NCBI GenBank assembly: GCA_017387505.1
Contig: JAFOFB010000022.1
Span: 1-64,000, forward strand
Origin: Methanocorpusculum sp.
GTDB taxonomy: Archaea; Halobacteriota; Methanomicrobia; Methanomicrobiales; Methanocorpusculaceae
Reading direction: 5' to 3'
Length of the DNA: 64,000 bases
Part shown: positions 1 to 64,000 of the stretch, in pieces
How the letters are laid out: each line of letters opens with the position of its first letter
How positions within the stretch are numbered: the first letter of the stretch is position 1
Notes under the pieces: model-generated
Told to the model about the DNA's origin: nothing
Seen by the model: the letters and a program-made list of their open reading frames with translations, nothing else
Databases searched by the model: none
Program-made: the position numbers and the translations under genes

Positions 1-452
1 TCCAACCGTTTGTATATGTAGTGAAGGCGTCAAGCAAAAAAGACGTACGCGCCGAGCCGAAGGCGAAGGAGCGGACGGAAGCAGAACACCGAAGCGAGCG
101 ACAGTGAGCGGAGGTGGACTGCGGTTTTTTGTAGCCTGAACGAATCTACATGCCAAATCCCAAACCTTTCTTAACTCTCCCCGCCGTCTCGGAGCACCGC
201 GACAGCGAGTGCTCAGGCGGGGCAGTAGGTTAAGACCAAGATCAGAAAAATGCGCGAAATCACACCAAGAACTCTCACCATCACACCCGAAACCACCTTC
301 CAACCCCTCAAAAACCGCACACAAAATCCTAATATTCACACCCCTAAATATTTAATAACATTTTAGAAGATAACCCTCAAGGAGTTTATGCACACATACA
401 CACAAACCCAAAAATAAAACAAAAACGATTAACAAAAATATTTTTGGAAAAC

Positions 453-480
453 AGTTTATCTATCCAGAGAATGATAAACT
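453..480. repeat. Inverted repeat AGTTTATC / GATAAACT
   Basis: Perfect 8-bp arms at 453-460 and 473-480 are separated by 12 bp in an AT-rich non-coding region. A protein-binding dyad or a weak RNA hairpin are both possible; nothing identifies a partner. Confidence 0.5.
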
Positions 481-545
481 ATTCTAAAACAACGTTTTCT
501 TGTTGTTATTTTATAGATTTACAACAATATAATACTTACTGAGAA

Positions 546-572
546 TTTGTGTGCTGCACACATGCACACAAA
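546..572. repeat. Inverted repeat TTTGTGTGC / GCACACAAA
   Basis: Perfect 9-bp arms at 546-554 and 564-572. A second, overlapping palindrome TGTGTGC-T-GCACACA spans 548-562, so three related half sites sit in 27 bp. This looks like an operator or structured site rather than coding sequence. Confidence 0.5.
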
Positions 573-741
573 TGCTTCCAGGGACACTTTTTTTATTCTT
601 ATTAACTTGATTCACAGACGAAATCACCAAAAACAGCACTCGCGAAAAACATCCAAAACAAAAAACCTCAAAACAAAGCCTAAATCACATGCGCATTCCA
701 AAAAACCACGCAATCAAAAAATAAAGACAGCAGACGAGACT

Positions 742-1647
742 TTAATTCTGCTTACCCCTCTCAAAATGCTCCCTTAGAACAGGCCACAGGAAGTAAATGG
801 AAAGACCTGTAAGAATCACACAGATTCCAAAAAACTGCTGAACAGACACCACATCCCCGAAGATAAAGTACGCGAGAATACATGTACCGACAGGCTCTCC
901 TAAAATACTCATAGTCACAGCCGTCGCTGACACACGCTTTAAGAGAATATTGAACAAAAACTGACCTCCAACCGTCGCAACAAGAGCAAGACCAATCAGA
1001 GCCATCCATGTCGAAGAAGAAAAACCGAAGAGAACATCCTGCCTGATTAACGCATACACAAATAGGAAAACAACACCAATTCCATAACTGAAAACAGTAT
1101 AGGTCACAGCACCTGTGGTTCTTCGAACAGCCTGACCTGTGATAAAATACAAAGCGACAACTCCTGCGGCAAGAAACGCCAAGATATCGCCGAAGAGAGC
1201 CAGACCTCCAATCTGGAAATCAGTCATCCCGATAACAACACAGCCTGAAATAGAAACAAGACATCCAACCACAGCACTTCTTCTCGGCACTTCACGGAAA
1301 AGAACCAGAGCGAACACAAGCGAAAACAGCGGCTGAAGACAGACCAGAACAATCGAACTGGCAATAGAAGTATAGCGAAGCGACTCGAACCACATCACAT
1401 AATGCACGCCTAATAAAATACCTGACGCAGCAATTAAGGTAAACTGCTTCTTAGATAATGATGCTGCCTCCTTTAGACGCTTTCTGCTGAAGACAAGAAA
1501 CGGGAGAAGAACAGCGGCAGTAATTCCTAAACGGTACAAAGCAATAGCCGAAGACGGAGCATCGGCAAACTTAACAAAAATTGCCGAGGTCGAAATAGCT
1601 AAGACACCGAGGAAAAGAGCCGCGTAAACTGCAGGGGTGTTCTTCAT
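742..1647 (-). CDS. EamA/DMT-family membrane transporter
   Basis: Inner-membrane permease of the drug/metabolite transporter superfamily, 301 residues, the usual length for two tandem EamA domains with about ten helices. The first domain starts with a helix near residue 5 and carries the family-typical stretch FVKFADAPSSAIALYRLG; the second begins near residue 155. Substrate cannot be told from sequence; relatives export amino acids or metabolites. I start at the ATG at 1647 because the protein then begins just before the first helix; 25 further in-frame codons upstream have no family character. It stands alone, convergent to nothing, with its own promoter in the AT-rich gap before nnr. Confident as family, not as function. 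Confidence 0.85.
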   Translation of the reverse strand: MKNTPAVYAALFLGVLAISTSAIFVKFADAPSSAIALYRLGITAAVLLPFLVFSRKRLKEAASLSKKQFTLIAASGILLGVHYVMWFESLRYTSIASSIVLVCLQPLFSLVFALVLFREVPRRSAVVGCLVSISGCVVIGMTDFQIGGLALFGDILAFLAAGVVALYFITGQAVRRTTGAVTYTVFSYGIGVVFLFVYALIRQDVLFGFSSSTWMALIGLALVATVGGQFLFNILLKRVSATAVTMSILGEPVGTCILAYFIFGDVVSVQQFFGICVILTGLSIYFLWPVLREHFERGKQN

Positions 1648-1782
1648 GAATATTACATATAGATTATCCGTGCGGGGATAAATATCGTACGAGACTACTC
1701 TATGTAATTTGGAAAAGAACAAAGATAATCATCTTTTTTCATCATATGCCAAAAGCATTCGAACGAGAAATACACTCAGACA

Positions 1783-1790
1783 AAAAAAAG
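1783..1790 (-). terminator. U-tract terminator of the pyrD-nnr operon
   Basis: Eight A on the plus strand, U8 in the minus-strand transcript, immediately after the nnr stop codon. Archaeal RNA polymerase can terminate at a U-tract without a hairpin, so this is a likely operon end. Confidence 0.6.
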
Positions 1791-3161
1791 TTACTTCCAG
1801 AGAACCTTTGCAATCTCTTTCAGTAAATCAGAAGCCATCAGACCATCGCCTGCATCAAATGAAGCAGCCTCTCCTGCACGGCCTTCTGCATACACAGCCG
1901 CACACGCAGCCTCAAATGCCGGCAAACGGCATAAAAGACCGCCTGTAACGCCCGCTAAAACATCACCTGTACCTCCGACCGTCATCGAAGAACACCCGCT
2001 TCTGTTAAACCTGACACGGCATCCGTTAGAGATAACATCAACCTCACCCTTCAGAATAATAACAGCCCCGGCATCTTCGGCTGCTTTGCGGACCGCTCTG
2101 CCGCGCTCTGCCAAATCCTTTGGAACATCACCGAACAGACGGGAAAACTCACCAGCGTGCGGAGTATAAACCGTATCCAAACGGGCCTTTGGAAGCGGCA
2201 GGCGAAGCAAATCAGCATCGACTACAGCGCGCTTCGCATGAGACACAACCTCGCGGACTGTTTCAAGAGAATCCTCATCAGATCCAAGCCCCGGGCCCGC
2301 GACAACAACATCCGCAGATTCGGCGAGCTCTATCAGACGGCCCTTATGCTCCGCTGTGATTTTATCGCCCAAGAGCCGCTCTAAAATCACATCAGGCATA
2401 AACCCGTCAACAGGGCTTGCCGCCCGCACGATATCAGCACCGGCTCTAAAAGCGGCTTCAGCTGCTAAGAACGGAGCACCCTGATAAGGCCCTCCTCCTA
2501 TCACAAGAACAGAGCCGCCTGCTCCCTTATGGGATGCGGAATCCTTCGCCTGAACCATGAGAAGATCTCCTTCACCGCAGAAAACCTCTGCAGAAAGCGG
2601 GATTCCTATTCTATAGACCTCTGCTCCCTTTGACTTCGCTAAATGGAACGCACAGACAATATCAGAGCGTGCCTCAGGCGTTGGAATATCGCAGGCGATA
2701 ACAGTCGCCTCTGCCGCATTCAAAAGCCTGACAGCTTCTGCATAAAGCGGTCGAAGGGGCGGCTTAGCACCAGTTCCCAAAAGGCAGTCAACGATAACAT
2801 CAGCCTCAAACGGCGGGAAATCATCAGCAGTTCTCACCTCGAAGATAGAAACAGGAGACGCCTTTAGAGCATCGAATGCGGATGCCGCCTCAGGCGTCTT
2901 TGCCCCAAGAGAAACAACCGTAACTTCACTCCCCTCTGCCAGATGGCGTGCGGCAACGTATCCGTCGCCTCCGTTATTGCCTGACCCGCATAAAAAAAGA
3001 ACAGAGTTCGGGCGGATAGAGCGGACTGCATTTGCAAGCTGTGTTCCTGCAGCCTCCATTCTCTCGCGTGGTGAAACCCACGCATCCGCATTCTTATCCA
3101 CTGCCCGCATCGTCTCATATGAGACAACACCAGAAAGCCTAAACTCTGCTAAACTTTTCAT
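1791..3161 (-). CDS. nnr: Bifunctional NAD(P)H-hydrate epimerase / ADP-dependent dehydratase
   Basis: Repairs hydrated NADH and NADPH: the N-terminal YjeF_N domain epimerises S and R hydrates, the C-terminal ribokinase-like YjeF_C domain dehydrates the S form with ADP. 456 residues fits the fused form. Visible motifs: CGSGNNGGDGYVAARHL near residue 60 (epimerase), VVVAGPGLGSD, TPHAGEFSRLFG and the anion-hole loop GGTGDVLAGVTGG near the C-terminus. The ATG at 3161 is one base after the stop of the upstream CpXC gene and starts a typical N-terminus; a start 30 codons earlier would run deep into that gene. Last gene of the pyrD operon. Its place with NAD-linked PyrDK suggests cofactor upkeep, which is inference. 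Confidence 0.93.
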   Translation of the reverse strand: MKSLAEFRLSGVVSYETMRAVDKNADAWVSPRERMEAAGTQLANAVRSIRPNSVLFLCGSGNNGGDGYVAARHLAEGSEVTVVSLGAKTPEAASAFDALKASPVSIFEVRTADDFPPFEADVIVDCLLGTGAKPPLRPLYAEAVRLLNAAEATVIACDIPTPEARSDIVCAFHLAKSKGAEVYRIGIPLSAEVFCGEGDLLMVQAKDSASHKGAGGSVLVIGGGPYQGAPFLAAEAAFRAGADIVRAASPVDGFMPDVILERLLGDKITAEHKGRLIELAESADVVVAGPGLGSDEDSLETVREVVSHAKRAVVDADLLRLPLPKARLDTVYTPHAGEFSRLFGDVPKDLAERGRAVRKAAEDAGAVIILKGEVDVISNGCRVRFNRSGCSSMTVGGTGDVLAGVTGGLLCRLPAFEAACAAVYAEGRAGEAASFDAGDGLMASDLLKEIAKVLWK

Positions 3162-3162
3162 C

Positions 3163-3891
3163 TTACTTTCCACAGCAGTCACAGTCACCGTCACAGCACG
3201 AGTCACACTCGGACTCTGCGTTCTCGGTAACACCTGACTGAAGTCTGTCAAGAATCCACTTCTGGTCGACCATGCCGCACTCGTGAATCGGAGAGTCCCA
3301 GATTGGCTCTCCGGTAATCAGACAGGACTGGTAGAGAGCGTACGGAAGCTCAAGAACACCTAAGTACTGCTCATCAGAGAATGCCGCAAAGAACATCTTC
3401 TCTTCGCCGTCAACAGTCTCCATCTTACTGAAGCGAAGTTCATCTGGAATCTGTGATGCATCGTCTGCCTTCATCTTGGATAAAGCAAGCATCTTAAAGA
3501 GCTCAACAACGCGGTCATCAAGGCCTGCGTCGAAGATGAAAATCTTCTCTTTCAGCTCGTTGATGGTGGTTACAAGACGCATGGTCATGTTCTGGAGAAG
3601 AACCTGGTCTGCAATATCTCCATCAACTCCGACCTCGCGGTCCTCGCATCCCGGCTCCATGTAAATCAGGAATCCTCCGTAGGTCTCTTTGTCCTCGTAG
3701 ATGAACGGGAAACCTGCAAATCCTGAGAATCCGCAGTTCTCGCAGGTGAAGAGGAAGATTTCGCCTGAGAGAACCTTCTCCTTCATTTCCGGGTCAAGGG
3801 TTACGTTGACGGTGGGTGTTACATGGAGTTCCTGCTCGTGATTACATTTCGGGCAGATGATTGCGTCTTCAATTTTGTCTTCGAAATTCAT
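3163..3891 (-). CDS. CpXC-domain protein with Cys-rich tail
   Basis: 242 residues. The N-terminal CpXC (cysteine-proximal) domain has two CxxC knuckles, CPKC near residue 13 and CENC near residue 50, as expected for a zinc-ribbon-like fold. The middle is acidic and carries no motif I recognise. The C-terminus is unusual: ESECDSCCDGDCDCCGK contains six Cys in seventeen residues, suggesting metal binding. No enzymatic role is known for the family. Its ATG overlaps the stop of the paralogous gene upstream in an ATGA, so the two are translationally coupled; nnr follows after one base. The pair look like a tandem duplication that has diverged. Confidence 0.75.
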   Translation of the reverse strand: MNFEDKIEDAIICPKCNHEQELHVTPTVNVTLDPEMKEKVLSGEIFLFTCENCGFSGFAGFPFIYEDKETYGGFLIYMEPGCEDREVGVDGDIADQVLLQNMTMRLVTTINELKEKIFIFDAGLDDRVVELFKMLALSKMKADDASQIPDELRFSKMETVDGEEKMFFAAFSDEQYLGVLELPYALYQSCLITGEPIWDSPIHECGMVDQKWILDRLQSGVTENAESECDSCCDGDCDCCGK

Positions 3892-4517
3892 ACGGTTTTA
3901 ACCCACTCGGCATCGACAACAGCGTATCCGACAACCTCGCGTTCCCAGATTCCAGACATCATCTTTCCGATGTTTTCGTAGGTGGTGAACGGAATCTTAA
4001 TCGGGTCAAGGTACTCCTCGCCCTTCTTCGGTACAAAGACAAGGCTTCTTCCTTCGCATGCGAAACGGTCCTCTGCGTAGTAGAGTGCATCAGGCAGGAC
4101 CTTTTCCTTCTTTGCCTCCATCTCACGGAGGATGGAGTCTTTGACGACTTCAATCAGGCGGTCGTCGAGTTTGTCGCGGAAGATGAAAATCTTCTCACGG
4201 AGGTCATCCTGGGTGTGGACAAGGCGCATTCTGATATCTTTGACTAAGTGTGCAGGTAAGACATTCGGGAGTTTTACGTCGCGCTCGTTTGAATCCGGCT
4301 TGAAGAAAAGGGAGAACTTTTCGTCAAGGTCGTGGTAGAGCATCGGGTACTCGACAACGCCGTAGAATCCGCATTCGTCGCAGACTAAGGTGGTCAGATG
4401 TCCTTCAATGAATTTTTCGCGCAGTTCATGGTTTCCGGCGTTGATGCTCGGGTACATGGTGAACTGCTGTTTAGAGCCGCATTTCGGGCAGGTGATGATT
4501 TTTACTTCTGGTTTCAT
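3888..4517 (-). CDS. CpXC-domain protein (paralogue)
   Basis: 209 residues, same architecture as its downstream neighbour without the Cys-rich tail. Knuckles are CPKC near residue 10 and CDEC near residue 48, followed by the shared aromatic stretch FYGVVEYPMLYHD. Both proteins then share the pattern of a short hydrophilic strand, MRLVxTxxxLREKIFIF and an acidic helix, so the homology is over the full length. The stop of pyrK is two bases upstream, so it is part of the same transcript. Function unknown; zinc or protein binding is inferred from the Cys pairs. Confidence 0.75.
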   Translation of the reverse strand: MKPEVKIITCPKCGSKQQFTMYPSINAGNHELREKFIEGHLTTLVCDECGFYGVVEYPMLYHDLDEKFSLFFKPDSNERDVKLPNVLPAHLVKDIRMRLVHTQDDLREKIFIFRDKLDDRLIEVVKDSILREMEAKKEKVLPDALYYAEDRFACEGRSLVFVPKKGEEYLDPIKIPFTTYENIGKMMSGIWEREVVGYAVVDAEWVKTV

Positions 4518-4519
4518 GA

Positions 4520-5281
4520 TTACTCTCTTCTTCCGCTTGGTCCTCTGTGGTGCTGTCCGAGTTCTCCTGTTAAGAGAATCTCGCCTGAGAAGACAGGCCC
4601 GTCTTTACATACACGGTATCCATTCGGGTCCATACAGCATGAGCCGCAGACACCGATTGCGCACTTCATGTATCTGTGCATGGAGAACTGTCCGCGTCCT
4701 GCAAGGTCTTTTTCCTCTAAGCGCTTTAAGATGCCGTACATCATCATCTCTGGTCCGCAGACGCAGATTGAGTCGTACTCGCTGATGTCAAGCTGGTCCA
4801 TGATGCCGGTGACAAATCCGTGGTATCCAAAGGTTCCGTCGTCGGTTGCGATTTTAAGGTCGGTGACCTTTTCGAGTTCGTCTGCGAAGATGAGCTCTGT
4901 CTTTGTTCTGGCACCAAGGATGAAGGTGTCGACTTCGCCTGTTGCGGCGAGGGTAAAGAGCGGGGTTACACCGATTCCGCCGGCGATGGCTAAGGTTTTT
5001 CCCTCCGGGTGGAAGCCGTTTCCAAATGGTCCGCGGATTCCAATTTTGTCTCCCTCTTTTAATTCGAAAAGGGATGCGGTTGCGTCTCCGACCTTCATGA
5101 CGGTGATGGAGTTCGCTGCAGAGAACGCCATCGGAATTTCGTCAACGCCTGGAATCCAGACCATGCAGAACTGTCCCGGTCTGATGTCGAAGACTTTGTC
5201 GAAGATGAAGGTTTTGATGGATGGTGATTCGTCAATGACTTTGGTTAAGGTGACGATTTGCGGTAATGCTGATTCAGTCAT
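4520..5281 (-). CDS. pyrK: Dihydroorotate dehydrogenase electron-transfer subunit PyrK
   Basis: FAD and 2Fe-2S subunit of the NAD-linked (class 1B) dihydroorotate dehydrogenase; passes electrons from PyrD to NAD. 253 residues. Visible: flavin-binding stretch IPMAFSAA, GPFGNGF, nucleotide-binding AGGIGVTPLF, CGPEMMMYGIL, and the C-terminal 2Fe-2S cluster loop CAIGVCGSCC followed by a Cys in VCKDGPVF. The ATG at 5281 overlaps the end of pyrD by eight bases; an earlier in-frame start would extend 34 codons into pyrD and adds nothing conserved. Cytoplasmic, heterotetramer with PyrD by family precedent. Confidence 0.93.
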   Translation of the reverse strand: MTESALPQIVTLTKVIDESPSIKTFIFDKVFDIRPGQFCMVWIPGVDEIPMAFSAANSITVMKVGDATASLFELKEGDKIGIRGPFGNGFHPEGKTLAIAGGIGVTPLFTLAATGEVDTFILGARTKTELIFADELEKVTDLKIATDDGTFGYHGFVTGIMDQLDISEYDSICVCGPEMMMYGILKRLEEKDLAGRGQFSMHRYMKCAIGVCGSCCMDPNGYRVCKDGPVFSGEILLTGELGQHHRGPSGRRE

Positions 5282-6158
5282 GTGCGCACCCCACGATTTC
5301 CTCTGCCGGTATTCCGTCTTCGGCATAGAGTTCGGCTTCAATGTCAGAGAAGACGTTGAAGTTGTCATATACGGCGCTTCCAATCTCGACTGCGGAAGCT
5401 CCCGCCATCATCATTTCAAGGACGTTGTCTGCGCAGTCGATTCCGCCGCATCCGATAATCGGGATGTCGACAGCTTCGTAGAGGTCATAGACTGTTCTCA
5501 CAGCAATCGGGAAGACTGCTTTTCCGGATAATCCGCCGAATTTGTTTCCAAGAATCGGGCGGCGGAGTTCGGTTGAGATTCTCATGGCTTTGACGGTATT
5601 TATGGCGACAATTGCGTCAGCACCGCCTTCTTCTGCGGCGCATCCGATGACTTTGATGTCAGTTACATTCGGGGTGAGTTTTACCCAGACCGGCTTTCCG
5701 TAGGATTTGACAATCTCGGTACATTCCTTCACAACTCTCGGGTTGACACCGATTGAGGCGCCGTATCCTTCTGCGTGCGGGCAGGAGAGGTTGAGTTCGA
5801 ATGCCTGTGCATCCGGGAACCAGGATGCGACTTTGCCGAAGTCTTCAGGAGTTCCTCCAAAGATGCTGACGACAACAGGTTTTCCGGTAAGGGATGCGAT
5901 TTCTTCCGGGAACTTCTCAGACGGGTTTGGGAGACCCATGGCGTTCATGAGTCCGCCGTCGACCGGGAGAAGGGCTGGGCCATGGTGTCCCGGGATTGGG
6001 ACAGGTCCAATGGATTTGGTAACAACTCCTCCTGCACCGTTTTCGAGCATCCGGTTTAAGGAGGATGCGGTGGTTCCAAGAACACCAGCGGCTAAGAGCA
6101 TGTGGTTGTTTAAGGAGACACCCGCAATTTCTTTTTGTGGAAGCTGCAGCTTAATCAT
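5274..6158 (-). CDS. pyrD: Dihydroorotate dehydrogenase catalytic subunit PyrD (class 1B)
   Basis: FMN-containing TIM barrel that oxidises dihydroorotate to orotate in UMP synthesis. 294 residues, normal for the class. Recognisable are the substrate loop NAMGLPNPS, the catalytic-Cys strand ELNLSCPHAEGYG (Cys as base marks class 1), VKLTPNVTD, NKFGGLSGKAVFPIA and the FMN-phosphate segment IIGCGGIDCADNVLEMMMAGA. First gene of a five-gene unit in which pyrK overlaps it. A dyad GTGAGA-N7-TCTCAC lies 22 bases upstream of the ATG and covers the probable TATA region, so repression of the whole operon at this site is plausible. Confidence 0.95.
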   Translation of the reverse strand: MIKLQLPQKEIAGVSLNNHMLLAAGVLGTTASSLNRMLENGAGGVVTKSIGPVPIPGHHGPALLPVDGGLMNAMGLPNPSEKFPEEIASLTGKPVVVSIFGGTPEDFGKVASWFPDAQAFELNLSCPHAEGYGASIGVNPRVVKECTEIVKSYGKPVWVKLTPNVTDIKVIGCAAEEGGADAIVAINTVKAMRISTELRRPILGNKFGGLSGKAVFPIAVRTVYDLYEAVDIPIIGCGGIDCADNVLEMMMAGASAVEIGSAVYDNFNVFSDIEAELYAEDGIPAEEIVGCAHD

Positions 6159-6179
6159 TGATGGGTAATTATTTGGTTT

Positions 6180-6198
6180 GTGAGAATATCTATCTCAC
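6180..6198. promoter_or_regulatory. Dyad over the pyrD promoter
   Basis: Perfect inverted repeat GTGAGAATATCTATCTCAC. On the minus strand its AT-rich centre (GATATT) is the best TATA-like sequence upstream of the pyrD ATG at 6158 and would give a leaderless or nearly leaderless transcript. A regulator bound here would block the promoter. Which regulator is unknown. Confidence 0.45.
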
Positions 6199-6278
6199 TG
6201 TTTGGGTGGTGTCTTAGCGGGTGATAACCGTCTATCAAGCTGCAAAATCCCCCCCTGTACAACCTGAAAAAATCAAAC

Positions 6279-6287
6279 AAAAAAAAA
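6279..6287 (-). terminator. U-tract terminator after priL
   Basis: Nine A on the plus strand give U9 in the priL transcript six bases beyond its stop. No strong hairpin is needed for archaeal termination. A run of seven C follows further downstream. Confidence 0.6.
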
Positions 6288-6292
6288 GAAAA

Positions 6293-7351
6293 TTATTCAG
6301 CCTTATCTGTCTCTTCCTTCTTCAAAGCCTCTGCCGCCTTCTTTGCCTTGCTTTCCTCAAGTTTTCTCTTCCGCTCAAGATACCGCTTCTTCTCGCGGTA
6401 ATAGTTTAACGGATGAGACACCTTCTCACATGTTGCATCCTTCGACACACAGATTCCGTGCGTCAGCATCGTAACACATGAAGGCGGCGTGTATTCATTT
6501 GTTAAGATATGGTCTACCTGATACATTGTCATATCAGGATTATAATCAGGGCTTCGTGCAAAAATGCTCTCAATCTGTGTCGCATCCATTACGATTAAAT
6601 GCAGGAAAGACACAAGAGCAAAACGTCCCGAGTGTGTCAGATTAATGCCTGCGGCCGCTCCCTGAATCAATGCCTGAATACATGGCGGGTATGCTGATTC
6701 GTCAATTGCTCCGAATTCTGCCAATGTTCTTTCCTGCGTCTTTATGAGGAGTTTTTCCGTCCACGGGGCAAACTCGCGCTCAATAGCTCCCGGGACATTC
6801 ATCGGAAGAGAAGAGCCAAGGTAAGATCTAATCTTCTCACTTAACAGAACTTCTAGCTCGTCAGATGAGATTTTGACTTTTCCTGCCGTAACCTCGCGGT
6901 TGATAAGTCTCCACTTCTCCTCGCGGATGTTTGCAGCCATCTCAACATACTGAAGAACAGTAAGTGTCTCTGCCTCAAGAGATATTCCAAACTCGGAACA
7001 CACGCGGGACTTAATCGTCTGGTTCAGCTCCTGCTTCAGGTACGCAAAAACACGCTTTGCCTCGGCTCGAACGAAGCGCTCGACGGTTCTTTTGTCCTTC
7101 GTGCATGAAACAAGAACGCGGGCAAGCACATAAGTTACGATGTCAGAAATATTATCGCCAGACGTATCAGACGGGTATGTCTCTTTTCCGTCGATTGCGA
7201 AAACTACACGTTCGGCTGCCTTGTCTAAATAATTCTTATCCGAACCTGTCTTTGACAGGCCGGCAACAGAAATCCCGCGGGATGCTAAAATCTTCTGGGC
7301 TTCAGGTAAAAAAGGGTAATGAAGCAGATCCCGCAGCTCAACAGCCGCCAT
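6293..7351 (-). CDS. priL: DNA primase large subunit PriL
   Basis: Regulatory subunit of archaeal/eukaryotic-type primase, which makes RNA primers with PriS. 352 residues. The C-terminal half carries the four Cys ligands of the family 4Fe-4S cluster, seen in CIQALIQGAAAGINLTHSGR, CVTMLTHGIC and CEKVSHPLNYY (the last with the conserved SHPLNYY signature). The C-terminus is a Lys/Glu-rich coiled tail (residues about 325-352). It starts seven bases after the pcn stop, so clamp and primase subunit are co-transcribed, a replication operon. PriS is not in the window. Confidence 0.93.
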   Translation of the reverse strand: MAAVELRDLLHYPFLPEAQKILASRGISVAGLSKTGSDKNYLDKAAERVVFAIDGKETYPSDTSGDNISDIVTYVLARVLVSCTKDKRTVERFVRAEAKRVFAYLKQELNQTIKSRVCSEFGISLEAETLTVLQYVEMAANIREEKWRLINREVTAGKVKISSDELEVLLSEKIRSYLGSSLPMNVPGAIEREFAPWTEKLLIKTQERTLAEFGAIDESAYPPCIQALIQGAAAGINLTHSGRFALVSFLHLIVMDATQIESIFARSPDYNPDMTMYQVDHILTNEYTPPSCVTMLTHGICVSKDATCEKVSHPLNYYREKKRYLERKRKLEESKAKKAAEALKKEETDKAE

Positions 7352-7358
7352 ATTCTAT

Positions 7359-8108
7359 TTAATCTGCCTCGATTCTCGGAGCTAAGAGGTAGCCAATCTT
7401 TCCTTTGCCTTCTGCGTACTCAAAGGAGAACTGAACCGGGTGGTCGTTTCCGAGGCGGATCTGGACCTTCTCTGCACGGGAGATGGATTTACCCATGTCC
7501 TTTAAGTAGTCAAGGGAGAAGAGGGAACGTGCGTCTGCACAGGTGATGTAGTGGACATCGTCTCCTGCAAGTTCTCTCTTGATTCTGTCAGAGTCGCCTT
7601 CTGCGTTCATGGTAAAGATGCGGGTCTCGCCGGATACGGCAATAGAGATCTTATCTGAGACCATGCCTGATGCCTTGATTGCATCGTTGAACATTGCTCC
7701 TGCGATCTCAAAGGTTGCAGGGAGGTTTAAGTTCGGTGCGTTCGGGTCCTTTCTGATGGTCTTTGTGTCGAGAAGGGTGATGGAGTATTCGTATCCGCCA
7801 AAGGAAAGCTTGAGCTTCTTTCCGGTGTCGTCGAGGTCAAGAGAGATGACGTCGGCTTTGCCAATCATTCCCATCATGGAACGAATCTTCTCGATGTCGA
7901 GACCGATTTCTGCGGACTCAACGGTTAAGGAGTAGTTCTCGAATGCGGATGCAGCAAGCTCTAAAGATACCATTGCGACGTTGGAGGTGTCAACAGTGAT
8001 GGTTCTGATTCCGTCGGCTGTGAGATGAAGACGGCATTCGTTTACGAGTGCGGAGATAGCATCGATAGTCTCGCGGAAAATATCTGCCTGAATTGTTGCC
8101 TGTAACAT
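7359..8108 (-). CDS. pcn: DNA polymerase sliding clamp (PCNA)
   Basis: Homotrimeric clamp that tethers polymerase B/D, Fen1, ligase and repair proteins to DNA. 249 residues, the standard archaeal length. Start at MLQATIQADIF matches the family N-terminus; nine upstream codons are leader. Seen are the two PCNA folds, the interdomain region near NLNLPATFEIAG and the C-terminal LLAPRIEAD used for partner binding. An operator-like dyad sits between TATA and start. The Nre protein at 54695-55864 ends with a PCNA-interaction-like motif, so a probable client is also in this window. Confidence 0.96.
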   Translation of the reverse strand: MLQATIQADIFRETIDAISALVNECRLHLTADGIRTITVDTSNVAMVSLELAASAFENYSLTVESAEIGLDIEKIRSMMGMIGKADVISLDLDDTGKKLKLSFGGYEYSITLLDTKTIRKDPNAPNLNLPATFEIAGAMFNDAIKASGMVSDKISIAVSGETRIFTMNAEGDSDRIKRELAGDDVHYITCADARSLFSLDYLKDMGKSISRAEKVQIRLGNDHPVQFSFEYAEGKGKIGYLLAPRIEAD

Positions 8109-8129
8109 ATCTGAATACCCTTGATTAGT

Positions 8130-8163
8130 TCTCACTCCGGTACGTCAGAGTGAGATTTTATAA
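8130..8163 (-). promoter_or_regulatory. pcn promoter with dyad between TATA and start site
   Basis: On the minus strand TTATAAAAT (8155-8163) is a good TATA box, about 50 bases before the ATG. Directly downstream lies TCTCACTC (8130-8137) / GAGTGAGA (8148-8155), a perfect 8-bp inverted repeat with a 10-bp centre spanning the expected transcription start. The arrangement is that of a repressor site. The divergent rlmE promoter shares the AT-rich stretch 8162-8176. Confidence 0.5.
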
Positions 8164-8219
8164 CTATAATTATATGTTCTTTAATCATAGATAATTACTA
8201 CTATTTCAGAGGGAGATTC

Positions 8220-8843
8220 ATGGGGTCACTTTGGACAAGAGATGCAACATACAGAAAATCCTTGAAAGAAGGATTTAGAGCACGGTCGGCATACAAGTTA
8301 ATCGATATCAACGACCGGTTCAATGTAATCAGAAAAACGGATAATGTCGTCGATTTAGGCTGTGCTCCGGGCAGCTGGCTTCAGGTTTTAAAGACTTTAA
8401 CCGAGGGTCAGCTCTGCGGTGTGGACTTAAATCCAATCGCCCCGCTTGAGGGTGTAATCAGTTTCATTGGGGATTTTACATCCCCTGAGATTCAGGAAAA
8501 AGTACGCGCGGCTATGCCTGTTGTAAATGTGGTGGTCTGTGATGCAGCACCGCACTTATCCGGTGCCAAGTCCTACGATCAGGCACGTATTATGGCCTTA
8601 AATGAGGATGCATTAATGTTTGCGGCATCGCTTCTCAAGCAGGGCGGAAACCTTGTTATGAAGTCTTTCCAGGGTGCTGACTTTAATGAGCTTCTTGAAC
8701 TGGTCAAGGAACGCTTCTATTCTGTCCGCGTTATCCGCTCGAAGGCTACCCGCCGCGGCAGTACCGAGTGTTACATTGTGGCCAAAAATTTCATCGGAGA
8801 TGCACGCGACGACAGAATTCCGGTGAAAAAAGAGAAGGCATAA
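8220..8843 (+). CDS. rlmE: 23S rRNA (uridine-2'-O-)-methyltransferase RlmE/FtsJ
   Basis: SAM-dependent 2'-O-methylase of a uridine in the ribosomal A-loop. 207 residues. The N-terminal ARSAYKLIDINDRF carries the first catalytic Lys, VVDLGCAPGSWLQVL is the SAM loop (motif I), VVVCDAAPHLSG holds the catalytic Asp, NLVMKSFQG the second Lys and the C-terminal RRGSTECYIVAKNF the Glu: a complete K-D-K-E tetrad. Start is the only reasonable ATG. It is divergent from pcn and ends with a Lys-rich tail. Confidence 0.93.
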   Translation: MGSLWTRDATYRKSLKEGFRARSAYKLIDINDRFNVIRKTDNVVDLGCAPGSWLQVLKTLTEGQLCGVDLNPIAPLEGVISFIGDFTSPEIQEKVRAAMPVVNVVVCDAAPHLSGAKSYDQARIMALNEDALMFAASLLKQGGNLVMKSFQGADFNELLELVKERFYSVRVIRSKATRRGSTECYIVAKNFIGDARDDRIPVKKEKA

Positions 8844-8891
8844 AGATTCTCTTATCTCCCATTTGACAGAGTTTCTATCAATGAATTAATA

Positions 8892-8905
8892 GGGTTTCCA
8901 AACCC
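8892..8905. promoter_or_regulatory. Dyad GGGTTT-CC-AAACCC before the nucleotidyltransferase gene
   Basis: A 14-bp perfect inverted repeat lies 11 bases upstream of the ATG at 8917 and just downstream of a TATA-like TGAATTAATA (8880-8889). That position would block transcription start if bound by protein. Confidence 0.4.
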
Positions 8906-8916
8906 ATCTATTTTTA

Positions 8917-9843
8917 ATGAAACCGATTCGCCTGCGGGATTTTGTTATGACGGAAGACGGCTGTTTATATGCTGTTTCCGGTTATGAGAATGATGAACGT
9001 GCAGAGTGTGTTCTGCGCTATGTTCCAACCGAAGACGGAGACCGTATGTCTCCGTGGGGTGTGAGATATAAGAAGTATGATTTTGCAGATGCTTTTGCAT
9101 GGGTCAAAGAGCATAAGCCGGAGTATCTCGATCTTGTTCACCGCGTTCCTCTCTCGGATATTGTTAAGGTGTTAAAGCCGGAGGAGCAGGCGCCGTTTAT
9201 CGCAGAACGCGACCCGCGTGTTGCCCGTCTTTTCTCTCACTTCGATCTTCCGGCAGGAACTTACGGATGTACGGGTTCTCTTGTCGCAGGTCTTGAGTGC
9301 GGAACGTCCGATATTGATATGGTTGTTTATGGTTCTGCATGGTTTAAGGCACGCGAGCAGCTTATGAAGGCGGTGGCTGATGGCAAGATTCCGTCTATGA
9401 GCGAGGAGATGTGGCAGAAGGTCTACAAGAAGCGTCAGCCTGATATCAGTTTTGATGATTTCGTTCTGCACGAGTCAAGAAAGTTTAACCGCGGTGAGTT
9501 CGAGGGGACATACTTTGACCTGCTCTATTCGAGAGGGTATGATAACCTTCATTCCGTTCCACCAATTACTTTAGGCGAGAAGACTGGCATTATGACTATC
9601 GAGGCGAAGGTAACCGACGCTTCCTTAGCATTCGATTCTCCGGGTATCTACAAGGTTGACCATGAGGAGATTGATATGGTTTTATCATTCACTCACACCT
9701 ACTGTGGTCAGTGTTTCACAGGCGAGACCTTAGAGGCAAAGGGTGTGGTCGAGGAGCACGGAGACCAGAAGTGGCTGATTGTTGGAACTACCCGCGAAGC
9801 ACACGGCGAATATATTGTATCCAGAACTCTTCTGGATGCCTGA
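8917..9843 (+). CDS. Predicted nucleotidyltransferase (archaeal, pol beta-like)
   Basis: 308 residues. A nucleotidyltransferase core is visible near residue 118: GCTGSLVAGLECGTSDIDMV has the GS signature and the DxD metal pair. The N-terminal 110 residues and the C-terminal 130 residues show no domain I can name; the C-terminal part holds CGQCF and a run resembling an OB or beta-rich domain. Archaeal proteins of this general design are annotated only as predicted nucleotidyltransferases, so substrate is unknown. Single gene with its own dyad-marked promoter and a U-tract right after the TGA. Confidence 0.7.
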   Translation: MKPIRLRDFVMTEDGCLYAVSGYENDERAECVLRYVPTEDGDRMSPWGVRYKKYDFADAFAWVKEHKPEYLDLVHRVPLSDIVKVLKPEEQAPFIAERDPRVARLFSHFDLPAGTYGCTGSLVAGLECGTSDIDMVVYGSAWFKAREQLMKAVADGKIPSMSEEMWQKVYKKRQPDISFDDFVLHESRKFNRGEFEGTYFDLLYSRGYDNLHSVPPITLGEKTGIMTIEAKVTDASLAFDSPGIYKVDHEEIDMVLSFTHTYCGQCFTGETLEAKGVVEEHGDQKWLIVGTTREAHGEYIVSRTLLDA

Positions 9844-9876
9844 TTTTCTTTTTTTATTAAACTTAGTTCACACACA

Positions 9877-9889
9877 ACTTTAATAAAGT
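9877..9889. promoter_or_regulatory. Palindrome ACTTTA-A-TAAAGT in the DUF2089 gene promoter
   Basis: Perfect 6-bp arms 28 bases upstream of the ATG at 9918; a near repeat TTTTATTAAAGT follows at 9906-9917 and runs into the start codon. Two related AT-rich half-site clusters around the TATA region suggest self-repression by the HTH protein encoded next. Confidence 0.4.
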
Positions 9890-9917
9890 TAAAGTACATA
9901 TTTAATTTTATTAAAGT

Positions 9918-10220
9918 ATGCCCTTAGAGGTTGTTCCCGAATGGATGGTTAATCTGGAAGATGAGGATGTGTCATTTATCAAACGCTTCCTCTTGTCATC
10001 CGGCTCTTTGAAGGAGATGGCATCCCAGTACGGGGTGACGTATCCGACAGTTCGGCTTCGGCTTGACCGTCTGATTCAGAAGATACAAATCAATGACAAC
10101 TCTGAATGCGACCCGTATGTTTCTTTGATTAAGCGGCTCGCTGTTTCGGATAAACTTGATTTCGACACTGCAAAGATTCTGATTCACGAGTATAAGAAAA
10201 CAAAGGAGGTAAAGAAATGA
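9918..10220 (+). CDS. DUF2089 family HTH regulator
   Basis: 100 residues. The helix-turn-helix is in GSLKEMASQYGVTYPTVRLR (about residues 28-47), followed by a helical segment ending in the Lys-rich KKTKEVKK. The family is annotated as small transcription regulators; the usual N-terminal zinc ribbon of longer members is absent here. Promoter palindromes immediately upstream fit autoregulation, which is inference. Leaderless or very short leader because TATA-like sequence reaches close to the ATG. Confidence 0.75.
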   Translation: MPLEVVPEWMVNLEDEDVSFIKRFLLSSGSLKEMASQYGVTYPTVRLRLDRLIQKIQINDNSECDPYVSLIKRLAVSDKLDFDTAKILIHEYKKTKEVKK

Positions 10221-10284
10221 TTCGTGGTTTTTATTTTTCAAATAGATAGGATGCCTAAAACCCTAAAATCAAAAAATAAAAAAA

Positions 10285-11949
10285 TTAAAGTCCCTTCTCA
10301 AGGACCTTGTAGTCAACCTTATTCATCTTAGTCATCGGGAACTTTTCGATGACGCGGACTTCCTTCGGCTGGTGCCAGCGGTTCATCTGCTCGGATGCGT
10401 ATGCCTTAATCTCAGCGATTGCCGCCTCCTCATTTGCGTTCTTATCTGCTAAAGTGACGTAGAGCTTCACACGGGTGTCTCCGTTCTTCCACGGCATTCC
10501 AACAGCACAGACCTCAGCGATTGCCGGACACTTCTCCATCGTGTTCTCGATGATTGTCGGATAAACGTTATATCCGTTTACTTTGAGCATTCTCTTGTAT
10601 CTGGACTTGAAGATAACATCCTGCTCTTCATCGAGGGTTACGACATCTCCGGTGTGAAGCCACACAAGCCCGTCATCGTGGAGACGCATAACATCAGCAG
10701 TTGCCTCAGGATTGTTGAAGTATCCATCCATAAGCATCGGGCCTCTGATACAAAGCTCTCCCTCGTTTTCGGCAGGAGTTGTTGTTCCAGGTTCAACTAA
10801 GCAGATGGTGTTCTTTCTAAGCGGACGTCCGACACAGCCTTCCGGGAACTCCTTGTATCCAAGTTTGGTTAAAAGACATGCACCGCATGCTTCTGTTAAA
10901 CCGTATCCCGGAAGGAACTGGGTGTTCATAATCTCATTGTAACGGGCAACAAGTTCAGGAGACACTTTGTCTCCTCCGGAAACCATGTGCTTAATGAAAG
11001 AGAGGTCATTGTCCTTTAAGAGCGGATACATGCGCTCGAACATGGCTGGAACACCTGCGATAATCTCGATTTTCTCCTTGAGGATGGTGTTGGCGCACTT
11101 CTTTGTGTCGAAGTTCGGCATCAGAACAGCACGCATACCGCCGGAAAGCGGGGCGTGGATTACAATCGAGAGACCGAATGCGTGGAAGACTGGAAGGACT
11201 GAGAGGAAAGCGATTCCGATGTGCGGGGCGTTGTCGAGCTTCTCTAAAATCATCTCGGAGGTTGAAGCGTTGATTGCCGCATTCGAGAGGATAACTCCCT
11301 TGGAGTCTCCGGTGGTTCCGCCGGTGTACATAATTGCCGCAGTGTCTTCGGCTTTCATGGTGTCTTTTGGAAGCTTTCCGCCTTCTTTCAAAAATGCCTT
11401 TCCTGCGTCGAAGATGTCAGTCCAGCGAATGGATTCTTTGGACTTCTCGATATTGCGGTTTAAGAATTTGTAACCGTATTTGAGAACGAATCCCTTTGGA
11501 GATTTCGGGAAGTAGGTTGTTGTATCACAGTTGATAATCTTTGCTCCAAGTCCTTCGCAGAGCTTTTCGTTCTGGTCGAATGCGAGAATGAAGCGGCTGT
11601 CTGTGAGTTTTACACAGTATTCAAGCTCCTGACGGGTGGAGAGCGGGTGTACCAAGTTACAGACTGCACTAAGTCTGTTTACTGCATATACGGAAATTAC
11701 GCACTGCGGGATGTTTGGGAGGAAGATTGTTACATAATCTCCTTTCTTTACGCCCTCTTTTGCAAGTCCTGCGGCGAATGCATGGATTGAATCCATGAGT
11801 TCCTGATAGGAGATTCTGGTGTCAAAGTACCAGAGTGCTTCTGCTTTTGGACTTCCGTGATTGTATCCATAGCAGAACATGCTGTAAAGTGAACGCAGTG
11901 TCTCTTCTGAGTATTCGAATTTAGTGATAGAATCATCCCGGTAAACCAT
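10285..11949 (-). CDS. AMP-dependent acyl-CoA synthetase (ligase)
   Basis: Adenylate-forming enzyme that couples ATP cleavage to CoA thioester formation. 554 residues. Signature motifs are complete: P-loop AIMYTGGTTGDSKGVILS, GYGLTEACGACLL, WLHTGDVV, hinge and A8 region SRYKRMLKVNGYNVYPTIIE, and the catalytic Lys in TKMNKVDYK near the C-terminus. Closest in style to medium- or long-chain fatty-acid ligases; acetate is less likely because the acetyl-CoA synthetase length and N-terminus are missing. Start at 11949 drops 14 leader codons. Stands alone. Substrate in a methanogen is unclear. Confidence 0.9.
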   Translation of the reverse strand: MVYRDDSITKFEYSEETLRSLYSMFCYGYNHGSPKAEALWYFDTRISYQELMDSIHAFAAGLAKEGVKKGDYVTIFLPNIPQCVISVYAVNRLSAVCNLVHPLSTRQELEYCVKLTDSRFILAFDQNEKLCEGLGAKIINCDTTTYFPKSPKGFVLKYGYKFLNRNIEKSKESIRWTDIFDAGKAFLKEGGKLPKDTMKAEDTAAIMYTGGTTGDSKGVILSNAAINASTSEMILEKLDNAPHIGIAFLSVLPVFHAFGLSIVIHAPLSGGMRAVLMPNFDTKKCANTILKEKIEIIAGVPAMFERMYPLLKDNDLSFIKHMVSGGDKVSPELVARYNEIMNTQFLPGYGLTEACGACLLTKLGYKEFPEGCVGRPLRKNTICLVEPGTTTPAENEGELCIRGPMLMDGYFNNPEATADVMRLHDDGLVWLHTGDVVTLDEEQDVIFKSRYKRMLKVNGYNVYPTIIENTMEKCPAIAEVCAVGMPWKNGDTRVKLYVTLADKNANEEAAIAEIKAYASEQMNRWHQPKEVRVIEKFPMTKMNKVDYKVLEKGL

Positions 11950-12014
11950 ACGAAATCTCCAATTGTGTATAATAATTTCTCTTATGTACAAATAGAGGTT
12001 GTGCTGATGGTGTG

Positions 12015-12022
12015 AAAAAAAA
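12015..12022 (-). terminator. U-tract terminator after nfo
   Basis: Eight A on the plus strand, U8 in the nfo transcript, two bases beyond its stop codon. Confidence 0.55.
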
Positions 12023-12024
12023 GA

Positions 12025-12870
12025 TTATTTGGAAAGTCTTCTTGCGACTTCCATGTTTTCTTTATCGGAACGCACTTCATTTACAGGCGTTTCCATGATG
12101 AATGCGCAGTGAGATAGTGCAGGAAGGGTTAGGACATCGCGGATTGCGGCCTCTCCAAGTGTTCCAAGCCCTAAGTGTTCGTGGCGGTCAAGGTGAGAGC
12201 CGATTCCTCCTTTCATGTCGTTTAGATGGATTACTTTGAGGCGGTCAAGGCTTCCTGCTTCGTCTGCGAACCATCCAAAGACAGTTTCAGCTCCAAATCC
12301 CGGGATGTCATAGCCTGCGGCTGCCGCGTGGCATGTATCGAAACAGAACCCGACGCGTGCTTCGCGGGACAGCCCGTCAGCGATAACTCCGACGTCTGCA
12401 AAAGTTCCGCCTACGGTGTTTTTCTCGTTTGCGGTGTTTTCCAGAAGAATCATGGCATTGCCTTCGGAGTTGTCCAGGGCTTTTCCGATGGCTTCGATTA
12501 CCTTCTCCTGTCCTTTTTTGTGCCCGTCTTCTTTTCCGTGATGGCCTAAGTGGGTTACAAGGTACGGGATTCCAAGCTGATGACAGCGGTTGAGCTCCTC
12601 GGTTAATGTTGCAACCGATTTTTCGTAGATGTCGGGCTTTTCTGCTGCGGGGTTTGGAAGGTAGGGCATGTGGTCTACCACAGGTCCGATGCCTGATGCT
12701 TCAAGTGTTCTTTTGAATGAAATTGCCGCCCCGTCCGAGATTGGTTTTGCCGCCCAGACACGCGGGCTTCTTGTAAACATCTGAAACGTATCGCAGGACA
12801 GAGCCTTTGCTCTCTCGACTGCAAGGTCAAAAGAGCCGGCAATGGATACATGAAATCCTAATTTAACCAT
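12025..12870 (-). CDS. nfo: Endonuclease IV (AP endonuclease Nfo)
   Basis: Zinc-dependent TIM-barrel nuclease that cuts 5' of abasic sites in base-excision repair. 281 residues. Metal-ligand segments are all present in order: THLGHHG, ILLENTANE, GFCFDTCHAAAAGYD, VIHLNDMKG, GSHLDRHEHLGLG and FIMETPVNE. The ATG at 12870 lies one base after the stop of the upstream gene and begins MVKLGFHVSIAG, the family N-terminus; a start 15 codons upstream would overlap the neighbour. Third gene of a unit with two uncharacterised proteins. Confidence 0.95.
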   Translation of the reverse strand: MVKLGFHVSIAGSFDLAVERAKALSCDTFQMFTRSPRVWAAKPISDGAAISFKRTLEASGIGPVVDHMPYLPNPAAEKPDIYEKSVATLTEELNRCHQLGIPYLVTHLGHHGKEDGHKKGQEKVIEAIGKALDNSEGNAMILLENTANEKNTVGGTFADVGVIADGLSREARVGFCFDTCHAAAAGYDIPGFGAETVFGWFADEAGSLDRLKVIHLNDMKGGIGSHLDRHEHLGLGTLGEAAIRDVLTLPALSHCAFIMETPVNEVRSDKENMEVARRLSK

Positions 12871-12871
12871 A

Positions 12872-13681
12872 TCATTCTCCGTATTTTCTCTTACGCCACT
12901 CAAAAAGCATTGCATCTAAGTTCTCGCAGATTTCACGAGGCGGCGCTGCCCAGTGTACGACAACTCCGAAACATCCGTTATGAACCTGGATTCCTGCTTC
13001 ATCCATTCTGCAGCACCGTGCGATAAACGGCTCTTTATCTATGCGGGTTACAGGACATGTCTCGCGGAATGTAAGTTCTGCATCTGATGTCTCTTCGCAA
13101 ATCTGTCTTCCCGTCTTACAGCAGGCAACAATGTCGCCTTCTCTGACATTTGCACGGTCAAGTGTTCTTTGAAAACCGCCTGCCCTGCATGGATAGACGT
13201 CTGCTTCGTACTCTGAGATGTCTTCGATGTGGTGTTCGAATATAATGCTGTCCGGCTCAAAGTATCCGATTGATTCAAGAGACTTAAGTGTCTCTGAAAG
13301 GGATGCCTTAGGCGGTGTGTTGTCGAATACATGAACTGTTTCGAACTCGTCAAAAGATGGGTCGATTACAAATGTCATGTGGTCTGTCGTGCTTCCAAAA
13401 ATTGTTGCACGCTTTCCAGTCGTCATGGCTTTTCGAATCAGGTATGCTCTGTCATGAGGGTTTACCTGTTCTTCCCAGACAGCAATATCTTTTGGTCCTG
13501 CCAGAAGTTTTACTGACTTTACCGGGCGAAGCAGTCCGTCTCCGTCACCAGGTGTTACCTCCAGGATTTCCAGACCATTTTCTGTGCTTTTGATTAAGTA
13601 CTGGGTTAGGAAGTATACCTTTTCGCCATGGGGCATTGTGGAAGCATTTCCAACGAACTTACAGCTTACGGGAAATATCAT
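12872..13681 (-). CDS. Conserved archaeal protein of unknown function
   Basis: 269 residues, no domain I can name. It is rich in short beta strands and has eight Cys, six of them clustered in the C-terminal half (YPCRAG, VACCKTGRQIC, RETCPV, ARCCRM). Pairs CC and CxxxxxxC could bind metal. No signal peptide or membrane helix. The start overlaps the preceding small gene by ATGA and nfo follows after one base, so the three are translated together. Link to DNA repair is only by context. Confidence 0.7.
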   Translation of the reverse strand: MIFPVSCKFVGNASTMPHGEKVYFLTQYLIKSTENGLEILEVTPGDGDGLLRPVKSVKLLAGPKDIAVWEEQVNPHDRAYLIRKAMTTGKRATIFGSTTDHMTFVIDPSFDEFETVHVFDNTPPKASLSETLKSLESIGYFEPDSIIFEHHIEDISEYEADVYPCRAGGFQRTLDRANVREGDIVACCKTGRQICEETSDAELTFRETCPVTRIDKEPFIARCCRMDEAGIQVHNGCFGVVVHWAAPPREICENLDAMLFEWRKRKYGE

Positions 13682-13911
13682 TCCGGAATCTCAATCTTAC
13701 CTAAGACTTCGATGAATTTGTATTTGAGCATGACAGTGCCTCCGCCGATGTGGCGAAGAGTGATGTCGGATGTTTCTGTAATTGGAATCTGCAGTTTGTT
13801 TCCTTCGTAAACGAATACAACTGCGTTGTCTTTTACATATGCGGAAGCGTCAGCGCCGGTGAGTGCGGCTGAGCCCACTTCGATAATCTGTTCCTTTAAG
13901 GATTCCCACAT
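13678..13911 (-). CDS. Small conserved protein
   Basis: 77 residues, acidic, predicted as alternating strands with one N-terminal helix (MWESLKEQIIEVGSAALTG). No motif recognised. First gene of the unit that ends with nfo; its TGA overlaps the next ATG. The tight coupling is the main reason to believe it is expressed. Confidence 0.65.
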   Translation of the reverse strand: MWESLKEQIIEVGSAALTGADASAYVKDNAVVFVYEGNKLQIPITETSDITLRHIGGGTVMLKYKFIEVLGKIEIPE

Positions 13912-13957
13912 ATGGTATTTGTTTGACTTTCAAAAGTATAGGTCTGACGGTTGATGT

Positions 13958-13966
13958 AAAAAAAAA
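13958..13966 (-). terminator. U-tract terminator after the marker protein 11 gene
   Basis: Nine A on the plus strand, U9 in the minus-strand RNA, three bases after the stop codon at 13970. Confidence 0.55.
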
Positions 13967-13969
13967 GAG

Positions 13970-14926
13970 TTATGGCTGTTCGCCGAAGAGACCTGCTGCT
14001 TCGACACCGTCATTTGCCCAGAGGAGAGCTCCAAGAGAGCCTATTCTGCCCTTCGAGTTTGCAGAGTCGATGTATGTGACACCGATTCTTTCTGCTTCTT
14101 CGTTTGCATACTCAACGGTTAAGAGTTCGGTTTTTATCTGTTTCTTGTATGGGGAATCAGGCATCACAAGTCCTTCGATGTAGCAGATTCCGGTTTCAGG
14201 GCTTACGGAATGGCTTTCGACAAAGGTCTTTACAAACTCGATGAGTTCTGCTTTCTTTTCAGGCAGAACTGCGAAGCTGATGGCAGATCCTGTGCAGTTT
14301 GTTGTTTTGTTTGGTGCTTTCGGGTTGAGCTGTACAAGACGCATTCCAAGGAAAATTGCTCCGTCGATTTTGCAGGCTTCTCCGCACTGAAGAGCGAGAA
14401 CCCAGGTTGCTCCCTCTTCTTTTACATCGGTGTCGTCAATGCCGAATGTGATTTTTTCATATTTTTGGAGGATGACGGTGCTTCTGCAGATGCGTGCTCC
14501 TCCAACGTTTAGGTCATCTTCGGATTTGTATTCGGTTCTGATAACACCCGGTGCCTGTGCAAGGCATGCAGAAACTCCAACTCCGGCGCCTGCGGCTCCT
14601 GCCCATGAGGTGTGGACTTCGTCTCCTTTTACAATGACTGCTTCGAGAGCCTGACCTCCAAGTTCGGTTGCCGCAGGTCCGAAACGAATCGGGTAACATC
14701 CAAGTTTTGCGGTCATTGTCATTTTGCACCCTTCAGTTTTTGCTAAAAGAAGAGCGCCTCCTGCACGGCGTCTGTTCATGTGGTCCCACTCAATCGGACC
14801 CCTTGCGTGGCACTCTTCGTGAATCTCTGCAATCCCGTTTTTCTCGTCCGTCATTACTAATAGGCGGCGGCAGAACATCGGGCCGAATCTGGCTTTAACT
14901 TCTTCAGGTGTGAGTGTGACAGTCAT
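13970..14926 (-). CDS. Methanogenesis marker protein 11
   Basis: 318 residues. The central motif FGIDDTDVKEEGATW (around residue 176) is shared with the TiaS-like DUF1743 group, and the overall layout with N-terminal RRLLVMTDEKNG and middle GAAGAGVGVSACLAQ matches the family found almost only in methanogens and called methanogenesis marker 11. Its biochemical role is unknown; a nucleotide-dependent enzyme is likely from the DDTD motif. The gene stands alone, divergent from rubredoxin, so a shared promoter region of 115 bases lies between. Good evidence that the organism is a methanogen. Confidence 0.8.
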   Translation of the reverse strand: MTVTLTPEEVKARFGPMFCRRLLVMTDEKNGIAEIHEECHARGPIEWDHMNRRRAGGALLLAKTEGCKMTMTAKLGCYPIRFGPAATELGGQALEAVIVKGDEVHTSWAGAAGAGVGVSACLAQAPGVIRTEYKSEDDLNVGGARICRSTVILQKYEKITFGIDDTDVKEEGATWVLALQCGEACKIDGAIFLGMRLVQLNPKAPNKTTNCTGSAISFAVLPEKKAELIEFVKTFVESHSVSPETGICYIEGLVMPDSPYKKQIKTELLTVEYANEEAERIGVTYIDSANSKGRIGSLGALLWANDGVEAAGLFGEQP

Positions 14927-15041
14927 TGATTTTTCTCAACCGAAAATTTCGTTGACAAATTATTCGTTCTCAAAACTATAAGAGGTATTCGGTAGTGTCT
15001 CAAAAGTTATATTCAAATAGTTCTCAGTATAATTACTAAGC

Positions 15042-15248
15042 ATGGCAAAATGGTATTGTATTTACTGTGGATGGGTTTATGATGAAGAAAAAGGAGATCC
15101 AAAGCACGGAATCGAACCGGGAACTAAATATGAAGATATTCCGGACAAGTGGCTCTGTCCGCTCTGTTTAATCCCGAAGAGCAAACCGGGACTTTTCAAG
15201 AAGATTGAAGGTGAATCTCGCGACGAGACTAAGGAATTCTCCCTCTAA
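15042..15248 (+). CDS. Rubredoxin
   Basis: 68-residue cytoplasmic electron carrier with one Fe(Cys)4 site: CIYCGWVYD and CPLC supply the ligands, with the conserved [20 protein letters not shown] core. Normal rubredoxins end near residue 53; this one has a 15-residue charged tail ([13 protein letters not shown]). The usual Gly after the second CPxC is Leu here. Redox partners in anaerobes include superoxide reductase and flavoproteins, none of which are nearby. U6 follows the stop. Confidence 0.92.
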
Positions 15249-15276
15249 ATCTATTTTTTATGTCCTAAAAAGGAAC

Positions 15277-15290
15277 TTATATTAATATAA
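15277..15290. promoter_or_regulatory. Palindromic TATA region TTATATTAATATAA
   Basis: A 14-bp perfect palindrome 18 bases before the ATG at 15309. It contains the only TATA-like sequence for that gene, which would make the transcript almost leaderless and allow the HTH product to bind its own promoter. Confidence 0.45.
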
Positions 15291-15308
15291 ACAGCGTTAT
15301 TATTAACT

Positions 15309-15635
15309 ATGGTAAAAGTTCCATGTCAGGATATCGTTATGAACATTATCCCGGCAATTCAGGCATCTCTTGCATCAGAGCTGGTTAATCTCGGCGTAAG
15401 TCAGGTTCAGGCCGCGAAATATCTATCGGTTGCTCCATCTGCAATTTCTCAGTATTTGTCTGGAAAACGCGGTTACAGGATTTTTTTCGATGATGATATT
15501 AACGAAATCATCCGCGATATCGCAAAAGAGATTCAGGCAGGAAAGCTTGATGAAGATGCTCTTGAGCATAAGTTCTGTGAGCTTTGCGGAGTTCTCAGAG
15601 GCGGGAATAGCTGCTGTCTTTCCTGCAAAGAATAA
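15309..15635 (+). CDS. HTH transcription regulator with Cys-rich C-terminus
   Basis: 108 residues. An XRE/lambda-like helix-turn-helix is clear in GVSQVQAAKYLSVAPSAISQ (about residues 29-48) followed by YLSGKRG. The C-terminus CELCGVLRGGNSCCLSC has five Cys in a zinc-finger-like pattern, so metal or redox sensing is possible. Archaeal predicted regulators of the COG2522 type have this layout. Start at 15309 fits the leaderless promoter; a second ATG at residue 11 is possible. Placed between rubredoxin and carbonic anhydrase but not overlapping either. Confidence 0.8.
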   Translation: MVKVPCQDIVMNIIPAIQASLASELVNLGVSQVQAAKYLSVAPSAISQYLSGKRGYRIFFDDDINEIIRDIAKEIQAGKLDEDALEHKFCELCGVLRGGNSCCLSCKE

Positions 15636-15719
15636 CTATCTTTTTTCTATTCTTATTTACAAGACAAAAGACTGATAAGTCTTCACAGCGTAATAGAATT
15701 GTTTACGAGGTATAGTTTA

Positions 15720-16304
15720 ATGATCGACAGTTTCATTGAAGGAAACAAAATCTTTCTGGAGAAGGATTTTGAGCGCAAAAAAGAGCGCTATATGCAGCTT
15801 ACGACTTCACAGCACCCGACCGTTCTCTGGATTGGATGTTCTGATTCACGTGTGAATCCGGAGCGTATTACTCACTGTCGTGCAGGGGAGTTGTTCACTC
15901 ACAGAAATATTGGAAATATTGTTCCAACTCATGACTGGAACTTCGCAACAGTTCTCGAGTATGCAGTTAATCACTTAAAGGTTCAAGACATTGTTGTCTG
16001 CGGTCACTCTGACTGCGGTGCACTCAATGCACTCGATGTTGATATGAGCAAGGATTCATACATTCCGCTCTGGATTAACAATGCCTGCGAAGCACAGATT
16101 CGCGTTGACGAGCGCTTAGGTGAAGCAAAAACTCCGGAAGATAAGGCATTACGCAAGCGTGAGATTGAGTTTGAGAATATTCGTCTCCAGCTTGAGCACT
16201 TAAGACTTTACCCGCTTGTTGCAAACGCAGAAAATGCAGGCCGGGTTAAGCTCCATGGACTGTTCTATAATTTAGAGACCGGCGAACTCTCTAAAATCGC
16301 TTAA
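15720..16304 (+). CDS. Beta-class carbonic anhydrase
   Basis: Zinc enzyme interconverting CO2 and bicarbonate, useful to a CO2-reducing methanogen. 194 residues. Zinc ligands and the Asp/Arg dyad are in WIGCSDSRVNP (Cys40, Asp42, Arg44) and VVCGHSDCGAL (His96, Cys99). The ATG at 15720 begins directly before the conserved helix; seven upstream codons have no family match. Single gene ending in a strong hairpin-plus-T terminator. Confidence 0.93.
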   Translation: MIDSFIEGNKIFLEKDFERKKERYMQLTTSQHPTVLWIGCSDSRVNPERITHCRAGELFTHRNIGNIVPTHDWNFATVLEYAVNHLKVQDIVVCGHSDCGALNALDVDMSKDSYIPLWINNACEAQIRVDERLGEAKTPEDKALRKREIEFENIRLQLEHLRLYPLVANAENAGRVKLHGLFYNLETGELSKIA

Positions 16305-16309
16305 TGCAG

Positions 16310-16355
16310 GAATACCCGCAGCGCCTCACGGCGGGGTATTCAGGATTTTTTTTTT
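16310..16355 (+). terminator. Hairpin terminator after carbonic anhydrase gene
   Basis: GAATACCCGC (16310-16319) pairs with GCGGGGTATTC (16331-16341), followed by T10 (16346-16355). The T-run touches the stop codon of the convergent HAD gene. Confidence 0.75.
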
Positions 16356-16998
16356 ACTCAAGGAATCTTAGAACGTCTTCCTGAGTTTCAGCACACATTA
16401 CTTTGTCTTTTGCATCGACTGAGCCGAACCAGATGTGAATTGCTGAAAGTCCTGCATTTCGTGCGGGTTCTACATCACGGTCGTGTCTGTCTCCAATCAT
16501 GACTGCTTTGTCTGCTGTAACGCCTAATGCTTCGAGTGTCTTTTGAAACACAAGCGGGTTTGGTTTTTTCACGCCGAAGGTTTCGGGATTTACAACGATG
16601 TCAAAAACTCCTTCGAGTTCAAGTTCACGCAGACGGATTTTTGTTGACCCGGCATCCGCATTGGATATCAGCCCGACTAAAACTCCTGCTTCTTTCAGTT
16701 CGGATGTGAGTTTGCAAAGAATCTCATACGGCTTTATGCAGAATTTTTCAAGTACTTCATAGAGATAAAGCATCTCGTCTAATCCGTCAAGATTGTTTTC
16801 TGTGATATATTCTGTTAAGGAATCCGGGATTCTTGTTGGCGTGTCCGGGTTTAGAATAGAGAATACAAGGTTTCCAAACACTCCTTTGCAGGCAGATACA
16901 GCTTCTGCCGCGACAAATCTTGCGGCGTATAGGTTGTGAAGCGTGTTGTCCATGTCGAATAGAACAGCATCGTATCTGCATGTGAAGGGTTTCATCAT
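16354..16998 (-). CDS. HAD-family hydrolase (phosphatase)
   Basis: 214 residues. Haloacid dehalogenase motif I is VLFDMDNTLHN (nucleophile Asp), motif II GLISNAD, Lys in VKKPNPLVFQ and motif IV VMIGDRHDRDVEPARNAG. A C1 cap of about 80 helical residues lies after motif I, as in phosphoglycolate phosphatase-like or pyrimidine nucleotidase-like enzymes. Substrate is not determined. Two adjacent ATGs (16998, 16995) are equivalent. Convergent with carbonic anhydrase. Confidence 0.85.
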   Translation of the reverse strand: MMKPFTCRYDAVLFDMDNTLHNLYAARFVAAEAVSACKGVFGNLVFSILNPDTPTRIPDSLTEYITENNLDGLDEMLYLYEVLEKFCIKPYEILCKLTSELKEAGVLVGLISNADAGSTKIRLRELELEGVFDIVVNPETFGVKKPNPLVFQKTLEALGVTADKAVMIGDRHDRDVEPARNAGLSAIHIWFGSVDAKDKVMCAETQEDVLRFLE

Positions 16999-17324
16999 CC
17001 AGAATTTAGCATGAATAGTATTTCTTTTTTGCTAAGAAAGAAAAGGAGGTGTGGTGTACGTGTCATTAATTATTTTATTGGCACTGTGCTGGTGATTTGG
17101 TGTGGTATGTGAGGTGTAGAGTGTCTGATTTTGGGGTGTATCTTTATTGATTTACGGTTTTCACCAGCACTATGCTGCCGTCTGCGCTCTTCTCGCAGGC
17201 TGCTATATACATATTTGATGTTATATTATTTATAGTTTTGTTTCATTGCATGGCATTGATGATTGGCTATAGTGCGTTGCATACGTGCAAAGCATTATCT
17301 CTGCAGACAACGTAATAATACTAA
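16999..17324. other. Intergenic region with inverted repeat and possible mini-ORF
   Basis: No normal gene is seen. It is divergent promoter space for the HAD and PAS genes. GTGCTGGTGA (17086-17095) is repeated inverted as TCACCAGCAC (17161-17170). A strong GGAGGTG (17045-17051) is followed by a GTG at 17054 that opens 13 codons (MYVSLIILLALCW) and stops at 17093-17095 inside the first repeat arm. A smaller palindrome TTGCA-TACG-TGCAA is at 17277-17290, about 35 bases before the PAS gene. Confidence 0.5.
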
Positions 17325-19475
17325 ATGGTTGAGCTGACAGGCGATTTTTCTGAAATACTTACACTTTTGAAAGACAATCCGCGCGGAATGTCTGTGACCG
17401 AAATTGCTGACGCAGCGCACATCAACCGGAATACAATTGCACGATACATGGATAACCTCCTGATGGCAGGACGAGTGGAGATGCGGATGTTTGGAAAAGC
17501 CAAGGTCTTTTTCCTATCCAAACGAGTTCCTGTATCTGCCATGCTCAACCTCTCCTCTGAGATGGTTCTCTTAACTGACTCTGATTTAACCGTTATTCAG
17601 GCAAACGAAGCAGTTTTATCTTTTCTTTCATGTTCGGAAGAAGAGCTTGTCGGAAGTCCGATTTACGAAGGGCGCGAATGTACTCTCTGCGGCGAAATCT
17701 TAACCGAGCAGATTAGAACAGCTCTTCTTGGCGAAACTGTAAGAGGAGAACTTCGTCTTTTCAAAGACGGTGAGGAAAAAACTCTCGACCAGAGACTCTA
17801 CCCGCTTGTTCTTCCTGATGGAAAGCCCGGTGTCACTATTATATTAGATGATATCACAGAACGCGTGCAGGCGGAAAACGCTCTTGAACAGAGCGAAGCA
17901 ATGTTTCGCCGTATGGTTGAGACCATCTCTGATGTCATCTGGTCTGTGGATGAGAGCTCGAAGATTCAGTACATCAGCCCGCAGATTGAGTCTCTTCTCG
18001 GATACCGTCCGGAGGAAATGGTTGGAAAGCTCTTTTCGGACTTCATGCCGGAAGGGGCCGGATGCAGATTTGCATGGGGGTTTCTTTCCGAGGTCTCGAA
18101 GGAAAACGGATTCTCGCTTATTCAGTTCCCGCTTCTGACCAAAAGCGGACGAAAAATCTACTGTGACTTCACAGGAACTCCTGTTGTATTGGAAGAGGAC
18201 TCGGAAATTTTCCTTGGATACAACGGGGCGCTTCGTGATGTTTCCGATCAGCGTCAGGCAGAACAGAGCGCAAAACGCTGGAAGTCCTTCCTTGATGCTG
18301 TAATCGACAACATCCCGGGACTGATTATTGTAAGTGACTTAAACACTCATCAGTTCTATTATGTAAACAAAGCAGCCGAAACCTTCCTGCAGATAGGAAG
18401 ACAGGAGTTCATGCAGACAACTCTGCCAAAGCTCCTTTCAGAGTGCGGAGCAGATGAACTCTTGGATACAGTAAAGACAGCCGCCTCTTTCAGACAGACG
18501 ATGAATGTGAAAGAGACTGTGATTACTGTAGGCGAAGAGCAGAAGCATCTTTCAATGCAGATGATTCCAATGACTCTTTCAGTCGACCGCGAGTATCTGA
18601 TTTTAATCGCTGAAGATATCACAGAAGAGGTTCGCGACAGAACCCGTCAGGAACACTTAAGGGAGTTCCTCTCAACTCTTGACGGAATCACTGCTGTCTC
18701 TGACATATGGGAACCTGCCTTAACCCTCCTTCCAAAGATTTCAGGATTCGAGGCAGCGGCGGTTTATCAGAGAAGCATCTTCGATGACTATCTTCTCTTC
18801 AAACAGGCTGGCGGTCACTTTGTCCCGTCAGTTGATGTTGACTCGATTGCTGACAGAATCATCAGAAAAGGTGAGCCTGCAGTCTTTGACAAACACAGAA
18901 TGGATCTGTTCCCGGAAGGTACAATCCCTCTTATGAGCGATGCCAAAGCTCTTGTTCTGATGCCTGTTGTCTTCCGCGGCAAGACTGTTGCCTGTGTTGT
19001 TCTTGGTTCTTCCTCTCCGCAGTGTCCAGATGCCTCGCTTCAGTCAATCCTGGAGGCTTCCGCATTCCAGATAAGCACAACTGCATCCCGCTGTTTCGTT
19101 CAGGAAGAGCTCATGAGAGAGCGTGACAGAACCAGAAAATACATCGAATTAGCAGGCGTCTTCCTTTCCGCTGTCTCCAGAGATGGAACTATCGAGATGA
19201 TTAACAGACACGGGGCTGAGATTCTTGGATACAGTGTTGATGAATTAATCGGCAGAAACTGGTTCGAGACTGTTGTGCCTGAATCTGTTCGCGAATCCAG
19301 ACTTTCTGCATTCCAGCAGATGGTGTCATCTGTTGGCGCAGAGGACTTTGCACAGTTCAACGGTGTTGTTCTTTGTGCTGACGGAACTGAGAAGGAAATC
19401 TTCTGGAGAAGCTCGATTTTAAGAGAAGAGTGCGGTGCAGTGTCCGGCATTGTAACATCCGGCGAACTCATCTAA
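17325..19475 (+). CDS. Multi-PAS/GAF sensor with N-terminal winged-helix domain
   Basis: 716 residues. Order: winged helix 1-68 (GMSVTEIADAAHINRNTIAR is the recognition region), PAS about 70-175, PAS about 190-315 (FRRMVETISDVIWSVDESSK), PAS about 320-440, GAF-like 445-590, PAS about 600-716 (FLSAVSRDGTIEMINRHGAEILGY). No histidine kinase, cyclase or receiver follows, and there is no membrane helix. The likely mode is a cytoplasmic one-component regulator in which small-molecule or redox sensing controls DNA binding; this is inferred from the architecture, which is common in Methanomicrobia. Target genes unknown. The next small gene starts 39 bases later behind a dyad. Confidence 0.85.
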   Translation: MVELTGDFSEILTLLKDNPRGMSVTEIADAAHINRNTIARYMDNLLMAGRVEMRMFGKAKVFFLSKRVPVSAMLNLSSEMVLLTDSDLTVIQANEAVLSFLSCSEEELVGSPIYEGRECTLCGEILTEQIRTALLGETVRGELRLFKDGEEKTLDQRLYPLVLPDGKPGVTIILDDITERVQAENALEQSEAMFRRMVETISDVIWSVDESSKIQYISPQIESLLGYRPEEMVGKLFSDFMPEGAGCRFAWGFLSEVSKENGFSLIQFPLLTKSGRKIYCDFTGTPVVLEEDSEIFLGYNGALRDVSDQRQAEQSAKRWKSFLDAVIDNIPGLIIVSDLNTHQFYYVNKAAETFLQIGRQEFMQTTLPKLLSECGADELLDTVKTAASFRQTMNVKETVITVGEEQKHLSMQMIPMTLSVDREYLILIAEDITEEVRDRTRQEHLREFLSTLDGITAVSDIWEPALTLLPKISGFEAAAVYQRSIFDDYLLFKQAGGHFVPSVDVDSIADRIIRKGEPAVFDKHRMDLFPEGTIPLMSDAKALVLMPVVFRGKTVACVVLGSSSPQCPDASLQSILEASAFQISTTASRCFVQEELMRERDRTRKYIELAGVFLSAVSRDGTIEMINRHGAEILGYSVDELIGRNWFETVVPESVRESRLSAFQQMVSSVGAEDFAQFNGVVLCADGTEKEIFWRSSILREECGAVSGIVTSGELI

Positions 19476-19482
19476 CAGAAAC

Positions 19483-19513
19483 CATCTATATGTTAGAACT
19501 CTAACATCAGATG
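19483..19513. promoter_or_regulatory. Nested dyad directly before the small Cys protein gene
   Basis: CATCT (19483-19487) with AGATG (19509-19513) encloses TGTTAG (19491-19496) / CTAACA (19501-19506). The structure ends one base before the ATG at 19515. It could be an operator for the adjacent HTH-PAS protein or an RNA hairpin hiding the start. Confidence 0.45.
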
Positions 19514-19514
19514 T

Positions 19515-19823
19515 ATGAAATCATTACCCTTCGATAGAAAACCAAGCGGAAAGGTCACCGTCATGTGTCAGGGAAAAGAGGTCTCTGTTCACAGCACCTG
19601 CGTCTTCTGCGCACACTGTGCAGGAATCAGGGTAAACCGCAGAGTTAACCCGAACCCGTACGCACAGGCTCTTAGAAACTCCAAAGGCGGCCTTGCACTC
19701 GACCAGCAGTTAATGGAAGGTATGGTTATGTTCAACATCGCAGTTGAAGACCCGTCAGCAACTGATATTGAGTGCAGTGATGACAAAGATGTCGGATATG
19801 TTCCTCTCTCACGCAGACGCTAA
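19515..19823 (+). CDS. Small Cys-containing protein of unknown function
   Basis: 102 residues, basic. A CVFCAHC cluster lies near residue 30 and lone Cys at residues 18 and 85. No known domain. It is 39 bases downstream of the PAS sensor and preceded by a dyad. Its last 15 bases overlap the convergent cobS gene, which supports a compact genome rather than a misread frame. A metal-binding or small regulatory role is possible but not shown. Confidence 0.65.
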   Translation: MKSLPFDRKPSGKVTVMCQGKEVSVHSTCVFCAHCAGIRVNRRVNPNPYAQALRNSKGGLALDQQLMEGMVMFNIAVEDPSATDIECSDDKDVGYVPLSRRR

Positions 19824-20546
19824 GACTGCGAAGAGAAGACACACAATCATTTTTCCAATTTCGTTTCCGGCTCCTGTTACATCTCCGTTGACTCCGCCAA
19901 ACAGCTTTTTTGCAAGCAGATAAAGCCCTGCAAATGTAAGGATTCCAAGAAGAATTGAAGCGGCCGCTCCTTTGATTGGGATGAAGAGCAGAAGGGGCAG
20001 GGTGAGTATTACAGTATAGACGGCAAATCTTCTCTTCGAAAGGTTGTAGATGTAACTTTGAATTCCCTCGTGGAATGGTTTTCCAAGAGCAGAAAAGAGT
20101 CCCATAATCATTTTTCCGCAGACTTCAGCAGTAATGACTGCCGCGGCAATCATTTCGACAGGAAGCGATGCGAGGGCTGCAAAGGTGATTAGGAGTGTTG
20201 TCATTCCAAGAGCGAGAGCACCGGCGCCGGTTGTTCTGTCCGTCATTGCCCGAATTCTTTTTTCACTGCTTCCGTGAGCCATTAATCCGTCGCCGAAGTC
20301 GAGCAGTCCGTCGAAGTGATTTCCGCCAGAGATGAAGATTGATACAGCGATAGTTAAGGCGGCAATTACAAGTGAGTTGTCAAAACCAAGAACTGCGGCA
20401 AGTATGGCAGGTATTGCTGAGATAAATCCTGTGACATATCCGGCTAAAGGATAAATCCAGCTGTGCTTTGCAAACGCATCAAAGTCAGCGGGTTTTCCAA
20501 GCGGAAGAATGGTTGTGAACTGAAGTAGGGCACGGACAGCTTTCAT
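19809..20546 (-). CDS. cobS: Adenosylcobinamide-GDP ribazoletransferase CobS
   Basis: Membrane enzyme that joins adenosylcobinamide-GDP to alpha-ribazole, the last assembly step of cobamide. 245 residues, about six helices. The family motif GGNHFDGLLDFGDGLMAHGS (near residue 70) supplies the metal-binding Asp residues; the RAMTDRTTGAGALA segment follows. N-terminus MKAVRALLQFTTILPLG is typical, so the start is secure. Divergent from cobT, which makes the other substrate. Corrinoids are needed for the Mtr methyltransferase of methanogenesis. Confidence 0.95.
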   Translation of the reverse strand: MKAVRALLQFTTILPLGKPADFDAFAKHSWIYPLAGYVTGFISAIPAILAAVLGFDNSLVIAALTIAVSIFISGGNHFDGLLDFGDGLMAHGSSEKRIRAMTDRTTGAGALALGMTTLLITFAALASLPVEMIAAAVITAEVCGKMIMGLFSALGKPFHEGIQSYIYNLSKRRFAVYTVILTLPLLLFIPIKGAAASILLGILTFAGLYLLAKKLFGGVNGDVTGAGNEIGKMIVCLLFAVLASA

Positions 20547-20681
20547 GCTGATTAGTGTTGGTTTTTCTCTCTCTTAAAATGGATTGCTCGGCAAATAGGC
20601 TTTAGGAATTGTCCATTTTGTTTGTTTTCGCCGTGTCGCTTCGCACAATTCATATTTCCTTATAACAAATATATTTCCAAC

Positions 20682-21689
20682 ATGTCCTTCCTATCCGAAC
20701 GCGTCAACTTCGAACCTGAGTCTCCGCTTTTCGCGGTCATCCTTGCAAACTCTGTTGTTTCTACGATTCCGGGTGTTTCCGGTGCCGGAGAGAATCCGGA
20801 AAGCAGTCTGTTTGTCCCGCCGCTTGATGCAGAGCTCATCATAAACGGAGAGCTTGCAGGGGACATGACTCCAAATACTCCAACGGGTTGTCAAACCCCT
20901 GCTCTTCTGACGCTTTCGATGATGGATTTAATCGGAATGAAGCCGCTTTTAATCTCGGCAGGTCTGAAGCATCAGCCGGAGGTGCCGCACATTTCGCTTG
21001 GCGGTCAGATGGGAGGAGATCCGCGCGAAGGAAATGCTGTTCCTGATGCCTGGGATTTATTCGAGAGAGGAAGATGGGTTGGAGAGTTTCTTTCACAGTC
21101 TCATGATATGCTTGTCTTAGGTGAGTGTCTGCCTGGCGGGACTACAACTGCGCTTTGTGTTCTCCGCGCTCTTGGGTACAAAGCGATGGTGAGCAGCTGT
21201 TTGAAGGAGAATCCTGTTTCCTTGAAGGAGAGTTTTGCAGAGGCCGCTGTTTCGAAGATTAAAGAAGGCGGAATCACTGACCCGTTAGAAATTGTGTCGA
21301 TGATAGGAGATCCTATGATTCCTACAGCGGCAGGAATTGCAGAGGGATTCCGCGGGAAACTGTTCCTCGCAGGAGGTACTCAGATGCTTGCGGCTGCTGC
21401 TTTGATTCAGGCTCTTGGAAATGTTGTGCCGGATGTTGTTACAACGACTTATGTCTTCCATGACAAGACGGCTTCATTCAAGGAGACCGCCGCGGCGATT
21501 GGCGCGGATGTATATTATGTGGATCCCGAGTTTGAGACAATCGGACACGCAGGCTTTGCCCGCTATGCTGAAGGAGAACTCAAAGAGGGAACTGGAGCAG
21601 GCGGTGCTATGTTTTTAGCAGGCGTTCTTGGATTTACTCCGGAAGAGATTCGATCTTCGATTCGTGAACACGCAGACAGATATCAATGA
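20682..21689 (+). CDS. cobT: Archaeal CobT-like phosphoribosyltransferase
   Basis: Activates the lower-ligand base by transfer of phosphoribose from nicotinate mononucleotide. 335 residues, belonging to the archaeal subgroup distinct from the short bacterial enzyme but with the same Gly-rich loops: PGVSGAGENPESS, GEcLPGGTTTAL, LAGGTQMLAAAAL and the C-terminal GEGxxTGAGG-like KEGTGAGGAM. The ATG at 20682 gives the family N-terminus MSFLSERVNF; twenty upstream codons are leader. First gene of a unit with a YkgJ protein (ATGA overlap) and TraB. Confidence 0.88.
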   Translation: MSFLSERVNFEPESPLFAVILANSVVSTIPGVSGAGENPESSLFVPPLDAELIINGELAGDMTPNTPTGCQTPALLTLSMMDLIGMKPLLISAGLKHQPEVPHISLGGQMGGDPREGNAVPDAWDLFERGRWVGEFLSQSHDMLVLGECLPGGTTTALCVLRALGYKAMVSSCLKENPVSLKESFAEAAVSKIKEGGITDPLEIVSMIGDPMIPTAAGIAEGFRGKLFLAGGTQMLAAAALIQALGNVVPDVVTTTYVFHDKTASFKETAAAIGADVYYVDPEFETIGHAGFARYAEGELKEGTGAGGAMFLAGVLGFTPEEIRSSIREHADRYQ

Positions 21690-22216
21690 GCGGGAGAGAG
21701 GGACTCATCGAAAAAATCCAGGCGGCGGATTTTTCCTGTAAGCTCTGCGGGGCGTGCTGTTCGGGCGCGGACAATGAGGTTATGGTAACGCCGGATGAGG
21801 TGGACGCACTCTGCACTGCATCCGGTCTTTCTTTTTCTGAGATTGCAGAGCCGTATCCTGACTGGATGGAGTATCTCGATGGTACAAAAATCACATTCGG
21901 ATGGGTTCTTCGCCGCGGGGCTGACGGGAACTGTATGTTTTTGAAGGAGAACAGATGCACTGTTTATGCATCGCGCCCTCATATATGCAGGACGTATCCT
22001 TTTATGCTTGATTGTGATGAGCTCATCATCTCGGAGTGTCCAGCTGTCGGGTGCAGTAAGTGTCTGGACGCGGAAGAAACAGCAGATGCTCTGCTTCGAA
22101 GGCGTGACGTCGAGGACGCAGAATTTACTCAAAGCGAGAAACAGTATCAAAAACATAGTATTGCCTCAGGTTCAACAGTAATTATCGACAGCAGAGGCGT
22201 ACATCTCTGGAAATAA
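21686..22216 (+). CDS. YkgJ-family cysteine cluster protein
   Basis: 176 residues. The zinc- or iron-binding cluster is FSCKLCGACCSG near residue 16, then NCMFLKENRCTVYASRPHICRTYPF near residues 75-100, the usual pattern of eight Cys. A C-terminal Cys pair (CPAVGCSKC) is extra. Family function is unproven; some members support flagellin methylation or metal handling. Starts within the cobT stop (ATGA) and is followed by TraB after three bases, so the three form an operon. Confidence 0.88.
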   Translation: MSGREGLIEKIQAADFSCKLCGACCSGADNEVMVTPDEVDALCTASGLSFSEIAEPYPDWMEYLDGTKITFGWVLRRGADGNCMFLKENRCTVYASRPHICRTYPFMLDCDELIISECPAVGCSKCLDAEETADALLRRRDVEDAEFTQSEKQYQKHSIASGSTVIIDSRGVHLWK

Positions 22217-22219
22217 AAT

Positions 22220-23500
22220 ATGGCAGAAATACACATAGTCGGAACGGCTCACGTGTCTCAGAAGAGCGTTAATGAGGTTTTGGAAACTGTTGATTTGGTA
22301 AACCCGGATGTTATCGCGATTGAGCTCGATCAGGGGCGGTTTGCGACACTCAAAAAACAGATGAAGGAGGAAGAGGATGCCAAAGCAGGCATCGTCTCTG
22401 ATGAAGCGGACGGTAAGGCTCCTGAGGTCAAGAGTATTTTATCCGGGAACTTCATGGTGATGATTGTGCAGTGGCTTCTCTCATATATCCAGCGCAAAAT
22501 CGGATTAAATGTGGGTGTTGAGCCCGGGGCGGAGATGAAGGAGGCTATTCGTCTCGCAGAAGAACGCGGTATTCGTTTGATGCTTATCGACCGCGACATC
22601 AATATTACTCTTGCACGCTTCTGGGGCGGGATGAAGTTTTTCGAGAAGGTAAAGCTCATCTGGGTTCTTCTCCGCTCGGTTACAGGAAAGGATGATGGGA
22701 CTGATGAGCTTGATGCGGTTACTGTTGATTCTCTGACCAATCAGGATATGATTGATGCAGCTCTTGCGGAGTTTCATGAGTTTTCTCCGTCCGGGGCACA
22801 CGCGTTAATTGATGAGCGTGATGCATATCTGGCGCATGGGGTTATTAATCTTGAACGCAGTTCGTTTGAGCGTGCGGTTGTTGTCTGCGGTGCAGGACAT
22901 GTGCCTGGAATTACCAGGTTCCGTGAGCATCCGGAGACTCTTCCGCCGATGAGGGAGCTTACAGCTCTTCCAAAGAAGTATCCGTGGGGTAAGATTCTCG
23001 GTGTTGTGTTCCTTGTTATGTTCGCGGTGATTGCTTTGGCAATCGGATTTTCCGGGGCGACTGAGCTTCTTGTCTGGGCAATCGTTTTCTGGGTTGTTCT
23101 TCATGGTATTTTAGCAGGTATTGCAACACTTCTGGTGAAAGGTCATCCGCTCTCTGCTGCGGTGTCTGCGGTTCTTGCTTGGATGACTTCTTTAAATCCG
23201 TTCCTTGCCTGCGGGTGGTTTGCGGCACTTGTGGAAGCAAAGATGCGTCCTCCAACAGCTAAGGACTTTAAGAGAATCGGAAATGCGGAGAGTATTTCAG
23301 AGATGCTTTCTGTTCCGCTGTTCCATATCCTGTTAGTCGCGGCTGCTTCCAACATAGGGGCATCGATTGCAACAGTTTCGTTCTTCCTGTTCTTCGGACC
23401 TGTGTTTGGGGTTGACCTTGAGATGATGACAAATCTTCTGGTTACAGGATTTACTAATCTCTGGCACTTTATTATTAGTCCGTTTGTCTGGCTGTTCTAA
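22220..23500 (+). CDS. TraB family membrane protein
   Basis: 426 residues. The N-terminal 230 residues are a TraB/PrgY domain, with GTAHVSQKSVNEV, ELDQGRF and VVVCGAGHVPGI, a fold related to Tiki/ChaN hydrolases. The last 185 residues hold about five membrane helices. Bacterial PrgY blocks peptide pheromone; the archaeal role is unknown, possibly a membrane metalloprotease. The N-terminal domain would face the cytoplasm if no signal peptide is cleaved, and none is visible. End of the cobT operon. Confidence 0.85.
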   Translation: MAEIHIVGTAHVSQKSVNEVLETVDLVNPDVIAIELDQGRFATLKKQMKEEEDAKAGIVSDEADGKAPEVKSILSGNFMVMIVQWLLSYIQRKIGLNVGVEPGAEMKEAIRLAEERGIRLMLIDRDINITLARFWGGMKFFEKVKLIWVLLRSVTGKDDGTDELDAVTVDSLTNQDMIDAALAEFHEFSPSGAHALIDERDAYLAHGVINLERSSFERAVVVCGAGHVPGITRFREHPETLPPMRELTALPKKYPWGKILGVVFLVMFAVIALAIGFSGATELLVWAIVFWVVLHGILAGIATLLVKGHPLSAAVSAVLAWMTSLNPFLACGWFAALVEAKMRPPTAKDFKRIGNAESISEMLSVPLFHILLVAAASNIGASIATVSFFLFFGPVFGVDLEMMTNLLVTGFTNLWHFIISPFVWLF

Positions 23501-23508
23501 GTGTCTGG

Positions 23509-23581
23509 TTTTTTTTGACTGCTCTGACTGGCCGCTACGCTGACAGCGGCGGCTCTCATAAAGACAGCAATCCATTTTTTT
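23509..23581 (+). terminator. Terminators after traB
   Basis: T8 (23509-23516) directly after the stop, then a hairpin GCCGCT (23531-23536) / AGCGGC (23545-23550) and T7 (23575-23581). A double arrangement that should isolate the riboflavin operon from traB. Confidence 0.6.
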
Positions 23582-23582
23582 G

Positions 23583-23633
23583 TAAATACTCAAATAAGAA
23601 TCTATTAATATACACACCACGAATAAGTATTTA
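23583..23633 (+). promoter_or_regulatory. Riboflavin operon promoter with flanking dyad
   Basis: TAAATACT (23583-23590) and AGTATTTA (23626-23633) are perfect inverted arms flanking a TATA box TTAATATA (23605-23612). The right arm lies at the expected start of transcription. No RFN-type riboswitch sequence is recognisable, so protein control is more likely. The ribE start codon follows at 23661 behind GGTGAT. Confidence 0.45.
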
Positions 23634-23660
23634 TGACAAAACTGAGTGGTGATGCATAAC

Positions 23661-24311
23661 ATGTTTACCGGCATCGTAGAAGAGGTCGGGGAAATTGTAT
23701 CCATCCGCCGCGGTTCACGTTCAGCAACTCTCAAAATCAAAGGGAATGTAATCTTCTCCGACATGAAACTTGGAGACAGCATCGCCGTAAACGGCATCTG
23801 CCTTACCGTTACCGAATTCGGAGGAAACGTATTCAGCACTGATGCAACTCCGGAAACACTGGATAGAACCTCACTCAGTCTACTGTCAACAGGATCTCAT
23901 GTAAACCTTGAACGTGCAATGTCTGCCGCCGGAAGATTTGGAGGGCACATTGTAACAGGTCACATTGATGGGACTGCAATCGTATCGGACATCAGAAAAG
24001 ATGACAACGCAGTAATCATTCGTTTCACCTGTACCAAAGAACAGATGGAAGGAATCATCGAAAAAGGCTCGGTAGCTATCGATGGAATCAGCTTAACTGT
24101 TGCATCAGTCGACAAAGACAGCTTTACTGTATCTGTAATCCCGCACACAGGAAAAGAAACAATTCTTCTCGAAAGAAAAAGAGGGGACATTGTAAATCTC
24201 GAAACAGATGTCATTGGAAAGTATGTTGCGAAGTTCATCGCAAAAACCGAGACAAAGACGCCTGCAGTCAGCAGAATAACCGAGGAATACTTACGAGAGA
24301 GAGGATTTTAG
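23661..24311 (+). CDS. ribE: Riboflavin synthase, bacterial alpha-chain type
   Basis: Dismutates two 6,7-dimethyl-8-ribityllumazine molecules to riboflavin. 216 residues with two lumazine-binding domains: MFTGIVEEVGEIV opens domain 1 (invariant N-terminus of the bacterial and eukaryal enzyme), VNLERAMSAAGRFGGHIVTG closes it, and SVAIDGISLTVASVD lies in domain 2. Most methanogens use an unrelated lumazine-synthase-like riboflavin synthase, so this gene looks acquired. ATG at 23661 is chosen for the family N-terminus and the GGTGAT ahead; GTG or ATG a few codons earlier are weaker. Followed directly by ribB. Confidence 0.93.
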   Translation: MFTGIVEEVGEIVSIRRGSRSATLKIKGNVIFSDMKLGDSIAVNGICLTVTEFGGNVFSTDATPETLDRTSLSLLSTGSHVNLERAMSAAGRFGGHIVTGHIDGTAIVSDIRKDDNAVIIRFTCTKEQMEGIIEKGSVAIDGISLTVASVDKDSFTVSVIPHTGKETILLERKRGDIVNLETDVIGKYVAKFIAKTETKTPAVSRITEEYLRERGF

Positions 24312-24923
24312 ATGTTTCAATTCAACACCGTAGAAGAAGCCGCCGCAGCCCTTCGCCGCGGTGAACTCATTATTGTAACCGATGACGAATCCCGTGAAAA
24401 CGAAGGAGACTTCATCTGTGCGGCAGAGTTCGCCACCACCGAGAACGTCAACATCATGGCAAGTATCGGAAAGGGATTAATCTGCATGCCGATGGCCGCA
24501 GAAATCGCAGACAGACTTGACCTTCCGCCAATGGTTGCAAAAAACACCGACAACCACGAGACAGCATTCACAGTATCTATCGACCACAAAGATACAAGAA
24601 CCGGAATCTCTGCCATCGAGCGCGGAATAACAGCACGTGCTGTAGTCTCCGAAAACTCTGTGCCGGATGACTTCAGACGCCCGGGACACATGTTCCCGCT
24701 TCGTGCAAAAGCAGGAGGTGTCTTAGAGCGTGATGGACACACCGAAGCCACCGTTGACCTTCTAAAAATCGCGGGCTTAAAGCCTGCCGGACTCTGCTGT
24801 GAAATCATGGCAGACAGCGGAGACATGATGAGAACTCCAGAACTCATCGAACTTGCCAAAAAGATGGGCTTAGTCTTTACAACAATTGAAGCAATTCAGG
24901 AATACAGAAGAACACACGCATAA
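24312..24923 (+). CDS. ribB: 3,4-dihydroxy-2-butanone 4-phosphate synthase
   Basis: Makes the four-carbon unit of riboflavin from ribulose 5-phosphate. 203 residues, single-domain form without fused GTP cyclohydrolase II. Motifs: [20 protein letters not shown] with the acidic metal-binding loop, [37 protein letters not shown] and HTEATVDL. Starts immediately after the ribE TAG, and ribH follows after 14 bases with GGAGGAAAC as ribosome site. Confidence 0.95.
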
Positions 24924-24937
24924 AGGAGGAAACAAAA

Positions 24938-25405
24938 ATGAACATTTACGAAGGAAAATTAGTCCCGGAAGATATTAAGATTGGAATCGTTGCAAGCCGC
25001 TTTAACGAATTTATCGTATCAAAACTCATCGGAGGAGCAGACGATGCTCTGCGGCGCCATAATGTAAAGGATGAAAACGTAGATCTCGCATGGGTTCCGG
25101 GGGCTTTTGAAATTCCGCTTGTAGCCTCCAAGATGGCACAGTCCGGAAAGTATGATGCAGTAATCTGCCTTGGTGCTGTGATTCGCGGCTCTACCGACCA
25201 CTACGAGTATGTAGCAAACGAAGTAACCAAAGGAATCGCCGCCGTTTCCTTAAAAACAGGAGTTCCTGTAATGTTTGGAGTTCTTACCTGTGACAACTTA
25301 GAGCAGGCTATCGAACGCGCGGGTTCAAAAGTCGGAAACAAAGGATTCGAGGCCGCAGTCAGTGCGATTGAGACAATTAACGTCATCAAATCCCTCGGAC
25401 TCTAA
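24938..25405 (+). CDS. ribH: 6,7-dimethyl-8-ribityllumazine synthase
   Basis: Condenses the butanone phosphate with the ribitylaminouracil. 155 residues, capsid- or pentamer-forming family. Motifs: [43 protein letters not shown] and the catalytic His in TDHYEY, then [17 protein letters not shown] strong GGAGGA precedes the ATG at 24938. Its substrate ribitylaminouracil is also the precursor of the F420 deazaflavin made by CofH/CofG, and cofH lies at 42395-43480. Confidence 0.95.
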
Positions 25406-25464
25406 AGAAACAACATACCTCTCTCTTTTTTCATCACAAAATCCCGGTTCAAATCTGGGATACC

Positions 25465-25472
25465 TTTATATG
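25465..25472 (+). promoter_or_regulatory. TATA box of the tuf-rps10 operon
   Basis: TTTATATG about 100 bases before the tuf ATG, predicting a start near 25495 and a leader of about 70 bases. Just upstream is a hairpin ATCCCGG-TTCAAAT-CTGGGAT (25441-25461) that copies a tRNA T-arm in form; see the rejected list. The leader ends with GTGGAG ahead of the ATG. Confidence 0.5.
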
Positions 25473-25564
25473 TTCTCGAGTCCAAGTAATAGACACTCGT
25501 GTTGAAGCTGGCAATGCGGAAGTATCCGTACCCCTTCAATGAGTCAAAGTGGAGAAACATTACT

Positions 25565-26842
25565 ATGGCAGCAGAAAAGCCACACATGAACCTTGCCGTT
25601 ATCGGTCACATTGACCACGGTAAGTCCACGACTGTCGGTCGTATCCTTTTCGAGACCGGTGTCGTCGCACAGCACGTTCTTGATTCCTACAAGAAAGAAG
25701 CAGAATCCAAGGGTAAGGGCTCTTTTGAGTTTGCATGGGTAATGGACTCCCTCAAGGAGGAACGTGAGCGCGGTATCACTATCGATATTGCACACAAGAA
25801 GTTCGAAACTCCGAAGTACAATTTTACCGTTGTAGACTGTCCAGGTCACCGTGACTTCGTTAAGAACATGATTACTGGTGCATCCCAGGCAGACGCAGCA
25901 ATTATCGTCGTTTCCGGTACCGAAGGTCCGATGGAACAGACCAAAGAGCACGTCTTCCTTTCCAAGACTCTTGGTATCAACCAGATCATCGTTGCAATCA
26001 ACAAGATGGACGCAGTTCAGTACTCCGAAGAGAAGTACAACGAAGCAAAGGAAAAGATGTCCAAGCTCATTATGTCCGTTGGTTTCAAGCCATCCGAGAC
26101 TCCGTTCATCCCAATTTCCGCATTCGTCGGCGACAACATCAAGGAAGCATCTGCAAACACCCCATGGTACAAGGGAACCACTCTCCTTGCAGCACTCGAC
26201 AACTTCAAGCAGCCGGACATGCCGACTGACAAGTCCCTCAGACTTCCGATCCAGGACGTTTACACCATCTCTGGTGTTGGAACTGTCCCAGTAGGACGTG
26301 TCGAGACTGGTATCCTCAAGAAGGGTCAGAAGGTCTCCTTCATGCCAGCAAACGTAACTGGTGAAGTTAAGTCCATCGAAATGCACCACGAAGAATTCCC
26401 AGAGGCAATTCCGGGAGACAACGTTGGTTTCAACGTCCGTGGTATCGCAAAGAACGACGTCCGCCGCGGAGATGTCTGTGGTCCAGTCGAGCACCCGCCA
26501 ACAGTTGCAGAAGAGTTCACCGCACAGGTCGTTGTCCTTCAGCACCCATCCGTCCTTTCCGTCGGATACACCCCGGTCTTCCACTGCCACACTTCCCAGA
26601 CTGCATGTATGTTCACTGAGCTCAACAAGAAGCTCGACCCACGCTCTGGACAGGTCAAGGAAGAGAACCCGGCATTCCTTAAGGCTGGCGATGCAGCAAT
26701 CTGTACCATCACTCCGACCCGCCCGCTCGTTATCGAGACTGCAAAGGAATTCCCACAGCTCGGAAGATTCGCAGTCCGTGATATGGGTATGACTGTCGCA
26801 GCAGGTCTTGTTCTCGCAATCAAGGCAAAGCAGATGAGATAA
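25565..26842 (+). CDS. tuf: Translation elongation factor EF-1alpha (aEF1A)
   Basis: Delivers aminoacyl-tRNA to the ribosome. 425 residues. GTPase signatures [17 protein letters not shown] and NKMD are intact; [13 protein letters not shown] and the domain 2-3 landmarks [14 protein letters not shown] and [11 protein letters not shown] follow. Start at [15 protein letters not shown] is the archaeal N-terminus; 22 upstream codons are open but without similarity. Codon choice is strongly biased (few rare codons), as in gdhA and por, marking high expression. rps10 follows after 37 bases. Confidence 0.97.
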
Positions 26843-26879
26843 TCTCATCAACACACGAATTTTTTTGGGTGAATATATA

Positions 26880-27188
26880 ATGCAGAAAGCCAGAATACGC
26901 CTTACGGGAACAGATTATGAGAAAGTGGAGACGGTTTGCAGCCGTATCCGTGAGATTGCAGAGCGTACCGGTGTAAATATGGCTGGACCTATCCCACTGC
27001 CGACCAAGAGACTCGTTGTCCCAATCAGAAAATCTCCGGATGGAGAAGGTACGGCAACCTGGGACCGCTGGCAGATGAGAGTTCACAAGAGACTCATCGA
27101 CCTTGACGCAGATGGGCGTACACTCCGTCAGCTTATGCGCATTCAGGTTCCAAAAGATATCAGCATCGAGATTGTTCTCGAGAACTAA
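26880..27188 (+). CDS. rps10: Ribosomal protein S10 (uS10)
   Basis: Small-subunit protein of the 30S head. 102 residues, typical for archaea. [25 protein letters not shown] and [35 protein letters not shown] are family hallmarks. ATG at 26880 has GGTGAAT seven bases ahead. The tuf-rps10 order is the archaeal standard. A palindromic terminator follows. Confidence 0.97.
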
Positions 27189-27191
27189 AAT

Positions 27192-27224
27192 TGAAATTGA
27201 GCGGGATTTCCCGCAAATTTCTTT
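27192..27224 (+). terminator. Hairpin terminator of tuf-rps10
   Basis: GCGGGA-TT-TCCCGC (27200-27213) is extended by GAAATT (27192-27197) / AATTTC (27215-27220), then T4. It separates the operon from the convergent pilin-like genes. Confidence 0.7.
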
Positions 27225-27251
27225 TCAAAAGTTCTTTCTAATTTTCAAGAC

Positions 27252-27638
27252 TTAATTATTATTTAATCCTTCATAGAGGATTATTTCATTTCCAAGTGAT
27301 GTTCTGGAGACTATTGTTATCTCGGATGTTTTGTGTTTTCCAAGAAAGAGGGCATCTCCTGTTTGCCATATCTCCCATGATTTTTTGTTGATGGTTGTTT
27401 TGTCTGTGATGTCTGAGTTTTTTGCATAGATTCTGATTTCATCTTTCAAAAGAGAATCTCCTCCTGCATGGTATAGATAGTTTGGTGATGATGACTCCTG
27501 AAACATAACATAAGGGCCTGACTCTGATTTTCTGGTGATTTCTTCTGCGGCAAATAAGGCAAATGTTCCTGCTGCGAGAACTATGATTCCAAAAAGAAGA
27601 ATGGTTGCTAGAACTGTTGATACTGCGTCATCTTTCAT
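27252..27638 (-). CDS. Archaeal type IV pilin-like protein
   Basis: 128 residues. The N-terminus MKDDAVSTVLATILLFGIIV has the short charged leader, D-x-AVS motif and single hydrophobic helix of archaeal pilin-like secreted proteins. The rest is a beta-rich extracytoplasmic domain ending in NNN. Last of four such genes read together; separated by eight bases from the next upstream. Processing by a prepilin peptidase is likely but no peptidase or assembly ATPase is here. Confidence 0.75.
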   Translation of the reverse strand: MKDDAVSTVLATILLFGIIVLAAGTFALFAAEEITRKSESGPYVMFQESSSPNYLYHAGGDSLLKDEIRIYAKNSDITDKTTINKKSWEIWQTGDALFLGKHKTSEITIVSRTSLGNEIILYEGLNNN

Positions 27639-27646
27639 ATTTTATC

Positions 27647-28381
27647 TTATGTGCAGATTTTGTATCTTTTTTCATCTAGTTCAAGACAAATGTCTCCTTC
27701 TTTTGCTGAAAACTCTGCTGTTACCCTGTTTCTATTCCTGGATATCTCAATGTCTAAAGTATCATATGAAAATGCTGTCTCCTGGAAAAGAGTTACAAAA
27801 AGATTTGCTGCCCACTCTTCGTTTGCTGATACTGTTAGTTTGTTCGAAGATATTGTATGCATGGAGTTTTCTTCAAGACCAACGCCCAATGGGATTGGCT
27901 TCGAAGAACCATACGCGGCATCGCCTAAAAATACCGGAAGCGAGAATTTGAGTGTCTCTGAATCATGGGAAATCTTTGGATATAGAATCCATGCAGCATT
28001 GCCTGAATCCATCCTCCACACGCCTCCTGCCATGATTCCAAAAGATGTATCTCCGCCTGGTGAATAGATGAGTGTTGTAAGCGGTAATGAATCACCATTA
28101 TTTGTATAAACCTCTCCGCAGTTTGCATGCCTTAAAGTTCCTGCCGGGAGTGCAAAATATACGGTGTAATCAGTCCCATCTGACATAAGCACGATGTCTG
28201 AGAGAACTGATACTGCCTCATTAAAATCCCTTTCATCTTCCATTCGAATCTCATTTGGAACTACAAGCAAAGCCCAGACTCCGGCACAGACTGCCAGAAC
28301 TGCCAGAATCATTATGAGTGCGACCGCTGATGATGTCGCAGAATCCTTCTTCAAAGCAGTCTTATCGAAAACAGATGCCAT
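27647..28381 (-). CDS. Pilin-like secreted protein, divergent
   Basis: 244 residues. The hydrophobic helix starts later than in its neighbours (residues about 20-41, SAVALIMILAVLAVCAGVWA) and follows KKDSATS. The remaining 200 residues are a beta-rich domain without known motif. The start overlaps the upstream pilin-like gene by 31 bases. No later ATG precedes the membrane helix, so the overlap is probably real. Function unknown. Confidence 0.65.
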   Translation of the reverse strand: MASVFDKTALKKDSATSSAVALIMILAVLAVCAGVWALLVVPNEIRMEDERDFNEAVSVLSDIVLMSDGTDYTVYFALPAGTLRHANCGEVYTNNGDSLPLTTLIYSPGGDTSFGIMAGGVWRMDSGNAAWILYPKISHDSETLKFSLPVFLGDAAYGSSKPIPLGVGLEENSMHTISSNKLTVSANEEWAANLFVTLFQETAFSYDTLDIEISRNRNRVTAEFSAKEGDICLELDEKRYKICT

Positions 28382-28884
28382 GTATTTCCTCCTTCAACAG
28401 CTGTGCCCTGATAACTGTACTCAATCCTGATTTTGTCACCGCTTTCCATCTGTTCTGCAGTATCTTTTGGGTTTACAGCAATGAGAAAAGACGGCGGAAG
28501 AACACTCTTCCCGTTCCTTGTAAGCCCGTTTGAGTCAATTACTATCCTGACTTTTTCTGCGAGAATATTTTCTGCCTCATATGTTATTTTCAACTCGCGG
28601 TATATCTCTCCAACTTTTTTGCCGTATGATACTGATAATCTGGCCTTATCTGATGTGTCGATGATGACCTGTTTTTTCATCCCCGGGACTTCTGCCAAGC
28701 AGAATGTGTCCATGTCTTTTTTTATTCCCTCGAATGAAGATAGTGCTTTTTCGTTATCCTCAATCTCACTCTCTTTAATCAGATTCGGCAAAGCGGCTGC
28801 GGTTACAAGTGAGACCAGAATTATCACAAGACCTAAGACCAGAACAAACCCGAGAACCTCTGAAACTGCTTCATCTGATTTCAT
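28351..28884 (-). CDS. Archaeal type IV pilin-like protein
   Basis: 177 residues. N-terminus MKSDEAVSEVLGFVLVLGLV shows the D-x-AVS-x-VL motif and a 22-residue helix. The C-terminal domain is mostly strands with charged loops. Coupled to the upstream pilin-like gene by an ATGA overlap. Similar N-termini in three adjacent genes point to one surface structure with several subunits. Confidence 0.72.
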   Translation of the reverse strand: MKSDEAVSEVLGFVLVLGLVIILVSLVTAAALPNLIKESEIEDNEKALSSFEGIKKDMDTFCLAEVPGMKKQVIIDTSDKARLSVSYGKKVGEIYRELKITYEAENILAEKVRIVIDSNGLTRNGKSVLPPSFLIAVNPKDTAEQMESGDKIRIEYSYQGTAVEGGNTWHLFSIRLL

Positions 28885-29543
28885 GCAGCAGCCACCGTCC
28901 TTACTTCATAGTTTAGAAGCGTGATATTTTCAATATTGACAAGTCTCTTTTTCCAGTAAGCCTGGTTTTCAGAACTGCTTACTGTGAGGTTTGTAACATT
29001 TGTAAAATGTTCTAAGCTGTTGTATGTGTAATAAATCGTAACAGGGCAGTTTGCAGAGAGCATCACCTCCTCTCCCGTAAAACAGATGAGTGCCGCACTC
29101 TTGTCTTTTTCGCTGTGCAGCAGGAAAACAGTTCCTTCCTCAAAGACAGCTCCGCCTTCTAAGATGTATTCACTTTGTTGAAGCGTGCGGTACGCAGAGG
29201 TAACAGATATGAATAGAAGTGATGCAGTTTTTTCTCCATCATCATAATCGAATGAAAGTTTTGTCCCCTCTTTTATCAGAATGGTTCCGCCTTCCATGAG
29301 TATTTCAGAACCCGGGAAAAATATTGCACCGCCCTGCATTCCGCAATCTCCAAGAATCCAGAGTTTGTCAATTCCTGTTTTGACGGACAGCACAGATTCG
29401 GTCAGCTGATTTTCATGAGATATCTCTTCTGATTTTTCCATCTCAGGAAGAACTGCTGCTGTAAATACTGTAATTCCTAAAGCTGTGATTCCGAGAATCA
29501 GGATAAAGGATAGTATTTCAGATACTGCCTGGTCAGATGACAC
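28881..29543 (-). CDS. Archaeal type IV pilin-like protein (first gene)
   Basis: 220 residues. N-terminus MSSDQAVSEILSFILILGIT is the same motif. The body carries a Gly-rich repeat-like beta segment (GGAIFFPGSEILMEGGTILI, then GGAVFEEGTVFLL), suggesting a beta-helix or beta-sandwich, and three sequons near NVTNLTV. First gene of the four; promoter in the 98-base gap before the aldehyde dehydrogenase stop. Confidence 0.72.
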   Translation of the reverse strand: MSSDQAVSEILSFILILGITALGITVFTAAVLPEMEKSEEISHENQLTESVLSVKTGIDKLWILGDCGMQGGAIFFPGSEILMEGGTILIKEGTKLSFDYDDGEKTASLLFISVTSAYRTLQQSEYILEGGAVFEEGTVFLLHSEKDKSAALICFTGEEVMLSANCPVTIYYTYNSLEHFTNVTNLTVSSSENQAYWKKRLVNIENITLLNYEVRTVAAA

Positions 29544-29641
29544 AATACCAAATGATTGTCTTGATTTATTATGTAATTTTTGGAGTTAAAATGAACCGGA
29601 TTTGACAATAAATGGTTGTGCTAAAAAAAGTGTGGATTATT

Positions 29642-31003
29642 TTATCCAAACAGAATGCTCTTTGCTTCCGTGTATTCGTAGATAAAGTCCATACCGTTTT
29701 CTCTTCCAAATCCTGAATCTCCAACGCCTCCAAAAGGCATCTCAGGCGGTAAGATAAGGTGCTTATTCACCCATACAACACCTGCTTTAAGTTCATCTGC
29801 ATATTTGTGGGCGACAGCTAAGCGGTCAGTCCATACAGAAGATCCAAGGCCGTACTTGGTGCTGTTTGCAATCTGGATTGCTTCGTCGTCTGTCCTAAAT
29901 GGAATAACATACATAACAGGTCCAAAGATTTCTTCAGACACAACTTCAGGTGTTACATCACGAAGAAGTGTCGGGCGGTAGAAGTATCCTTTTCCTTCGA
30001 TGCGTTCTCCTCCTGTAACAAGAGTTCCCTCATCGCGTGATACAATATTGTCAACAGCGTTTGATACAAATACAAGCTGGTCTTTGTTGTTGAGTGGTCC
30101 CATTTTGCTTTCAAGAAGACCGTTTCCGACATGAATCTGCTCAATTAAGTCCTTGGCGTGAGCAACGAAGGTGTCCTCGCAGGATTCGTGGACTAAGATA
30201 CGTTTTGCTGAAGTACAGACCTGTCCGCAGTTGTAGAATCTGTGGCGGACAGCGGCTGCTGCAGCACGTTTGACATCAGCGGATTTGGTTACGATAAATG
30301 CATCATTTCCGCCAAGCTCTAAGTGGACACGCTTCAGATTACGTCCGGCTGAAGCTCCAACTTCGCGCCCGGTTGCTGTAGATCCGGTGAATGAGACATG
30401 ACGAACAAGCGGCTCGTCTACAAGGGCACGGCCTGTTTCTCCGCCGTTTCCGGTAATAATCTGCAGGACGTCTGTCGGGATTCCTGCTTCATGCAGAGTG
30501 TTTCCAAGCGCCTGGACTGTGAGCGGGGCTGTTGCTGACGGCTTTGCAAGAACTGGATTTCCGCAGGCGAGTGCTGCTCCAACCTTCCATGCAAAGATAA
30601 TTGCCGGCATATTCCATGGGATGATTGCAGCACAGACACCAACCGGCTTTCTAATCACATTCAGATATCCGTAGTTTGGAAGGTTTTGAGCGTCTCCTCT
30701 TATACTGCCGCAGACTGATGCGTAGTACTCGAATACATGAGCCGCACCCATGATTTCGCTTTTAGCTTCGGTAAGCGGTTTTCCCTGTTCACGTGTCAGA
30801 AGGGCGGCGAGTGAGTCCTGGCGTGAACGGATAAGAGATGCTGCATTTACGAGTTTGACTGCACGAACTGAGGCGGCTGTATGTTCCCATGACTTTGCGG
30901 CTTCTGCAGCACGGTTTGCTGCGGCAGAGACATCAGAGGCGGAGAAGACCGGAATAGAAGAGATATGTTCTCCGGTCGCTGGGTTTTGGACATCGATCAT
31001 CAT
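29642..31003 (-). CDS. NAD(P)-dependent aldehyde dehydrogenase
   Basis: Oxidises an aldehyde to the acid. 453 residues, slightly short of the 480-500 typical. Active-site Cys is in NCGQVCTSAKR, the general-base Glu in HLELGGND, the oxyanion Asn in IIPWNMPA; the NAD loop is SFTGSTATGREVG. Closest style is succinate-semialdehyde or lactaldehyde dehydrogenase. No partner genes are adjacent, so the substrate is open. Two adjacent ATGs begin it. Confidence 0.9.
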   Translation of the reverse strand: MMIDVQNPATGEHISSIPVFSASDVSAAANRAAEAAKSWEHTAASVRAVKLVNAASLIRSRQDSLAALLTREQGKPLTEAKSEIMGAAHVFEYYASVCGSIRGDAQNLPNYGYLNVIRKPVGVCAAIIPWNMPAIIFAWKVGAALACGNPVLAKPSATAPLTVQALGNTLHEAGIPTDVLQIITGNGGETGRALVDEPLVRHVSFTGSTATGREVGASAGRNLKRVHLELGGNDAFIVTKSADVKRAAAAAVRHRFYNCGQVCTSAKRILVHESCEDTFVAHAKDLIEQIHVGNGLLESKMGPLNNKDQLVFVSNAVDNIVSRDEGTLVTGGERIEGKGYFYRPTLLRDVTPEVVSEEIFGPVMYVIPFRTDDEAIQIANSTKYGLGSSVWTDRLAVAHKYADELKAGVVWVNKHLILPPEMPFGGVGDSGFGRENGMDFIYEYTEAKSILFG

Positions 31004-31066
31004 GATTTGTTATAGGGCGGGTGAGTATTTCAACATGGGGTTAGAGGATGTTTTTTCGATTCAGTT

Positions 31067-31900
31067 TTACTTCTTCGACACTCTAAATATATCATTCAGT
31101 GTTTTTCCATCACGTTTCCATTCAACCCATCCATTTGTACTTCCTCCGAGAACAAAATCAGATGCACCGCTTGGAGACTTAAAGGAAATAACTTTTGTCA
31201 GATAGTATTTATCTCCTCTTTTCACGATTGCCCCGTCAGCAAATAAATTTGCCCGTAACTGATTGTAACTCTCCAAGTTTACCTTGTGTGTATAATCTAT
31301 CTCTGATTCAGGAAGTACATCGAAGGAATCACCATTGTAAACTCCAAAAGCCACGATGTCCCGTCTTGATGTTCTGAATCCGTCAGTTACAGAAGAACCG
31401 CTTGTTCCTGCATTCATTTTATATCCAAGCGTTGCCATTATGAACTCGATTTCTTCATAAATGGAAACGATAAGCGGTTGGTCATACTCAGATATCTGAT
31501 ATTGTGGGTCAATTTTGTTAAAGAGCGTATAACGGTTAGATTCTAATGCTTTCTGAATTGCATATTTTTCAAGACCACTGATAATATTGAGTGTGAAATG
31601 TTCAGAATCTCCAAGGAATAATACTGCCTTATTCCAGAATCCTTTATGCGATTTGTGGTCATTCATACGTTCGATTCCTTTACGTGTCTGACCGATGTAA
31701 ATCTCAGTAAGGATACCTCCTTCATCATTTATCAAAAAGTAGATTCCGGGATTATTGATTCCTGTTATATTTTTAGCATCACTGAGACATGACCGCGGGA
31801 TGACATATGCCTTCATTGGTGATAACCGTCTCATGCATGTTCTAATTCCATCTGGTTTCCCATCATGGAAGATAATTTGCATAAGTTCCATCTTAGTCAT
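31067..31900 (-). CDS. GIY-YIG nuclease-fold protein with DUF4357
   Basis: 277 residues. GIY-YIG core: PGIYFLIND, EIYIGQTRKGIERMNDHKS (YIG with the following Arg) and the helix GLEKYAIQKAL with the catalytic Glu, then a conserved Asn in YTLFNK. The C-terminal 60 residues are DUF4357, with SPSGASDFVLGGSTNGW and VEWKRDGKTLNDIF. Such two-domain proteins occur in bacteria and archaea without known role; homing, repair or defence are possibilities. More A/T-rich than neighbours and single, next to the inverted-repeat element at 31961-32180, so mobility is possible. Start at 31900; ATG at codon 4 is an alternative. Confidence 0.8.
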   Translation of the reverse strand: MTKMELMQIIFHDGKPDGIRTCMRRLSPMKAYVIPRSCLSDAKNITGINNPGIYFLINDEGGILTEIYIGQTRKGIERMNDHKSHKGFWNKAVLFLGDSEHFTLNIISGLEKYAIQKALESNRYTLFNKIDPQYQISEYDQPLIVSIYEEIEFIMATLGYKMNAGTSGSSVTDGFRTSRRDIVAFGVYNGDSFDVLPESEIDYTHKVNLESYNQLRANLFADGAIVKRGDKYYLTKVISFKSPSGASDFVLGGSTNGWVEWKRDGKTLNDIFRVSKK

Positions 31901-31960
31901 ACGTACTTTTAGATTGGTTTTAGAATAGTTAAAGATAGGGGTTACCTAATCTCAGATAAA

Positions 31961-32180
31961 TTCTTGAAAAATATCAATACTTTTTTTTCAGAATTGGGGT
32001 GCGGAGCCGCGACTTCGGCGCGGAGCGGCTCGCGGTGGAAATATCTTATGTTCAAATAAGTGTTCAAGATATTTTTTTGAAAAATAGAGGTTATTAGAAA
32101 TCCTCCTTAATTAGATGAAGATATTTCCACCGCGGACGGCTCCGCGCCGGAGTCGCCGTCCCGCACCCCGAATTCAAGAA
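31961..32180. repeat. Inverted pair of GC-rich hairpin arms with compensatory changes
   Basis: Two arms (31991-32047 and 32118-32175) are about 57 bp and inverted copies with 70 bp between. Each arm has its own perfect 7-bp stem: GAGCCGC/GCGGCTC (32004-32010, 32025-32031) and GGACGGC/GCCGTCC (32134-32140, 32155-32161). Aligned, the arms differ mainly at three stem positions, and each change is matched on the opposite strand. Outer copies TTCTTGAA (31961-31968) and TTCAAGAA (32173-32180) extend the symmetry. ATATCTT (32041-32047) can pair with 32066-32072 or 32118-32124. It resembles REP/BIME elements. Function unknown. This fills most of the gap between two genes. Confidence 0.8.
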
Positions 32181-32220
32181 ACACGGTTTGGGATGCTTTT
32201 TATATGTGTCAGGAAATGCT

Positions 32221-32661
32221 CTACTTCTGGAGTTTTACAATCTTTTTCTCCATTGCAAGCAATGCCTTCTTAATCTCAATATCAGGAGAAAAGCCGCCAA
32301 GCCCGTCTGTTCCAACCACTCTATGACATGGAATGATAAGCGGAGTTGGATTTCTGGACATTGCATTTCCAACAACCCTTGCATGTGTGCCTGCGGCCTC
32401 TGCAATCTCTGCATAGGTTTTTGTTTTGCCGTACGGGATTTTTGAAACCTCACGGTAAATTCTTGCGTAAACCGAGTCTCCTAAAAGAGCTGATGATGTA
32501 AGCGGGTAAAAGTCAGTGCCTTTTCCTGCAAGAAACTTCGTAAACTGAACCGGAACTGAGCCCGCATCTGCTGTTTTCAGGAAACGGACGCGGTGGACTG
32601 TTGCTTCGTCCCAGTCAACAACGACCTTCCAGAGATTAAATGAACACGAACCCGACAGCAT
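32221..32661 (-). CDS. ogt: Methylated-DNA--protein-cysteine methyltransferase
   Basis: Suicide enzyme that removes alkyl groups from O6-methylguanine. 146 residues. Active-site PCHRVVG with the DNA-binding helix RVVGNAMSRNPTPLIIPCHR, and IPYGKTKTYAEIAEAAG ahead. The ATG at 32661 shares a base with the stop of the helicase gene (TAATG), so translation is coupled; the four-codon earlier start is unlikely. Short N-terminal domain. Repair partner of the helicase next door. Confidence 0.94.
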   Translation of the reverse strand: MLSGSCSFNLWKVVVDWDEATVHRVRFLKTADAGSVPVQFTKFLAGKGTDFYPLTSSALLGDSVYARIYREVSKIPYGKTKTYAEIAEAAGTHARVVGNAMSRNPTPLIIPCHRVVGTDGLGGFSPDIEIKKALLAMEKKIVKLQK

Positions 32662-34673
32662 TATGAATCCCACGCGGCAAGAAGAGTCTTAACTTCTGAA
32701 ACAGTACAGCGTTTCATCTCTTTCTGCATCCATGGTGAAACACCTGCAAATATTTCCGGGCTTAAGAATCTCTGGTCACCTAGGATTAAGACGCCGCGGT
32801 CGGTTTCTGTTCGAAGCACACGACCCAACGCCTGCATTGATTTATTTATAGCCGGAAGAGTGTATGCGATAAACTCTCCCTGCTCTCCGAACTTTCGTTT
32901 GAAGTAACTGTTTACCATACGGCGGACTGGCGTGAACGGAGCAAGAGGCAGTCCTATAACCATGGCGGCGGTCATCTGGTCGCCTCTGTAATCAAGCCCC
33001 TCGCTCCACTTTCCGCCGCAGACAGCAAACATGATGCCGGACTTCTTCTTTGATGGAAGGCTTACGAACTCTTTGAGTGCTTCGGTTGCCTCGGCTGATT
33101 CACGCGGCTCGATAAAGACCACTTTGTTTCTGATGCGTGATGCACAGGCATTTGCAAACTGAGTCTGGAGCTGATAGGACGGGAAGTACACCGCGACATT
33201 TCCTGGAAGCTTTGAGAAAGCCATGATGTAGTCTTCGATGGCTTTGGTATTCTCTGCGTTCTGCCGTTTGGAAAAAGCGGTTGTGATGTCTGCCGCTCCA
33301 AGGACCATACGGTTTTCCTTCGGGAATGAGTTTGCAAGAGATATTGTTTCAACCGGCATATCTCCAAAGTAGTATCTGCGGTATGCATCAACAGGAGATA
33401 AAGTTCCGCTGATGAGAACCGTTGCCGCGTGTTTGGAGGCTAACTCCTGCAGACGGTTTGCCGGGTCAATGTTTCGGACCTCAAGGGTTACAGCTTCTGC
33501 GTCTTTGGTGTAGACAGTAAGGAATGCGGAGTCGGTGGATGAGCGGTATAGGCGGATTAAGAACTCACAGAGTTTTTCGATTGCTGTCTCTCTGAAGTCT
33601 CCTTTTTCTATGCTCATGTTTCGGAGTGCCTCTTTGATTGCTATTACATCCTCCATCATGTCTTCGGGCTTGTTGTAGAGCGAACCGCGGATTATGATGC
33701 GGTTGAAGATTTCAGGATCGAACCAGTCTTCAACTTCAGTGGAACGGCGAAGACCGTCCATGAACTGTGCAATACGTGGCAGAATATGACGGATGGCTTC
33801 GCTTCCGCGAACTCTCTCGCGAAGTCCGGCAAGCTCAGAGGCGGCGGCTTCGATATCTGATTCACGAATTCTAATGCTTTCGATTGTCTGCACAACATCG
33901 CCTAAGTTGTGGGCTTCGTCTAAGAGCAGAATCACATTCTGCTCTTCGCATCCAAGGTTTACGTAGAGCTGTTCGCGAATCTCATCGCTGAAAAGGTGGT
34001 AATAGTTGCAGATGAGAACATCAGCTCCTTTGGCTGCGGAGAGCATCAGGTCATACGGACAGCACCGTCCTGCGAATGTGTGCAGGTCTGCAGGAGTTAC
34101 GACTTTTTTCTGTGCGGTCTCTGATTTTTTCCTGATATCAGGAGACGGCACCATACGGCGTCCGCCTTCTTCGGACGGGACAAAAACCCTGCTGTTTACA
34201 AAGTAAGGGCAGATTAACGGGTGGTCTTTGTCCTGCCGTGCAATCTGGTCGCGGATTACTTTGTCCTGAGACGGGTCATATGAGCCGCGTTCTGCTCTCT
34301 GCTGCATCAGAGAGGTTGTAAATGCTTTTACTCCTTCGCATCTGCGGTATACATCTCCGTATCCTCCAAGCGGGCACATGTTTCCTTTGCCTATCAGATA
34401 TGTGAACTTCAAATCCCGCTGTTTTTTGATGCGGATCATATCAAGTTCGCGGATGAAAATTTGAAGCTGGGAGATGGTTCTAACTGCGATTATAATTTTT
34501 TTGCCGGCTGCTTTTGCAAGAAGGGCTGAAACAACACTGGATTTTCCGCTTCCGGTTGGTGCGTCGATTAGAAGCACACTGTTGTTTGCGGCAGCGCGGG
34601 CTGCGGCTTCCAGCATCTCCTGCTGATTTTTGCGATATCCCTGATAAGGGAAGTAATCTGATATGTCCGGCAT
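32661..34673 (-). CDS. XPD/Rad3-type DNA helicase
   Basis: Superfamily 2 5'-3' helicase of the XPD/DinG group for repair. 670 residues. Walker A LIDAPTGSGKSS, DEAH box LLLDEAHNL, motif VI QALGRVLRTETDRG. Four Cys that can bind a 4Fe-4S cluster appear between motifs Ia and II (MCPLGG, RRCEGV, LICPYF, RCCPYD). Start at 34673 is preceded by a TATA-like ATATATTTG. Coupled to ogt. The exact role in archaea (nucleotide-excision repair or recombination) is not settled. Confidence 0.92.
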   Translation of the reverse strand: MPDISDYFPYQGYRKNQQEMLEAAARAAANNSVLLIDAPTGSGKSSVVSALLAKAAGKKIIIAVRTISQLQIFIRELDMIRIKKQRDLKFTYLIGKGNMCPLGGYGDVYRRCEGVKAFTTSLMQQRAERGSYDPSQDKVIRDQIARQDKDHPLICPYFVNSRVFVPSEEGGRRMVPSPDIRKKSETAQKKVVTPADLHTFAGRCCPYDLMLSAAKGADVLICNYYHLFSDEIREQLYVNLGCEEQNVILLLDEAHNLGDVVQTIESIRIRESDIEAAASELAGLRERVRGSEAIRHILPRIAQFMDGLRRSTEVEDWFDPEIFNRIIIRGSLYNKPEDMMEDVIAIKEALRNMSIEKGDFRETAIEKLCEFLIRLYRSSTDSAFLTVYTKDAEAVTLEVRNIDPANRLQELASKHAATVLISGTLSPVDAYRRYYFGDMPVETISLANSFPKENRMVLGAADITTAFSKRQNAENTKAIEDYIMAFSKLPGNVAVYFPSYQLQTQFANACASRIRNKVVFIEPRESAEATEALKEFVSLPSKKKSGIMFAVCGGKWSEGLDYRGDQMTAAMVIGLPLAPFTPVRRMVNSYFKRKFGEQGEFIAYTLPAINKSMQALGRVLRTETDRGVLILGDQRFLSPEIFAGVSPWMQKEMKRCTVSEVKTLLAAWDS

Positions 34674-34738
34674 AGATACAATATATTTGTTTTTGAGTAG
34701 TTATTAATCGCCCGATGCTATTATTGTGGAGGTACGAT

Positions 34739-34745
34739 AAAAAAA
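34739..34745 (-). terminator. U-tract terminator after fdhD
   Basis: Seven A on the plus strand, U7 in the RNA, 23 bases after the fdhD stop. Ends the btuC-btuD-cbiZ-fdhD transcript. Confidence 0.5.
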
Positions 34746-34768
34746 GTGTAATCTTGGAATCTCAGAAA

Positions 34769-35500
34769 TTAGATTCCAGAAATTCTTTCCGGATGAGCAT
34801 AAACTGTAAAGCGTCTGTCTCTTGTGAAGCAGATTAGAGTCACTCCGCTCTTTTCTGCTGCTTCAATTCCGGCAGAGGTTGATGCCGCACGGGATACAAT
34901 GATTGGAATTCCGGCGTTTGCCGCTTTGGAGACCATGCCTACAGGCTGTCTTCCTGTACATCCGATAACACACTCAGCAGGGTTTAATCCGTTAAGCGTC
35001 ATGTATCCGATTGCCTTGTCAACCGTGTTGTGGCGTCCGATATCAGAGAATACTGCTGCCTGTTTGTGGTTGTGATAGAGAACCGTGCAGTGCAGACCGC
35101 CTGTCTCGCCCCATGCATCTCCGTTTAATGCTTCGCGGATTTCAAAAATCTCATCTGGGGTAATACGTGATTTATTTGCAGAAACAAATTCAGCATGTCC
35201 GGGTTCAAATCCGCCGGAGGACTCTAACGCTCCGTCAATGCACTTGACATCGTCTGCTTCAACAAAAACATCCAGCCCTTCAACGGTGACGGTTAAAATA
35301 CGTTTTGCGATTCCTGCCGCGACAAAGAATCCTGCACCAAGTTCGGTTAAGGAGTCATTTGTTGCGACCATTGTGATGTACTTTTTACCGTTTAAGTAGA
35401 GGGTGATTTTGTCTTCGACGACCACTGGTTCTGTGATCTCCCCAACCTCCCCTCCTTTGTAACGGATGGCCGGTATTTTTACAATTGCTAAATTATTCAA
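34769..35500 (-). CDS. fdhD: FdhD-like protein lacking the CxxC motif
   Basis: FdhD supplies sulfur to the molybdenum or tungsten cofactor of formate dehydrogenase. 243 residues. Family landmarks are present: AVFSDIGRHNTVDKAIGY, GCTGRQPVGMVSKAANAG and the C-terminal TLICFTRDRRFTVYAHPERI. The loop that usually holds CGxCG is replaced by SSGGFEPGH, so the sulfur-carrying Cys pair is absent; a single Cys in GGLHCTVL lies near. It may be a structural or divergent form. Overlaps the cbiZ end by eight bases. Formate dehydrogenase is not in the window. Confidence 0.82.
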   Translation of the reverse strand: MNNLAIVKIPAIRYKGGEVGEITEPVVVEDKITLYLNGKKYITMVATNDSLTELGAGFFVAAGIAKRILTVTVEGLDVFVEADDVKCIDGALESSGGFEPGHAEFVSANKSRITPDEIFEIREALNGDAWGETGGLHCTVLYHNHKQAAVFSDIGRHNTVDKAIGYMTLNGLNPAECVIGCTGRQPVGMVSKAANAGIPIIVSRAASTSAGIEAAEKSGVTLICFTRDRRFTVYAHPERISGI

Positions 35501-36317
35501 GGTTTCTTATCTCCGAAAATTCTGCGTCCGGGTGTTCTTTTAGGTATCTGGCACGCTTTGGTTCGTGAAGCAGACGGCAGTTGGAGCATGCCCAGATTTT
35601 TGTTCCAAGGGATGTGCTGTCAATCCATTCGCCAAGAGATTCATCTCCGCACGGATAGTACGGACAGTCCTCTTTTATCCACTCAAACCAGCCTTCTTCT
35701 CCGTATCGGCTGTAGATGAAGTAGGATGGTCTTTTGCGGATTACTGTTTCTTCATGGCGTTTTACTGCCTCCATTACTCCGTGGAGAACAGCTGCATAGA
35801 TGCGCTTTCCAGGCTCGGTGTATGTTCCGGCATAAGTGTGGACAACTTCTCCTTCACATGCGGCAATCACTGCGTCAGATGTGGTTCCGGTGAAGTCGCG
35901 TCCTAGGAGACGGAGAGCGTGCGCTTTTGCTTCGGTTGCTGTAATGATGGTCTCTAAGAGGGCAGCATCCGACATGCCTTCGGCAGACACCACGATGATA
36001 TTGATTGTGTGCGGCTTTGTCGGGTCCGGGTTCGGGTTGGTGACGCCTGCTGTTACAAAGACTGTGATATAGTCAAACTGTAAGACGCAGAGGTTCTGCA
36101 TCCAGACAGCGGTTAAAAGTCCGAAGGCGTCATTATCATATCCGCGCTTTGCAAGAAGTCCCTGAATATATTGCAGAGGGTCTTCATGGTCGAAGTCTTC
36201 TGCGACTGTGTGGTTTAGAAGAGTTGAGACTTCGCGAATTCCGCCGTCAACCCCGGTGCTTACAGCTTTGAATTTTCCTCTGACATAGAGGGTTTTATTG
36301 GTATAATAATAGCGCAT
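35493..36317 (-). CDS. cbiZ: Adenosylcobinamide amidohydrolase CbiZ with Cys tail
   Basis: Cleaves the aminopropanol side chain so that salvaged corrinoids can enter the archaeal route through adenosylcobyric acid. 274 residues. CbiZ core about 1-205 with AVSTGVDGGIREV, VTAGVTNPNPDP, INIIVVSAEGMSDAALLE and DAVIAACEGE. The C-terminal 65 residues (CPYYPCGDESLG, ACSNCRLLHEPKRARYL) contain four Cys in pairs, a zinc-ribbon-like addition beyond the core. Sits 36 bases after btuD and overlaps fdhD. Confidence 0.92.
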   Translation of the reverse strand: MRYYYTNKTLYVRGKFKAVSTGVDGGIREVSTLLNHTVAEDFDHEDPLQYIQGLLAKRGYDNDAFGLLTAVWMQNLCVLQFDYITVFVTAGVTNPNPDPTKPHTINIIVVSAEGMSDAALLETIITATEAKAHALRLLGRDFTGTTSDAVIAACEGEVVHTYAGTYTEPGKRIYAAVLHGVMEAVKRHEETVIRKRPSYFIYSRYGEEGWFEWIKEDCPYYPCGDESLGEWIDSTSLGTKIWACSNCRLLHEPKRARYLKEHPDAEFSEIRNLE

Positions 36318-36353
36318 CTCTATTATGATAATTGGTGTCTGGATTAATGAATC

Positions 36354-37583
36354 CTATTGTTCAAGAGGCAGGAGTTTTTTAATCAGGGCCATGCTGTCTG
36401 CAGTACAGATGCCGCCTTCTGAAAGGATTTTGCGTCTTGCATCTTTTGCGGCCCCTCCGGTGTAGTCATCGAACTCTCCGACGATGTAGACCGGAACTCC
36501 GCATCCAAGAAGGGCTGTGAGATTTGCGATGTTTCCAATTCCAACAGGCATGGCTGTTACAACAACCGCGTCTGCGGCTTTGACCATCTCTTTGAGTCTG
36601 GCAACTGATTCTTCGCTTACAGCAGAGAACGGCGGTTCTAAGATGGTGTCGATTCCAAGAACTGATGCGGCGGCGGCGTCAGAGTCATTTGCTGAAAGAA
36701 CTCCGGCGGTGACTGTGAATCCATGAAGGGATAAGGTGTAGAAAAGTTCTGCCCCAGAACCGCCTCCTGAGATGACATGGATTTTGCGGCTTCCGGGAAT
36801 CTGCGGGATTCCGTACTGCGGGATTAAGTACGGCTTTCCTGTAACCGGGTGCTTTGAGATAATCATGCGGACTGAAAACACCTGATATATCCGTTCAGGA
36901 GTTAATACTTCGGCAGGAGTTCCGACAGATACAATTTCTCCTTTTTCCATCAGTACAATGCGGTCGCAGAAGTATGATGCGAGGTTTAGGTCGTGGAGGA
37001 CACCGATTACGGTAATTTTTGGTGTCAGGCTTCTGATGAGCTGGAGAATTTCAATCTGGTGACAGACATCTAAATGATTGGTGGGCTCATCAAGCAGGAG
37101 AATTTTTGGCTGCTGAGCTAAGGTTTTGGCGATTAAGACACGCTGTCTTTCTCCTCCTGAGAGTTCGGTTACAAGTCTGTCTTTGAATGATAAGACGTTT
37201 GTAAACCGCATTGCCTCTTCAGCAATTGCGTAGTCTTCTGCTTTGAGCGGAGTAAGGCGTCCTATGTGCGGGTGTCTTCCCATTAAGACGATGTCTTTTA
37301 CTGTGAACTCGAAGCCTGTTTCTGTTTCCTGACTGACACATCCGAGTGTCTTTGCGAATGTTTTCGCGTCATATGATGAGACTGTTTTTCCGTCGATGTA
37401 GACTACTCCGTCTTCAGGCTTGAGTACTTTGGAGAGTGAGCGAAGGAAGGTGGTCTTTCCGCATCCGTTTGGTCCAAGGATTCCGATAAATCCTCCCTGC
37501 TCAATGTCAAGTGAGACTGATTTTAAGACTGTGTGGTCTCCGTAGCCTACGGTGATGTCTTTTGCTTCTGCGGCGAATGTCAT
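36354..37583 (-). CDS. btuD: Corrinoid ABC transporter ATPase BtuD
   Basis: ATP-binding subunit for cobamide/cobinamide import. 409 residues. N-terminal 255 residues are the ATPase: Walker A GPNGCGKTT, signature LSGGERQRV, Walker B LLLDEPTNHLD, H-loop VLHDLN. The C-terminal 150 residues (from about GIPQIPGSRKIHVISGGGSG) are a separate alpha/beta extension seen in archaeal BtuD. It overlaps btuC by four bases. The substrate assignment comes from cbiZ next door. Confidence 0.9.
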   Translation of the reverse strand: MTFAAEAKDITVGYGDHTVLKSVSLDIEQGGFIGILGPNGCGKTTFLRSLSKVLKPEDGVVYIDGKTVSSYDAKTFAKTLGCVSQETETGFEFTVKDIVLMGRHPHIGRLTPLKAEDYAIAEEAMRFTNVLSFKDRLVTELSGGERQRVLIAKTLAQQPKILLLDEPTNHLDVCHQIEILQLIRSLTPKITVIGVLHDLNLASYFCDRIVLMEKGEIVSVGTPAEVLTPERIYQVFSVRMIISKHPVTGKPYLIPQYGIPQIPGSRKIHVISGGGSGAELFYTLSLHGFTVTAGVLSANDSDAAAASVLGIDTILEPPFSAVSEESVARLKEMVKAADAVVVTAMPVGIGNIANLTALLGCGVPVYIVGEFDDYTGGAAKDARRKILSEGGICTADSMALIKKLLPLEQ

Positions 37584-38527
37584 ACGCGTGTCCTCCGGCG
37601 AAGCAGGTAGATGAAGAACGGAGCTCCGATAAAGGAGGTGACGATTCCAACCGGGATTTCAGTCGGCAGGGTGCGTGCGAATGTGTCGGCTGCCAGAAGG
37701 AGGATTGCTCCTGCAACCATTGAGGCAGGAAGAAGGATTCTGTGGTCCGGGCCTGTTATGATGCGGACGATGTGCGGGACGATTAATCCGATAAATCCGA
37801 TACATCCGGCGATAGATACTGCAATTGCTGTGATGAATGTGGAGATTAAAAGCAGTACTCTCTTTGTTTTTTCTGTTGAGACGCCGAGGTGTACTGCTTC
37901 TTCTTCGCCTAAGGTCATGACGTTCATGTCACGTGCGAATATGAAGAGAACAAGAGCTGCTAAGATGATTAATAGTCCAAGTCTTACGTCATCCCAGTAT
38001 ACGTTCCAGAGGTCGCCCATTGTGAAGAACATAATCTGCTGGAGGTTGTTTCCTGAGATGTAGGTGATAAAGGAAAGCATTGCAGAGAGCAGGAATGATA
38101 CGGCAATTCCTGTCAAAAGCAGTGTTTCAACAGCGACACGCCCGTTTCTTTTCGATGCGAAGTAGACTACAATTATTGAGATGATTGCACCTGCAAATGC
38201 AAAGACCGGCATGAACAGTCCGCCTAAGAATACAATTGAGATTGCCGCTCCAAGTGCTCCGCCTGAGCTTGTTCCAAGAAGGTATGGGTCTGCCATGGGG
38301 TTTCTGAAAAGTCCCTGCATGGCGCATCCGGCAGCGGCAAGTCCTGCACCCACTAAGACTGCGGCAATGATTCTTGGAAGACGTACTTCGAATAAGAGAC
38401 GCTGAATGAGTTCGCTTTCGAAGGTGAAGAGTGAAAATCCTGACACTCCAATACAGAGCGAGAGGAACATGGAGATGATTAGAATTACCAGCAGGGCTGG
38501 GATTAATAGGATGGGGCGGCGCAACAT
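37580..38527 (-). CDS. btuC: Corrinoid ABC transporter permease BtuC
   Basis: FecCD-family membrane subunit, 315 residues, about ten helices. Typical segments: VRLPRIIAAVLVGAGLAAAG, MQGLFRNPMADPYLLGTSSG and GCIGFIGLIVPHIVRII. First gene of the minus-strand unit. No periplasmic binding protein BtuF is found in the window; it must lie elsewhere or be absent. Iron-siderophore transporters share this family; cbiZ context favours corrinoids. Confidence 0.9.
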   Translation of the reverse strand: MLRRPILLIPALLVILIISMFLSLCIGVSGFSLFTFESELIQRLLFEVRLPRIIAAVLVGAGLAAAGCAMQGLFRNPMADPYLLGTSSGGALGAAISIVFLGGLFMPVFAFAGAIISIIVVYFASKRNGRVAVETLLLTGIAVSFLLSAMLSFITYISGNNLQQIMFFTMGDLWNVYWDDVRLGLLIILAALVLFIFARDMNVMTLGEEEAVHLGVSTEKTKRVLLLISTFITAIAVSIAGCIGFIGLIVPHIVRIITGPDHRILLPASMVAGAILLLAADTFARTLPTEIPVGIVTSFIGAPFFIYLLRRRTRV

Positions 38528-38628
38528 GCTAATACTAATTGATTTGTGTTATGACAAATTAAATGTGATGGGTGTGAGATTTGAAACTGATATTTAGTGA
38601 AATTAAAAAAATGAAAATTAGATTTGGT

Positions 38629-39954
38629 TTACCACATATACGGCATGATAATCTGCATAATAACAATCAGGATAAGCACATAGGTTACCATACCGCAAAT
38701 CCTCAAAGCATGTCTCTCGTCCCATCCAACCCTGCGGCAGAGATGCCTGAGAGACTCGCGAAGCATCTGCCCTCCATCCAGTCCTCCAAGCGGCAGGGCA
38801 TTAAAGATTCCAAGAAGCAGATTAAGCCATGCACACCAGAACAGCAGATGAACAATACTCCAGTATCCAAAGAACGGAGCTGCAAGAATTGCCGGATCCG
38901 GCGTATCAGCCGCGACAAAGCTCAGCACATCAGCCCCCATCATAGATGAGAACGGAAGAATCAGGAAAGCCATGAATGAACCAGCAGCTTCGGAGAGTGA
39001 CTTTGGATGCGTCAGCACATCAACCGCGGAAGTCAGAGTCTCAGGTTCCATAAAGGAGATTCCAAGATATCCTGCCTCGCTGTCAGCACGTGTGATTGTG
39101 GACTGAAGGTCATCCGGAACGGCGGCGAGCGTGATATCGTAGGACTGTGCCTCTCCTTTGTACTCGCCGGAGAGAGTTACAACCTGTCCCGGTTTTGTAT
39201 TAGACATGATTGCTGTGATATCTTCAAGAGAATAAACAGCCATCCCGTCGATATCTGTAACAATCAGTCCCGGTAAAACACCTGTCTCTTCTGCCGGATA
39301 GCCTGAATAGACACCGTATACATACGGATGGTCTCCCGGGACTGCCATTCCAAGAAGAACTGTAAGAAGCAGCAGACAGATTATTCCAATCACAATATTA
39401 TTCGTAATGCCTGCGGCAAACATACGAAGCTTTGAGCCGAGACGTGCCTTCTCCACATCCTCACCGTACGACTCAACAAAAGCTCCAATCGGGATAATAA
39501 GCGTTAAAAGACCTGTGGACTTAACACGCATATTCTCAACGCGTGAGATAATGCCGTGTCCTGCTTCGTGGATTACCATCGCAAAAACAAGGGCAAACCA
39601 CACAGCAAACGTTGACGGAACATAACTGTTAAGGCCTGGAATCAGCAGTAAATCCTGCGGCGGAATAGGCTCTGTTGGAACTGTCAGCGAAAGCAGACCG
39701 GAGATTACAAAAAGCAGAGTAACAGCAACACCGCAGATAATTGTAAGAAGCACACCTGCTGATGCATACGCATACAAAAGCTTCTTCGGGCGTGCCAGCT
39801 TATCAAAGAATCCGACCTTCTCCGTTTTTATCATAATGCACGGACCCATAAAATCAATCACGTGCGGCAGAACCTTTCTGGATTTGAGATAATAGTATAT
39901 GCAGGCATACACCATTAGAGCAACAATTACCGGAATCAGCCAGTTCACATCCAT
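38629..39954 (-). CDS. Site-2 protease family metallopeptidase (M50) with PDZ domain
   Basis: Intramembrane zinc protease. 441 residues. Zinc motif HEAGH in VIHEAGHGIISRVENMRV (around residue 160) and the second motif in NALPLGGLDGGQ near residue 400; a PDZ domain of about 85 residues lies between. About six membrane helices. Start at 39954 (MDVNWLIPVIVALMVYAC) begins just before the first helix; 22 codons upstream are open but hydrophilic. No anti-sigma target exists in archaea; substrate unknown. Confidence 0.9.
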   Translation of the reverse strand: MDVNWLIPVIVALMVYACIYYYLKSRKVLPHVIDFMGPCIMIKTEKVGFFDKLARPKKLLYAYASAGVLLTIICGVAVTLLFVISGLLSLTVPTEPIPPQDLLLIPGLNSYVPSTFAVWFALVFAMVIHEAGHGIISRVENMRVKSTGLLTLIIPIGAFVESYGEDVEKARLGSKLRMFAAGITNNIVIGIICLLLLTVLLGMAVPGDHPYVYGVYSGYPAEETGVLPGLIVTDIDGMAVYSLEDITAIMSNTKPGQVVTLSGEYKGEAQSYDITLAAVPDDLQSTITRADSEAGYLGISFMEPETLTSAVDVLTHPKSLSEAAGSFMAFLILPFSSMMGADVLSFVAADTPDPAILAAPFFGYWSIVHLLFWCAWLNLLLGIFNALPLGGLDGGQMLRESLRHLCRRVGWDERHALRICGMVTYVLILIVIMQIIMPYMW

Positions 39955-40244
39955 TTTACTACTACTTGTTTGTCCTGCGTTCTTTAAGATGTTATTTGTA
40001 TCACGCGCGACAAAAGTCACACATCACAGAGTAAATAACATGTGTGCTAATCTGTGCCATAGAACGCGGCACGCATGTGACAGATTTTTTTTATTCGGCT
40101 TTTCTGCTTTCTTTTTTGAATTGGTGCAATATTCTTAGCCTAAATTTGAATCAGTCGAATAGATTTAATAGGAATATATTCAAACATATATTGTCACAAG
40201 ACGGAAAGGGACATGTCTCACCGTAATATGGCAGGAATATAACC
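39955..40244. other. Intergenic region between site-2 protease and gdhA
   Basis: No gene is seen. It contains the divergent promoters. gdhA has GAATATATTC (40172-40181) and ATATAT near 40190 as TATA candidates. A separate stem-loop with a T-tract at 40038-40092 is listed on its own. Confidence 0.5.
40038..40092 (+). ncRNA. Stem-loop with T-tract, possible short transcript end
   Basis: ACATGTGTGC (40038-40047) pairs with GCACGCATGT (40069-40078), ten pairs with one G-U; a small inner stem GTGCC/GGCAC can form in the loop. T8 ends at 40092. It has the form of a terminator, but no gene on the plus strand lies upstream within 290 bases, so either a small RNA ends here or the site is unused. Confidence 0.3.
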
Positions 40245-41495
40245 ATGTCTAAGGTAAATCCGTTTGAAATGGCCCAGCAGCAGCTTCTGGATTGCGCAAA
40301 AATCCTGAACCTCGAACAGGGCGTTGTCGAGATCCTCCTGCAGCCGCAGAGACAGATTCAGGTATCAATTCCAGTCAAGATGGACGACGGAACTACAAAA
40401 GTCTTCCAGGGATTCCGTGTCCAGTACAATAATGCACTTGGTCCATACAAGGGAGGTATCAGATACCACCCGGACGAAACCATCGATACTGTCCGTGCAC
40501 TTGCAGCATGGATGACCTGGAAGGGCTCTGTCCTTGGACTTCCGCTTGGCGGAGGAAAGGGCGGTATCGTCTGCAACCCGAAGGAAATGTCCGAGGGTGA
40601 ACTTGAGCGTTTAAGCCGCGGATACATCCGCGCAATGTGGCAGAACCTCGGTCCGGATGTAGATATCCCGGCACCGGATGTATATACCAACGGTCAGATC
40701 ATGGCATGGATGATGGACGAGTACTCCACCATTCAGGGCAAGAACCAGTTCGGTGTTGTAACCGGAAAACCGATTATCGTCGGCGGTTCCCTCGGCCGCA
40801 GTGATGCAACCGCAAAGGGCGGTATGTACACCCTCCGTGAAGCATCAAAGAAGCTCAACTTCGATCTCAAGGGCGCAACTGTTGCAATCCTTGGATTCGG
40901 AAACGCAGGAAGCTTCGCAGCAACCCTTGTCCGCGACATGTTCGGATGCAATGTCGTTGCAGTCACTGACTCCAAAGGCGGTGTCTACGAAGAAGCAGGT
41001 CTTGACATTGAAGCACTCATGGCACACAAGAAAGAGACCCGCTCTGTTGTTGGATACAAGGGACTTCCAAAACTCACCAACAACGATGTCATGGCACTTC
41101 CAGTCGATATCATCGTTGCAGCAGCACCTGAGGAGGGAGCAATCAACGCAGAAGTCGCAGCAACTGTTAAGGCAAAGGTTATCTGTGAACTTGCAAACGG
41201 TCCGACCACTCCGGAAGGAGACGAAGTTCTCCACAAGAACGGTGTTCATGTAATTCCTGACTTCCTCTGCAATGCAGGAGGAGTTACTGTCTCCTACTAC
41301 GAGATGGTTCAGAACATGTACATGCACTACTGGACCGTCGAGGATGTCTATGCAAAACTCGACGCAGCAATGTCTGCAGCATACGCAAATGTCTATGCAG
41401 CAGCAGAAAAATACAACATCAACATGCGCCAGGCAGCATACGTTGTCGCAGTCGAGCGCGTTGTTGAGGCAATGAAACTCCGTGGATGGGTCTAA
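40245..41495 (+). CDS. gdhA: Glutamate dehydrogenase
   Basis: Interconverts 2-oxoglutarate, ammonia and glutamate with NAD(P)H. 416 residues, hexameric family. N-terminal domain has GPYKGGIRYHP, the catalytic Lys region GLPLGGGKGGI and IPAPDVYTNGQIMAWMMDEY; the nucleotide-binding loop is ILGFGNAGSFAA; near the end PDFLCNAGGVTVSYYE. Start MSKVNPFEMAQQQL is typical. Codons are those of a highly expressed gene. Cofactor preference cannot be read with certainty. Confidence 0.95.
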   Translation: MSKVNPFEMAQQQLLDCAKILNLEQGVVEILLQPQRQIQVSIPVKMDDGTTKVFQGFRVQYNNALGPYKGGIRYHPDETIDTVRALAAWMTWKGSVLGLPLGGGKGGIVCNPKEMSEGELERLSRGYIRAMWQNLGPDVDIPAPDVYTNGQIMAWMMDEYSTIQGKNQFGVVTGKPIIVGGSLGRSDATAKGGMYTLREASKKLNFDLKGATVAILGFGNAGSFAATLVRDMFGCNVVAVTDSKGGVYEEAGLDIEALMAHKKETRSVVGYKGLPKLTNNDVMALPVDIIVAAAPEEGAINAEVAATVKAKVICELANGPTTPEGDEVLHKNGVHVIPDFLCNAGGVTVSYYEMVQNMYMHYWTVEDVYAKLDAAMSAAYANVYAAAEKYNINMRQAAYVVAVERVVEAMKLRGWV

Positions 41496-41578
41496 ACCCA
41501 ACCACAATTCTATCGTATCTTTTCACTTTTTTTGCCGCAATCTTTCTATTTATTTAAATAGCCTGCGTAGATACTACT

Positions 41579-42070
41579 ATGCAGACAGAAAAAATCAAAC
41601 CGTTTGTACTGCCTGTGGTAATAGGCGTTCTTATATGTCTTGCCGCAGGACTTCTCGGCAGTATGGTAACCATGCCTGCTGTTGAATCAATGTGGTTCAT
41701 TGACTTGAACAAACCAGTATTCCAGCCGCCGAACTGGCTCTTTGCCCCGGTGTGGACCATTCTCTACATCTTAATGGGTGTTGCCGCAGGAATTGTTTAT
41801 GTTGAAGGCAAAAACAAAATGGAGGGAAAAACCGCACTTATTCTCTTCGCAGTCCAGCTTATCTTAAACATCCTCTGGTCATTCATGTTCTTTGGAGTAC
41901 AGACACTTCTTGGAGCATCCGTAAACATTGTTCTTCTCTGGGGAACTCTGCTTGCAACGATTATTTACTTCTTCAAAGTAAACCGCGCTGCCGGCTGGAT
42001 GATGATTCCATACATCCTCTGGGTAACGTTTGCAACGATTCTTACACTCACTCTCTTCGTGATGAACTAA
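41579..42070 (+). CDS. TspO/MBR family membrane protein
   Basis: 163 residues, five membrane helices, the TspO fold. Conserved segments NKPVFQPPNWLFAPVWTILYILMG and LNILWSFMFFG match the family binding groove. Bacterial homologues bind tetrapyrroles and tryptophan metabolites; an anaerobic methanogen has corrinoid and F430 tetrapyrroles that might be ligands, which is speculation. Single gene, promoter TTTATTTAAATAG upstream, strong terminator after it. Confidence 0.9.
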   Translation: MQTEKIKPFVLPVVIGVLICLAAGLLGSMVTMPAVESMWFIDLNKPVFQPPNWLFAPVWTILYILMGVAAGIVYVEGKNKMEGKTALILFAVQLILNILWSFMFFGVQTLLGASVNIVLLWGTLLATIIYFFKVNRAAGWMMIPYILWVTFATILTLTLFVMN

Positions 42071-42083
42071 ACTGCATAAAAGC

Positions 42084-42110
42084 TTCCCCCGTTTCCGGGG
42101 GAATCTATTT
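42084..42110 (+). terminator. Hairpin terminator after tspO
   Basis: TTCCCCC (42084-42090) pairs with GGGGGAA (42097-42103), loop of six, followed by a T-rich TCTATTTTAT. Confidence 0.75.
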
Positions 42111-42394
42111 TATCTCTCATGACAAATAATTATGTGCAGTAATACAGACTAACAGGAAACGGTTTTTAATTCTTTTTCCCGTGTCAATATCTGTCCGGCG
42201 TTAGCGGTTTGTGCCGGCTGATTCCCTGCTGTATCATCTGTGCCCGCATGGGGCAAAGCATGCATTGAATAATCCAGTAGGTTTCATGGATATATATTGC
42301 AGATATCTGCTTCCCCTGCTCTTATGAGCCAGGTTGTTTGGTTATCCTGTTCTGGGGGGAAGAGGTACTGCGAATACGGCTGTTTTGAAAAAAG
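42111..42394. other. Intergenic region with several stable hairpins
   Basis: No ORF is convincing. Hairpins in order: CCGGC/GCCGG (42195-42199, 42213-42217), TGCCC/GGGCA (42241-42245, 42251-42255), perfect palindrome GCAGATATCTGC (42299-42310), CTTCCCC/GGGGAAG (42310-42316, 42356-42362). Such density between a terminated gene and the cofH stop suggests a structured RNA on either strand. It does not match RNase P or SRP RNA as I know them. Confidence 0.35.
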
Positions 42395-43480
42395 TTAGAG
42401 AATGTGATAGAGCGTGTCTCTCTGTTTTAACACACGACCCATATCATCACACATAATCTGCATATCTTCAGGACTGAAGTAGTCAGTACCTTCTGCTGTT
42501 CCTGCCTCGCGGGATAAGGAGTCAACAAACATGGTTCCTCCAACATCGTTTCCGCCGGCCATTAAACAGACTTCAGTCATTTTCTGACCAATCTTAGACC
42601 ACGGAACCTGGATGTTATCCACATTATCCATGAAGAGACGGGAAACTGCGGTGAGTAAAACATCCTGTCTTCCGGTCGCTCCATGGTTTACTACTCCTGC
42701 CTGTTCCAACGGTGTGTTCTTGTGCAGGAATGAAAGCGGGACAAGCTCCTCGAATGGGTGGCATTCGTCCTGAAGGTCACGGAGAATGCGCAGGTGTTCT
42801 GCACGCTCTTTGTCCGTCTCAACAGAACCGTACATGATAGTTGACGTTGCTTTGAAACCTAAATCTGCCGCCTCGCGGATGATTCGAACCCATTCTGCTG
42901 TTGGAAGCTTCTTCTCGCAGATAATCTTTCGAACACGGTCAACTAAAATCTCTGCGGCTGTTCCCTGAACTGAGTTAAGACCTGCCTCCTTTAAACGGAT
43001 TAAGGCTTCTTTGGTTGTAACCCCGCTTCTTTCAGCCGCGTATAAAATCTCATCCGGACTGCATCCGTGAACATGAACTCCGGGGATTACCTCGTGAAAA
43101 GTTCTGATGATATTCTCATAACTTTCGACGGTAAACTCCGGGTGGATTCCTGCAAGATAGCAGACCTCTGTTACATTCTTCGAAAGAGCATCTTTGCAGT
43201 GCTCGCGGAACTCCTTCTCAGAGAAACAGAATGCATCAGCCTCGGTTGGCTTTCTTCCAAATCCGCAAAGACCGCAGCGGTTCTTGCAGATGTTGGTTAA
43301 GTGGATATTCATATTGCGGACATAGGTCACTGCATTTCCGACCTTTCGCTCGCGAAGTTCATCTGCGGCATCGGCTACTTTCCAGACCTCGCGTCCTTTA
43401 AGGCCGAATAAGAATGCTGCTTCCTCCTCACTCATTCTTGCCCCGGAAAGGACATCTGAAAGAATTGTATTAACGTTCAT
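42395..43480 (-). CDS. cofH: FO synthase subunit CofH (radical SAM)
   Basis: Joins tyrosine-derived p-hydroxybenzyl to ribityl-diaminouracil on the way to the deazaflavin FO of coenzyme F420. 361 residues. The 4Fe-4S motif is CKNRCGLC after NIHLTNI; CYLAGIHPEFTVESY, VHGCSPDEI and NSVQGTAAEI are CofH-like landmarks. CofG is not in the window. The substrate shared with riboflavin synthesis comes from the pathway of ribB/ribH. Signal peptidase gene stop is three bases from its start. Confidence 0.93.
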   Translation of the reverse strand: MNVNTILSDVLSGARMSEEEAAFLFGLKGREVWKVADAADELRERKVGNAVTYVRNMNIHLTNICKNRCGLCGFGRKPTEADAFCFSEKEFREHCKDALSKNVTEVCYLAGIHPEFTVESYENIIRTFHEVIPGVHVHGCSPDEILYAAERSGVTTKEALIRLKEAGLNSVQGTAAEILVDRVRKIICEKKLPTAEWVRIIREAADLGFKATSTIMYGSVETDKERAEHLRILRDLQDECHPFEELVPLSFLHKNTPLEQAGVVNHGATGRQDVLLTAVSRLFMDNVDNIQVPWSKIGQKMTEVCLMAGGNDVGGTMFVDSLSREAGTAEGTDYFSPEDMQIMCDDMGRVLKQRDTLYHIL

Positions 43481-43482
43481 GA

Positions 43483-44136
43483 TTATCTCTTCCTGCTCTT
43501 GCGTTTTGAAACAATGCGGCTTACAATCTCAATGCAGATAATAACTGCCGCGGCAATCAGGATACTTTCTATTATATGGAGAGGCACCCACCCGATAAGC
43601 GGAATTGCAAAGACAGCTTTGCCGACAATCCACTCCTCTTTTACCGGCTCCATTCTGGAAATACCGTAACTTGGGAAACTTCCAAACTGGTCAGGATACG
43701 GATTGGTGATTTCATTATCTCCTTTCGTGATAACTCCGCTGTGGGCGGCGTCTCCTGTAAATCCAAGAGCTTGTGCCTCTTCTTTTGTAACTGTTGTAAT
43801 TGCACGGTGGATGATTGGTGTTACTCCTTTCATTCCGTTTGGCTGATACACAATCACATCGCCATACTCATTGAATACTTTATGAGTATCTGCCGCTTCT
43901 GCTTCATCCTGAGTCATCCAATCGCCGAAGCGGTTTTCATCCACAACGAAAACCAGACTGTAGGTTGGAAGGTTAGGCTCCATACTTCCAGATTCGACTG
44001 CGACTAATGCGGGCCAGGTTCCAGACACACCAAAGAGGACAATACCTATTCCTGCAACTACGAGCAGAATTAGAATAATGTCTCTGACAAAAGTTGCGCC
44101 CTCACTTTTTGGATGAAGAAGGTCTTTAAGCGACAT
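43483..44136 (-). CDS. Signal peptidase I (archaeal S26B type)
   Basis: Membrane serine protease that removes signal peptides. 217 residues with a helix at about 15-40 and another at the C-terminus (190-210). Catalytic Ser in VESGSMEPNL; His in PIIHRAI replaces the bacterial Lys, as in archaea and ER forms; Asp in VITKGDNEITN. ATG at 44136 has the Met-Ser start; a TTG two codons earlier is weaker. Clustered with cofH and the prenyltransferase-like gene. Confidence 0.92.
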   Translation of the reverse strand: MSLKDLLHPKSEGATFVRDIILILLVVAGIGIVLFGVSGTWPALVAVESGSMEPNLPTYSLVFVVDENRFGDWMTQDEAEAADTHKVFNEYGDVIVYQPNGMKGVTPIIHRAITTVTKEEAQALGFTGDAAHSGVITKGDNEITNPYPDQFGSFPSYGISRMEPVKEEWIVGKAVFAIPLIGWVPLHIIESILIAAAVIICIEIVSRIVSKRKSRKR

Positions 44137-44175
44137 ACGCAAAAAGGGGTTTGATGTGAGAATATATAATGGTTC

Positions 44176-44760
44176 TCACTTACCGAATCTGCTCTGTCTT
44201 GACTGGAAGTCACGAAGAGCACGCAGGAAGTCAACGTAGCGGAATCTGTTCCAGTTTACATCGCAGAAGAACAGCTCGGAATAGACCGACTGCCAGATTA
44301 AAAAGTCGGTTAAGTGGTTTCCGCCTGTTTTGATTATGAAGTCCGGAGTTACTTTGTAGAGGAGATTTGCTTCGATTATCTCTTCAGTAATGTCTTCTGG
44401 TGAGATGCCGGACTCTGCGATTTTTGATACTGCATCACAAATCTCCTGTCTTCCGCATTTGCCGATCACAATTAAGACATCAAGAGCTCCGCTTCCGTAT
44501 CTCTCGTCACCGTGAGATGAACTGACACGAATTGATGCATGCTTTTCCATCTCTGAAAGCGGGAGCGGGATGTATTCGGAGTCGGAGCTTATGTGGATAA
44601 TACAGGATTTTATTTTTGGAAACTCTTTTACCAACTGCAGAATTTCGAGAAGTTTAGATGAATCTGTTTCCAATTCATCTCCAGAAATCATGAGACAAAT
44701 TTCCCTTGGAAAAACTGTTAAACCGTCTCTGATTCGTTTTTCATACAGTTCGTAAAGCAT
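44176..44760 (-). CDS. Degenerate cis-prenyltransferase (UppS-like) paralogue
   Basis: 194 residues, shorter than the 230-300 of active enzymes. The C-terminal part PDFIIKTGGNHLTDFLIWQS with YSELFFCDVNWNRF, DFLRALRDFQ and RFGK aligns with undecaprenyl diphosphate synthase. The N-terminal catalytic motif, normally MDGNRRW-like, reads MISGDELE: the Asp that orients the diphosphate is Ser. The IPP-binding arginines are Lys and Leu. Probably a non-catalytic partner, like the accessory subunits of heteromeric cis-prenyltransferases in eukaryotes and reported in Methanosarcina. Glycosyl-carrier lipid synthesis is the likely pathway. An active partner gene is not here. Confidence 0.8.
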   Translation of the reverse strand: MLYELYEKRIRDGLTVFPREICLMISGDELETDSSKLLEILQLVKEFPKIKSCIIHISSDSEYIPLPLSEMEKHASIRVSSSHGDERYGSGALDVLIVIGKCGRQEICDAVSKIAESGISPEDITEEIIEANLLYKVTPDFIIKTGGNHLTDFLIWQSVYSELFFCDVNWNRFRYVDFLRALRDFQSRQSRFGK

Positions 44761-44801
44761 AATCCTGATATCCTCTTGTATGTGAATTCAGATATTAACA
44801 G

Positions 44802-44981
44802 TTACCGTTTTGGCATCAAAGCAGATATTCCAAAACAGATTACACTAATTGACAGGAATAAAACAGCTATGTCTGGTTCAACCGCATTAAGAATAGAAAG
44901 AACCAGGGTGGCTACACCCATTGCTAAACCAACCGCGCCGAATATCATACGCGGGTGATCAATTTTATCAGTATCACTCAT
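44802..44981 (-). CDS. Small two-helix membrane protein (59 residues)
   Basis: ATG at 44981, TAA at 44802. The product has a short acidic head (MSDTDKIDHPR), a helix FGAVGLAMGVATLVLSIL, a turn NAVEPD and a second helix IAVLFLSISVICFGISALM ending in PKR, a positive tail. It begins eight bases after the stop of the next upstream membrane protein, with AGGTG (inside and after that TAG) as ribosome site. Last gene of the MoxR/DUF58 locus. No homologue known to me. The coupling and membrane profile make a real gene likely. Confidence 0.7.
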   Translation of the reverse strand: MSDTDKIDHPRMIFGAVGLAMGVATLVLSILNAVEPDIAVLFLSISVICFGISALMPKR

Positions 44982-44989
44982 GCGCGCAC

Positions 44990-45757
44990 CTATGATGCAT
45001 AGAGACTGAATACAAGCGTAAGCGTAGTGCCTGAAAGTTCTGCGCTGTCTGATAATACATCCATATCCTCACTTTCTGCAATAATCGATGCTGCAAGACT
45101 GCAGATAGGACATCCTACCATAGTACAGCATTTTGGAGATATCTCCTGTATTGCTTGACAAAGAGATACAGGGGAGAACTTATTCAGAGTAACGACAATA
45201 GATTTGTCATTCTTAACCACAGAAACCTTTTCCGCAACAGCAAGGTAATCTGAGAATACCTCAGAAAGACACGTGGAGAGCATCTCGAAGTTGTTCTTTG
45301 GAACAGATAAATGATCATCCTTTTTCAGTTTCATAAGGAGCGGTGATGAGATTGCCGGGTATGAAATACCGTTCCATTCACCAATGGTGATAAATGTTGT
45401 ATCTTCTGGAAGGTTTGGGATTTTTCCGCCGGTTACCGGGTTAATTTGGATTACATTGCCTGATTCTGGAAGATAGCGGTGAAGAGTACTGCTTGTAACA
45501 CCCAAGTCTGCAAAAGCGCGTGCAAGGTTTACAGTTCCCTGAACCGGCATAAGCTCTGTTAAGAATGCAGGCATTGGAGTACGTTCTGAAGTAATCAGAA
45601 TAAATACTCCGGTTACAAGGAGCATAAATCCGCAGAGAACAAGGACTGCACTTGTCATATCTCCACGGTTGGTCAGAGCAGTTATCAGGAAAACCACAAT
45701 TGATGCGGCGAAGAGTATTCCTGAAGCAAGGTGGGTAGTGTTTTTAAATACGTTCAT
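44990..45757 (-). CDS. Membrane protein of the MoxR/DUF58 locus, unknown family
   Basis: 255 residues. Two N-terminal helices (about 10-30 and 36-56), then a soluble domain of 195 residues. Near residue 207 it has CCTMVGCPICSLAASII, a Cys-rich segment that could bind metal. Starts within the end of the previous gene (14-base overlap). Genes of this kind recur with DUF58 genes in methanogens to my knowledge, but no function is assigned. Confidence 0.68.
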   Translation of the reverse strand: MNVFKNTTHLASGILFAASIVVFLITALTNRGDMTSAVLVLCGFMLLVTGVFILITSERTPMPAFLTELMPVQGTVNLARAFADLGVTSSTLHRYLPESGNVIQINPVTGGKIPNLPEDTTFITIGEWNGISYPAISSPLLMKLKKDDHLSVPKNNFEMLSTCLSEVFSDYLAVAEKVSVVKNDKSIVVTLNKFSPVSLCQAIQEISPKCCTMVGCPICSLAASIIAESEDMDVLSDSAELSGTTLTLVFSLYAS

Positions 45758-46187
45758 GAGGATTCACCCTGAGTTTTTTCCGTATTCTGTACTCAGTAAT
45801 AAAGATGATATATACACCAAGAATTACGAAGACGATACTAATTATTACAGCAACAACTGCTGTGGACTGGAAAGCACAAATCCAAGCAGCAACAGCAGAA
45901 ACCACAGCAAAGACAATGGTTTTTCTAGACAGAGCATTAGTTACGCTCAGCAGAGATAGCAGAAGGATAAGTGTTACTATTCCGGTAAATACCGGGTTTC
46001 CTGATGCTAATATAATCGGCAGACCTGATGCGGCAAGCATGATTAAACGTGTCTCGAAGCTCTTCAATGGAATAAAGAAGAATATCAGATACAATATGGC
46101 GAAGATAGCAGCCGGGATGTAAGTTGATGTCCATGCAAGAAGTACACCAAAGACAGCAAAGAGTATTGCAAATACTTTTGAAATCAT
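45744..46187 (-). CDS. Polytopic membrane protein, unknown
   Basis: 147 residues, four to five hydrophobic helices almost end to end, with a basic C-terminus (EYRIRKKLRVNPHERI). No motif. ATGA overlap with the DUF58 gene upstream and 14-base overlap with the next downstream gene. Probably a membrane subunit of the same complex. Confidence 0.65.
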   Translation of the reverse strand: MISKVFAILFAVFGVLLAWTSTYIPAAIFAILYLIFFFIPLKSFETRLIMLAASGLPIILASGNPVFTGIVTLILLLSLLSVTNALSRKTIVFAVVSAVAAWICAFQSTAVVAVIISIVFVILGVYIIFITEYRIRKKLRVNPHERI

Positions 46188-47476
46188 GACAGAACCTCCA
46201 CAGATGAGGCCCCTGCCGAAAAGAGTGCAGATATGACCTGCTTTTCACGCTCGGTATCACGGATTCCTCCAAGAATGAAGACTACGTCTCTTTGCTGTAC
46301 TGTTGCGTCAGCGATAAGATAGGAGAGATTACTGATATCTCCAAGAGCACAGGAGACCACATAAATGCTGGTATCATCAAGAGAAGTACGCTCAGAGTTC
46401 TCTAAAAGCGTTGCTTCGGAGGTGATGTTTTTGATGTTCTGCTCAAATGTGGTTGGGTATCTCTTGTGAGAGAAAGATAATGCATTCTTGATTTTGGTTG
46501 AGAAGTCATTTTTCTCAGGGATGGAGGATGCCTCTTTCATGAGGGATGCTACATGTCTGTGACGGAAAAGTGCAGTTTCACGACGGATTTTTCCGGCAAG
46601 AGAAAGACGTGCGAAAATCTCCTCCTTATGCTTAGAGGTTCCAATCCAGAGACAGTCTGCACCACTGTAGACAATAACCGGGTATGAGTCTCTCCTATTC
46701 AGTCGCTCAATAGCACCGACAGCAGCATCAGCAAAAGCTGCAACTGTTTTTTCAGGTGTCCCTTCTTCCGGTAAATCAAAAACCAGGATTGGATTAGCTC
46801 CTGAAGAATCGGTTTTCATCTGAACATATAGTTCGTCATATTTTGCAGAAAGCTTCCAGTTGATATCTGAGACATTATCTCCTATGGCGTATGGTCGGTA
46901 ATACCGTGCCTCAGTTCCGGAAATTAATGCAAAGTAATCACGCTCTTTGGCATCTTCAATTGGTGAAAATCCATCCTGATTAAATGTTGCGGCGATTCCT
47001 GCAGAATAGACCTTTAGCTCGGGTGATTTTGCGTAAGGTACAGGGATTGTTGTTTTGAAGAATGCGTCCTGAGCCGAAACGGATATTCCCCCAAAGGAAG
47101 AACGGCCGGAAACTGGAATTCTTAGAAGGTATTCTGTATTTCCGTTTTTTATGTCGAAACTTCCCTGAACGAGAACAGAACCTGTAGGTGGAACATCAGA
47201 CATAGATACTGACAGGTCTGTTTTTTTGGCGGAAACTGATGTTGTTACCCGGACGTTCCCTCCTTGAGTTAAAATTGCAGAGTCTGCTTCACGGGAGATT
47301 GTAAGAGATTCAGTATATGAGCGCAGTTCCTGCAGGAAAGAGAGACCGCGAATCAGAAGAAAAGCAAGGATACCAAGCCCGACAGCAGCAGCATTCCCAC
47401 TGTTCATAAGCCATGCATATACAAATGCCGGCACCGCAAAAAGAAGAAGGAGAAGGGAGAGCGGGGTTGGATACAT
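46184..47476 (-). CDS. DUF58 domain protein
   Basis: 430 residues. Two N-terminal membrane helices (about 5-45), a beta-rich extracytoplasmic-like region 60-160, then the DUF58 signature in the middle: ARYYRPYAIGDNVSDINWKLSAKYDELYVQ, followed by a VWA-like fold (PILVFDLPEEG). DUF58 proteins are routinely paired with MoxR ATPases in operons, as here five bases away, and are thought to be substrates or adaptors of the ATPase. Function in methanogens is unknown. Confidence 0.88.
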   Translation of the reverse strand: MYPTPLSLLLLLFAVPAFVYAWLMNSGNAAAVGLGILAFLLIRGLSFLQELRSYTESLTISREADSAILTQGGNVRVTTSVSAKKTDLSVSMSDVPPTGSVLVQGSFDIKNGNTEYLLRIPVSGRSSFGGISVSAQDAFFKTTIPVPYAKSPELKVYSAGIAATFNQDGFSPIEDAKERDYFALISGTEARYYRPYAIGDNVSDINWKLSAKYDELYVQMKTDSSGANPILVFDLPEEGTPEKTVAAFADAAVGAIERLNRRDSYPVIVYSGADCLWIGTSKHKEEIFARLSLAGKIRRETALFRHRHVASLMKEASSIPEKNDFSTKIKNALSFSHKRYPTTFEQNIKNITSEATLLENSERTSLDDTSIYVVSCALGDISNLSYLIADATVQQRDVVFILGGIRDTEREKQVISALFSAGASSVEVLS

Positions 47477-47481
47477 ACTGC

Positions 47482-48444
47482 TTATCTCACTGGAACTGAT
47501 TCAAGAATTGCAGAGATAACAGATGGTACGGTAACACCTGTAAGCTGTGCCTCACGTTTCAGCATAATGCGGTGTGAGAAAACATAAGGTACAAGGTGTT
47601 TTACATCATCCGGGATGATATAATCTCTTCCCTGAATTGCGGCATATGCCTGAGCTCCGCGAAGGAGGGCAAGAGAGCCCCTGGTACTGACTCCAAGTTT
47701 TACATCACTGTGTTTCCTGGTTGCAGTCACTAAATCTGCAATGTATCCTAAGATATCCTCACTTGCATAGACTGTGCGGACAGCTTCCTGCATTTTTGCG
47801 ATATTCTCTGGAGTTGTAATGGCAGTCTCTTTGGCAAGCAGACTCTTTAAATCTAAATCCCGATTCATATCGCGGGCAAGGATTTTCATCTCATCCTCAG
47901 CAGAGAGCGGGTTTACCTGTACGTTGTAGGTGAATCTGTCCTTCTGTGCTTCGATAAGCATGAAGGTACCTTCCATTTCATACGGGTTCTGAGTGGCGAT
48001 AACCATAAATGGACTGCTAAGCTGGTAACGCTCGTTATCAATGGTTACCTGACGCTCTGCCATAGCCTCAAGGAGAGCACCCTGTGCCTTTGGAGTTAAG
48101 CGGTTCATCTCATCTACTAAGAAGATGTTTGAGAAGACCGGACCTTTGGTAAAGGTGAAACCGCTTTCTTTAGTATATGTCCGCATTCCAAGGATATCAA
48201 TTGGCTGAATATCAACAGCACCCTGCAGACGGCCAAAAGTTCCACCAATCTTTTTAGCAAATAGTTTGCAGTCACTGGTTTTTGCAGTTCCAGGAACTCC
48301 TTCGATTATAATTGTACCATCACTTAAGAGAGCAATGGTTAATGTGTTAATAAGCTCATCATATCCTACGATAAACTTCTGCAGAGACTCCTGCATCTTT
48401 TCATAGAATTCACGTACTTCTTTCATATCTGGTTTTTCACTCAT
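47482..48444 (-). CDS. MoxR-family AAA+ ATPase
   Basis: 320 residues. Walker A EGVPGTAKT (a Ser follows), Walker B IFLVDEMNR, sensor 1 IATQNPYEMEGTF, then sensor 2 near GVSTRGSLALLRGA. Chaperone-like ATPases of this type activate or assemble partner proteins. ATG at 48444 has GGAG nearby and lies two bases from the previous stop; a start six codons earlier would overlap. Central gene of the locus. Confidence 0.93.
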   Translation of the reverse strand: MSEKPDMKEVREFYEKMQESLQKFIVGYDELINTLTIALLSDGTIIIEGVPGTAKTSDCKLFAKKIGGTFGRLQGAVDIQPIDILGMRTYTKESGFTFTKGPVFSNIFLVDEMNRLTPKAQGALLEAMAERQVTIDNERYQLSSPFMVIATQNPYEMEGTFMLIEAQKDRFTYNVQVNPLSAEDEMKILARDMNRDLDLKSLLAKETAITTPENIAKMQEAVRTVYASEDILGYIADLVTATRKHSDVKLGVSTRGSLALLRGAQAYAAIQGRDYIIPDDVKHLVPYVFSHRIMLKREAQLTGVTVPSVISAILESVPVR

Positions 48445-48446
48445 GA

Positions 48447-49295
48447 TTAACTCCTTCTCCAAAGGTAAATAATCCCTCCTCCAAGGAAGATAATGCCAAA
48501 GAGACCAACTCCTGCTGCCGGGAACTGGTGAAGGAGGGAGAGTAATCCTGTAATTCCCCCTCCGTCTGTGGTTTTTGTTTCTGCCTGGTAAACATATGTG
48601 TCTTCTGCAAGGAGAGCAGAGAGTACAGCCATGTTTTCCGTGTGCTTTCTGTCAAGCATGTTGTTGACAAATAGTGACGGGTCGGCAATAACCACAATCT
48701 TTCCGTTGCTAATAGTTTCTGATGCCGCAAGAGAATAAACTTTCAGTGTTTCATCCTTGTCTGCAGTGTTGTCCCCGTCTTTGTCAACCCATGCAAGATG
48801 TGATGTCTGGATAATTGTCTCTCCTCCGGTAACATATCCGGGGTAGTTGAAGAAGATATGTGATACATTTGTTCCAAGGAGGTTTGCCAGAGCATCTGCA
48901 CGGAACAGACCGGAATCCTTGTACTCCATATTAGATGAACGTACTTCTGCGTCATGCACCTGTATACTGCATCCGATATCTGTCAGGAAAGAGTTGGTGT
49001 TTCCTTCCTGATCAAATATGAGAAGTACGTTTCCAGATTGCAGATACTCTAAAAGTCCCTCTCCTGTGAAGTCAGCAGACGGGGCAATTATGAGAAGTAT
49101 GGTGCCGGACTTGTCGCTTATGTCTTTGGCATACCACACACACTGCTCATCAGATATGTCACCGAAAAACTCAGATGTTCCGTTCCATCCGGAATTATAT
49201 CGTGAATACTCATCTGATGTTCCGGCAAACTGCCCAAGGGTAACTGTAACGGTGAGGATGACTACAATTAGGGCAACAACGGTAAGTTTTCTCAT
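48447..49295 (-). CDS. DUF4350-type membrane-anchored protein
   Basis: 282 residues. N-terminal signal or anchor helix (about 4-22), an extracytoplasmic domain with the alternating pattern of DUF4350 (IIAPSADFTGEGLLEYLQSGNVLLIF, VVIADPSLFVNNMLD), and a C-terminal helix near 258-278 ending in WRRS. The family is a glutamine-amidotransferase-like fold without known catalysis, common next to DUF58/MoxR genes. Confidence 0.75.
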   Translation of the reverse strand: MRKLTVVALIVVILTVTVTLGQFAGTSDEYSRYNSGWNGTSEFFGDISDEQCVWYAKDISDKSGTILLIIAPSADFTGEGLLEYLQSGNVLLIFDQEGNTNSFLTDIGCSIQVHDAEVRSSNMEYKDSGLFRADALANLLGTNVSHIFFNYPGYVTGGETIIQTSHLAWVDKDGDNTADKDETLKVYSLAASETISNGKIVVIADPSLFVNNMLDRKHTENMAVLSALLAEDTYVYQAETKTTDGGGITGLLSLLHQFPAAGVGLFGIIFLGGGIIYLWRRS

Positions 49296-49299
49296 GTAA

Positions 49300-50475
49300 T
49301 TACTGTTTTAGGATTTTTCCTGCGAGTTCTGCAAGTTTTGCGATATCCTCTTCACCTGTCTTTGGTGCGTAGCGAATCTGTTCGTAGTGTTTAATGAATT
49401 CAGTTAATTCAGCAGTTGGTTCTCCAAATTCGAGAAGCTGTCTTGGGGTAAGGGATTCACTGTGGGGTATTCCGTGTTTGTCTGCGAGATGTAATAATAC
49501 TGCTACGTAACACTCTTTTGGTGTGGCAAGCATCAGTTCAGGTTTTGATATTACAGTAGGTATTTCCACAGATTCTGCATTCTCTTCTGTTGAAACATCT
49601 ATTCTCTCTTCTGTTTGAGTCATTTCCTGAACTCGAGTTGGTGTATCAACAGGTTCAGAGACAGAACGTTTACGAAGAACCAGAACAACAACTCCTGTGA
49701 CAAGAATCACTGCAATAACTGTTCCTACAATAATTGGAATGATTGGGATGCCATTTTCAGGATTCTGGTTTGGTGTTACTGTCTCATTTTGATCTGGTTT
49801 TTCAGTGACATTGAGAGATGAAGTATTTGTTGTGTTCAGGATAGATGGATTTGTTAAATTCTGTATCGTGGTGTTTGTAGTATTCAGAGTTGTTGTATTG
49901 GTGATATTCAGTATTGAGGTATTTGTGGAGTCCAGAACTGTAGTATTGGATGTATTCTGAACAGATAGGTTGGAACTACCATCTACTGATATGTCTGATG
50001 TTTTGAAAGGGACGGTATTTTGTGCCTTTTGCTCTTCATACATCTGAAGCAGCGTGTTGTACAGTTCGTCTTCTCCTTCATCAAGATAGTACTCGAACCA
50101 GTTGACACCGTAATTCAGATAAATCCATGATTTATCAAAATTCTCTAAGTCTTCATACATCCAATCCTCACCGTATTCAAGTAAGAACCTCTCTTCCCAT
50201 GGTTCTAATACAGAGTTGGAAGGAACTGCATTTTGTGCGGCCAAATTCTGGTACATCAAGGAAAGTTCGTTATAACGCTCTTCGTCGTTTCCTTCGTATA
50301 AGAAGTATTCGAACCACTGATTTCCATAGTCCTCATACATCCAGTACTCGCCGTACTCTTCTAAAAATTCTTCTTCCCATGGTTCAAGTGTGTCTGCAGA
50401 TACTGCAGATACAAAGACTGCTGACAGCAGTAGAATCAGTAAAGTTACTGCATATAATTTATTCTTTGTTTTCAT
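49300..50475 (-). CDS. Surface protein with tandem repeats, sequon-rich stalk and DUF4129-like tail
   Basis: 391 residues from the ATG at 50475. Order: cleavable signal peptide 1-27; two repeats of about 60-70 residues starting LEPWEEEF and LEPWEERF (30 and 90), each with EYGEXWMYED and WFEYXL; a Thr/Asn stalk 168-231 with 13 N-x-S/T sequons; membrane helix 246-266; cytoplasmic tail 310-391 with a DUF4129-like segment ending IAKLAELAGKIL. Looks like an exported, glycosylated sensor or scaffold. Overlaps the upstream gene by 17 bases. Confidence 0.72.
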   Translation of the reverse strand: MKTKNKLYAVTLLILLLSAVFVSAVSADTLEPWEEEFLEEYGEYWMYEDYGNQWFEYFLYEGNDEERYNELSLMYQNLAAQNAVPSNSVLEPWEERFLLEYGEDWMYEDLENFDKSWIYLNYGVNWFEYYLDEGEDELYNTLLQMYEEQKAQNTVPFKTSDISVDGSSNLSVQNTSNTTVLDSTNTSILNITNTTTLNTTNTTIQNLTNPSILNTTNTSSLNVTEKPDQNETVTPNQNPENGIPIIPIIVGTVIAVILVTGVVVLVLRKRSVSEPVDTPTRVQEMTQTEERIDVSTEENAESVEIPTVISKPELMLATPKECYVAVLLHLADKHGIPHSESLTPRQLLEFGEPTAELTEFIKHYEQIRYAPKTGEEDIAKLAELAGKILKQ

Positions 50476-52120
50476 GATATGTCTCCTGAATTTTTTTGGC
50501 AATATATTTCATTTTTGTTAAGTCACTCTCTCTAATTTCAATATAGGCATAGTGTAAATACTCATACTCTGTTATGAATTCACCAATGTCATCAGTTACA
50601 TCACCTATCTCGCGCAGTATCTCACGCGGTGTTTTCACTTCTGTATTGCTAATTCCTTCATAATGGGAGATAACAGAAATAGTCTCATGATAGAGAACAC
50701 GCAGTTTATCTGAATCTCCAGTCTTTGCTGAACCACTGATTATCTTACGAATCTTTTTTACAATCTTTTGAGTAGCAGTCGGTTTTACTACATTCAGTTC
50801 TGTTACTTCAAATTCTGTATTATCAGGTAAAGCAGATGTTTTTCTCTTTCGGAAAATCCTAATACCAATAAATGCGGCAACACCAAGAACTGCTGCACCT
50901 AATATTGGCAGAAGGAATGACTGAGAGACTTTAACGGTAAATGGCTCGCTAACACTTCTTTCAAGAGGGAATGATACGTCAGAGAATTCAGCATACACTT
51001 GATAAACTCCGTCTTCAAGTTCTGTCTGAATAGTGAATACACCATTTTTATTTGTTACATTAGTTCCAAGAAGACCAATTCCATCTGCATAGACATCAAC
51101 CTTTGCACCAGACACCCACACTTCATTTACTGTTTGCAGTCCTCCGGTAATGGTTACTGTGTTTCCGCTAACTTTAGCAGAACTTATGAAGACAGAGGTA
51201 TTTGTTGTTAGTATGGTTATTGTGTCTTGTTTGGATACTTTTCCCTGGCTCTGAATAGATATTGTGTGCAGTCCTTTAGAGATATTTGTGATTTTGAAAC
51301 TCTTGGTAAATGCGCCAGGTTTATTTAAATTCACAGTTCCCCACACACGTGTATCTAGATAAATCTCATGTTGTCCTGATAATTTCGAACTTCCCTCAAT
51401 TAACAGTGTATCTCCATACACAAATGTATCATCAGATATTGTAAATAGAATTGGTAAATCTGATGGAGTTGATGGGAGTGATGACAAGGCATTTGCGGCT
51501 ACTTTGTTAACCGTTGAGACAGCCTGATCCATGTGGGATGTGTCAAGATCCTGTTTCTTTGCTGTCTCAATTACTTTATCTGCTGTTTGTGAGTAGGTCT
51601 CAGCAGTCAGTGTAATCTCTTTGGATAATGCCTGCATCTCTGAGTAAAGGGCGGCAAGTGATGAGGCATCAACAGAACCATCACGGATTTCCTGCTTAAT
51701 CTCTTCCATTCTTGCAACATCTGAGTTTAAAACTTCAAGTGCAATATTTAACTCTTCAGCAGAAATGCGGAAATCATTTAGTTCAGTATTGCCAAGATTG
51801 ATTTTTGCATTGTTGGATTTCAGACGTTTGATGAGATTTGCATATTCTTGAAGCTCACGCTCAGAATACGCAAAGTCTTTTGCATCAATTTCAAGACTAA
51901 TCTTTGAGCTTTGAAGCATAATCTCTGCCATCAACGGCAGAATCGTCTCAGCCTCTTCTGTTGTCATCACAGAGACTGCACTAACATCTTTATGAGATGG
52001 AGAATACGCATCATCTGATGCTTCATAGAGAACTGTACCACCACTGAGTCCCAAAACTACAGCAAAGAGAATAAGTGCAAGTCCCGCAAGGACAAATGGA
52101 AGAACCGATTGGCGTTTCAT
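50459..52120 (-). CDS. Large membrane-anchored surface protein of the MoxR/DUF58 locus
   Basis: 553 residues. N-terminal helix (about 8-30), a helical/coiled-coil region 50-215, a beta-sandwich region about 220-400 (Ig-like or CARDB-like; the segment TVTITGGLQTVNEVWVSGAKV is strand-rich), a second helix about 408-428, then basic linker and C-terminal domain similar to that of the downstream gene (TPREILREIGDVTDDIGEFITEYEYLHYAYIEI, DUF4129-like). Unknown function. Overlaps downstream gene by 17 and upstream by four bases. Confidence 0.7.
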   Translation of the reverse strand: MKRQSVLPFVLAGLALILFAVVLGLSGGTVLYEASDDAYSPSHKDVSAVSVMTTEEAETILPLMAEIMLQSSKISLEIDAKDFAYSERELQEYANLIKRLKSNNAKINLGNTELNDFRISAEELNIALEVLNSDVARMEEIKQEIRDGSVDASSLAALYSEMQALSKEITLTAETYSQTADKVIETAKKQDLDTSHMDQAVSTVNKVAANALSSLPSTPSDLPILFTISDDTFVYGDTLLIEGSSKLSGQHEIYLDTRVWGTVNLNKPGAFTKSFKITNISKGLHTISIQSQGKVSKQDTITILTTNTSVFISSAKVSGNTVTITGGLQTVNEVWVSGAKVDVYADGIGLLGTNVTNKNGVFTIQTELEDGVYQVYAEFSDVSFPLERSVSEPFTVKVSQSFLLPILGAAVLGVAAFIGIRIFRKRKTSALPDNTEFEVTELNVVKPTATQKIVKKIRKIISGSAKTGDSDKLRVLYHETISVISHYEGISNTEVKTPREILREIGDVTDDIGEFITEYEYLHYAYIEIRESDLTKMKYIAKKIQETYHENKE

Positions 52121-52380
52121 AGAATAATATCAATGACCTTCATCAGGATAATGATTCCAAAGATTCCAACGCCTGTTCCAAGCATGACTAACTGATAAGT
52201 TCTCCATTTCGGGCGAAGAGTCGAGAGGGAGATGAATTCCGTAATAATCAATGCTCCGATTAACCAGAGCACGAAAAAGATTTCAATGTTTATCAATCGC
52301 GCCAGAATCATTACAAGGGCTACGCAAAACATCCATCCGACAAGGATTCCTGCCGCAAGTAATGTTTTTCCTGAAGCCAT
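52117..52380 (-). CDS. Small membrane protein heading the MoxR/DUF58 locus
   Basis: 87 residues, three helices (about 5-26, 31-50, 64-86). ATGA overlap with the large surface protein. No motif. First gene of the locus; a TATA-like AATATATAG sits just before the ATG and would be too close for a normal leader, so promoter location is open. Confidence 0.65.
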   Translation of the reverse strand: MASGKTLLAAGILVGWMFCVALVMILARLINIEIFFVLWLIGALIITEFISLSTLRPKWRTYQLVMLGTGVGIFGIIILMKVIDIIL

Positions 52381-52424
52381 AACTATATATTGGCCATAGA
52401 GAGAACAATAGTTTCTGGTTCTTT

Positions 52425-53372
52425 CTATGAGCGCTCCGCAACCATAGACAGTAAATCCTCTCCGTCCTCAACATCTTTGAGCCTTTTGTCTCCGATAACA
52501 AGAGTTGAACCGATCTTCTTTTCTTTACTGTAATCAGTCACCACACAAAGCGAGTGGGTTCCTGAAATCTGCGAGATGTTTCCAAGAAGCTCGGCTCTCT
52601 GGACTGTCTTTTGCGGTGTTCCGTAACAGGTTAGGATTGTTTCGTTCTCAAACACAGCAAAGGCATGGAACGGGGCGCGTCTTAGTTCATGAACACTGAT
52701 TCCAATGGATCTTAGGTGTTCTTCAGGTTTTTCCTGTGTCTCGCCTTCGGTTCTTGCAGACGGAAGGGATGCCGGAGTTCTTTCCTCTTCTACCGGTACG
52801 TAATTTAACAGGTCTATCGGCATTACAATATCGTCATCGAAGAACTCTTCGAGGCGCATTGCCATCTCAAGAGTTGTTCCCATGCCGCTTTCGTATTTGC
52901 TGACAGTTCTCCTCGAAACTCCTAATGCATGGGCTAAGTCTCCCAAAGACATAGCCATGCTTTCGCGAAGTTCGCGAAGGCGGTCTGCGTCAATATTTAC
53001 ATAAAGACCGCCAGGCGATGCATAAACAAGCGGCATCTCTCCTTCAGCCAGATAATCATACAAAGTAGCCGGGGATATTGCGTTGATGCCGTATCTTAAG
53101 TAGATAGCACCGCGTTCAAGCGGGATATCGCGGGCGCGTTCTCCGATAATAAGAGGCACTGCGTGAAGGTGGCTGGCAATTTTATCCAGATCCCATGCCA
53201 CATCTTCATTTACGCTGTCAATCTGAGATACAACTTTTATCACAAACAGATTTTCTCCGTTGGTCGTCATCAGATCAAAACTGCGTGGGCGAATCTCGCA
53301 GCGTTCTGAGACATTGTATCCAGTCATTAGAAGGATACTTACGACATTTTGGAGAAGTCTGTCTGAAGACAT
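52425..53372 (-). CDS. Archaeal HTH-type transcription regulator (COG1395 type)
   Basis: 315 residues. N-terminal nuclease-like fold (about 1-110; FDLMTTNGENLFVIKVV), central XRE-type HTH in MSLGDLAHALGVSRRTVSKYESG (about 143-165), then a regulatory C-terminal region. The ATG at 53372 lies two bases from a palindrome GTTTTATAAAAC; the TATA-like copy at 53399-53410 would make the transcript leaderless. Self-regulation is suggested. Upstream and downstream genes are not overlapping, so control of the adjacent MoxR locus is possible but unproven. Confidence 0.82.
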   Translation of the reverse strand: MSSDRLLQNVVSILLMTGYNVSERCEIRPRSFDLMTTNGENLFVIKVVSQIDSVNEDVAWDLDKIASHLHAVPLIIGERARDIPLERGAIYLRYGINAISPATLYDYLAEGEMPLVYASPGGLYVNIDADRLRELRESMAMSLGDLAHALGVSRRTVSKYESGMGTTLEMAMRLEEFFDDDIVMPIDLLNYVPVEEERTPASLPSARTEGETQEKPEEHLRSIGISVHELRRAPFHAFAVFENETILTCYGTPQKTVQRAELLGNISQISGTHSLCVVTDYSKEKKIGSTLVIGDKRLKDVEDGEDLLSMVAERS

Positions 53373-53373
53373 A

Positions 53374-53410
53374 GTTTTATAAAACAATATGGATTGCTGT
53401 TCTATAAAAC
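53374..53410 (-). promoter_or_regulatory. Twin palindromes at the regulator promoter
   Basis: GTTTTATAAAAC (53374-53385, perfect) and GTTCTATAAAAC (53399-53410, one mismatch) are 25 bp apart centre to centre. The distal copy is placed as a TATA box for a leaderless start at 53372; the proximal one spans the start point. Autorepression by the encoded HTH protein is the simple reading. Confidence 0.55.
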
Positions 53411-53411
53411 A

Positions 53412-53819
53412 TTACTGATTTTTAATTCCTGTTGCCTGACGCACCTCAATCTCTTCCATCTCGTCAATGAACGGGAGAAGACATTTGAGATACGGGCGAA
53501 GACCTACTGGGGTTTCTAAGACGCCTGTGTCAATGATTTCTGCTGCAAGCGGCTGTTCCTTTAACATCTGCTCAACATTTGCAGCAGGACCTACAATCTG
53601 CTTCATCTGTTTTTGCATATTCTTAAACCAGTCTTCAATCTCTAAGACCGGTCTAAAGTCCATGTCGGTGAAGCGGTATTTTTTGATATCCTCTTCCACG
53701 GTTGAGTTTGCCGCAATTTCTTCATCCATATACAGATAGACATTGATTTTCTCGCGGATACGAAAATCTCTTAATGTCAGAAGATCAACAGTGTCTCCTG
53801 GTTTTGGATATTCAGTCAT
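53412..53819 (-). CDS. Conserved protein of unknown function
   Basis: 135 residues, acidic, soluble. No motif recognised. Begins MTEYPKPGDTVDLL and carries a segment FKNMQKQMKQIVGPAANVEQML that may be a coiled coil. It lies 38 bases after the small OB-fold-like protein and its stop abuts the regulator promoter, so it ends that transcript. Confidence 0.6.
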   Translation of the reverse strand: MTEYPKPGDTVDLLTLRDFRIREKINVYLYMDEEIAANSTVEEDIKKYRFTDMDFRPVLEIEDWFKNMQKQMKQIVGPAANVEQMLKEQPLAAEIIDTGVLETPVGLRPYLKCLLPFIDEMEEIEVRQATGIKNQ

Positions 53820-53857
53820 ACATAGGATTTGGTTTCTGCCTGTAAAATAAACACCGG

Positions 53858-54220
53858 TTATTCGATAATCAAAATCGAGCCTGATGGTCCTACTGATATC
53901 TCTTTTGAACTGCCGTAAGTTTCAACGATTCCTGTAACTCTGATTCTGTCTCCTGTTTTGTAGAATATGTTATCAGCTCCTCCTTCTACAAATACTGTAA
54001 CTCCTGAGACATCCAAAAGCACATGGCCTCCTGTCGAAGTTATCTTTGATTCGAGGATAATTCCCTCATATGTTACGCGCGTTTTTTCCGGAGTCTCTGG
54101 TGTGTATTGGACAACTCCTGCATCCGGATACAATACACCAAAGCAGAGATAGAAAATGATGAGAATGACAGTCACAGTGAAAAGCACGCCAAGGGCTTTT
54201 TTCTCCATTTTCGTCAGCAT
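53858..54220 (-). CDS. Membrane-anchored OB-fold-like protein
   Basis: 120 residues. N-terminal helix (about 10-30, GVLFTVTVILIIFYLCFG), then a beta-rich domain with a repeated strand pattern (VTYEGIILESKITSTGG, YKTGDRIRVTGIVETYG) typical of an OB fold, probably outside the membrane. No partner identified. Starts near the divergent promoter shared with the small winged-helix gene. Confidence 0.65.
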   Translation of the reverse strand: MLTKMEKKALGVLFTVTVILIIFYLCFGVLYPDAGVVQYTPETPEKTRVTYEGIILESKITSTGGHVLLDVSGVTVFVEGGADNIFYKTGDRIRVTGIVETYGSSKEISVGPSGSILIIE

Positions 54221-54306
54221 GGATTAATATTTGTCTTATCGGACAATTAATTTATTCTTGTCATTTTTGTTTGGTAATTGGCGAACTACTCTTGTTTGTC
54301 ATAATT

Positions 54307-54350
54307 ATTGTTCGTTTGGTTTAGAACAATTCTGCAAAGATTTATATATT
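54307..54350 (+). promoter_or_regulatory. Promoter with dyad before the small winged-helix gene
   Basis: ATTGTTC (54307-54313) and GAACAAT (54324-54330) are perfect inverted arms just upstream of the TATA box TTTATATATT (54341-54350). The ATG at 54370 falls at the predicted start, so the message is leaderless. The dyad lies where the TFB recognition element would be, fitting repression by the product. Confidence 0.5.
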
Positions 54351-54369
54351 TTAAAGACAAATATTATGT

Positions 54370-54612
54370 ATGCAAAGAAGAACCATGCCTCAATCCTGTA
54401 TTACTATCCTGCAGCACCTGGAAGTAACTGGCTCACAGACCCACAAAGATCTTGTCCTTGCGACCGGACTCGCTCCTCGTACTGTCAGATATGCACTTCG
54501 CCGCTTAAAGGAAAACGGATTAATCATCGAGAAGTTCAACTTCCGTGATGCAAGACAGATGCTTTACTTCCCAAACACTATGACAACTTCTCAGCCGACG
54601 GCATCTGCATAA
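54370..54612 (+). CDS. Small winged-helix regulator
   Basis: 80 residues. The winged helix is SCITILQHLEVTGSQTHKDL to PRTVRYALRRLKENGLIIEK (about 9-55), MarR/Rrf2-like in the recognition helix, with a wing region and a short Thr/Ser-rich tail. No effector domain. ATG at 54370 is chosen as leaderless start; the ATG five codons later (54385) is the alternative. Probably regulates its own promoter. Confidence 0.75.
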   Translation: MQRRTMPQSCITILQHLEVTGSQTHKDLVLATGLAPRTVRYALRRLKENGLIIEKFNFRDARQMLYFPNTMTTSQPTASA

Positions 54613-54628
54613 GTCCAAACCCACTCCC

Positions 54629-54652
54629 TCTCTTTTATTTTTAAAAAAGAGA
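54629..54652 (+). terminator. Terminator between the winged-helix gene and nre
   Basis: TCTCTTTT (54629-54636) pairs with AAAAGAGA (54645-54652). On the minus strand, A8 at 54679-54686 gives U8 after the nre stop. Convergent genes share the site. Confidence 0.55.
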
Positions 54653-54694
54653 TACTCAGACAGCAGTACGCAGCACAGAAAAAAAACCGCAGAA

Positions 54695-55864
54695 TCAGAA
54701 ATCGAATAGCGTTTTCTGCTGTCTGATATCTTTTAATAATCCCATTTTAGTAACCCAGAAACTTGTATCAAGAGCAGTGCATGCGGCAGTTACAGCTTCT
54801 GATAATGTTCCAAAACGCTTTGGCTCCTTTGAAAGGGCTGCATGTGATGCCTCCCGGATTACCCATACTCCAAGAGGTGCCCAGTACTCTCCTGAGATAT
54901 CACGAATACATATAACCCGTGCACAGGCTTTCCTTGAATGCAGATACTCCAGAACTGCAAGACGGGCTGCATAATACGCTCCGGCAATGGGTGAGTATTC
55001 CCGTTTTGTCTTTCCCTTTTCTCCGTCCACGATGATTGTTTCCTCGTCATCTGCCCAGAGGGATTTCTTCTGCCAGCGTTCAACCATCTCGAAACGCCAA
55101 TCGTTCGAAGGGATTAGAACAAAGCACATAGAGTTTCCGTGAAGTGTGTCGCAGAACACTTCATACTCGGGAAGTGCCGGGCACTTCAGAACCTCTGACT
55201 TGTACGACGAGCAAAGCATGTCGTCTGTTGCTGTGATTGCCCATCTGGTTGGAACAACTTTTCTGTTCCGCTCAAGACCCATTAGACCTGCTGACAGAAG
55301 ATTTGTAATCTTATATACATCAGTTCCGTTCTCGAACATTATGCGGGCTGCCTCTGTTGCTTTCAAATCGGTATCAGAAGTACATGAATCAACAATTCTT
55401 GAGACCTTTGCATTGTCGATTACATCGAGTTTTTTCATCTCGCCGGAAAGTCCTGTCGGGGTTACATCGCCGTCAAAGGATACATCGAACTGAATCGGTT
55501 TTGCAAAAGCCACTTCAACATCCAGCGGCTTTGACGATAGGGCAATCTCCTGAACCTTGGAAACATCAGGGAGCTTAACATCAAGCGTCTGCCCTCCGCG
55601 AATTGTTCTTGAGCGGATGGAAACTATATCATCAATCGAAAATTTCTGCCTTACCCAGTCGAGAGGGTTGTCGGAATCATTAATCATCAAAGGCCCTCCG
55701 ACAACTCTTGGATAGCCGAAGCTTCCAACAAAAACAGACGGGGATGCACCCATGTACTCAGAGACAGGCTTTGTCTCTTTGAGCGCATGGAATCTGCGGG
55801 TTATAGGACACGCCGGAAGACCGCACATACCTTTTCCCTTACAGACGGCACACTTCGAAGACAT
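54695..55864 (-). CDS. Nre-family DNA repair protein with PCNA-interacting tail
   Basis: 389 residues. The N-terminal CAVCKGKGMCGLPACPI is the four-Cys zinc knuckle typical of archaeal NreA/NreB. The rest is the conserved Nre body (RTIRGGQTLDVKLPDV, WAITATDDMLC, EYWAPLGVWVIREASHAAL). It ends QQKTLFDF, a PIP-box-like motif, expected to bind the PCNA encoded at 7359-8108. Repair role comes from work on haloarchaeal NreA (DNA-damage sensitivity). ATG at 55864 gives the Cys-rich start; an upstream start adds 17 codons without similarity. Confidence 0.88.
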   Translation of the reverse strand: MSSKCAVCKGKGMCGLPACPITRRFHALKETKPVSEYMGASPSVFVGSFGYPRVVGGPLMINDSDNPLDWVRQKFSIDDIVSIRSRTIRGGQTLDVKLPDVSKVQEIALSSKPLDVEVAFAKPIQFDVSFDGDVTPTGLSGEMKKLDVIDNAKVSRIVDSCTSDTDLKATEAARIMFENGTDVYKITNLLSAGLMGLERNRKVVPTRWAITATDDMLCSSYKSEVLKCPALPEYEVFCDTLHGNSMCFVLIPSNDWRFEMVERWQKKSLWADDEETIIVDGEKGKTKREYSPIAGAYYAARLAVLEYLHSRKACARVICIRDISGEYWAPLGVWVIREASHAALSKEPKRFGTLSEAVTAACTALDTSFWVTKMGLLKDIRQQKTLFDF

Positions 55865-55981
55865 AGATAATCTATGTTGGCGCGTCAGGAATAAAGAGCC
55901 TCCGGCGGGGCGCAAGGCACGTCTCTTAGAGACAGTAAGGCGGCAAATTCATATTGATTAATCGTGATAAATATATGCGTT

Positions 55982-56527
55982 ATGAAAGAACTTCGCATCC
56001 ACGGAAGAGGCGGACAGGGTTCTGTGACCGCTGCTGAGCTTATTGCCACAGCGGCCTTTACTGCCGGCGTCTTTTCCCAGGCCTTCCCGGCATTCGGTGT
56101 AGAACGCCGCGGCGCGCCGGTTCAGGCATTCGTGCGGTTCAGCGACGAAAAGATTCGCCTGAGAAGCCAGGTTTACGAGCCGGACTACGTAATTGTTCAG
56201 GACAGCACATTAATTCGCGATGTCAATGTTTTCTCCGGAATGAAAGACGGAGGAATTGTCCTTATCAATACTGAGAAGAAAGGAGAATACAACGTCCCAG
56301 CAGGCGTCAAAGTAATCGCATTCGATGCAACCAAGATTGCAATCGAAGAGATTGGTCTCCCGATTACCAATACTACTTTAATGGGAGCATTTGCAGCAGC
56401 AAGCGGAGAAATCACTCTCGAAGCACTCAAAGGTGCAATTGAAGAGAGATTCCCTGGAAAACTTGCCGCAACCAACTTTGCCGCAGCAAAACGTGCATAT
56501 GAGATGATTAAGGAGGGAGCATACTAA
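55982..56527 (+). CDS. porG: Pyruvate:ferredoxin oxidoreductase gamma subunit
   Basis: Binds CoA-side domain in the four-subunit enzyme that interconverts pyruvate and acetyl-CoA plus CO2 with ferredoxin. 181 residues. ELRIHGRGGQGSVTAAELIA, the phosphate loop, and FPAFGVERRGAPVQAF are gamma hallmarks. ATG at 55982 (MKELRIHG) is the family start. The order gamma-delta-alpha-beta is that of por, not kor; so pyruvate is the likely substrate. Overlaps porD by one base (TAATG). Confidence 0.9.
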   Translation: MKELRIHGRGGQGSVTAAELIATAAFTAGVFSQAFPAFGVERRGAPVQAFVRFSDEKIRLRSQVYEPDYVIVQDSTLIRDVNVFSGMKDGGIVLINTEKKGEYNVPAGVKVIAFDATKIAIEEIGLPITNTTLMGAFAAASGEITLEALKGAIEERFPGKLAATNFAAAKRAYEMIKEGAY

Positions 56528-56793
56528 TGCCGCTTGGAATCGGATGTACTGCAAGACCAGGACAGAGCAGAAACAATAAAACAGGTTCCTGGCGTGTCTA
56601 CTACCCAATCTTAGACATCGAAAAATGCACCAAATGCGGAACATGCCAGCTCATCTGCCCGGAGGGCTGTATCACCCAGAATGAAGACAAGACCTATGCA
56701 ATCGATCTTGACTTCTGCAAGGGATGCGGAATGTGTGCCGAGGAATGTCCGGACAAGGCAAAAGCCATTTCCATGCACCTGGAGGAAAAATAA
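56527..56793 (+). CDS. porD: Pyruvate:ferredoxin oxidoreductase delta subunit
   Basis: 88-residue ferredoxin with two 4Fe-4S clusters: CTKCGTCQLICPEGC and CKGCGMCAEECP. N-terminus carries the delta-specific PGQSRNNKTGSWR stretch. It passes electrons to external ferredoxin. Starts at the porG stop (TAATG) and ends one base from porA. Confidence 0.93.
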   Translation: MPLGIGCTARPGQSRNNKTGSWRVYYPILDIEKCTKCGTCQLICPEGCITQNEDKTYAIDLDFCKGCGMCAEECPDKAKAISMHLEEK

Positions 56794-57951
56794 ATGACTA
56801 TGCAAATTATGGAAGGATCTATTGCTGTCGCAGAGACTGTTCGTCTTTGCCGTCCGCAGGTCATCTCCGCATATCCAATCACCCCGCAGACCCACATTGT
56901 TGAGGGTCTTGCATCTATCGTTGCAGACGGAAGACTTGATGCAGAGTACATCTGTGTAGAGTCTGAGTTCTCCGCACTCTCTGCATGTATCGGAGCATCC
57001 GCTGCAGGAAGCCGTGTCTACTCTGCAACTACCTCTCAGGGTCTTGCATTAATGGCGGAAGTTGTCTTCAACTCCGCAGGTATGCGCCTCCCAATCGTTA
57101 TGGGTATCGCAAACCGTGCAATCTCTGCACCGCTTTCCATCTGGAACGATCAGCAGGATTCTATCATGATGCGTGATTCCGGATGGCTTCAGTTCTACGC
57201 AGAAGACAACCAGGAAGCAGTTGACTTACACATCTTAGCATACAAGATTTGTGAAGACCACAACATTCTGCTCCCGGCATTCGTCTGTTTCGATGGTTTC
57301 ATTCTCTCTCACGTTTACGAGCCGGTTGACATTCCGGAGCAGGAAGCAGTTGACGAGTTCCTTGGTCCGTTCAACCCGTACCAGAAGCTCGACTGCAATG
57401 ACCCGATTTCCTTTGGTATGTACGCAACCCCTGAGTACTACCTCGAGTTCAGATACGAACACGACCAGGCAGTCAAGCGTGCAGCAGAAGCATTCAAGAA
57501 GTACGGAAAGGAGTTTGCAGAGAAGTTCGGACGTGACTATTCCGAGCTTGTTACCCAGTACAAGACTGAAGATGCAGAGACCATCCTCATTGCAATGGGT
57601 TCCATCTGCGGAACTATCAAGGACGCAATCGATGAGATGCGTGCAGCAGGTAAGAAGGTCGGTCTTCTTGGAATCCGCTGCTTCCGTCCGTTCCCGTCCG
57701 AGGATCTTCGCGCACTCTTAGGAAATGCAAAGCGTGTTGCAGTTCTTGACAAGAACGTGAGCCTTGGAGCAAAGGGAGCTGTTGCTCTTGAAGTCAAGGA
57801 TGCATGTTACGGCATGGAGATTCCAATCTACGACTACATCTTAGGTCTTGGAGGCCGTGATGTCAGAAAGTCCGATATCAAGAACATTGTTGCACTCTGC
57901 GAAGAGGGCAAGGGCGATATGTTCTACGGACTTCGCGAGGAGGTGCTCTAA
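56794..57951 (+). CDS. porA: Pyruvate:ferredoxin oxidoreductase alpha subunit
   Basis: 385 residues. Binds the thiamine diphosphate pyrimidine side: [46 protein letters not shown] and [16 protein letters not shown] are all typical of the family. The C-terminal domain has [11 protein letters not shown]. Starts next to the porD stop; a second ATG at codon 3 is possible. Strong codon bias suggests high expression. Confidence 0.94.
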
Positions 57952-57952
57952 A

Positions 57953-58843
57953 ATGGTCGACAGAAAACTTGAGAACTTTGACTGCGGTCACCGTGCATGC
58001 GGCGGATGCGGTGCATCTGCTGCTGTTCGCATGATCTTAAAGGGTGCAGGCGAGAACACTATCGTTGTTTCCCCGACCGGATGTCTGGAGGTTTTCTCCA
58101 CTCCATACCCGGAGACTGCATGGAAGACCCCATGGATTCACTCTCTCTTCGAGAATGCATCTGCACTCGCTTCCGGTATCGAAGCATCCTTAAAGAAGCA
58201 GGGAAGACTTGGAAAGGAAAAAATCTTAGTTATCGGCGGAGACGGAGCAACTGTTGATATTGGTACTCTTTGTATCTCCGGTGCATTCGAGCGTGGACAT
58301 GACTTCACCTACATCTGCTACGATAACGAGGCATACATGAACACCGGTATTCAGTGTTCCGGTGCAACTCCGTATGATGCTGACACCACGACTTCTCCGG
58401 CAGGTGTCTGCTCTACCGGAAACAACCGCCCGAAGAAGGACCTTCCGCAGATTTTAGTCGCACACGGTTCCCCGTACGTTGCAACCGCAACCATGGCATA
58501 CCCGATGGACCTCATGAAGAAGGTCGAGAAGGCAATGAACACTCCGGGACCATGCTACATCCAGGTTCACGCACCATGCTGTACCGGATGGGGATTCGAC
58601 AGCGCAAAGACTATGGAGATTGGAAGAATGGCAGTCGAGTGCGGTCTCTGGGTCAACTATGAGATCGAAAACTGCGAGCTTGTCTCCCAGAAGAAGGTCA
58701 AGCGTGTCCCGGTCGATGCATACCTCCAGGCTCAGAAGCGTTTCCGCCACCTCTTCAGACCTGAGAGAAACGAAGCTGAGATTGCAAAGATTCAGGCAAT
58801 CGCAGACAAAAACGCCAAGAAATACGGCATCGATATCGAGTAA
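57953..58843 (+). CDS. porB: Pyruvate:ferredoxin oxidoreductase beta subunit
   Basis: 296 residues. Binds thiamine diphosphate through [10 protein letters not shown] to [12 protein letters not shown] and carries Cys ligands of a cluster: [11 protein letters not shown] near residue 10, further Cys in [11 protein letters not shown] at 57953 lies one base after the porA TAA; 35 upstream in-frame codons overlap porA and have no match. The stop codon is inside the terminator hairpin. Confidence 0.94.
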
Positions 58844-58867
58844 CCTCTGGTTACTCAGTTTTTCATT
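58838..58867 (+). terminator. Terminator of porGDAB overlapping the stop codon
   Basis: GAGTAACC (58838-58845) pairs perfectly with GGTTACTC (58849-58856), loop TCT; TTTTT and TTTTT follow at 58859-58870. The first arm contains the porB TAA (58841-58843). Confidence 0.7.
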
Positions 58868-58989
58868 TTTCATACTCCCTTTTCTTTTTTAGACTAAGTT
58901 TCAGGGATGTATTCTATAATTCCTGGTCTGGTAAATATCTTCTGTGCGGGATAGAGAAGTTACAAAAAAATGAAAAAAAAAGAGAAGCT

Positions 58990-59571
58990 TTAAGCCCGCT
59001 TCTTGGTTCTGTAAATCTCGTATATCATCATTGCAGCAAGAACCAGAATTGCTCCGCAGAAGAAAATCAGAACTGCGTTTTGCATAAATCCGAACAGATC
59101 AAATGTCGGAGCTACTTCTGTTACTTCACGTGCGAGTGCAATTCCCGGATTCTGTGTCGGGAAATAACGGGACAGCATATTTGGAATTGCCAAAAGCACA
59201 GCACATCCGATTGTTACAGCTCCTGCAACAACTCCGTAGCGTTCTACAATCTGTCTTACATCCGGACGCTTTCTTGTAGCTAAAACCACAACCTGATCTT
59301 TTACTCCGTATATTTTCATCTCGCGTCCCTTCTCGCTCCAGCGCGAATCCACAACCTCAATTAAATCCGCATCAAGCAGGTTATTCAAATGATATTTTAC
59401 CGTCGTAAGCGGAAAGCCGGTCTGCTCGGCTAAAGCTGTGGCTGTAAGCGGACCATCGGATAAAGTATTGAATAAATCTCCGGCGGTAGGGGACGCCATG
59501 GCTTTCGCAATCTTTTGAGCCTGAATTGATCCCTGCTCTAAGACTACGACGTTATCTTCTTCCTGCAGCAT
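58990..59571 (-). CDS. ArsR-like winged-helix protein with membrane helices
   Basis: 193 residues. N-terminal ArsR-type winged helix (about 20-100; GDLFNTLSDGPLTATALAEQ, FPLTTVKYHLNNLLDADLIE), a linker and two membrane helices (about 115-133 and 165-187) with a short loop between that would be outside. DNA binding from the membrane is therefore possible, as in other membrane-tethered archaeal regulators. Target genes unknown. Convergent with porGDAB, not overlapping. Confidence 0.8.
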   Translation of the reverse strand: MLQEEDNVVVLEQGSIQAQKIAKAMASPTAGDLFNTLSDGPLTATALAEQTGFPLTTVKYHLNNLLDADLIEVVDSRWSEKGREMKIYGVKDQVVVLATRKRPDVRQIVERYGVVAGAVTIGCAVLLAIPNMLSRYFPTQNPGIALAREVTEVAPTFDLFGFMQNAVLIFFCGAILVLAAMMIYEIYRTKKRA

Positions 59572-59649
59572 ACTTATTGTGCTAATCTATTGGGTTTGAG
59601 AGAATATAACCATCTCCTAAGCTACGAAAAAATTGGTAACTATCTGAAT

Positions 59650-59684
59650 AAAAAAAAAGAATGAGTAAGCAGGTGTAGAACCTG
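59650..59684 (-). terminator. Terminator after the PRC-barrel gene
   Basis: On the minus strand CAGGT-tctac-ACCTG (59670-59684 plus strand) follows the stop of the PRC gene, and U9 (A9 at 59650-59658) completes it. Confidence 0.6.
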
Positions 59685-59685
59685 T

Positions 59686-59937
59686 TTAACGAAGCATGTA
59701 GCGGTCGACTACAATAAAGTCAGTGATGTCCTTTACTGCATCGAACGGAATAACAATTGCATCGTTTTCAACTCTGAAGCCTGAAGTGTCAAAGCCTGCA
59801 TCAGGGCGAACAACTAACTGCTTTAAGAGGCCTGTTTTTGCATCAAAGGAGATGTTTTTAATCTGACCAATGATTTTTCCGTCGGTACTCATTACACGCT
59901 TTCTGCGAATATTGTGGGTAAACTGCTCACTCTGCAT
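59686..59937 (-). CDS. PRC-barrel domain protein
   Basis: 83 residues, one PRC barrel: RKRVMSTDGKIIGQIKNISFD, LLKQLVVRPDAGFDTS, IPFDAVKDITDFIVVD, length as for single-domain archaeal members. PRC barrels serve in RNA processing (RimM) and, in archaea, cell division (CdpB-type proteins). This short form resembles the division group but no ftsZ is near, so the role is inference. Single gene with its own terminator. Confidence 0.85.
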   Translation of the reverse strand: MQSEQFTHNIRRKRVMSTDGKIIGQIKNISFDAKTGLLKQLVVRPDAGFDTSGFRVENDAIVIPFDAVKDITDFIVVDRYMLR

Positions 59938-59984
59938 AATCTAAATATTCGTTGGTTAGGGAACTATATATCCGTTTTGTCTTT

Positions 59985-60887
59985 TCAAAGCGCAGGGAAT
60001 ACACGAAGGATGTCTGAGTGGGTCATAATTCCAACAGGTTTTTCTCCGTCCATTACAATTACTCTTCCAACATCGCGTTCTTTAAACTGACGGACAACTT
60101 CATAGAGCCTTTTGTCAGCCGGAATTGTAATTACATCCTTTACCATCATTTCGCGTACGAGATTTTCTCCTGTCATGCCGCGGTCGATTGAGGTTACAAT
60201 GTCAGTTAGCGTCACAATTCCTGCAAGTTTTCCGTTTTCGAGAACAGGTGCTCCGTGAATCTTCTTCTGAAGGAGTGTTTTCATCGCGTAGGCAATGGTC
60301 ATGTCCGGCTCAAGTGAAATAAGAGGCATTGACATATAGTCTCTTACAGGCTTTTTTGGAAGGCCTGTCATCTCGGATGTAGAGATTAGAAGAGCACTGT
60401 TAATCTCATCCTTTCCAAACACTTCGCCCTTAATCAGAAGTTTGTTTACAGGAGTTGGTCCTACAGTTACGCGGTCTCCAATCTCAAACGCGCGGACATT
60501 TCCAATAATCTTAATCAGCGCATGGCAGAGGTCGGCGTGGGTTAAGGTTGTAAATGCAATCTCTGAGACTTTTATGCCGTCCATGTCACAATTGTTTTTC
60601 TGAATCGGGACATCGCTTTCAGAATAATCGTTTGTGATATTCAGCTCTCCATATGCGCGTGCTGTTGGATGATAGCCTCCTTTGGGTCCGGGCACTCCGT
60701 CCACTAATCCGAGAACTTTGAGCGCCTGCATCTGATTGCGGACTGTTCCGGGGTTTCTCTTGATAATCTCAGCTATGTCTTCACCCTTGATAGGATGCGA
60801 ATATTGATGATAGAGCGAGATAAGAGTAATAAGGATATCTTTTTGTATCAGCGATAAATCAATATCTGGTGAATTGTCTGACTGCAA
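59985..60887 (-). CDS. HTH-CBS regulator
   Basis: About 300 residues. N-terminal winged helix (about 10-75; IKGEDIAEIIKRNPGTVRNQMQAL), a middle domain to about 190, then two CBS motifs (RDYMSMPLISLEPDMTIAYA; REMMVKDVITIPADKRLYEV). CBS pairs usually bind adenosine nucleotides, so a nucleotide-sensing regulator is likely. No ATG precedes the HTH; I put the start at a TTG (60887). A start at 60989 in the same frame would run through the divergent GTPase start and is unlikely. The two genes share a 29-base promoter gap. Confidence 0.75.
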   Translation of the reverse strand: MQSDNSPDIDLSLIQKDILITLISLYHQYSHPIKGEDIAEIIKRNPGTVRNQMQALKVLGLVDGVPGPKGGYHPTARAYGELNITNDYSESDVPIQKNNCDMDGIKVSEIAFTTLTHADLCHALIKIIGNVRAFEIGDRVTVGPTPVNKLLIKGEVFGKDEINSALLISTSEMTGLPKKPVRDYMSMPLISLEPDMTIAYAMKTLLQKKIHGAPVLENGKLAGIVTLTDIVTSIDRGMTGENLVREMMVKDVITIPADKRLYEVVRQFKERDVGRVIVMDGEKPVGIMTHSDILRVFPAL

Positions 60888-60916
60888 AACTAATAAAGGA
60901 ATGGGTTTAGTAGAAA

Positions 60917-61942
60917 ATGTATTTTGATGATATACCAACAGTCCCCACAGCGGATGAATTAATAGACCGCGTGCTCCGCCGTGCCGCAAAGAAGATGCGG
61001 GAAAAGACCAATAAACGCCGCGCAGATGAGGATTTCGTACGTTCCATCACTCAGGCATCCCACGATAAGCTTGTTGCTATCATCCAGAGTTTCCCGAATT
61101 TTGAGGAGCTGCCGCCGTTCTACCGTGACTTATGCGATATTTTATTCGGCATGGATAACCTCAAGATGAATCTGGGTATGGTCGGATGGGCAGCTAAGAA
61201 TGTGCGTGATGTCGGTCGTTTCATTTCTACCGGTATGAGAAGGGCGGATACTCTTGTCGAGCGTCGCCGCGCTGTTGCCAGAATTGCGTCTATTATTCAC
61301 CGCGCAGATGATGCGCTTCACTACTTAAATGATGTAAGAAATGTTCTCCGTAAACTTCCGCATGTAAATCCTGATGAGTTTACGATTGTTGTTGCAGGAT
61401 ATCCGAACGTTGGAAAGTCCTCTTTCATTCGTTTAGTTTCATCTGCTGAGCCTGAGATTGCATCCTATCCGTTCACCACCAAGGGAATTATTGTTGGTCA
61501 CAGAATTGCCGAGCGCAGAAGAAAGATTCAGTTCATTGATACTCCGGGTCTGCTTGACCGCGAGGGTGAGGAGAGAAATGCTATCGAAAAACAGGCACTG
61601 AATGCGTTAGTATATGTGGCAGACATAGTTCTCTTCGTAATCGATGCAAGTGAAAACTGCGGTTATTCGATTGAGGCACAGTTTAAGCTTAGAGAGGAGA
61701 TTGAGGAGATTACTTCTGTTCCGATGGTGACTGTTGTCAACAAGGCTGATGTTAAGAAGTATGAAGGATTCTTCAACATGTCCACTGTCTCCGGCGAGGG
61801 TGTTGAAGATGTGTTAAACGAGCTTCTTAGAATCAGAAAAGAGAATATGATTAAAGAAGTCGTTGATATCAGGTCCGAGCTTCCTGTCCCGGAGATGAGA
61901 CGTCACGGCGGAAGAACGAAGTCCAAGAAGGACGCATACTAA
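60917..61942 (+). CDS. NOG1-type GTPase
   Basis: 341 residues. G1 AGYPNVGKSS, G3 DTPGLLDREGEERN, G4 NKAD are present; the N-terminal 150 residues are the helical NOG1 domain (FPNFEELPPFYRDLCDILFG). Archaeal NOG1 assists 50S assembly by family analogy. The C-terminus is basic (RRHGGRTKSKKDAY), fitting rRNA binding. Start at 60917 begins MYFDDIPTVPTADELID, the archaeal N-terminus. Confidence 0.92.
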   Translation: MYFDDIPTVPTADELIDRVLRRAAKKMREKTNKRRADEDFVRSITQASHDKLVAIIQSFPNFEELPPFYRDLCDILFGMDNLKMNLGMVGWAAKNVRDVGRFISTGMRRADTLVERRRAVARIASIIHRADDALHYLNDVRNVLRKLPHVNPDEFTIVVAGYPNVGKSSFIRLVSSAEPEIASYPFTTKGIIVGHRIAERRRKIQFIDTPGLLDREGEERNAIEKQALNALVYVADIVLFVIDASENCGYSIEAQFKLREEIEEITSVPMVTVVNKADVKKYEGFFNMSTVSGEGVEDVLNELLRIRKENMIKEVVDIRSELPVPEMRRHGGRTKSKKDAY

Positions 61943-61952
61943 ATCCCAATAC

Positions 61953-61967
61953 TTTTTTTTCAAAAAA
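61953..61967. terminator. Shared terminator tracts for convergent genes
   Basis: T8 (61953-61960) for the GTPase transcript and A6 (61962-61967, U6 on minus) for the DUF3006 transcript lie back to back between the stops. Confidence 0.6.
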
Positions 61968-61972
61968 TAGAT

Positions 61973-62200
61973 TTACTGCTTGTTCAGCAGCTTTTTTCGA
62001 ATCTCGGAAACACGCTTTCTTGCGCCCTCAGTTTCTCCAGGCTCTGCTTCGAAATGAAGCGAGATAATATCTCCTGCTTCCACTCCTTCCGGCAAAACCT
62101 CTATCGGAAATACCCCTAAAGGCCGTTCCTCCTCTTCACCTCGTAAAAGAAGGTTTGCGAGGTTTCCCTCGATTGAATCAACAGTTACAAACAGCTTCAC
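61973..62200 (-). CDS. DUF3006 protein
   Basis: 75 residues. The N-terminal VTVDSIEGNLANLLL and LPEGVEAGDIISL fit DUF3006, a small beta-rich family often next to ComEC-like metallo-beta-lactamase genes, as here. The C-terminus is a basic helix. ATGA overlap with the upstream lactamase-fold gene. Role unknown, probably a partner of that enzyme. Confidence 0.85.
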   Translation of the reverse strand: MKLFVTVDSIEGNLANLLLRGEEEERPLGVFPIEVLPEGVEAGDIISLHFEAEPGETEGARKRVSEIRKKLLNKQ

Positions 62201-63207
62201 ACCTTCACCCCGTTTCCGGAGATGAAAATCTTTGATGCATCGTGCGGACTGTTTCTGATTTTGACAGAGTACTCAGAACCGTCAGTTGTCACAACAACAT
62301 CTCCGTCAATGTCAGTTCTAAAGGTTTTATCTGCGGTTGTAAACTTCGCGAAGTTTCTCAGAGGCTCGATGTGCGGATGTCCGTAATCATTATCCTCTCC
62401 GCAGCTGATGACAACAACATCAGGTGTAACTCTGTAGAGGAAATCCATAGTTGAAGACGAGGAGCTTCCGTGGTGTCCTGCCTTTAAGATGTCAGCATCG
62501 ATGTTTGCGGCGGTTGACAGAATATACTCTTCAGCCTTGTCCTCTGCATCTCCTGTTAAGAGGTATGACACATCACCATAGGTAATCTTTAGAACAATCG
62601 AGTTCTCATTAACATCAGCCTTCTTTCCGGAATAAATTAAATCCTGAGGCGGGGAAAGCACCTCGATAGTAACACCTGACCATGGGGAAGAGATGCGGTC
62701 ACCGTCTCTTACAATCTTATAGTCTACATCCTCTTCGAGGAGATATAACATAAGATTCTCATAAGTCTTTGAGGTGTGCTCAACACCGTTGTCATAGACA
62801 GTACCTACATCATAACGTTTCAGAACATCAATTGCAGAACCTATGTGGTCATAGTCCTGATGAGTTAATAGCATGAACTCTAACTTCTTCACACCAAGCG
62901 AATCAAGATATGCAAAAATTGCCTCACGCGACTCACGCTCAGACGGAGACATAGTTTCACCCGCATCAATTAAAGCATATTTTCCATCCTTTGAGAGAAG
63001 AAGAGCATCTCCCTGTCCCATATCTATAACATGCATCGAGAAAGCCTTCTCATCAGTTACAAGCGGTACAAGAGAGCTGTCACCTCCGATAAATCCTGAC
63101 TCTACACCGAAGAATCCGACAGCTATTACAAAAATCAGACCCAGAATAAGGCTTACAACCTTCTTCATCTGTTTCTGCGATTTCTTCGACCGTCTTTTCT
63201 TAGCCAT
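62197..63207 (-). CDS. ComEC/Rec2-like metallo-beta-lactamase fold protein
   Basis: 336 residues. Basic N-terminus and one helix (about 16-36) anchor it; the catalytic domain lies outside. Metal motif THQDYDHIG, then TGDAEDKAEE and AGHHGSSSS, GEDNDYGHPH. Resembles the lactamase part of ComEC, the DNA channel of competence, without its channel helices. May degrade or process DNA or other phosphodiesters at the cell surface; this is inferred. Pairs with DUF3006. Confidence 0.87.
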   Translation of the reverse strand: MAKKRRSKKSQKQMKKVVSLILGLIFVIAVGFFGVESGFIGGDSSLVPLVTDEKAFSMHVIDMGQGDALLLSKDGKYALIDAGETMSPSERESREAIFAYLDSLGVKKLEFMLLTHQDYDHIGSAIDVLKRYDVGTVYDNGVEHTSKTYENLMLYLLEEDVDYKIVRDGDRISSPWSGVTIEVLSPPQDLIYSGKKADVNENSIVLKITYGDVSYLLTGDAEDKAEEYILSTAANIDADILKAGHHGSSSSSTMDFLYRVTPDVVVISCGEDNDYGHPHIEPLRNFAKFTTADKTFRTDIDGDVVVTTDGSEYSVKIRNSPHDASKIFISGNGVKV

Positions 63208-63248
63208 ACTAATTAGTATACGCCGTGAAGATAAAAAAGATTCGGGTT

Positions 63249-63974
63249 TTACAGCCCGATTTTTTCTGCGCAGAACCTTCCAATCTCTTTCTGGAACTTT
63301 TCCGGATGGTTCATAACGTCAAGAGTGTCTGATGTTCCAACCATATCATATAGAGAGCGTCCGGCAACAAGACCCAACTCAGGGATCGGAGACGGCAGAA
63401 GTGTGTGGATTGGAATCGGCTCTCCATAGTTTGGATTCGGCACCCATCCGCCTTTTTTCATGTAATAGTATGCCGCTCCGTGCATCTCATTGATTTCCCC
63501 GTACTCGGAAGAGAAATCAGTGGACACAAGATTTGCCATAATTAACTCCTCGCGTCCAGGATTGATTGTCACATGCCCGTATCCTGATGGAATTAAAACA
63601 ACATCTCCTGCATGTGCCGGGACAACTATGACATCACTTCTGTCAGCCTTCTGGAGAAGGTATAAGGCATATCCTGAAAGCACCTCATACACTTCAGGGT
63701 ATGCAATTCCGGCAGGGTTTTTCGGGTGATAGTGTCCTTTGGTTTTGGTATATTCTCCGTTGATAATTCCAGGCGGAATTCTCGTGATATCATAGCGAAG
63801 GTGGTGACGCTCAAGCCATGTGTGGTCTCCGTGAGTCATATAGAGATCCCGGTACATATAGTAAAGCGGTTTTTCAGGATCCATATTGGATGGACGAACA
63901 GCGAATACATTTTCCATATCTGCAACTGTCCTGACCGACGGCTCTGGAAGTCCCGGGGCCCATATTTTATTCAT
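63249..63974 (-). CDS. pgiA: Glucose-6-phosphate isomerase, archaeal cupin type
   Basis: Interconverts glucose 6-phosphate and fructose 6-phosphate. 241 residues. Cupin metal motif TKGHYHPKNPAG and YPEVYEVLSGYALYLLQ, then VLIPSGYGHVTINPG (the last His ligand). This is the archaeal-specific enzyme, unrelated to the large bacterial PGI. ATG at 63974 begins MNKIWAPGLPEPSVRTV. Last gene in the window; its promoter lies within the remaining 26 bases or beyond the edge. Confidence 0.92.
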   Translation of the reverse strand: MNKIWAPGLPEPSVRTVADMENVFAVRPSNMDPEKPLYYMYRDLYMTHGDHTWLERHHLRYDITRIPPGIINGEYTKTKGHYHPKNPAGIAYPEVYEVLSGYALYLLQKADRSDVIVVPAHAGDVVLIPSGYGHVTINPGREELIMANLVSTDFSSEYGEINEMHGAAYYYMKKGGWVPNPNYGEPIPIHTLLPSPIPELGLVAGRSLYDMVGTSDTLDVMNHPEKFQKEIGRFCAEKIGL

Positions 63975-64000
63975 ATCTTATCTATATGACACCAAACTAT

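Follow-up and report, generated by a model that had tools for sequence, protein, structure and literature searches.

Are the two GC-rich hairpins that lie head to head at positions 31961–32180 of a 64,000-nucleotide stretch of Methanocorpusculum DNA (hereinafter, the window) a single element maintained as a pair, or two copies of a repeat with a wider history, and why are the differences between their stems compensated? The answer that we favor, with a probability of about two thirds, is that both belong to a genus-restricted hairpin module that has spread inside MITEs of three IS families and often outlasts the decay of these elements, its folded strand being selected, perhaps for a role in RNA.

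Two inverted hairpins with compensated stem changes

A repeat search of the window recovered two inverted arms, 31975–32047 and 32118–32190, each 73 nt long, 77% complementary and 70 nt apart, in agreement with the layout described in an earlier note on this DNA. The left hairpin core (31996–32038, plus strand) contains the stem AGCCGC/GCGGCT, formed by 32005–32010 with 32025–32030, and the loop GACTTCGGCGCGGA; the right core (32127–32169, minus strand) contains the stem GACGGC/GCCGTC, formed by 32155–32160 with 32135–32140. The two cores share their feet and, apart from a single change (GACTT/GACTC) that had been noted before, their loop; the six-base stems differ at three positions, all of them compensated, exactly as the note had claimed. 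Ahead of the GGGG of the left core lies a T-rich tract (31978–31995, plus strand) which, judged by column conservation, is conserved in the unit and corresponds to half of the spacer of the tight dimers described below; the conserved tail AAATATCTTATG (32039–32050, plus strand; alignment columns +43 to +51) follows 3′ of the core. The note had further assigned ATATCTT two competing partners; the second one, AAGATAT at about 32066–32072, lies in a stretch for which the majority of sister copies have TGATAA or GGATAA and, being not conserved, looks like a chance pairing.

The repeat goes far beyond chance: a 220-bp query comprising the locus produced 22 matches in its own draft genome and matches in 13 of the 25 genomes of the genus. 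The earlier note had proposed a covariance-model search of the genome and its relatives, and held that a single copy without a homologue would speak against a maintained element. Such a model, built from 44 copies, matches the left hairpin at G000:C22:31980–32050 (91.5 bits) and the right one at 32115–32185 on the minus strand (88.2 bits), and detects the unit in 12 of the 25 Methanocorpusculum genomes, in up to 31 copies (7–31 per better-assembled genome), and in none of ~207 other genomes of the order; the unit is thus multi-copy and has homologues in relatives. In a helicase tree, the carriers fall in two clades, A and B, a distribution that requires either two gains or a single gain followed by losses. 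Named contigs with the exact pattern belong to Methanocorpusculum, along with some filed under bacterial MAGs (Clostridia, Bacteroidales, Bacilli and Acholeplasmataceae). The latter agree in sequence with Methanocorpusculum DNA, so that mis-binning is the most likely explanation, and we reject a presence in bacteria; probable cases of mis-binning, carrying Methanocorpusculum DNA together with the repeats, are L049, L060, L064, L068, L081, L096 and L097. No viral contig was found to have the hairpin pattern, which led us to dismiss a viral origin.

A variable but paired stem between fixed letters

The hairpin unit follows the pattern GGGGTGCGG-N6-GACTYCGGCGCGGA-N6′-CGCGGTGGAAATATCYTA, and its consensus runs from the T-rich tract through GGGGTGCGG, N6, GACTYCGGCGCGGA, N6′ and CGCGGTGG to AAATATCYTA; the module is ~75 bp long, of which 43 bp make up the core. 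The search placed no constraint on N6; nevertheless, almost every copy has an N6 that pairs with N6′. These stems form at least five Watson-Crick classes, namely GGACGC/GCGTCC (20 copies), GGCCGC/GCGGCC (17), AGCCGC/GCGGCT (17), GGCGGC/GCCGCC (13) and GACGGC/GCCGTC, for which the right window hairpin is the sole copy found; in a further class, GAGGGC/GCCCGA (24 copies), two G-A mismatches stand in tandem. Tandem G-A pairs are stable according to structural work, and this class may therefore be stable despite its mismatches. The stems of clade A fall into the AGCCGC and GGCGGC classes, in addition to the GACGGC stem of the window, and clade B mainly GAGGGC, GGACGC and GGCCGC; chimeric stems, such as GGACGC/GCGGCC, occur as well. 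Among the clade A hairpins, L267, L012, L013 and L273 have an alternative loop, GACTTACGAGCCGGA and similar, and large loop insertions are present in the copies L010 and L271.

Across the 44 aligned copies, 96.3% of the cells are paired compared to 87.1% in shuffles, and 41 double-change cells were counted compared to 12.2 in shuffles, with none of the 500 shuffles reaching as high. The fraction of paired cells, the number of double-change cells and the covariation score all exceeded every shuffle and every slid control. Similarly, stem arm pairing was 0.905 vs. 0.688 after shuffling (shuffle maximum, 0.743). The compensatory pattern of the window pair thus generalizes across copies, and this covariation supports the earlier proposal that the shape of the hairpin, not the sequence of its stem, is kept. 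In the inner-loop pairs of the aligned copies, double changes were never seen, so that the inner helix does not share this support. A common U-G/C-G polymorphism at alignment columns 36/44 (a T/C change at column 36) preserves a U-G or C-G pair on the GGGG strand only, which favors folding of that strand. The combination of fixed letters with a freely changing but paired stem suggests that the selected form is the folded single strand.

Conservation was compared in 47 disjoint pairs of copies whose alignment ran on past the unit for at least 80 columns. Mismatch amounted to 2.9% in the fixed core letters, 16.8% in the stem arms and 16.9% in the flanks of these elements, the flank value being biased downwards by BLAST extension; core divergence was below flank divergence in 45 of the 47 pairs. 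Judging from these sequences, the fixed letters and the stem pairing therefore appear to be under selection, with the caveat that the copies were found by a pattern allowing at most 8–10 substitutions, so that decayed cores could be missed. When MITEs in the complete genome G023 were approached from the flank side (12 sites, ~7 of them informative), cores were intact, absent or cut through, and none was found that had decayed by 4–10 point changes. Gene conversion cannot easily account for segments that are conserved both beside and between diverging stems.

Genomic context of the copies

All 28 copies in G023 are intergenic according to a codon-usage gene caller. An initial ORF caller had placed 15 of 30 hairpins within ORFs; these ORFs were spurious and were removed by the codon-usage caller. 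With respect to neighboring genes, 10 copies are convergent, 17 tandem and 1 divergent, compared to ~5, 16 and 7 expected from intergenic length. Of the copies between tandem genes, 9 point in the same direction as the genes and 8 in the opposite one; this near balance does not favor a strand-specific 3′-end signal and led us to reject a gene-strand-specific terminator. The distribution of the copies along the genome is uneven: a stretch of 511 kb is free of them (G023:C1, 748688–1260220; p ~ 0.013), while other regions are dense.

The hairpins reside in three MITE families

Hairpin units lie inside three MITE families with different terminal inverted repeats (TIRs): T1, with the TIR TAGGACTTACGCGGTG and an IS701-like partner (L222, with a broken frame); T2, with CCTGAATTTGACAGTTGGC and IS1634 (L220, L221); and T3, with GAGGATTTCTAACAACC and IS5 (L210, L211). 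The genus thus has transposase-coding ISs with the TIRs of each family; these partner ISs themselves lack the hairpin. Complete MITE copies with both TIRs were seen for all three families. Insertion is shown for T1 and T2 by empty sites with target duplications: a 571-bp hairpin-bearing insertion in M. parvum XII (L056) has the TIR TAGGACTTACGCGGTG and the duplication TTTGAA, its site being empty in a relative; one of ~480 bp in UBA424 (L084) has the TIR CCTGAATTTGACAGTTGG and the duplication TTGGTAAAAA, again vs. an empty site; and G005, which we take to be M. labreanum Z, contains two more with empty counterparts (L284, CTTAAA; L263, ATCAGAC). T2 duplications range between 6 and 10 bp in length. 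T3 yielded no empty site, only 5-bp flanking repeats resembling target duplications (TATAT, AAATA and TGCTT). Many hairpin copies have no recognizable TIR; for one of them, the lone hairpin at position 144530 of G023, the orthologous site holds a degenerate T2 MITE in G020 and is empty in G005, so that lone hairpins can be relics. A T1 copy is nested inside a T2 copy in L266, and L079 has chimeric ends. A second palindrome family, GAAAAACCNGCGNGCNGGTTTTTC, recurs beside the hairpin inside T1 MITEs (L011, L019, L026, L056 and L284).

The T3 elements of clade A are ~295 bp long, with a hairpin dimer at their center. Because these tight inverted (−)(+) dimers, which have a constant geometry of 83–93 bp from start to start, lie within T3 MITEs, the MITE appears to be the unit that spreads. 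Avoidance of identical stems within a pair was considered as well: the clade A dimers are all mixed, but clade B pairs often match, and no such rule holds.

Origin of the window pair

The arrangement of the window pair is opposite to that of the tight dimers. The left hairpin belongs to a truncated T3 MITE (31950–32105, plus strand) that consists of spacer, hairpin, subterminal region and a single TIR, GAGGATTTCTAATAACC, at its right end (32089–32105, minus strand), the only T3 TIR in the window; compared to the complete ~295-bp copies in other species, the distal arm and the other TIR are missing. The right hairpin, with its half of the spacer, belongs to a second half-element (32115–32200, minus strand) that lacks the distal arm and the TIRs. 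The pair is thus two truncated half-elements placed head to head, the left one being a T3 element cut on its left side, and the notion of the pair as one designed unit had to be abandoned. A circular permutation was dropped as well, given that each arm retains its own spacer side and two truncated elements suffice.

The stretch that carries both hairpins and a gene for a 277-aa GIY-YIG plus DUF4357 protein (31067–31900, minus strand) extends from 31059 to 32240 and is absent, gene and hairpins alike, at the orthologous site in G013, G007 and G014; in G012, this site has a remnant of the upstream region of the gene together with an intact dimer in the usual arrangement. Elsewhere, McrBC-type restriction genes are located between inverted hairpins 3.4 kb apart (L082, 3182–6653; L063, 250–3720; 96% identical). 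We rejected an autonomous hairpin-bounded element in this case: the two instances are apparently one locus in two close genomes, and there is no transposon signature.

Proposed spread and possible function of the module

We propose that the module disperses as an internal part of MITEs, the ends of which transposases from three unrelated IS families would recognize in trans. At the sequence level, this proposal draws on insertion with target duplications (T1 and T2) and on IS partners (all three families); mobilization by the partner transposases would be the step that connects them. The MITEs would then decay by truncation, often leaving the hairpin behind once the ends are lost, as seen in the window. 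Passage of the module from one family to another would most likely have involved MITE nesting combined with recombination at the hairpin, a route consistent with the nested and chimeric copies. With regard to function, we tentatively suggest a role at the RNA level, where the hairpin would serve read-through transcripts as a stable structured stop or protect their ends, making intergenic insertions tolerable. A broader possibility, in our judgment rather doubtful, is that the hairpin travels between unrelated MITE families as a passenger, selfish or functional, making it a shared cargo domain of mini-transposons, possibly with mobility of its own, and that it is kept because its folded single strand is recognized by a putative specific Methanocorpusculum protein or RNA.

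Could the hairpin unit, or the tight inverted dimer, be mobile itself, moving as single-stranded DNA in the manner of a REPIN and repeatedly inserting into MITEs? Such mobility would fit the recurrence of one core in both clades and in three MITE families that differ in their ends, the many copies without a recognizable TIR and the constant geometry of the clade A dimers. Nevertheless, it appears unlikely: a Y1 transposase of the RAYT/TnpA-REP type (PF01797) was detected in none of the 25 genomes, while 5 control genomes were positive; no hairpin-only empty site was found; and the single lone copy that was traced in relatives is a MITE relic. The same absence of PF01797 led us to reject RAYT-driven REPs, and it makes a true archaeal REP/BIME family mobilized by a RAYT since lost from the genus very improbable, notwithstanding the short intergenic palindromes, the inverted doublets and stem subfamilies with alternative complementary residues as in bacterial REPs (PMC3733652); a GTAG/GTGG or CGTC tag is missing at the hairpin foot, and copies lie inside DDE-type MITEs.

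The compensatory changes might also be unselected, having arisen by arm-templated correction of quasi-palindromes in replication or by stem exchange through recombination, in a family that is otherwise neutral. The discreteness of the stem classes, the chimeric stems and one orthologous site where the stems of a dimer have changed places or been inverted are all compatible with this explanation, which we nonetheless consider improbable: it leaves the low divergence of loop and feet relative to the flanks unexplained, and templated repair would erase the conserved tandem G-A mismatches of a common class. The spread of a selected hairpin inside MITEs remains our preferred reading. The family is real and spreads by ordinary means; what makes it unusual is that its hairpin is shared and strongly conserved, perhaps for the function suggested above.

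Comparison with known systems

Rfam yielded no gathering-level match in the window, and the sub-threshold, miRNA-like matches at the locus are palindrome artefacts, so that a known RNA family was rejected; so was a link to TnpB and omega RNA, for which only weak C-terminal TnpB matches were obtained, all but one below the cut-off. Terminal hairpins of IS200/IS605 and TnpB-associated RNA resemble the module as folded strands with conserved loop letters, but the genus lacks a Y1 transposase and the Methanocorpusculum hairpins are internal rather than terminal.

The RAYT transposase is thought to drive REP evolution. The earlier note named REP/BIME as the nearest concept, and this holds for form, that is, for short palindromes that are intergenic and multi-copy, but not for descent or mechanism. 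Like REP, BIME and REPIN elements (PMC3733652; PMC3116915), the hairpin is short, GC-rich and intergenic, occurs in tens of copies and inverted doublets, and has compensatory stem subfamilies; like the CGTC class of REPs (PMC3733652), it has no dedicated transposase. Stem subfamilies with alternative complementary residues are already known in bacterial REPs, so that compensation in a stem is not by itself a novelty. Unlike REPs, the hairpin has no RAYT and, immediately 5′ of the stem, neither a GTAG/GTGG nor a CGTC tag on either strand (the consensus feet being GGGGTGCGG and CGCGGTGG), its loop and feet are long and conserved, and it is confined to one archaeal genus and placed inside TIR-bounded MITEs. 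The RepRanger survey of 2025 reported putative archaeal REPs, i.e. palindromic intergenic repeats (PMC12306157); these are single palindromes called on energy and length, with no grouping into families and no MITE context or covariation, and Methanocorpusculum is not mentioned in that paper. In the open-licence literature, no description of the hairpin was found in the M. labreanum genome paper or the 2023 paper on the genus.

The carriers are recognizable MITEs: like those derived from IS1634, IS701 and IS5, they share TIRs with transposase-coding ISs of the genus, have target duplications vs. empty sites, contain no ORF and measure a few hundred bp. They differ in having one internal hairpin module common to three unrelated families, with a core conserved about six times better than the rest. 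The novelty lies in the combination of features, namely a home in an archaeal genus, the absence of both tag and RAYT, and a hairpin module common to three MITE families. With a complete M. labreanum genome, many species and empty sites, the system is tractable for asking why intergenic hairpins persist in prokaryotes, and a REP-like archaeal hairpin that is backed by covariation, lacks a RAYT and is common to three MITE families with unrelated transposases separates the conservation of the hairpin from the transposase.
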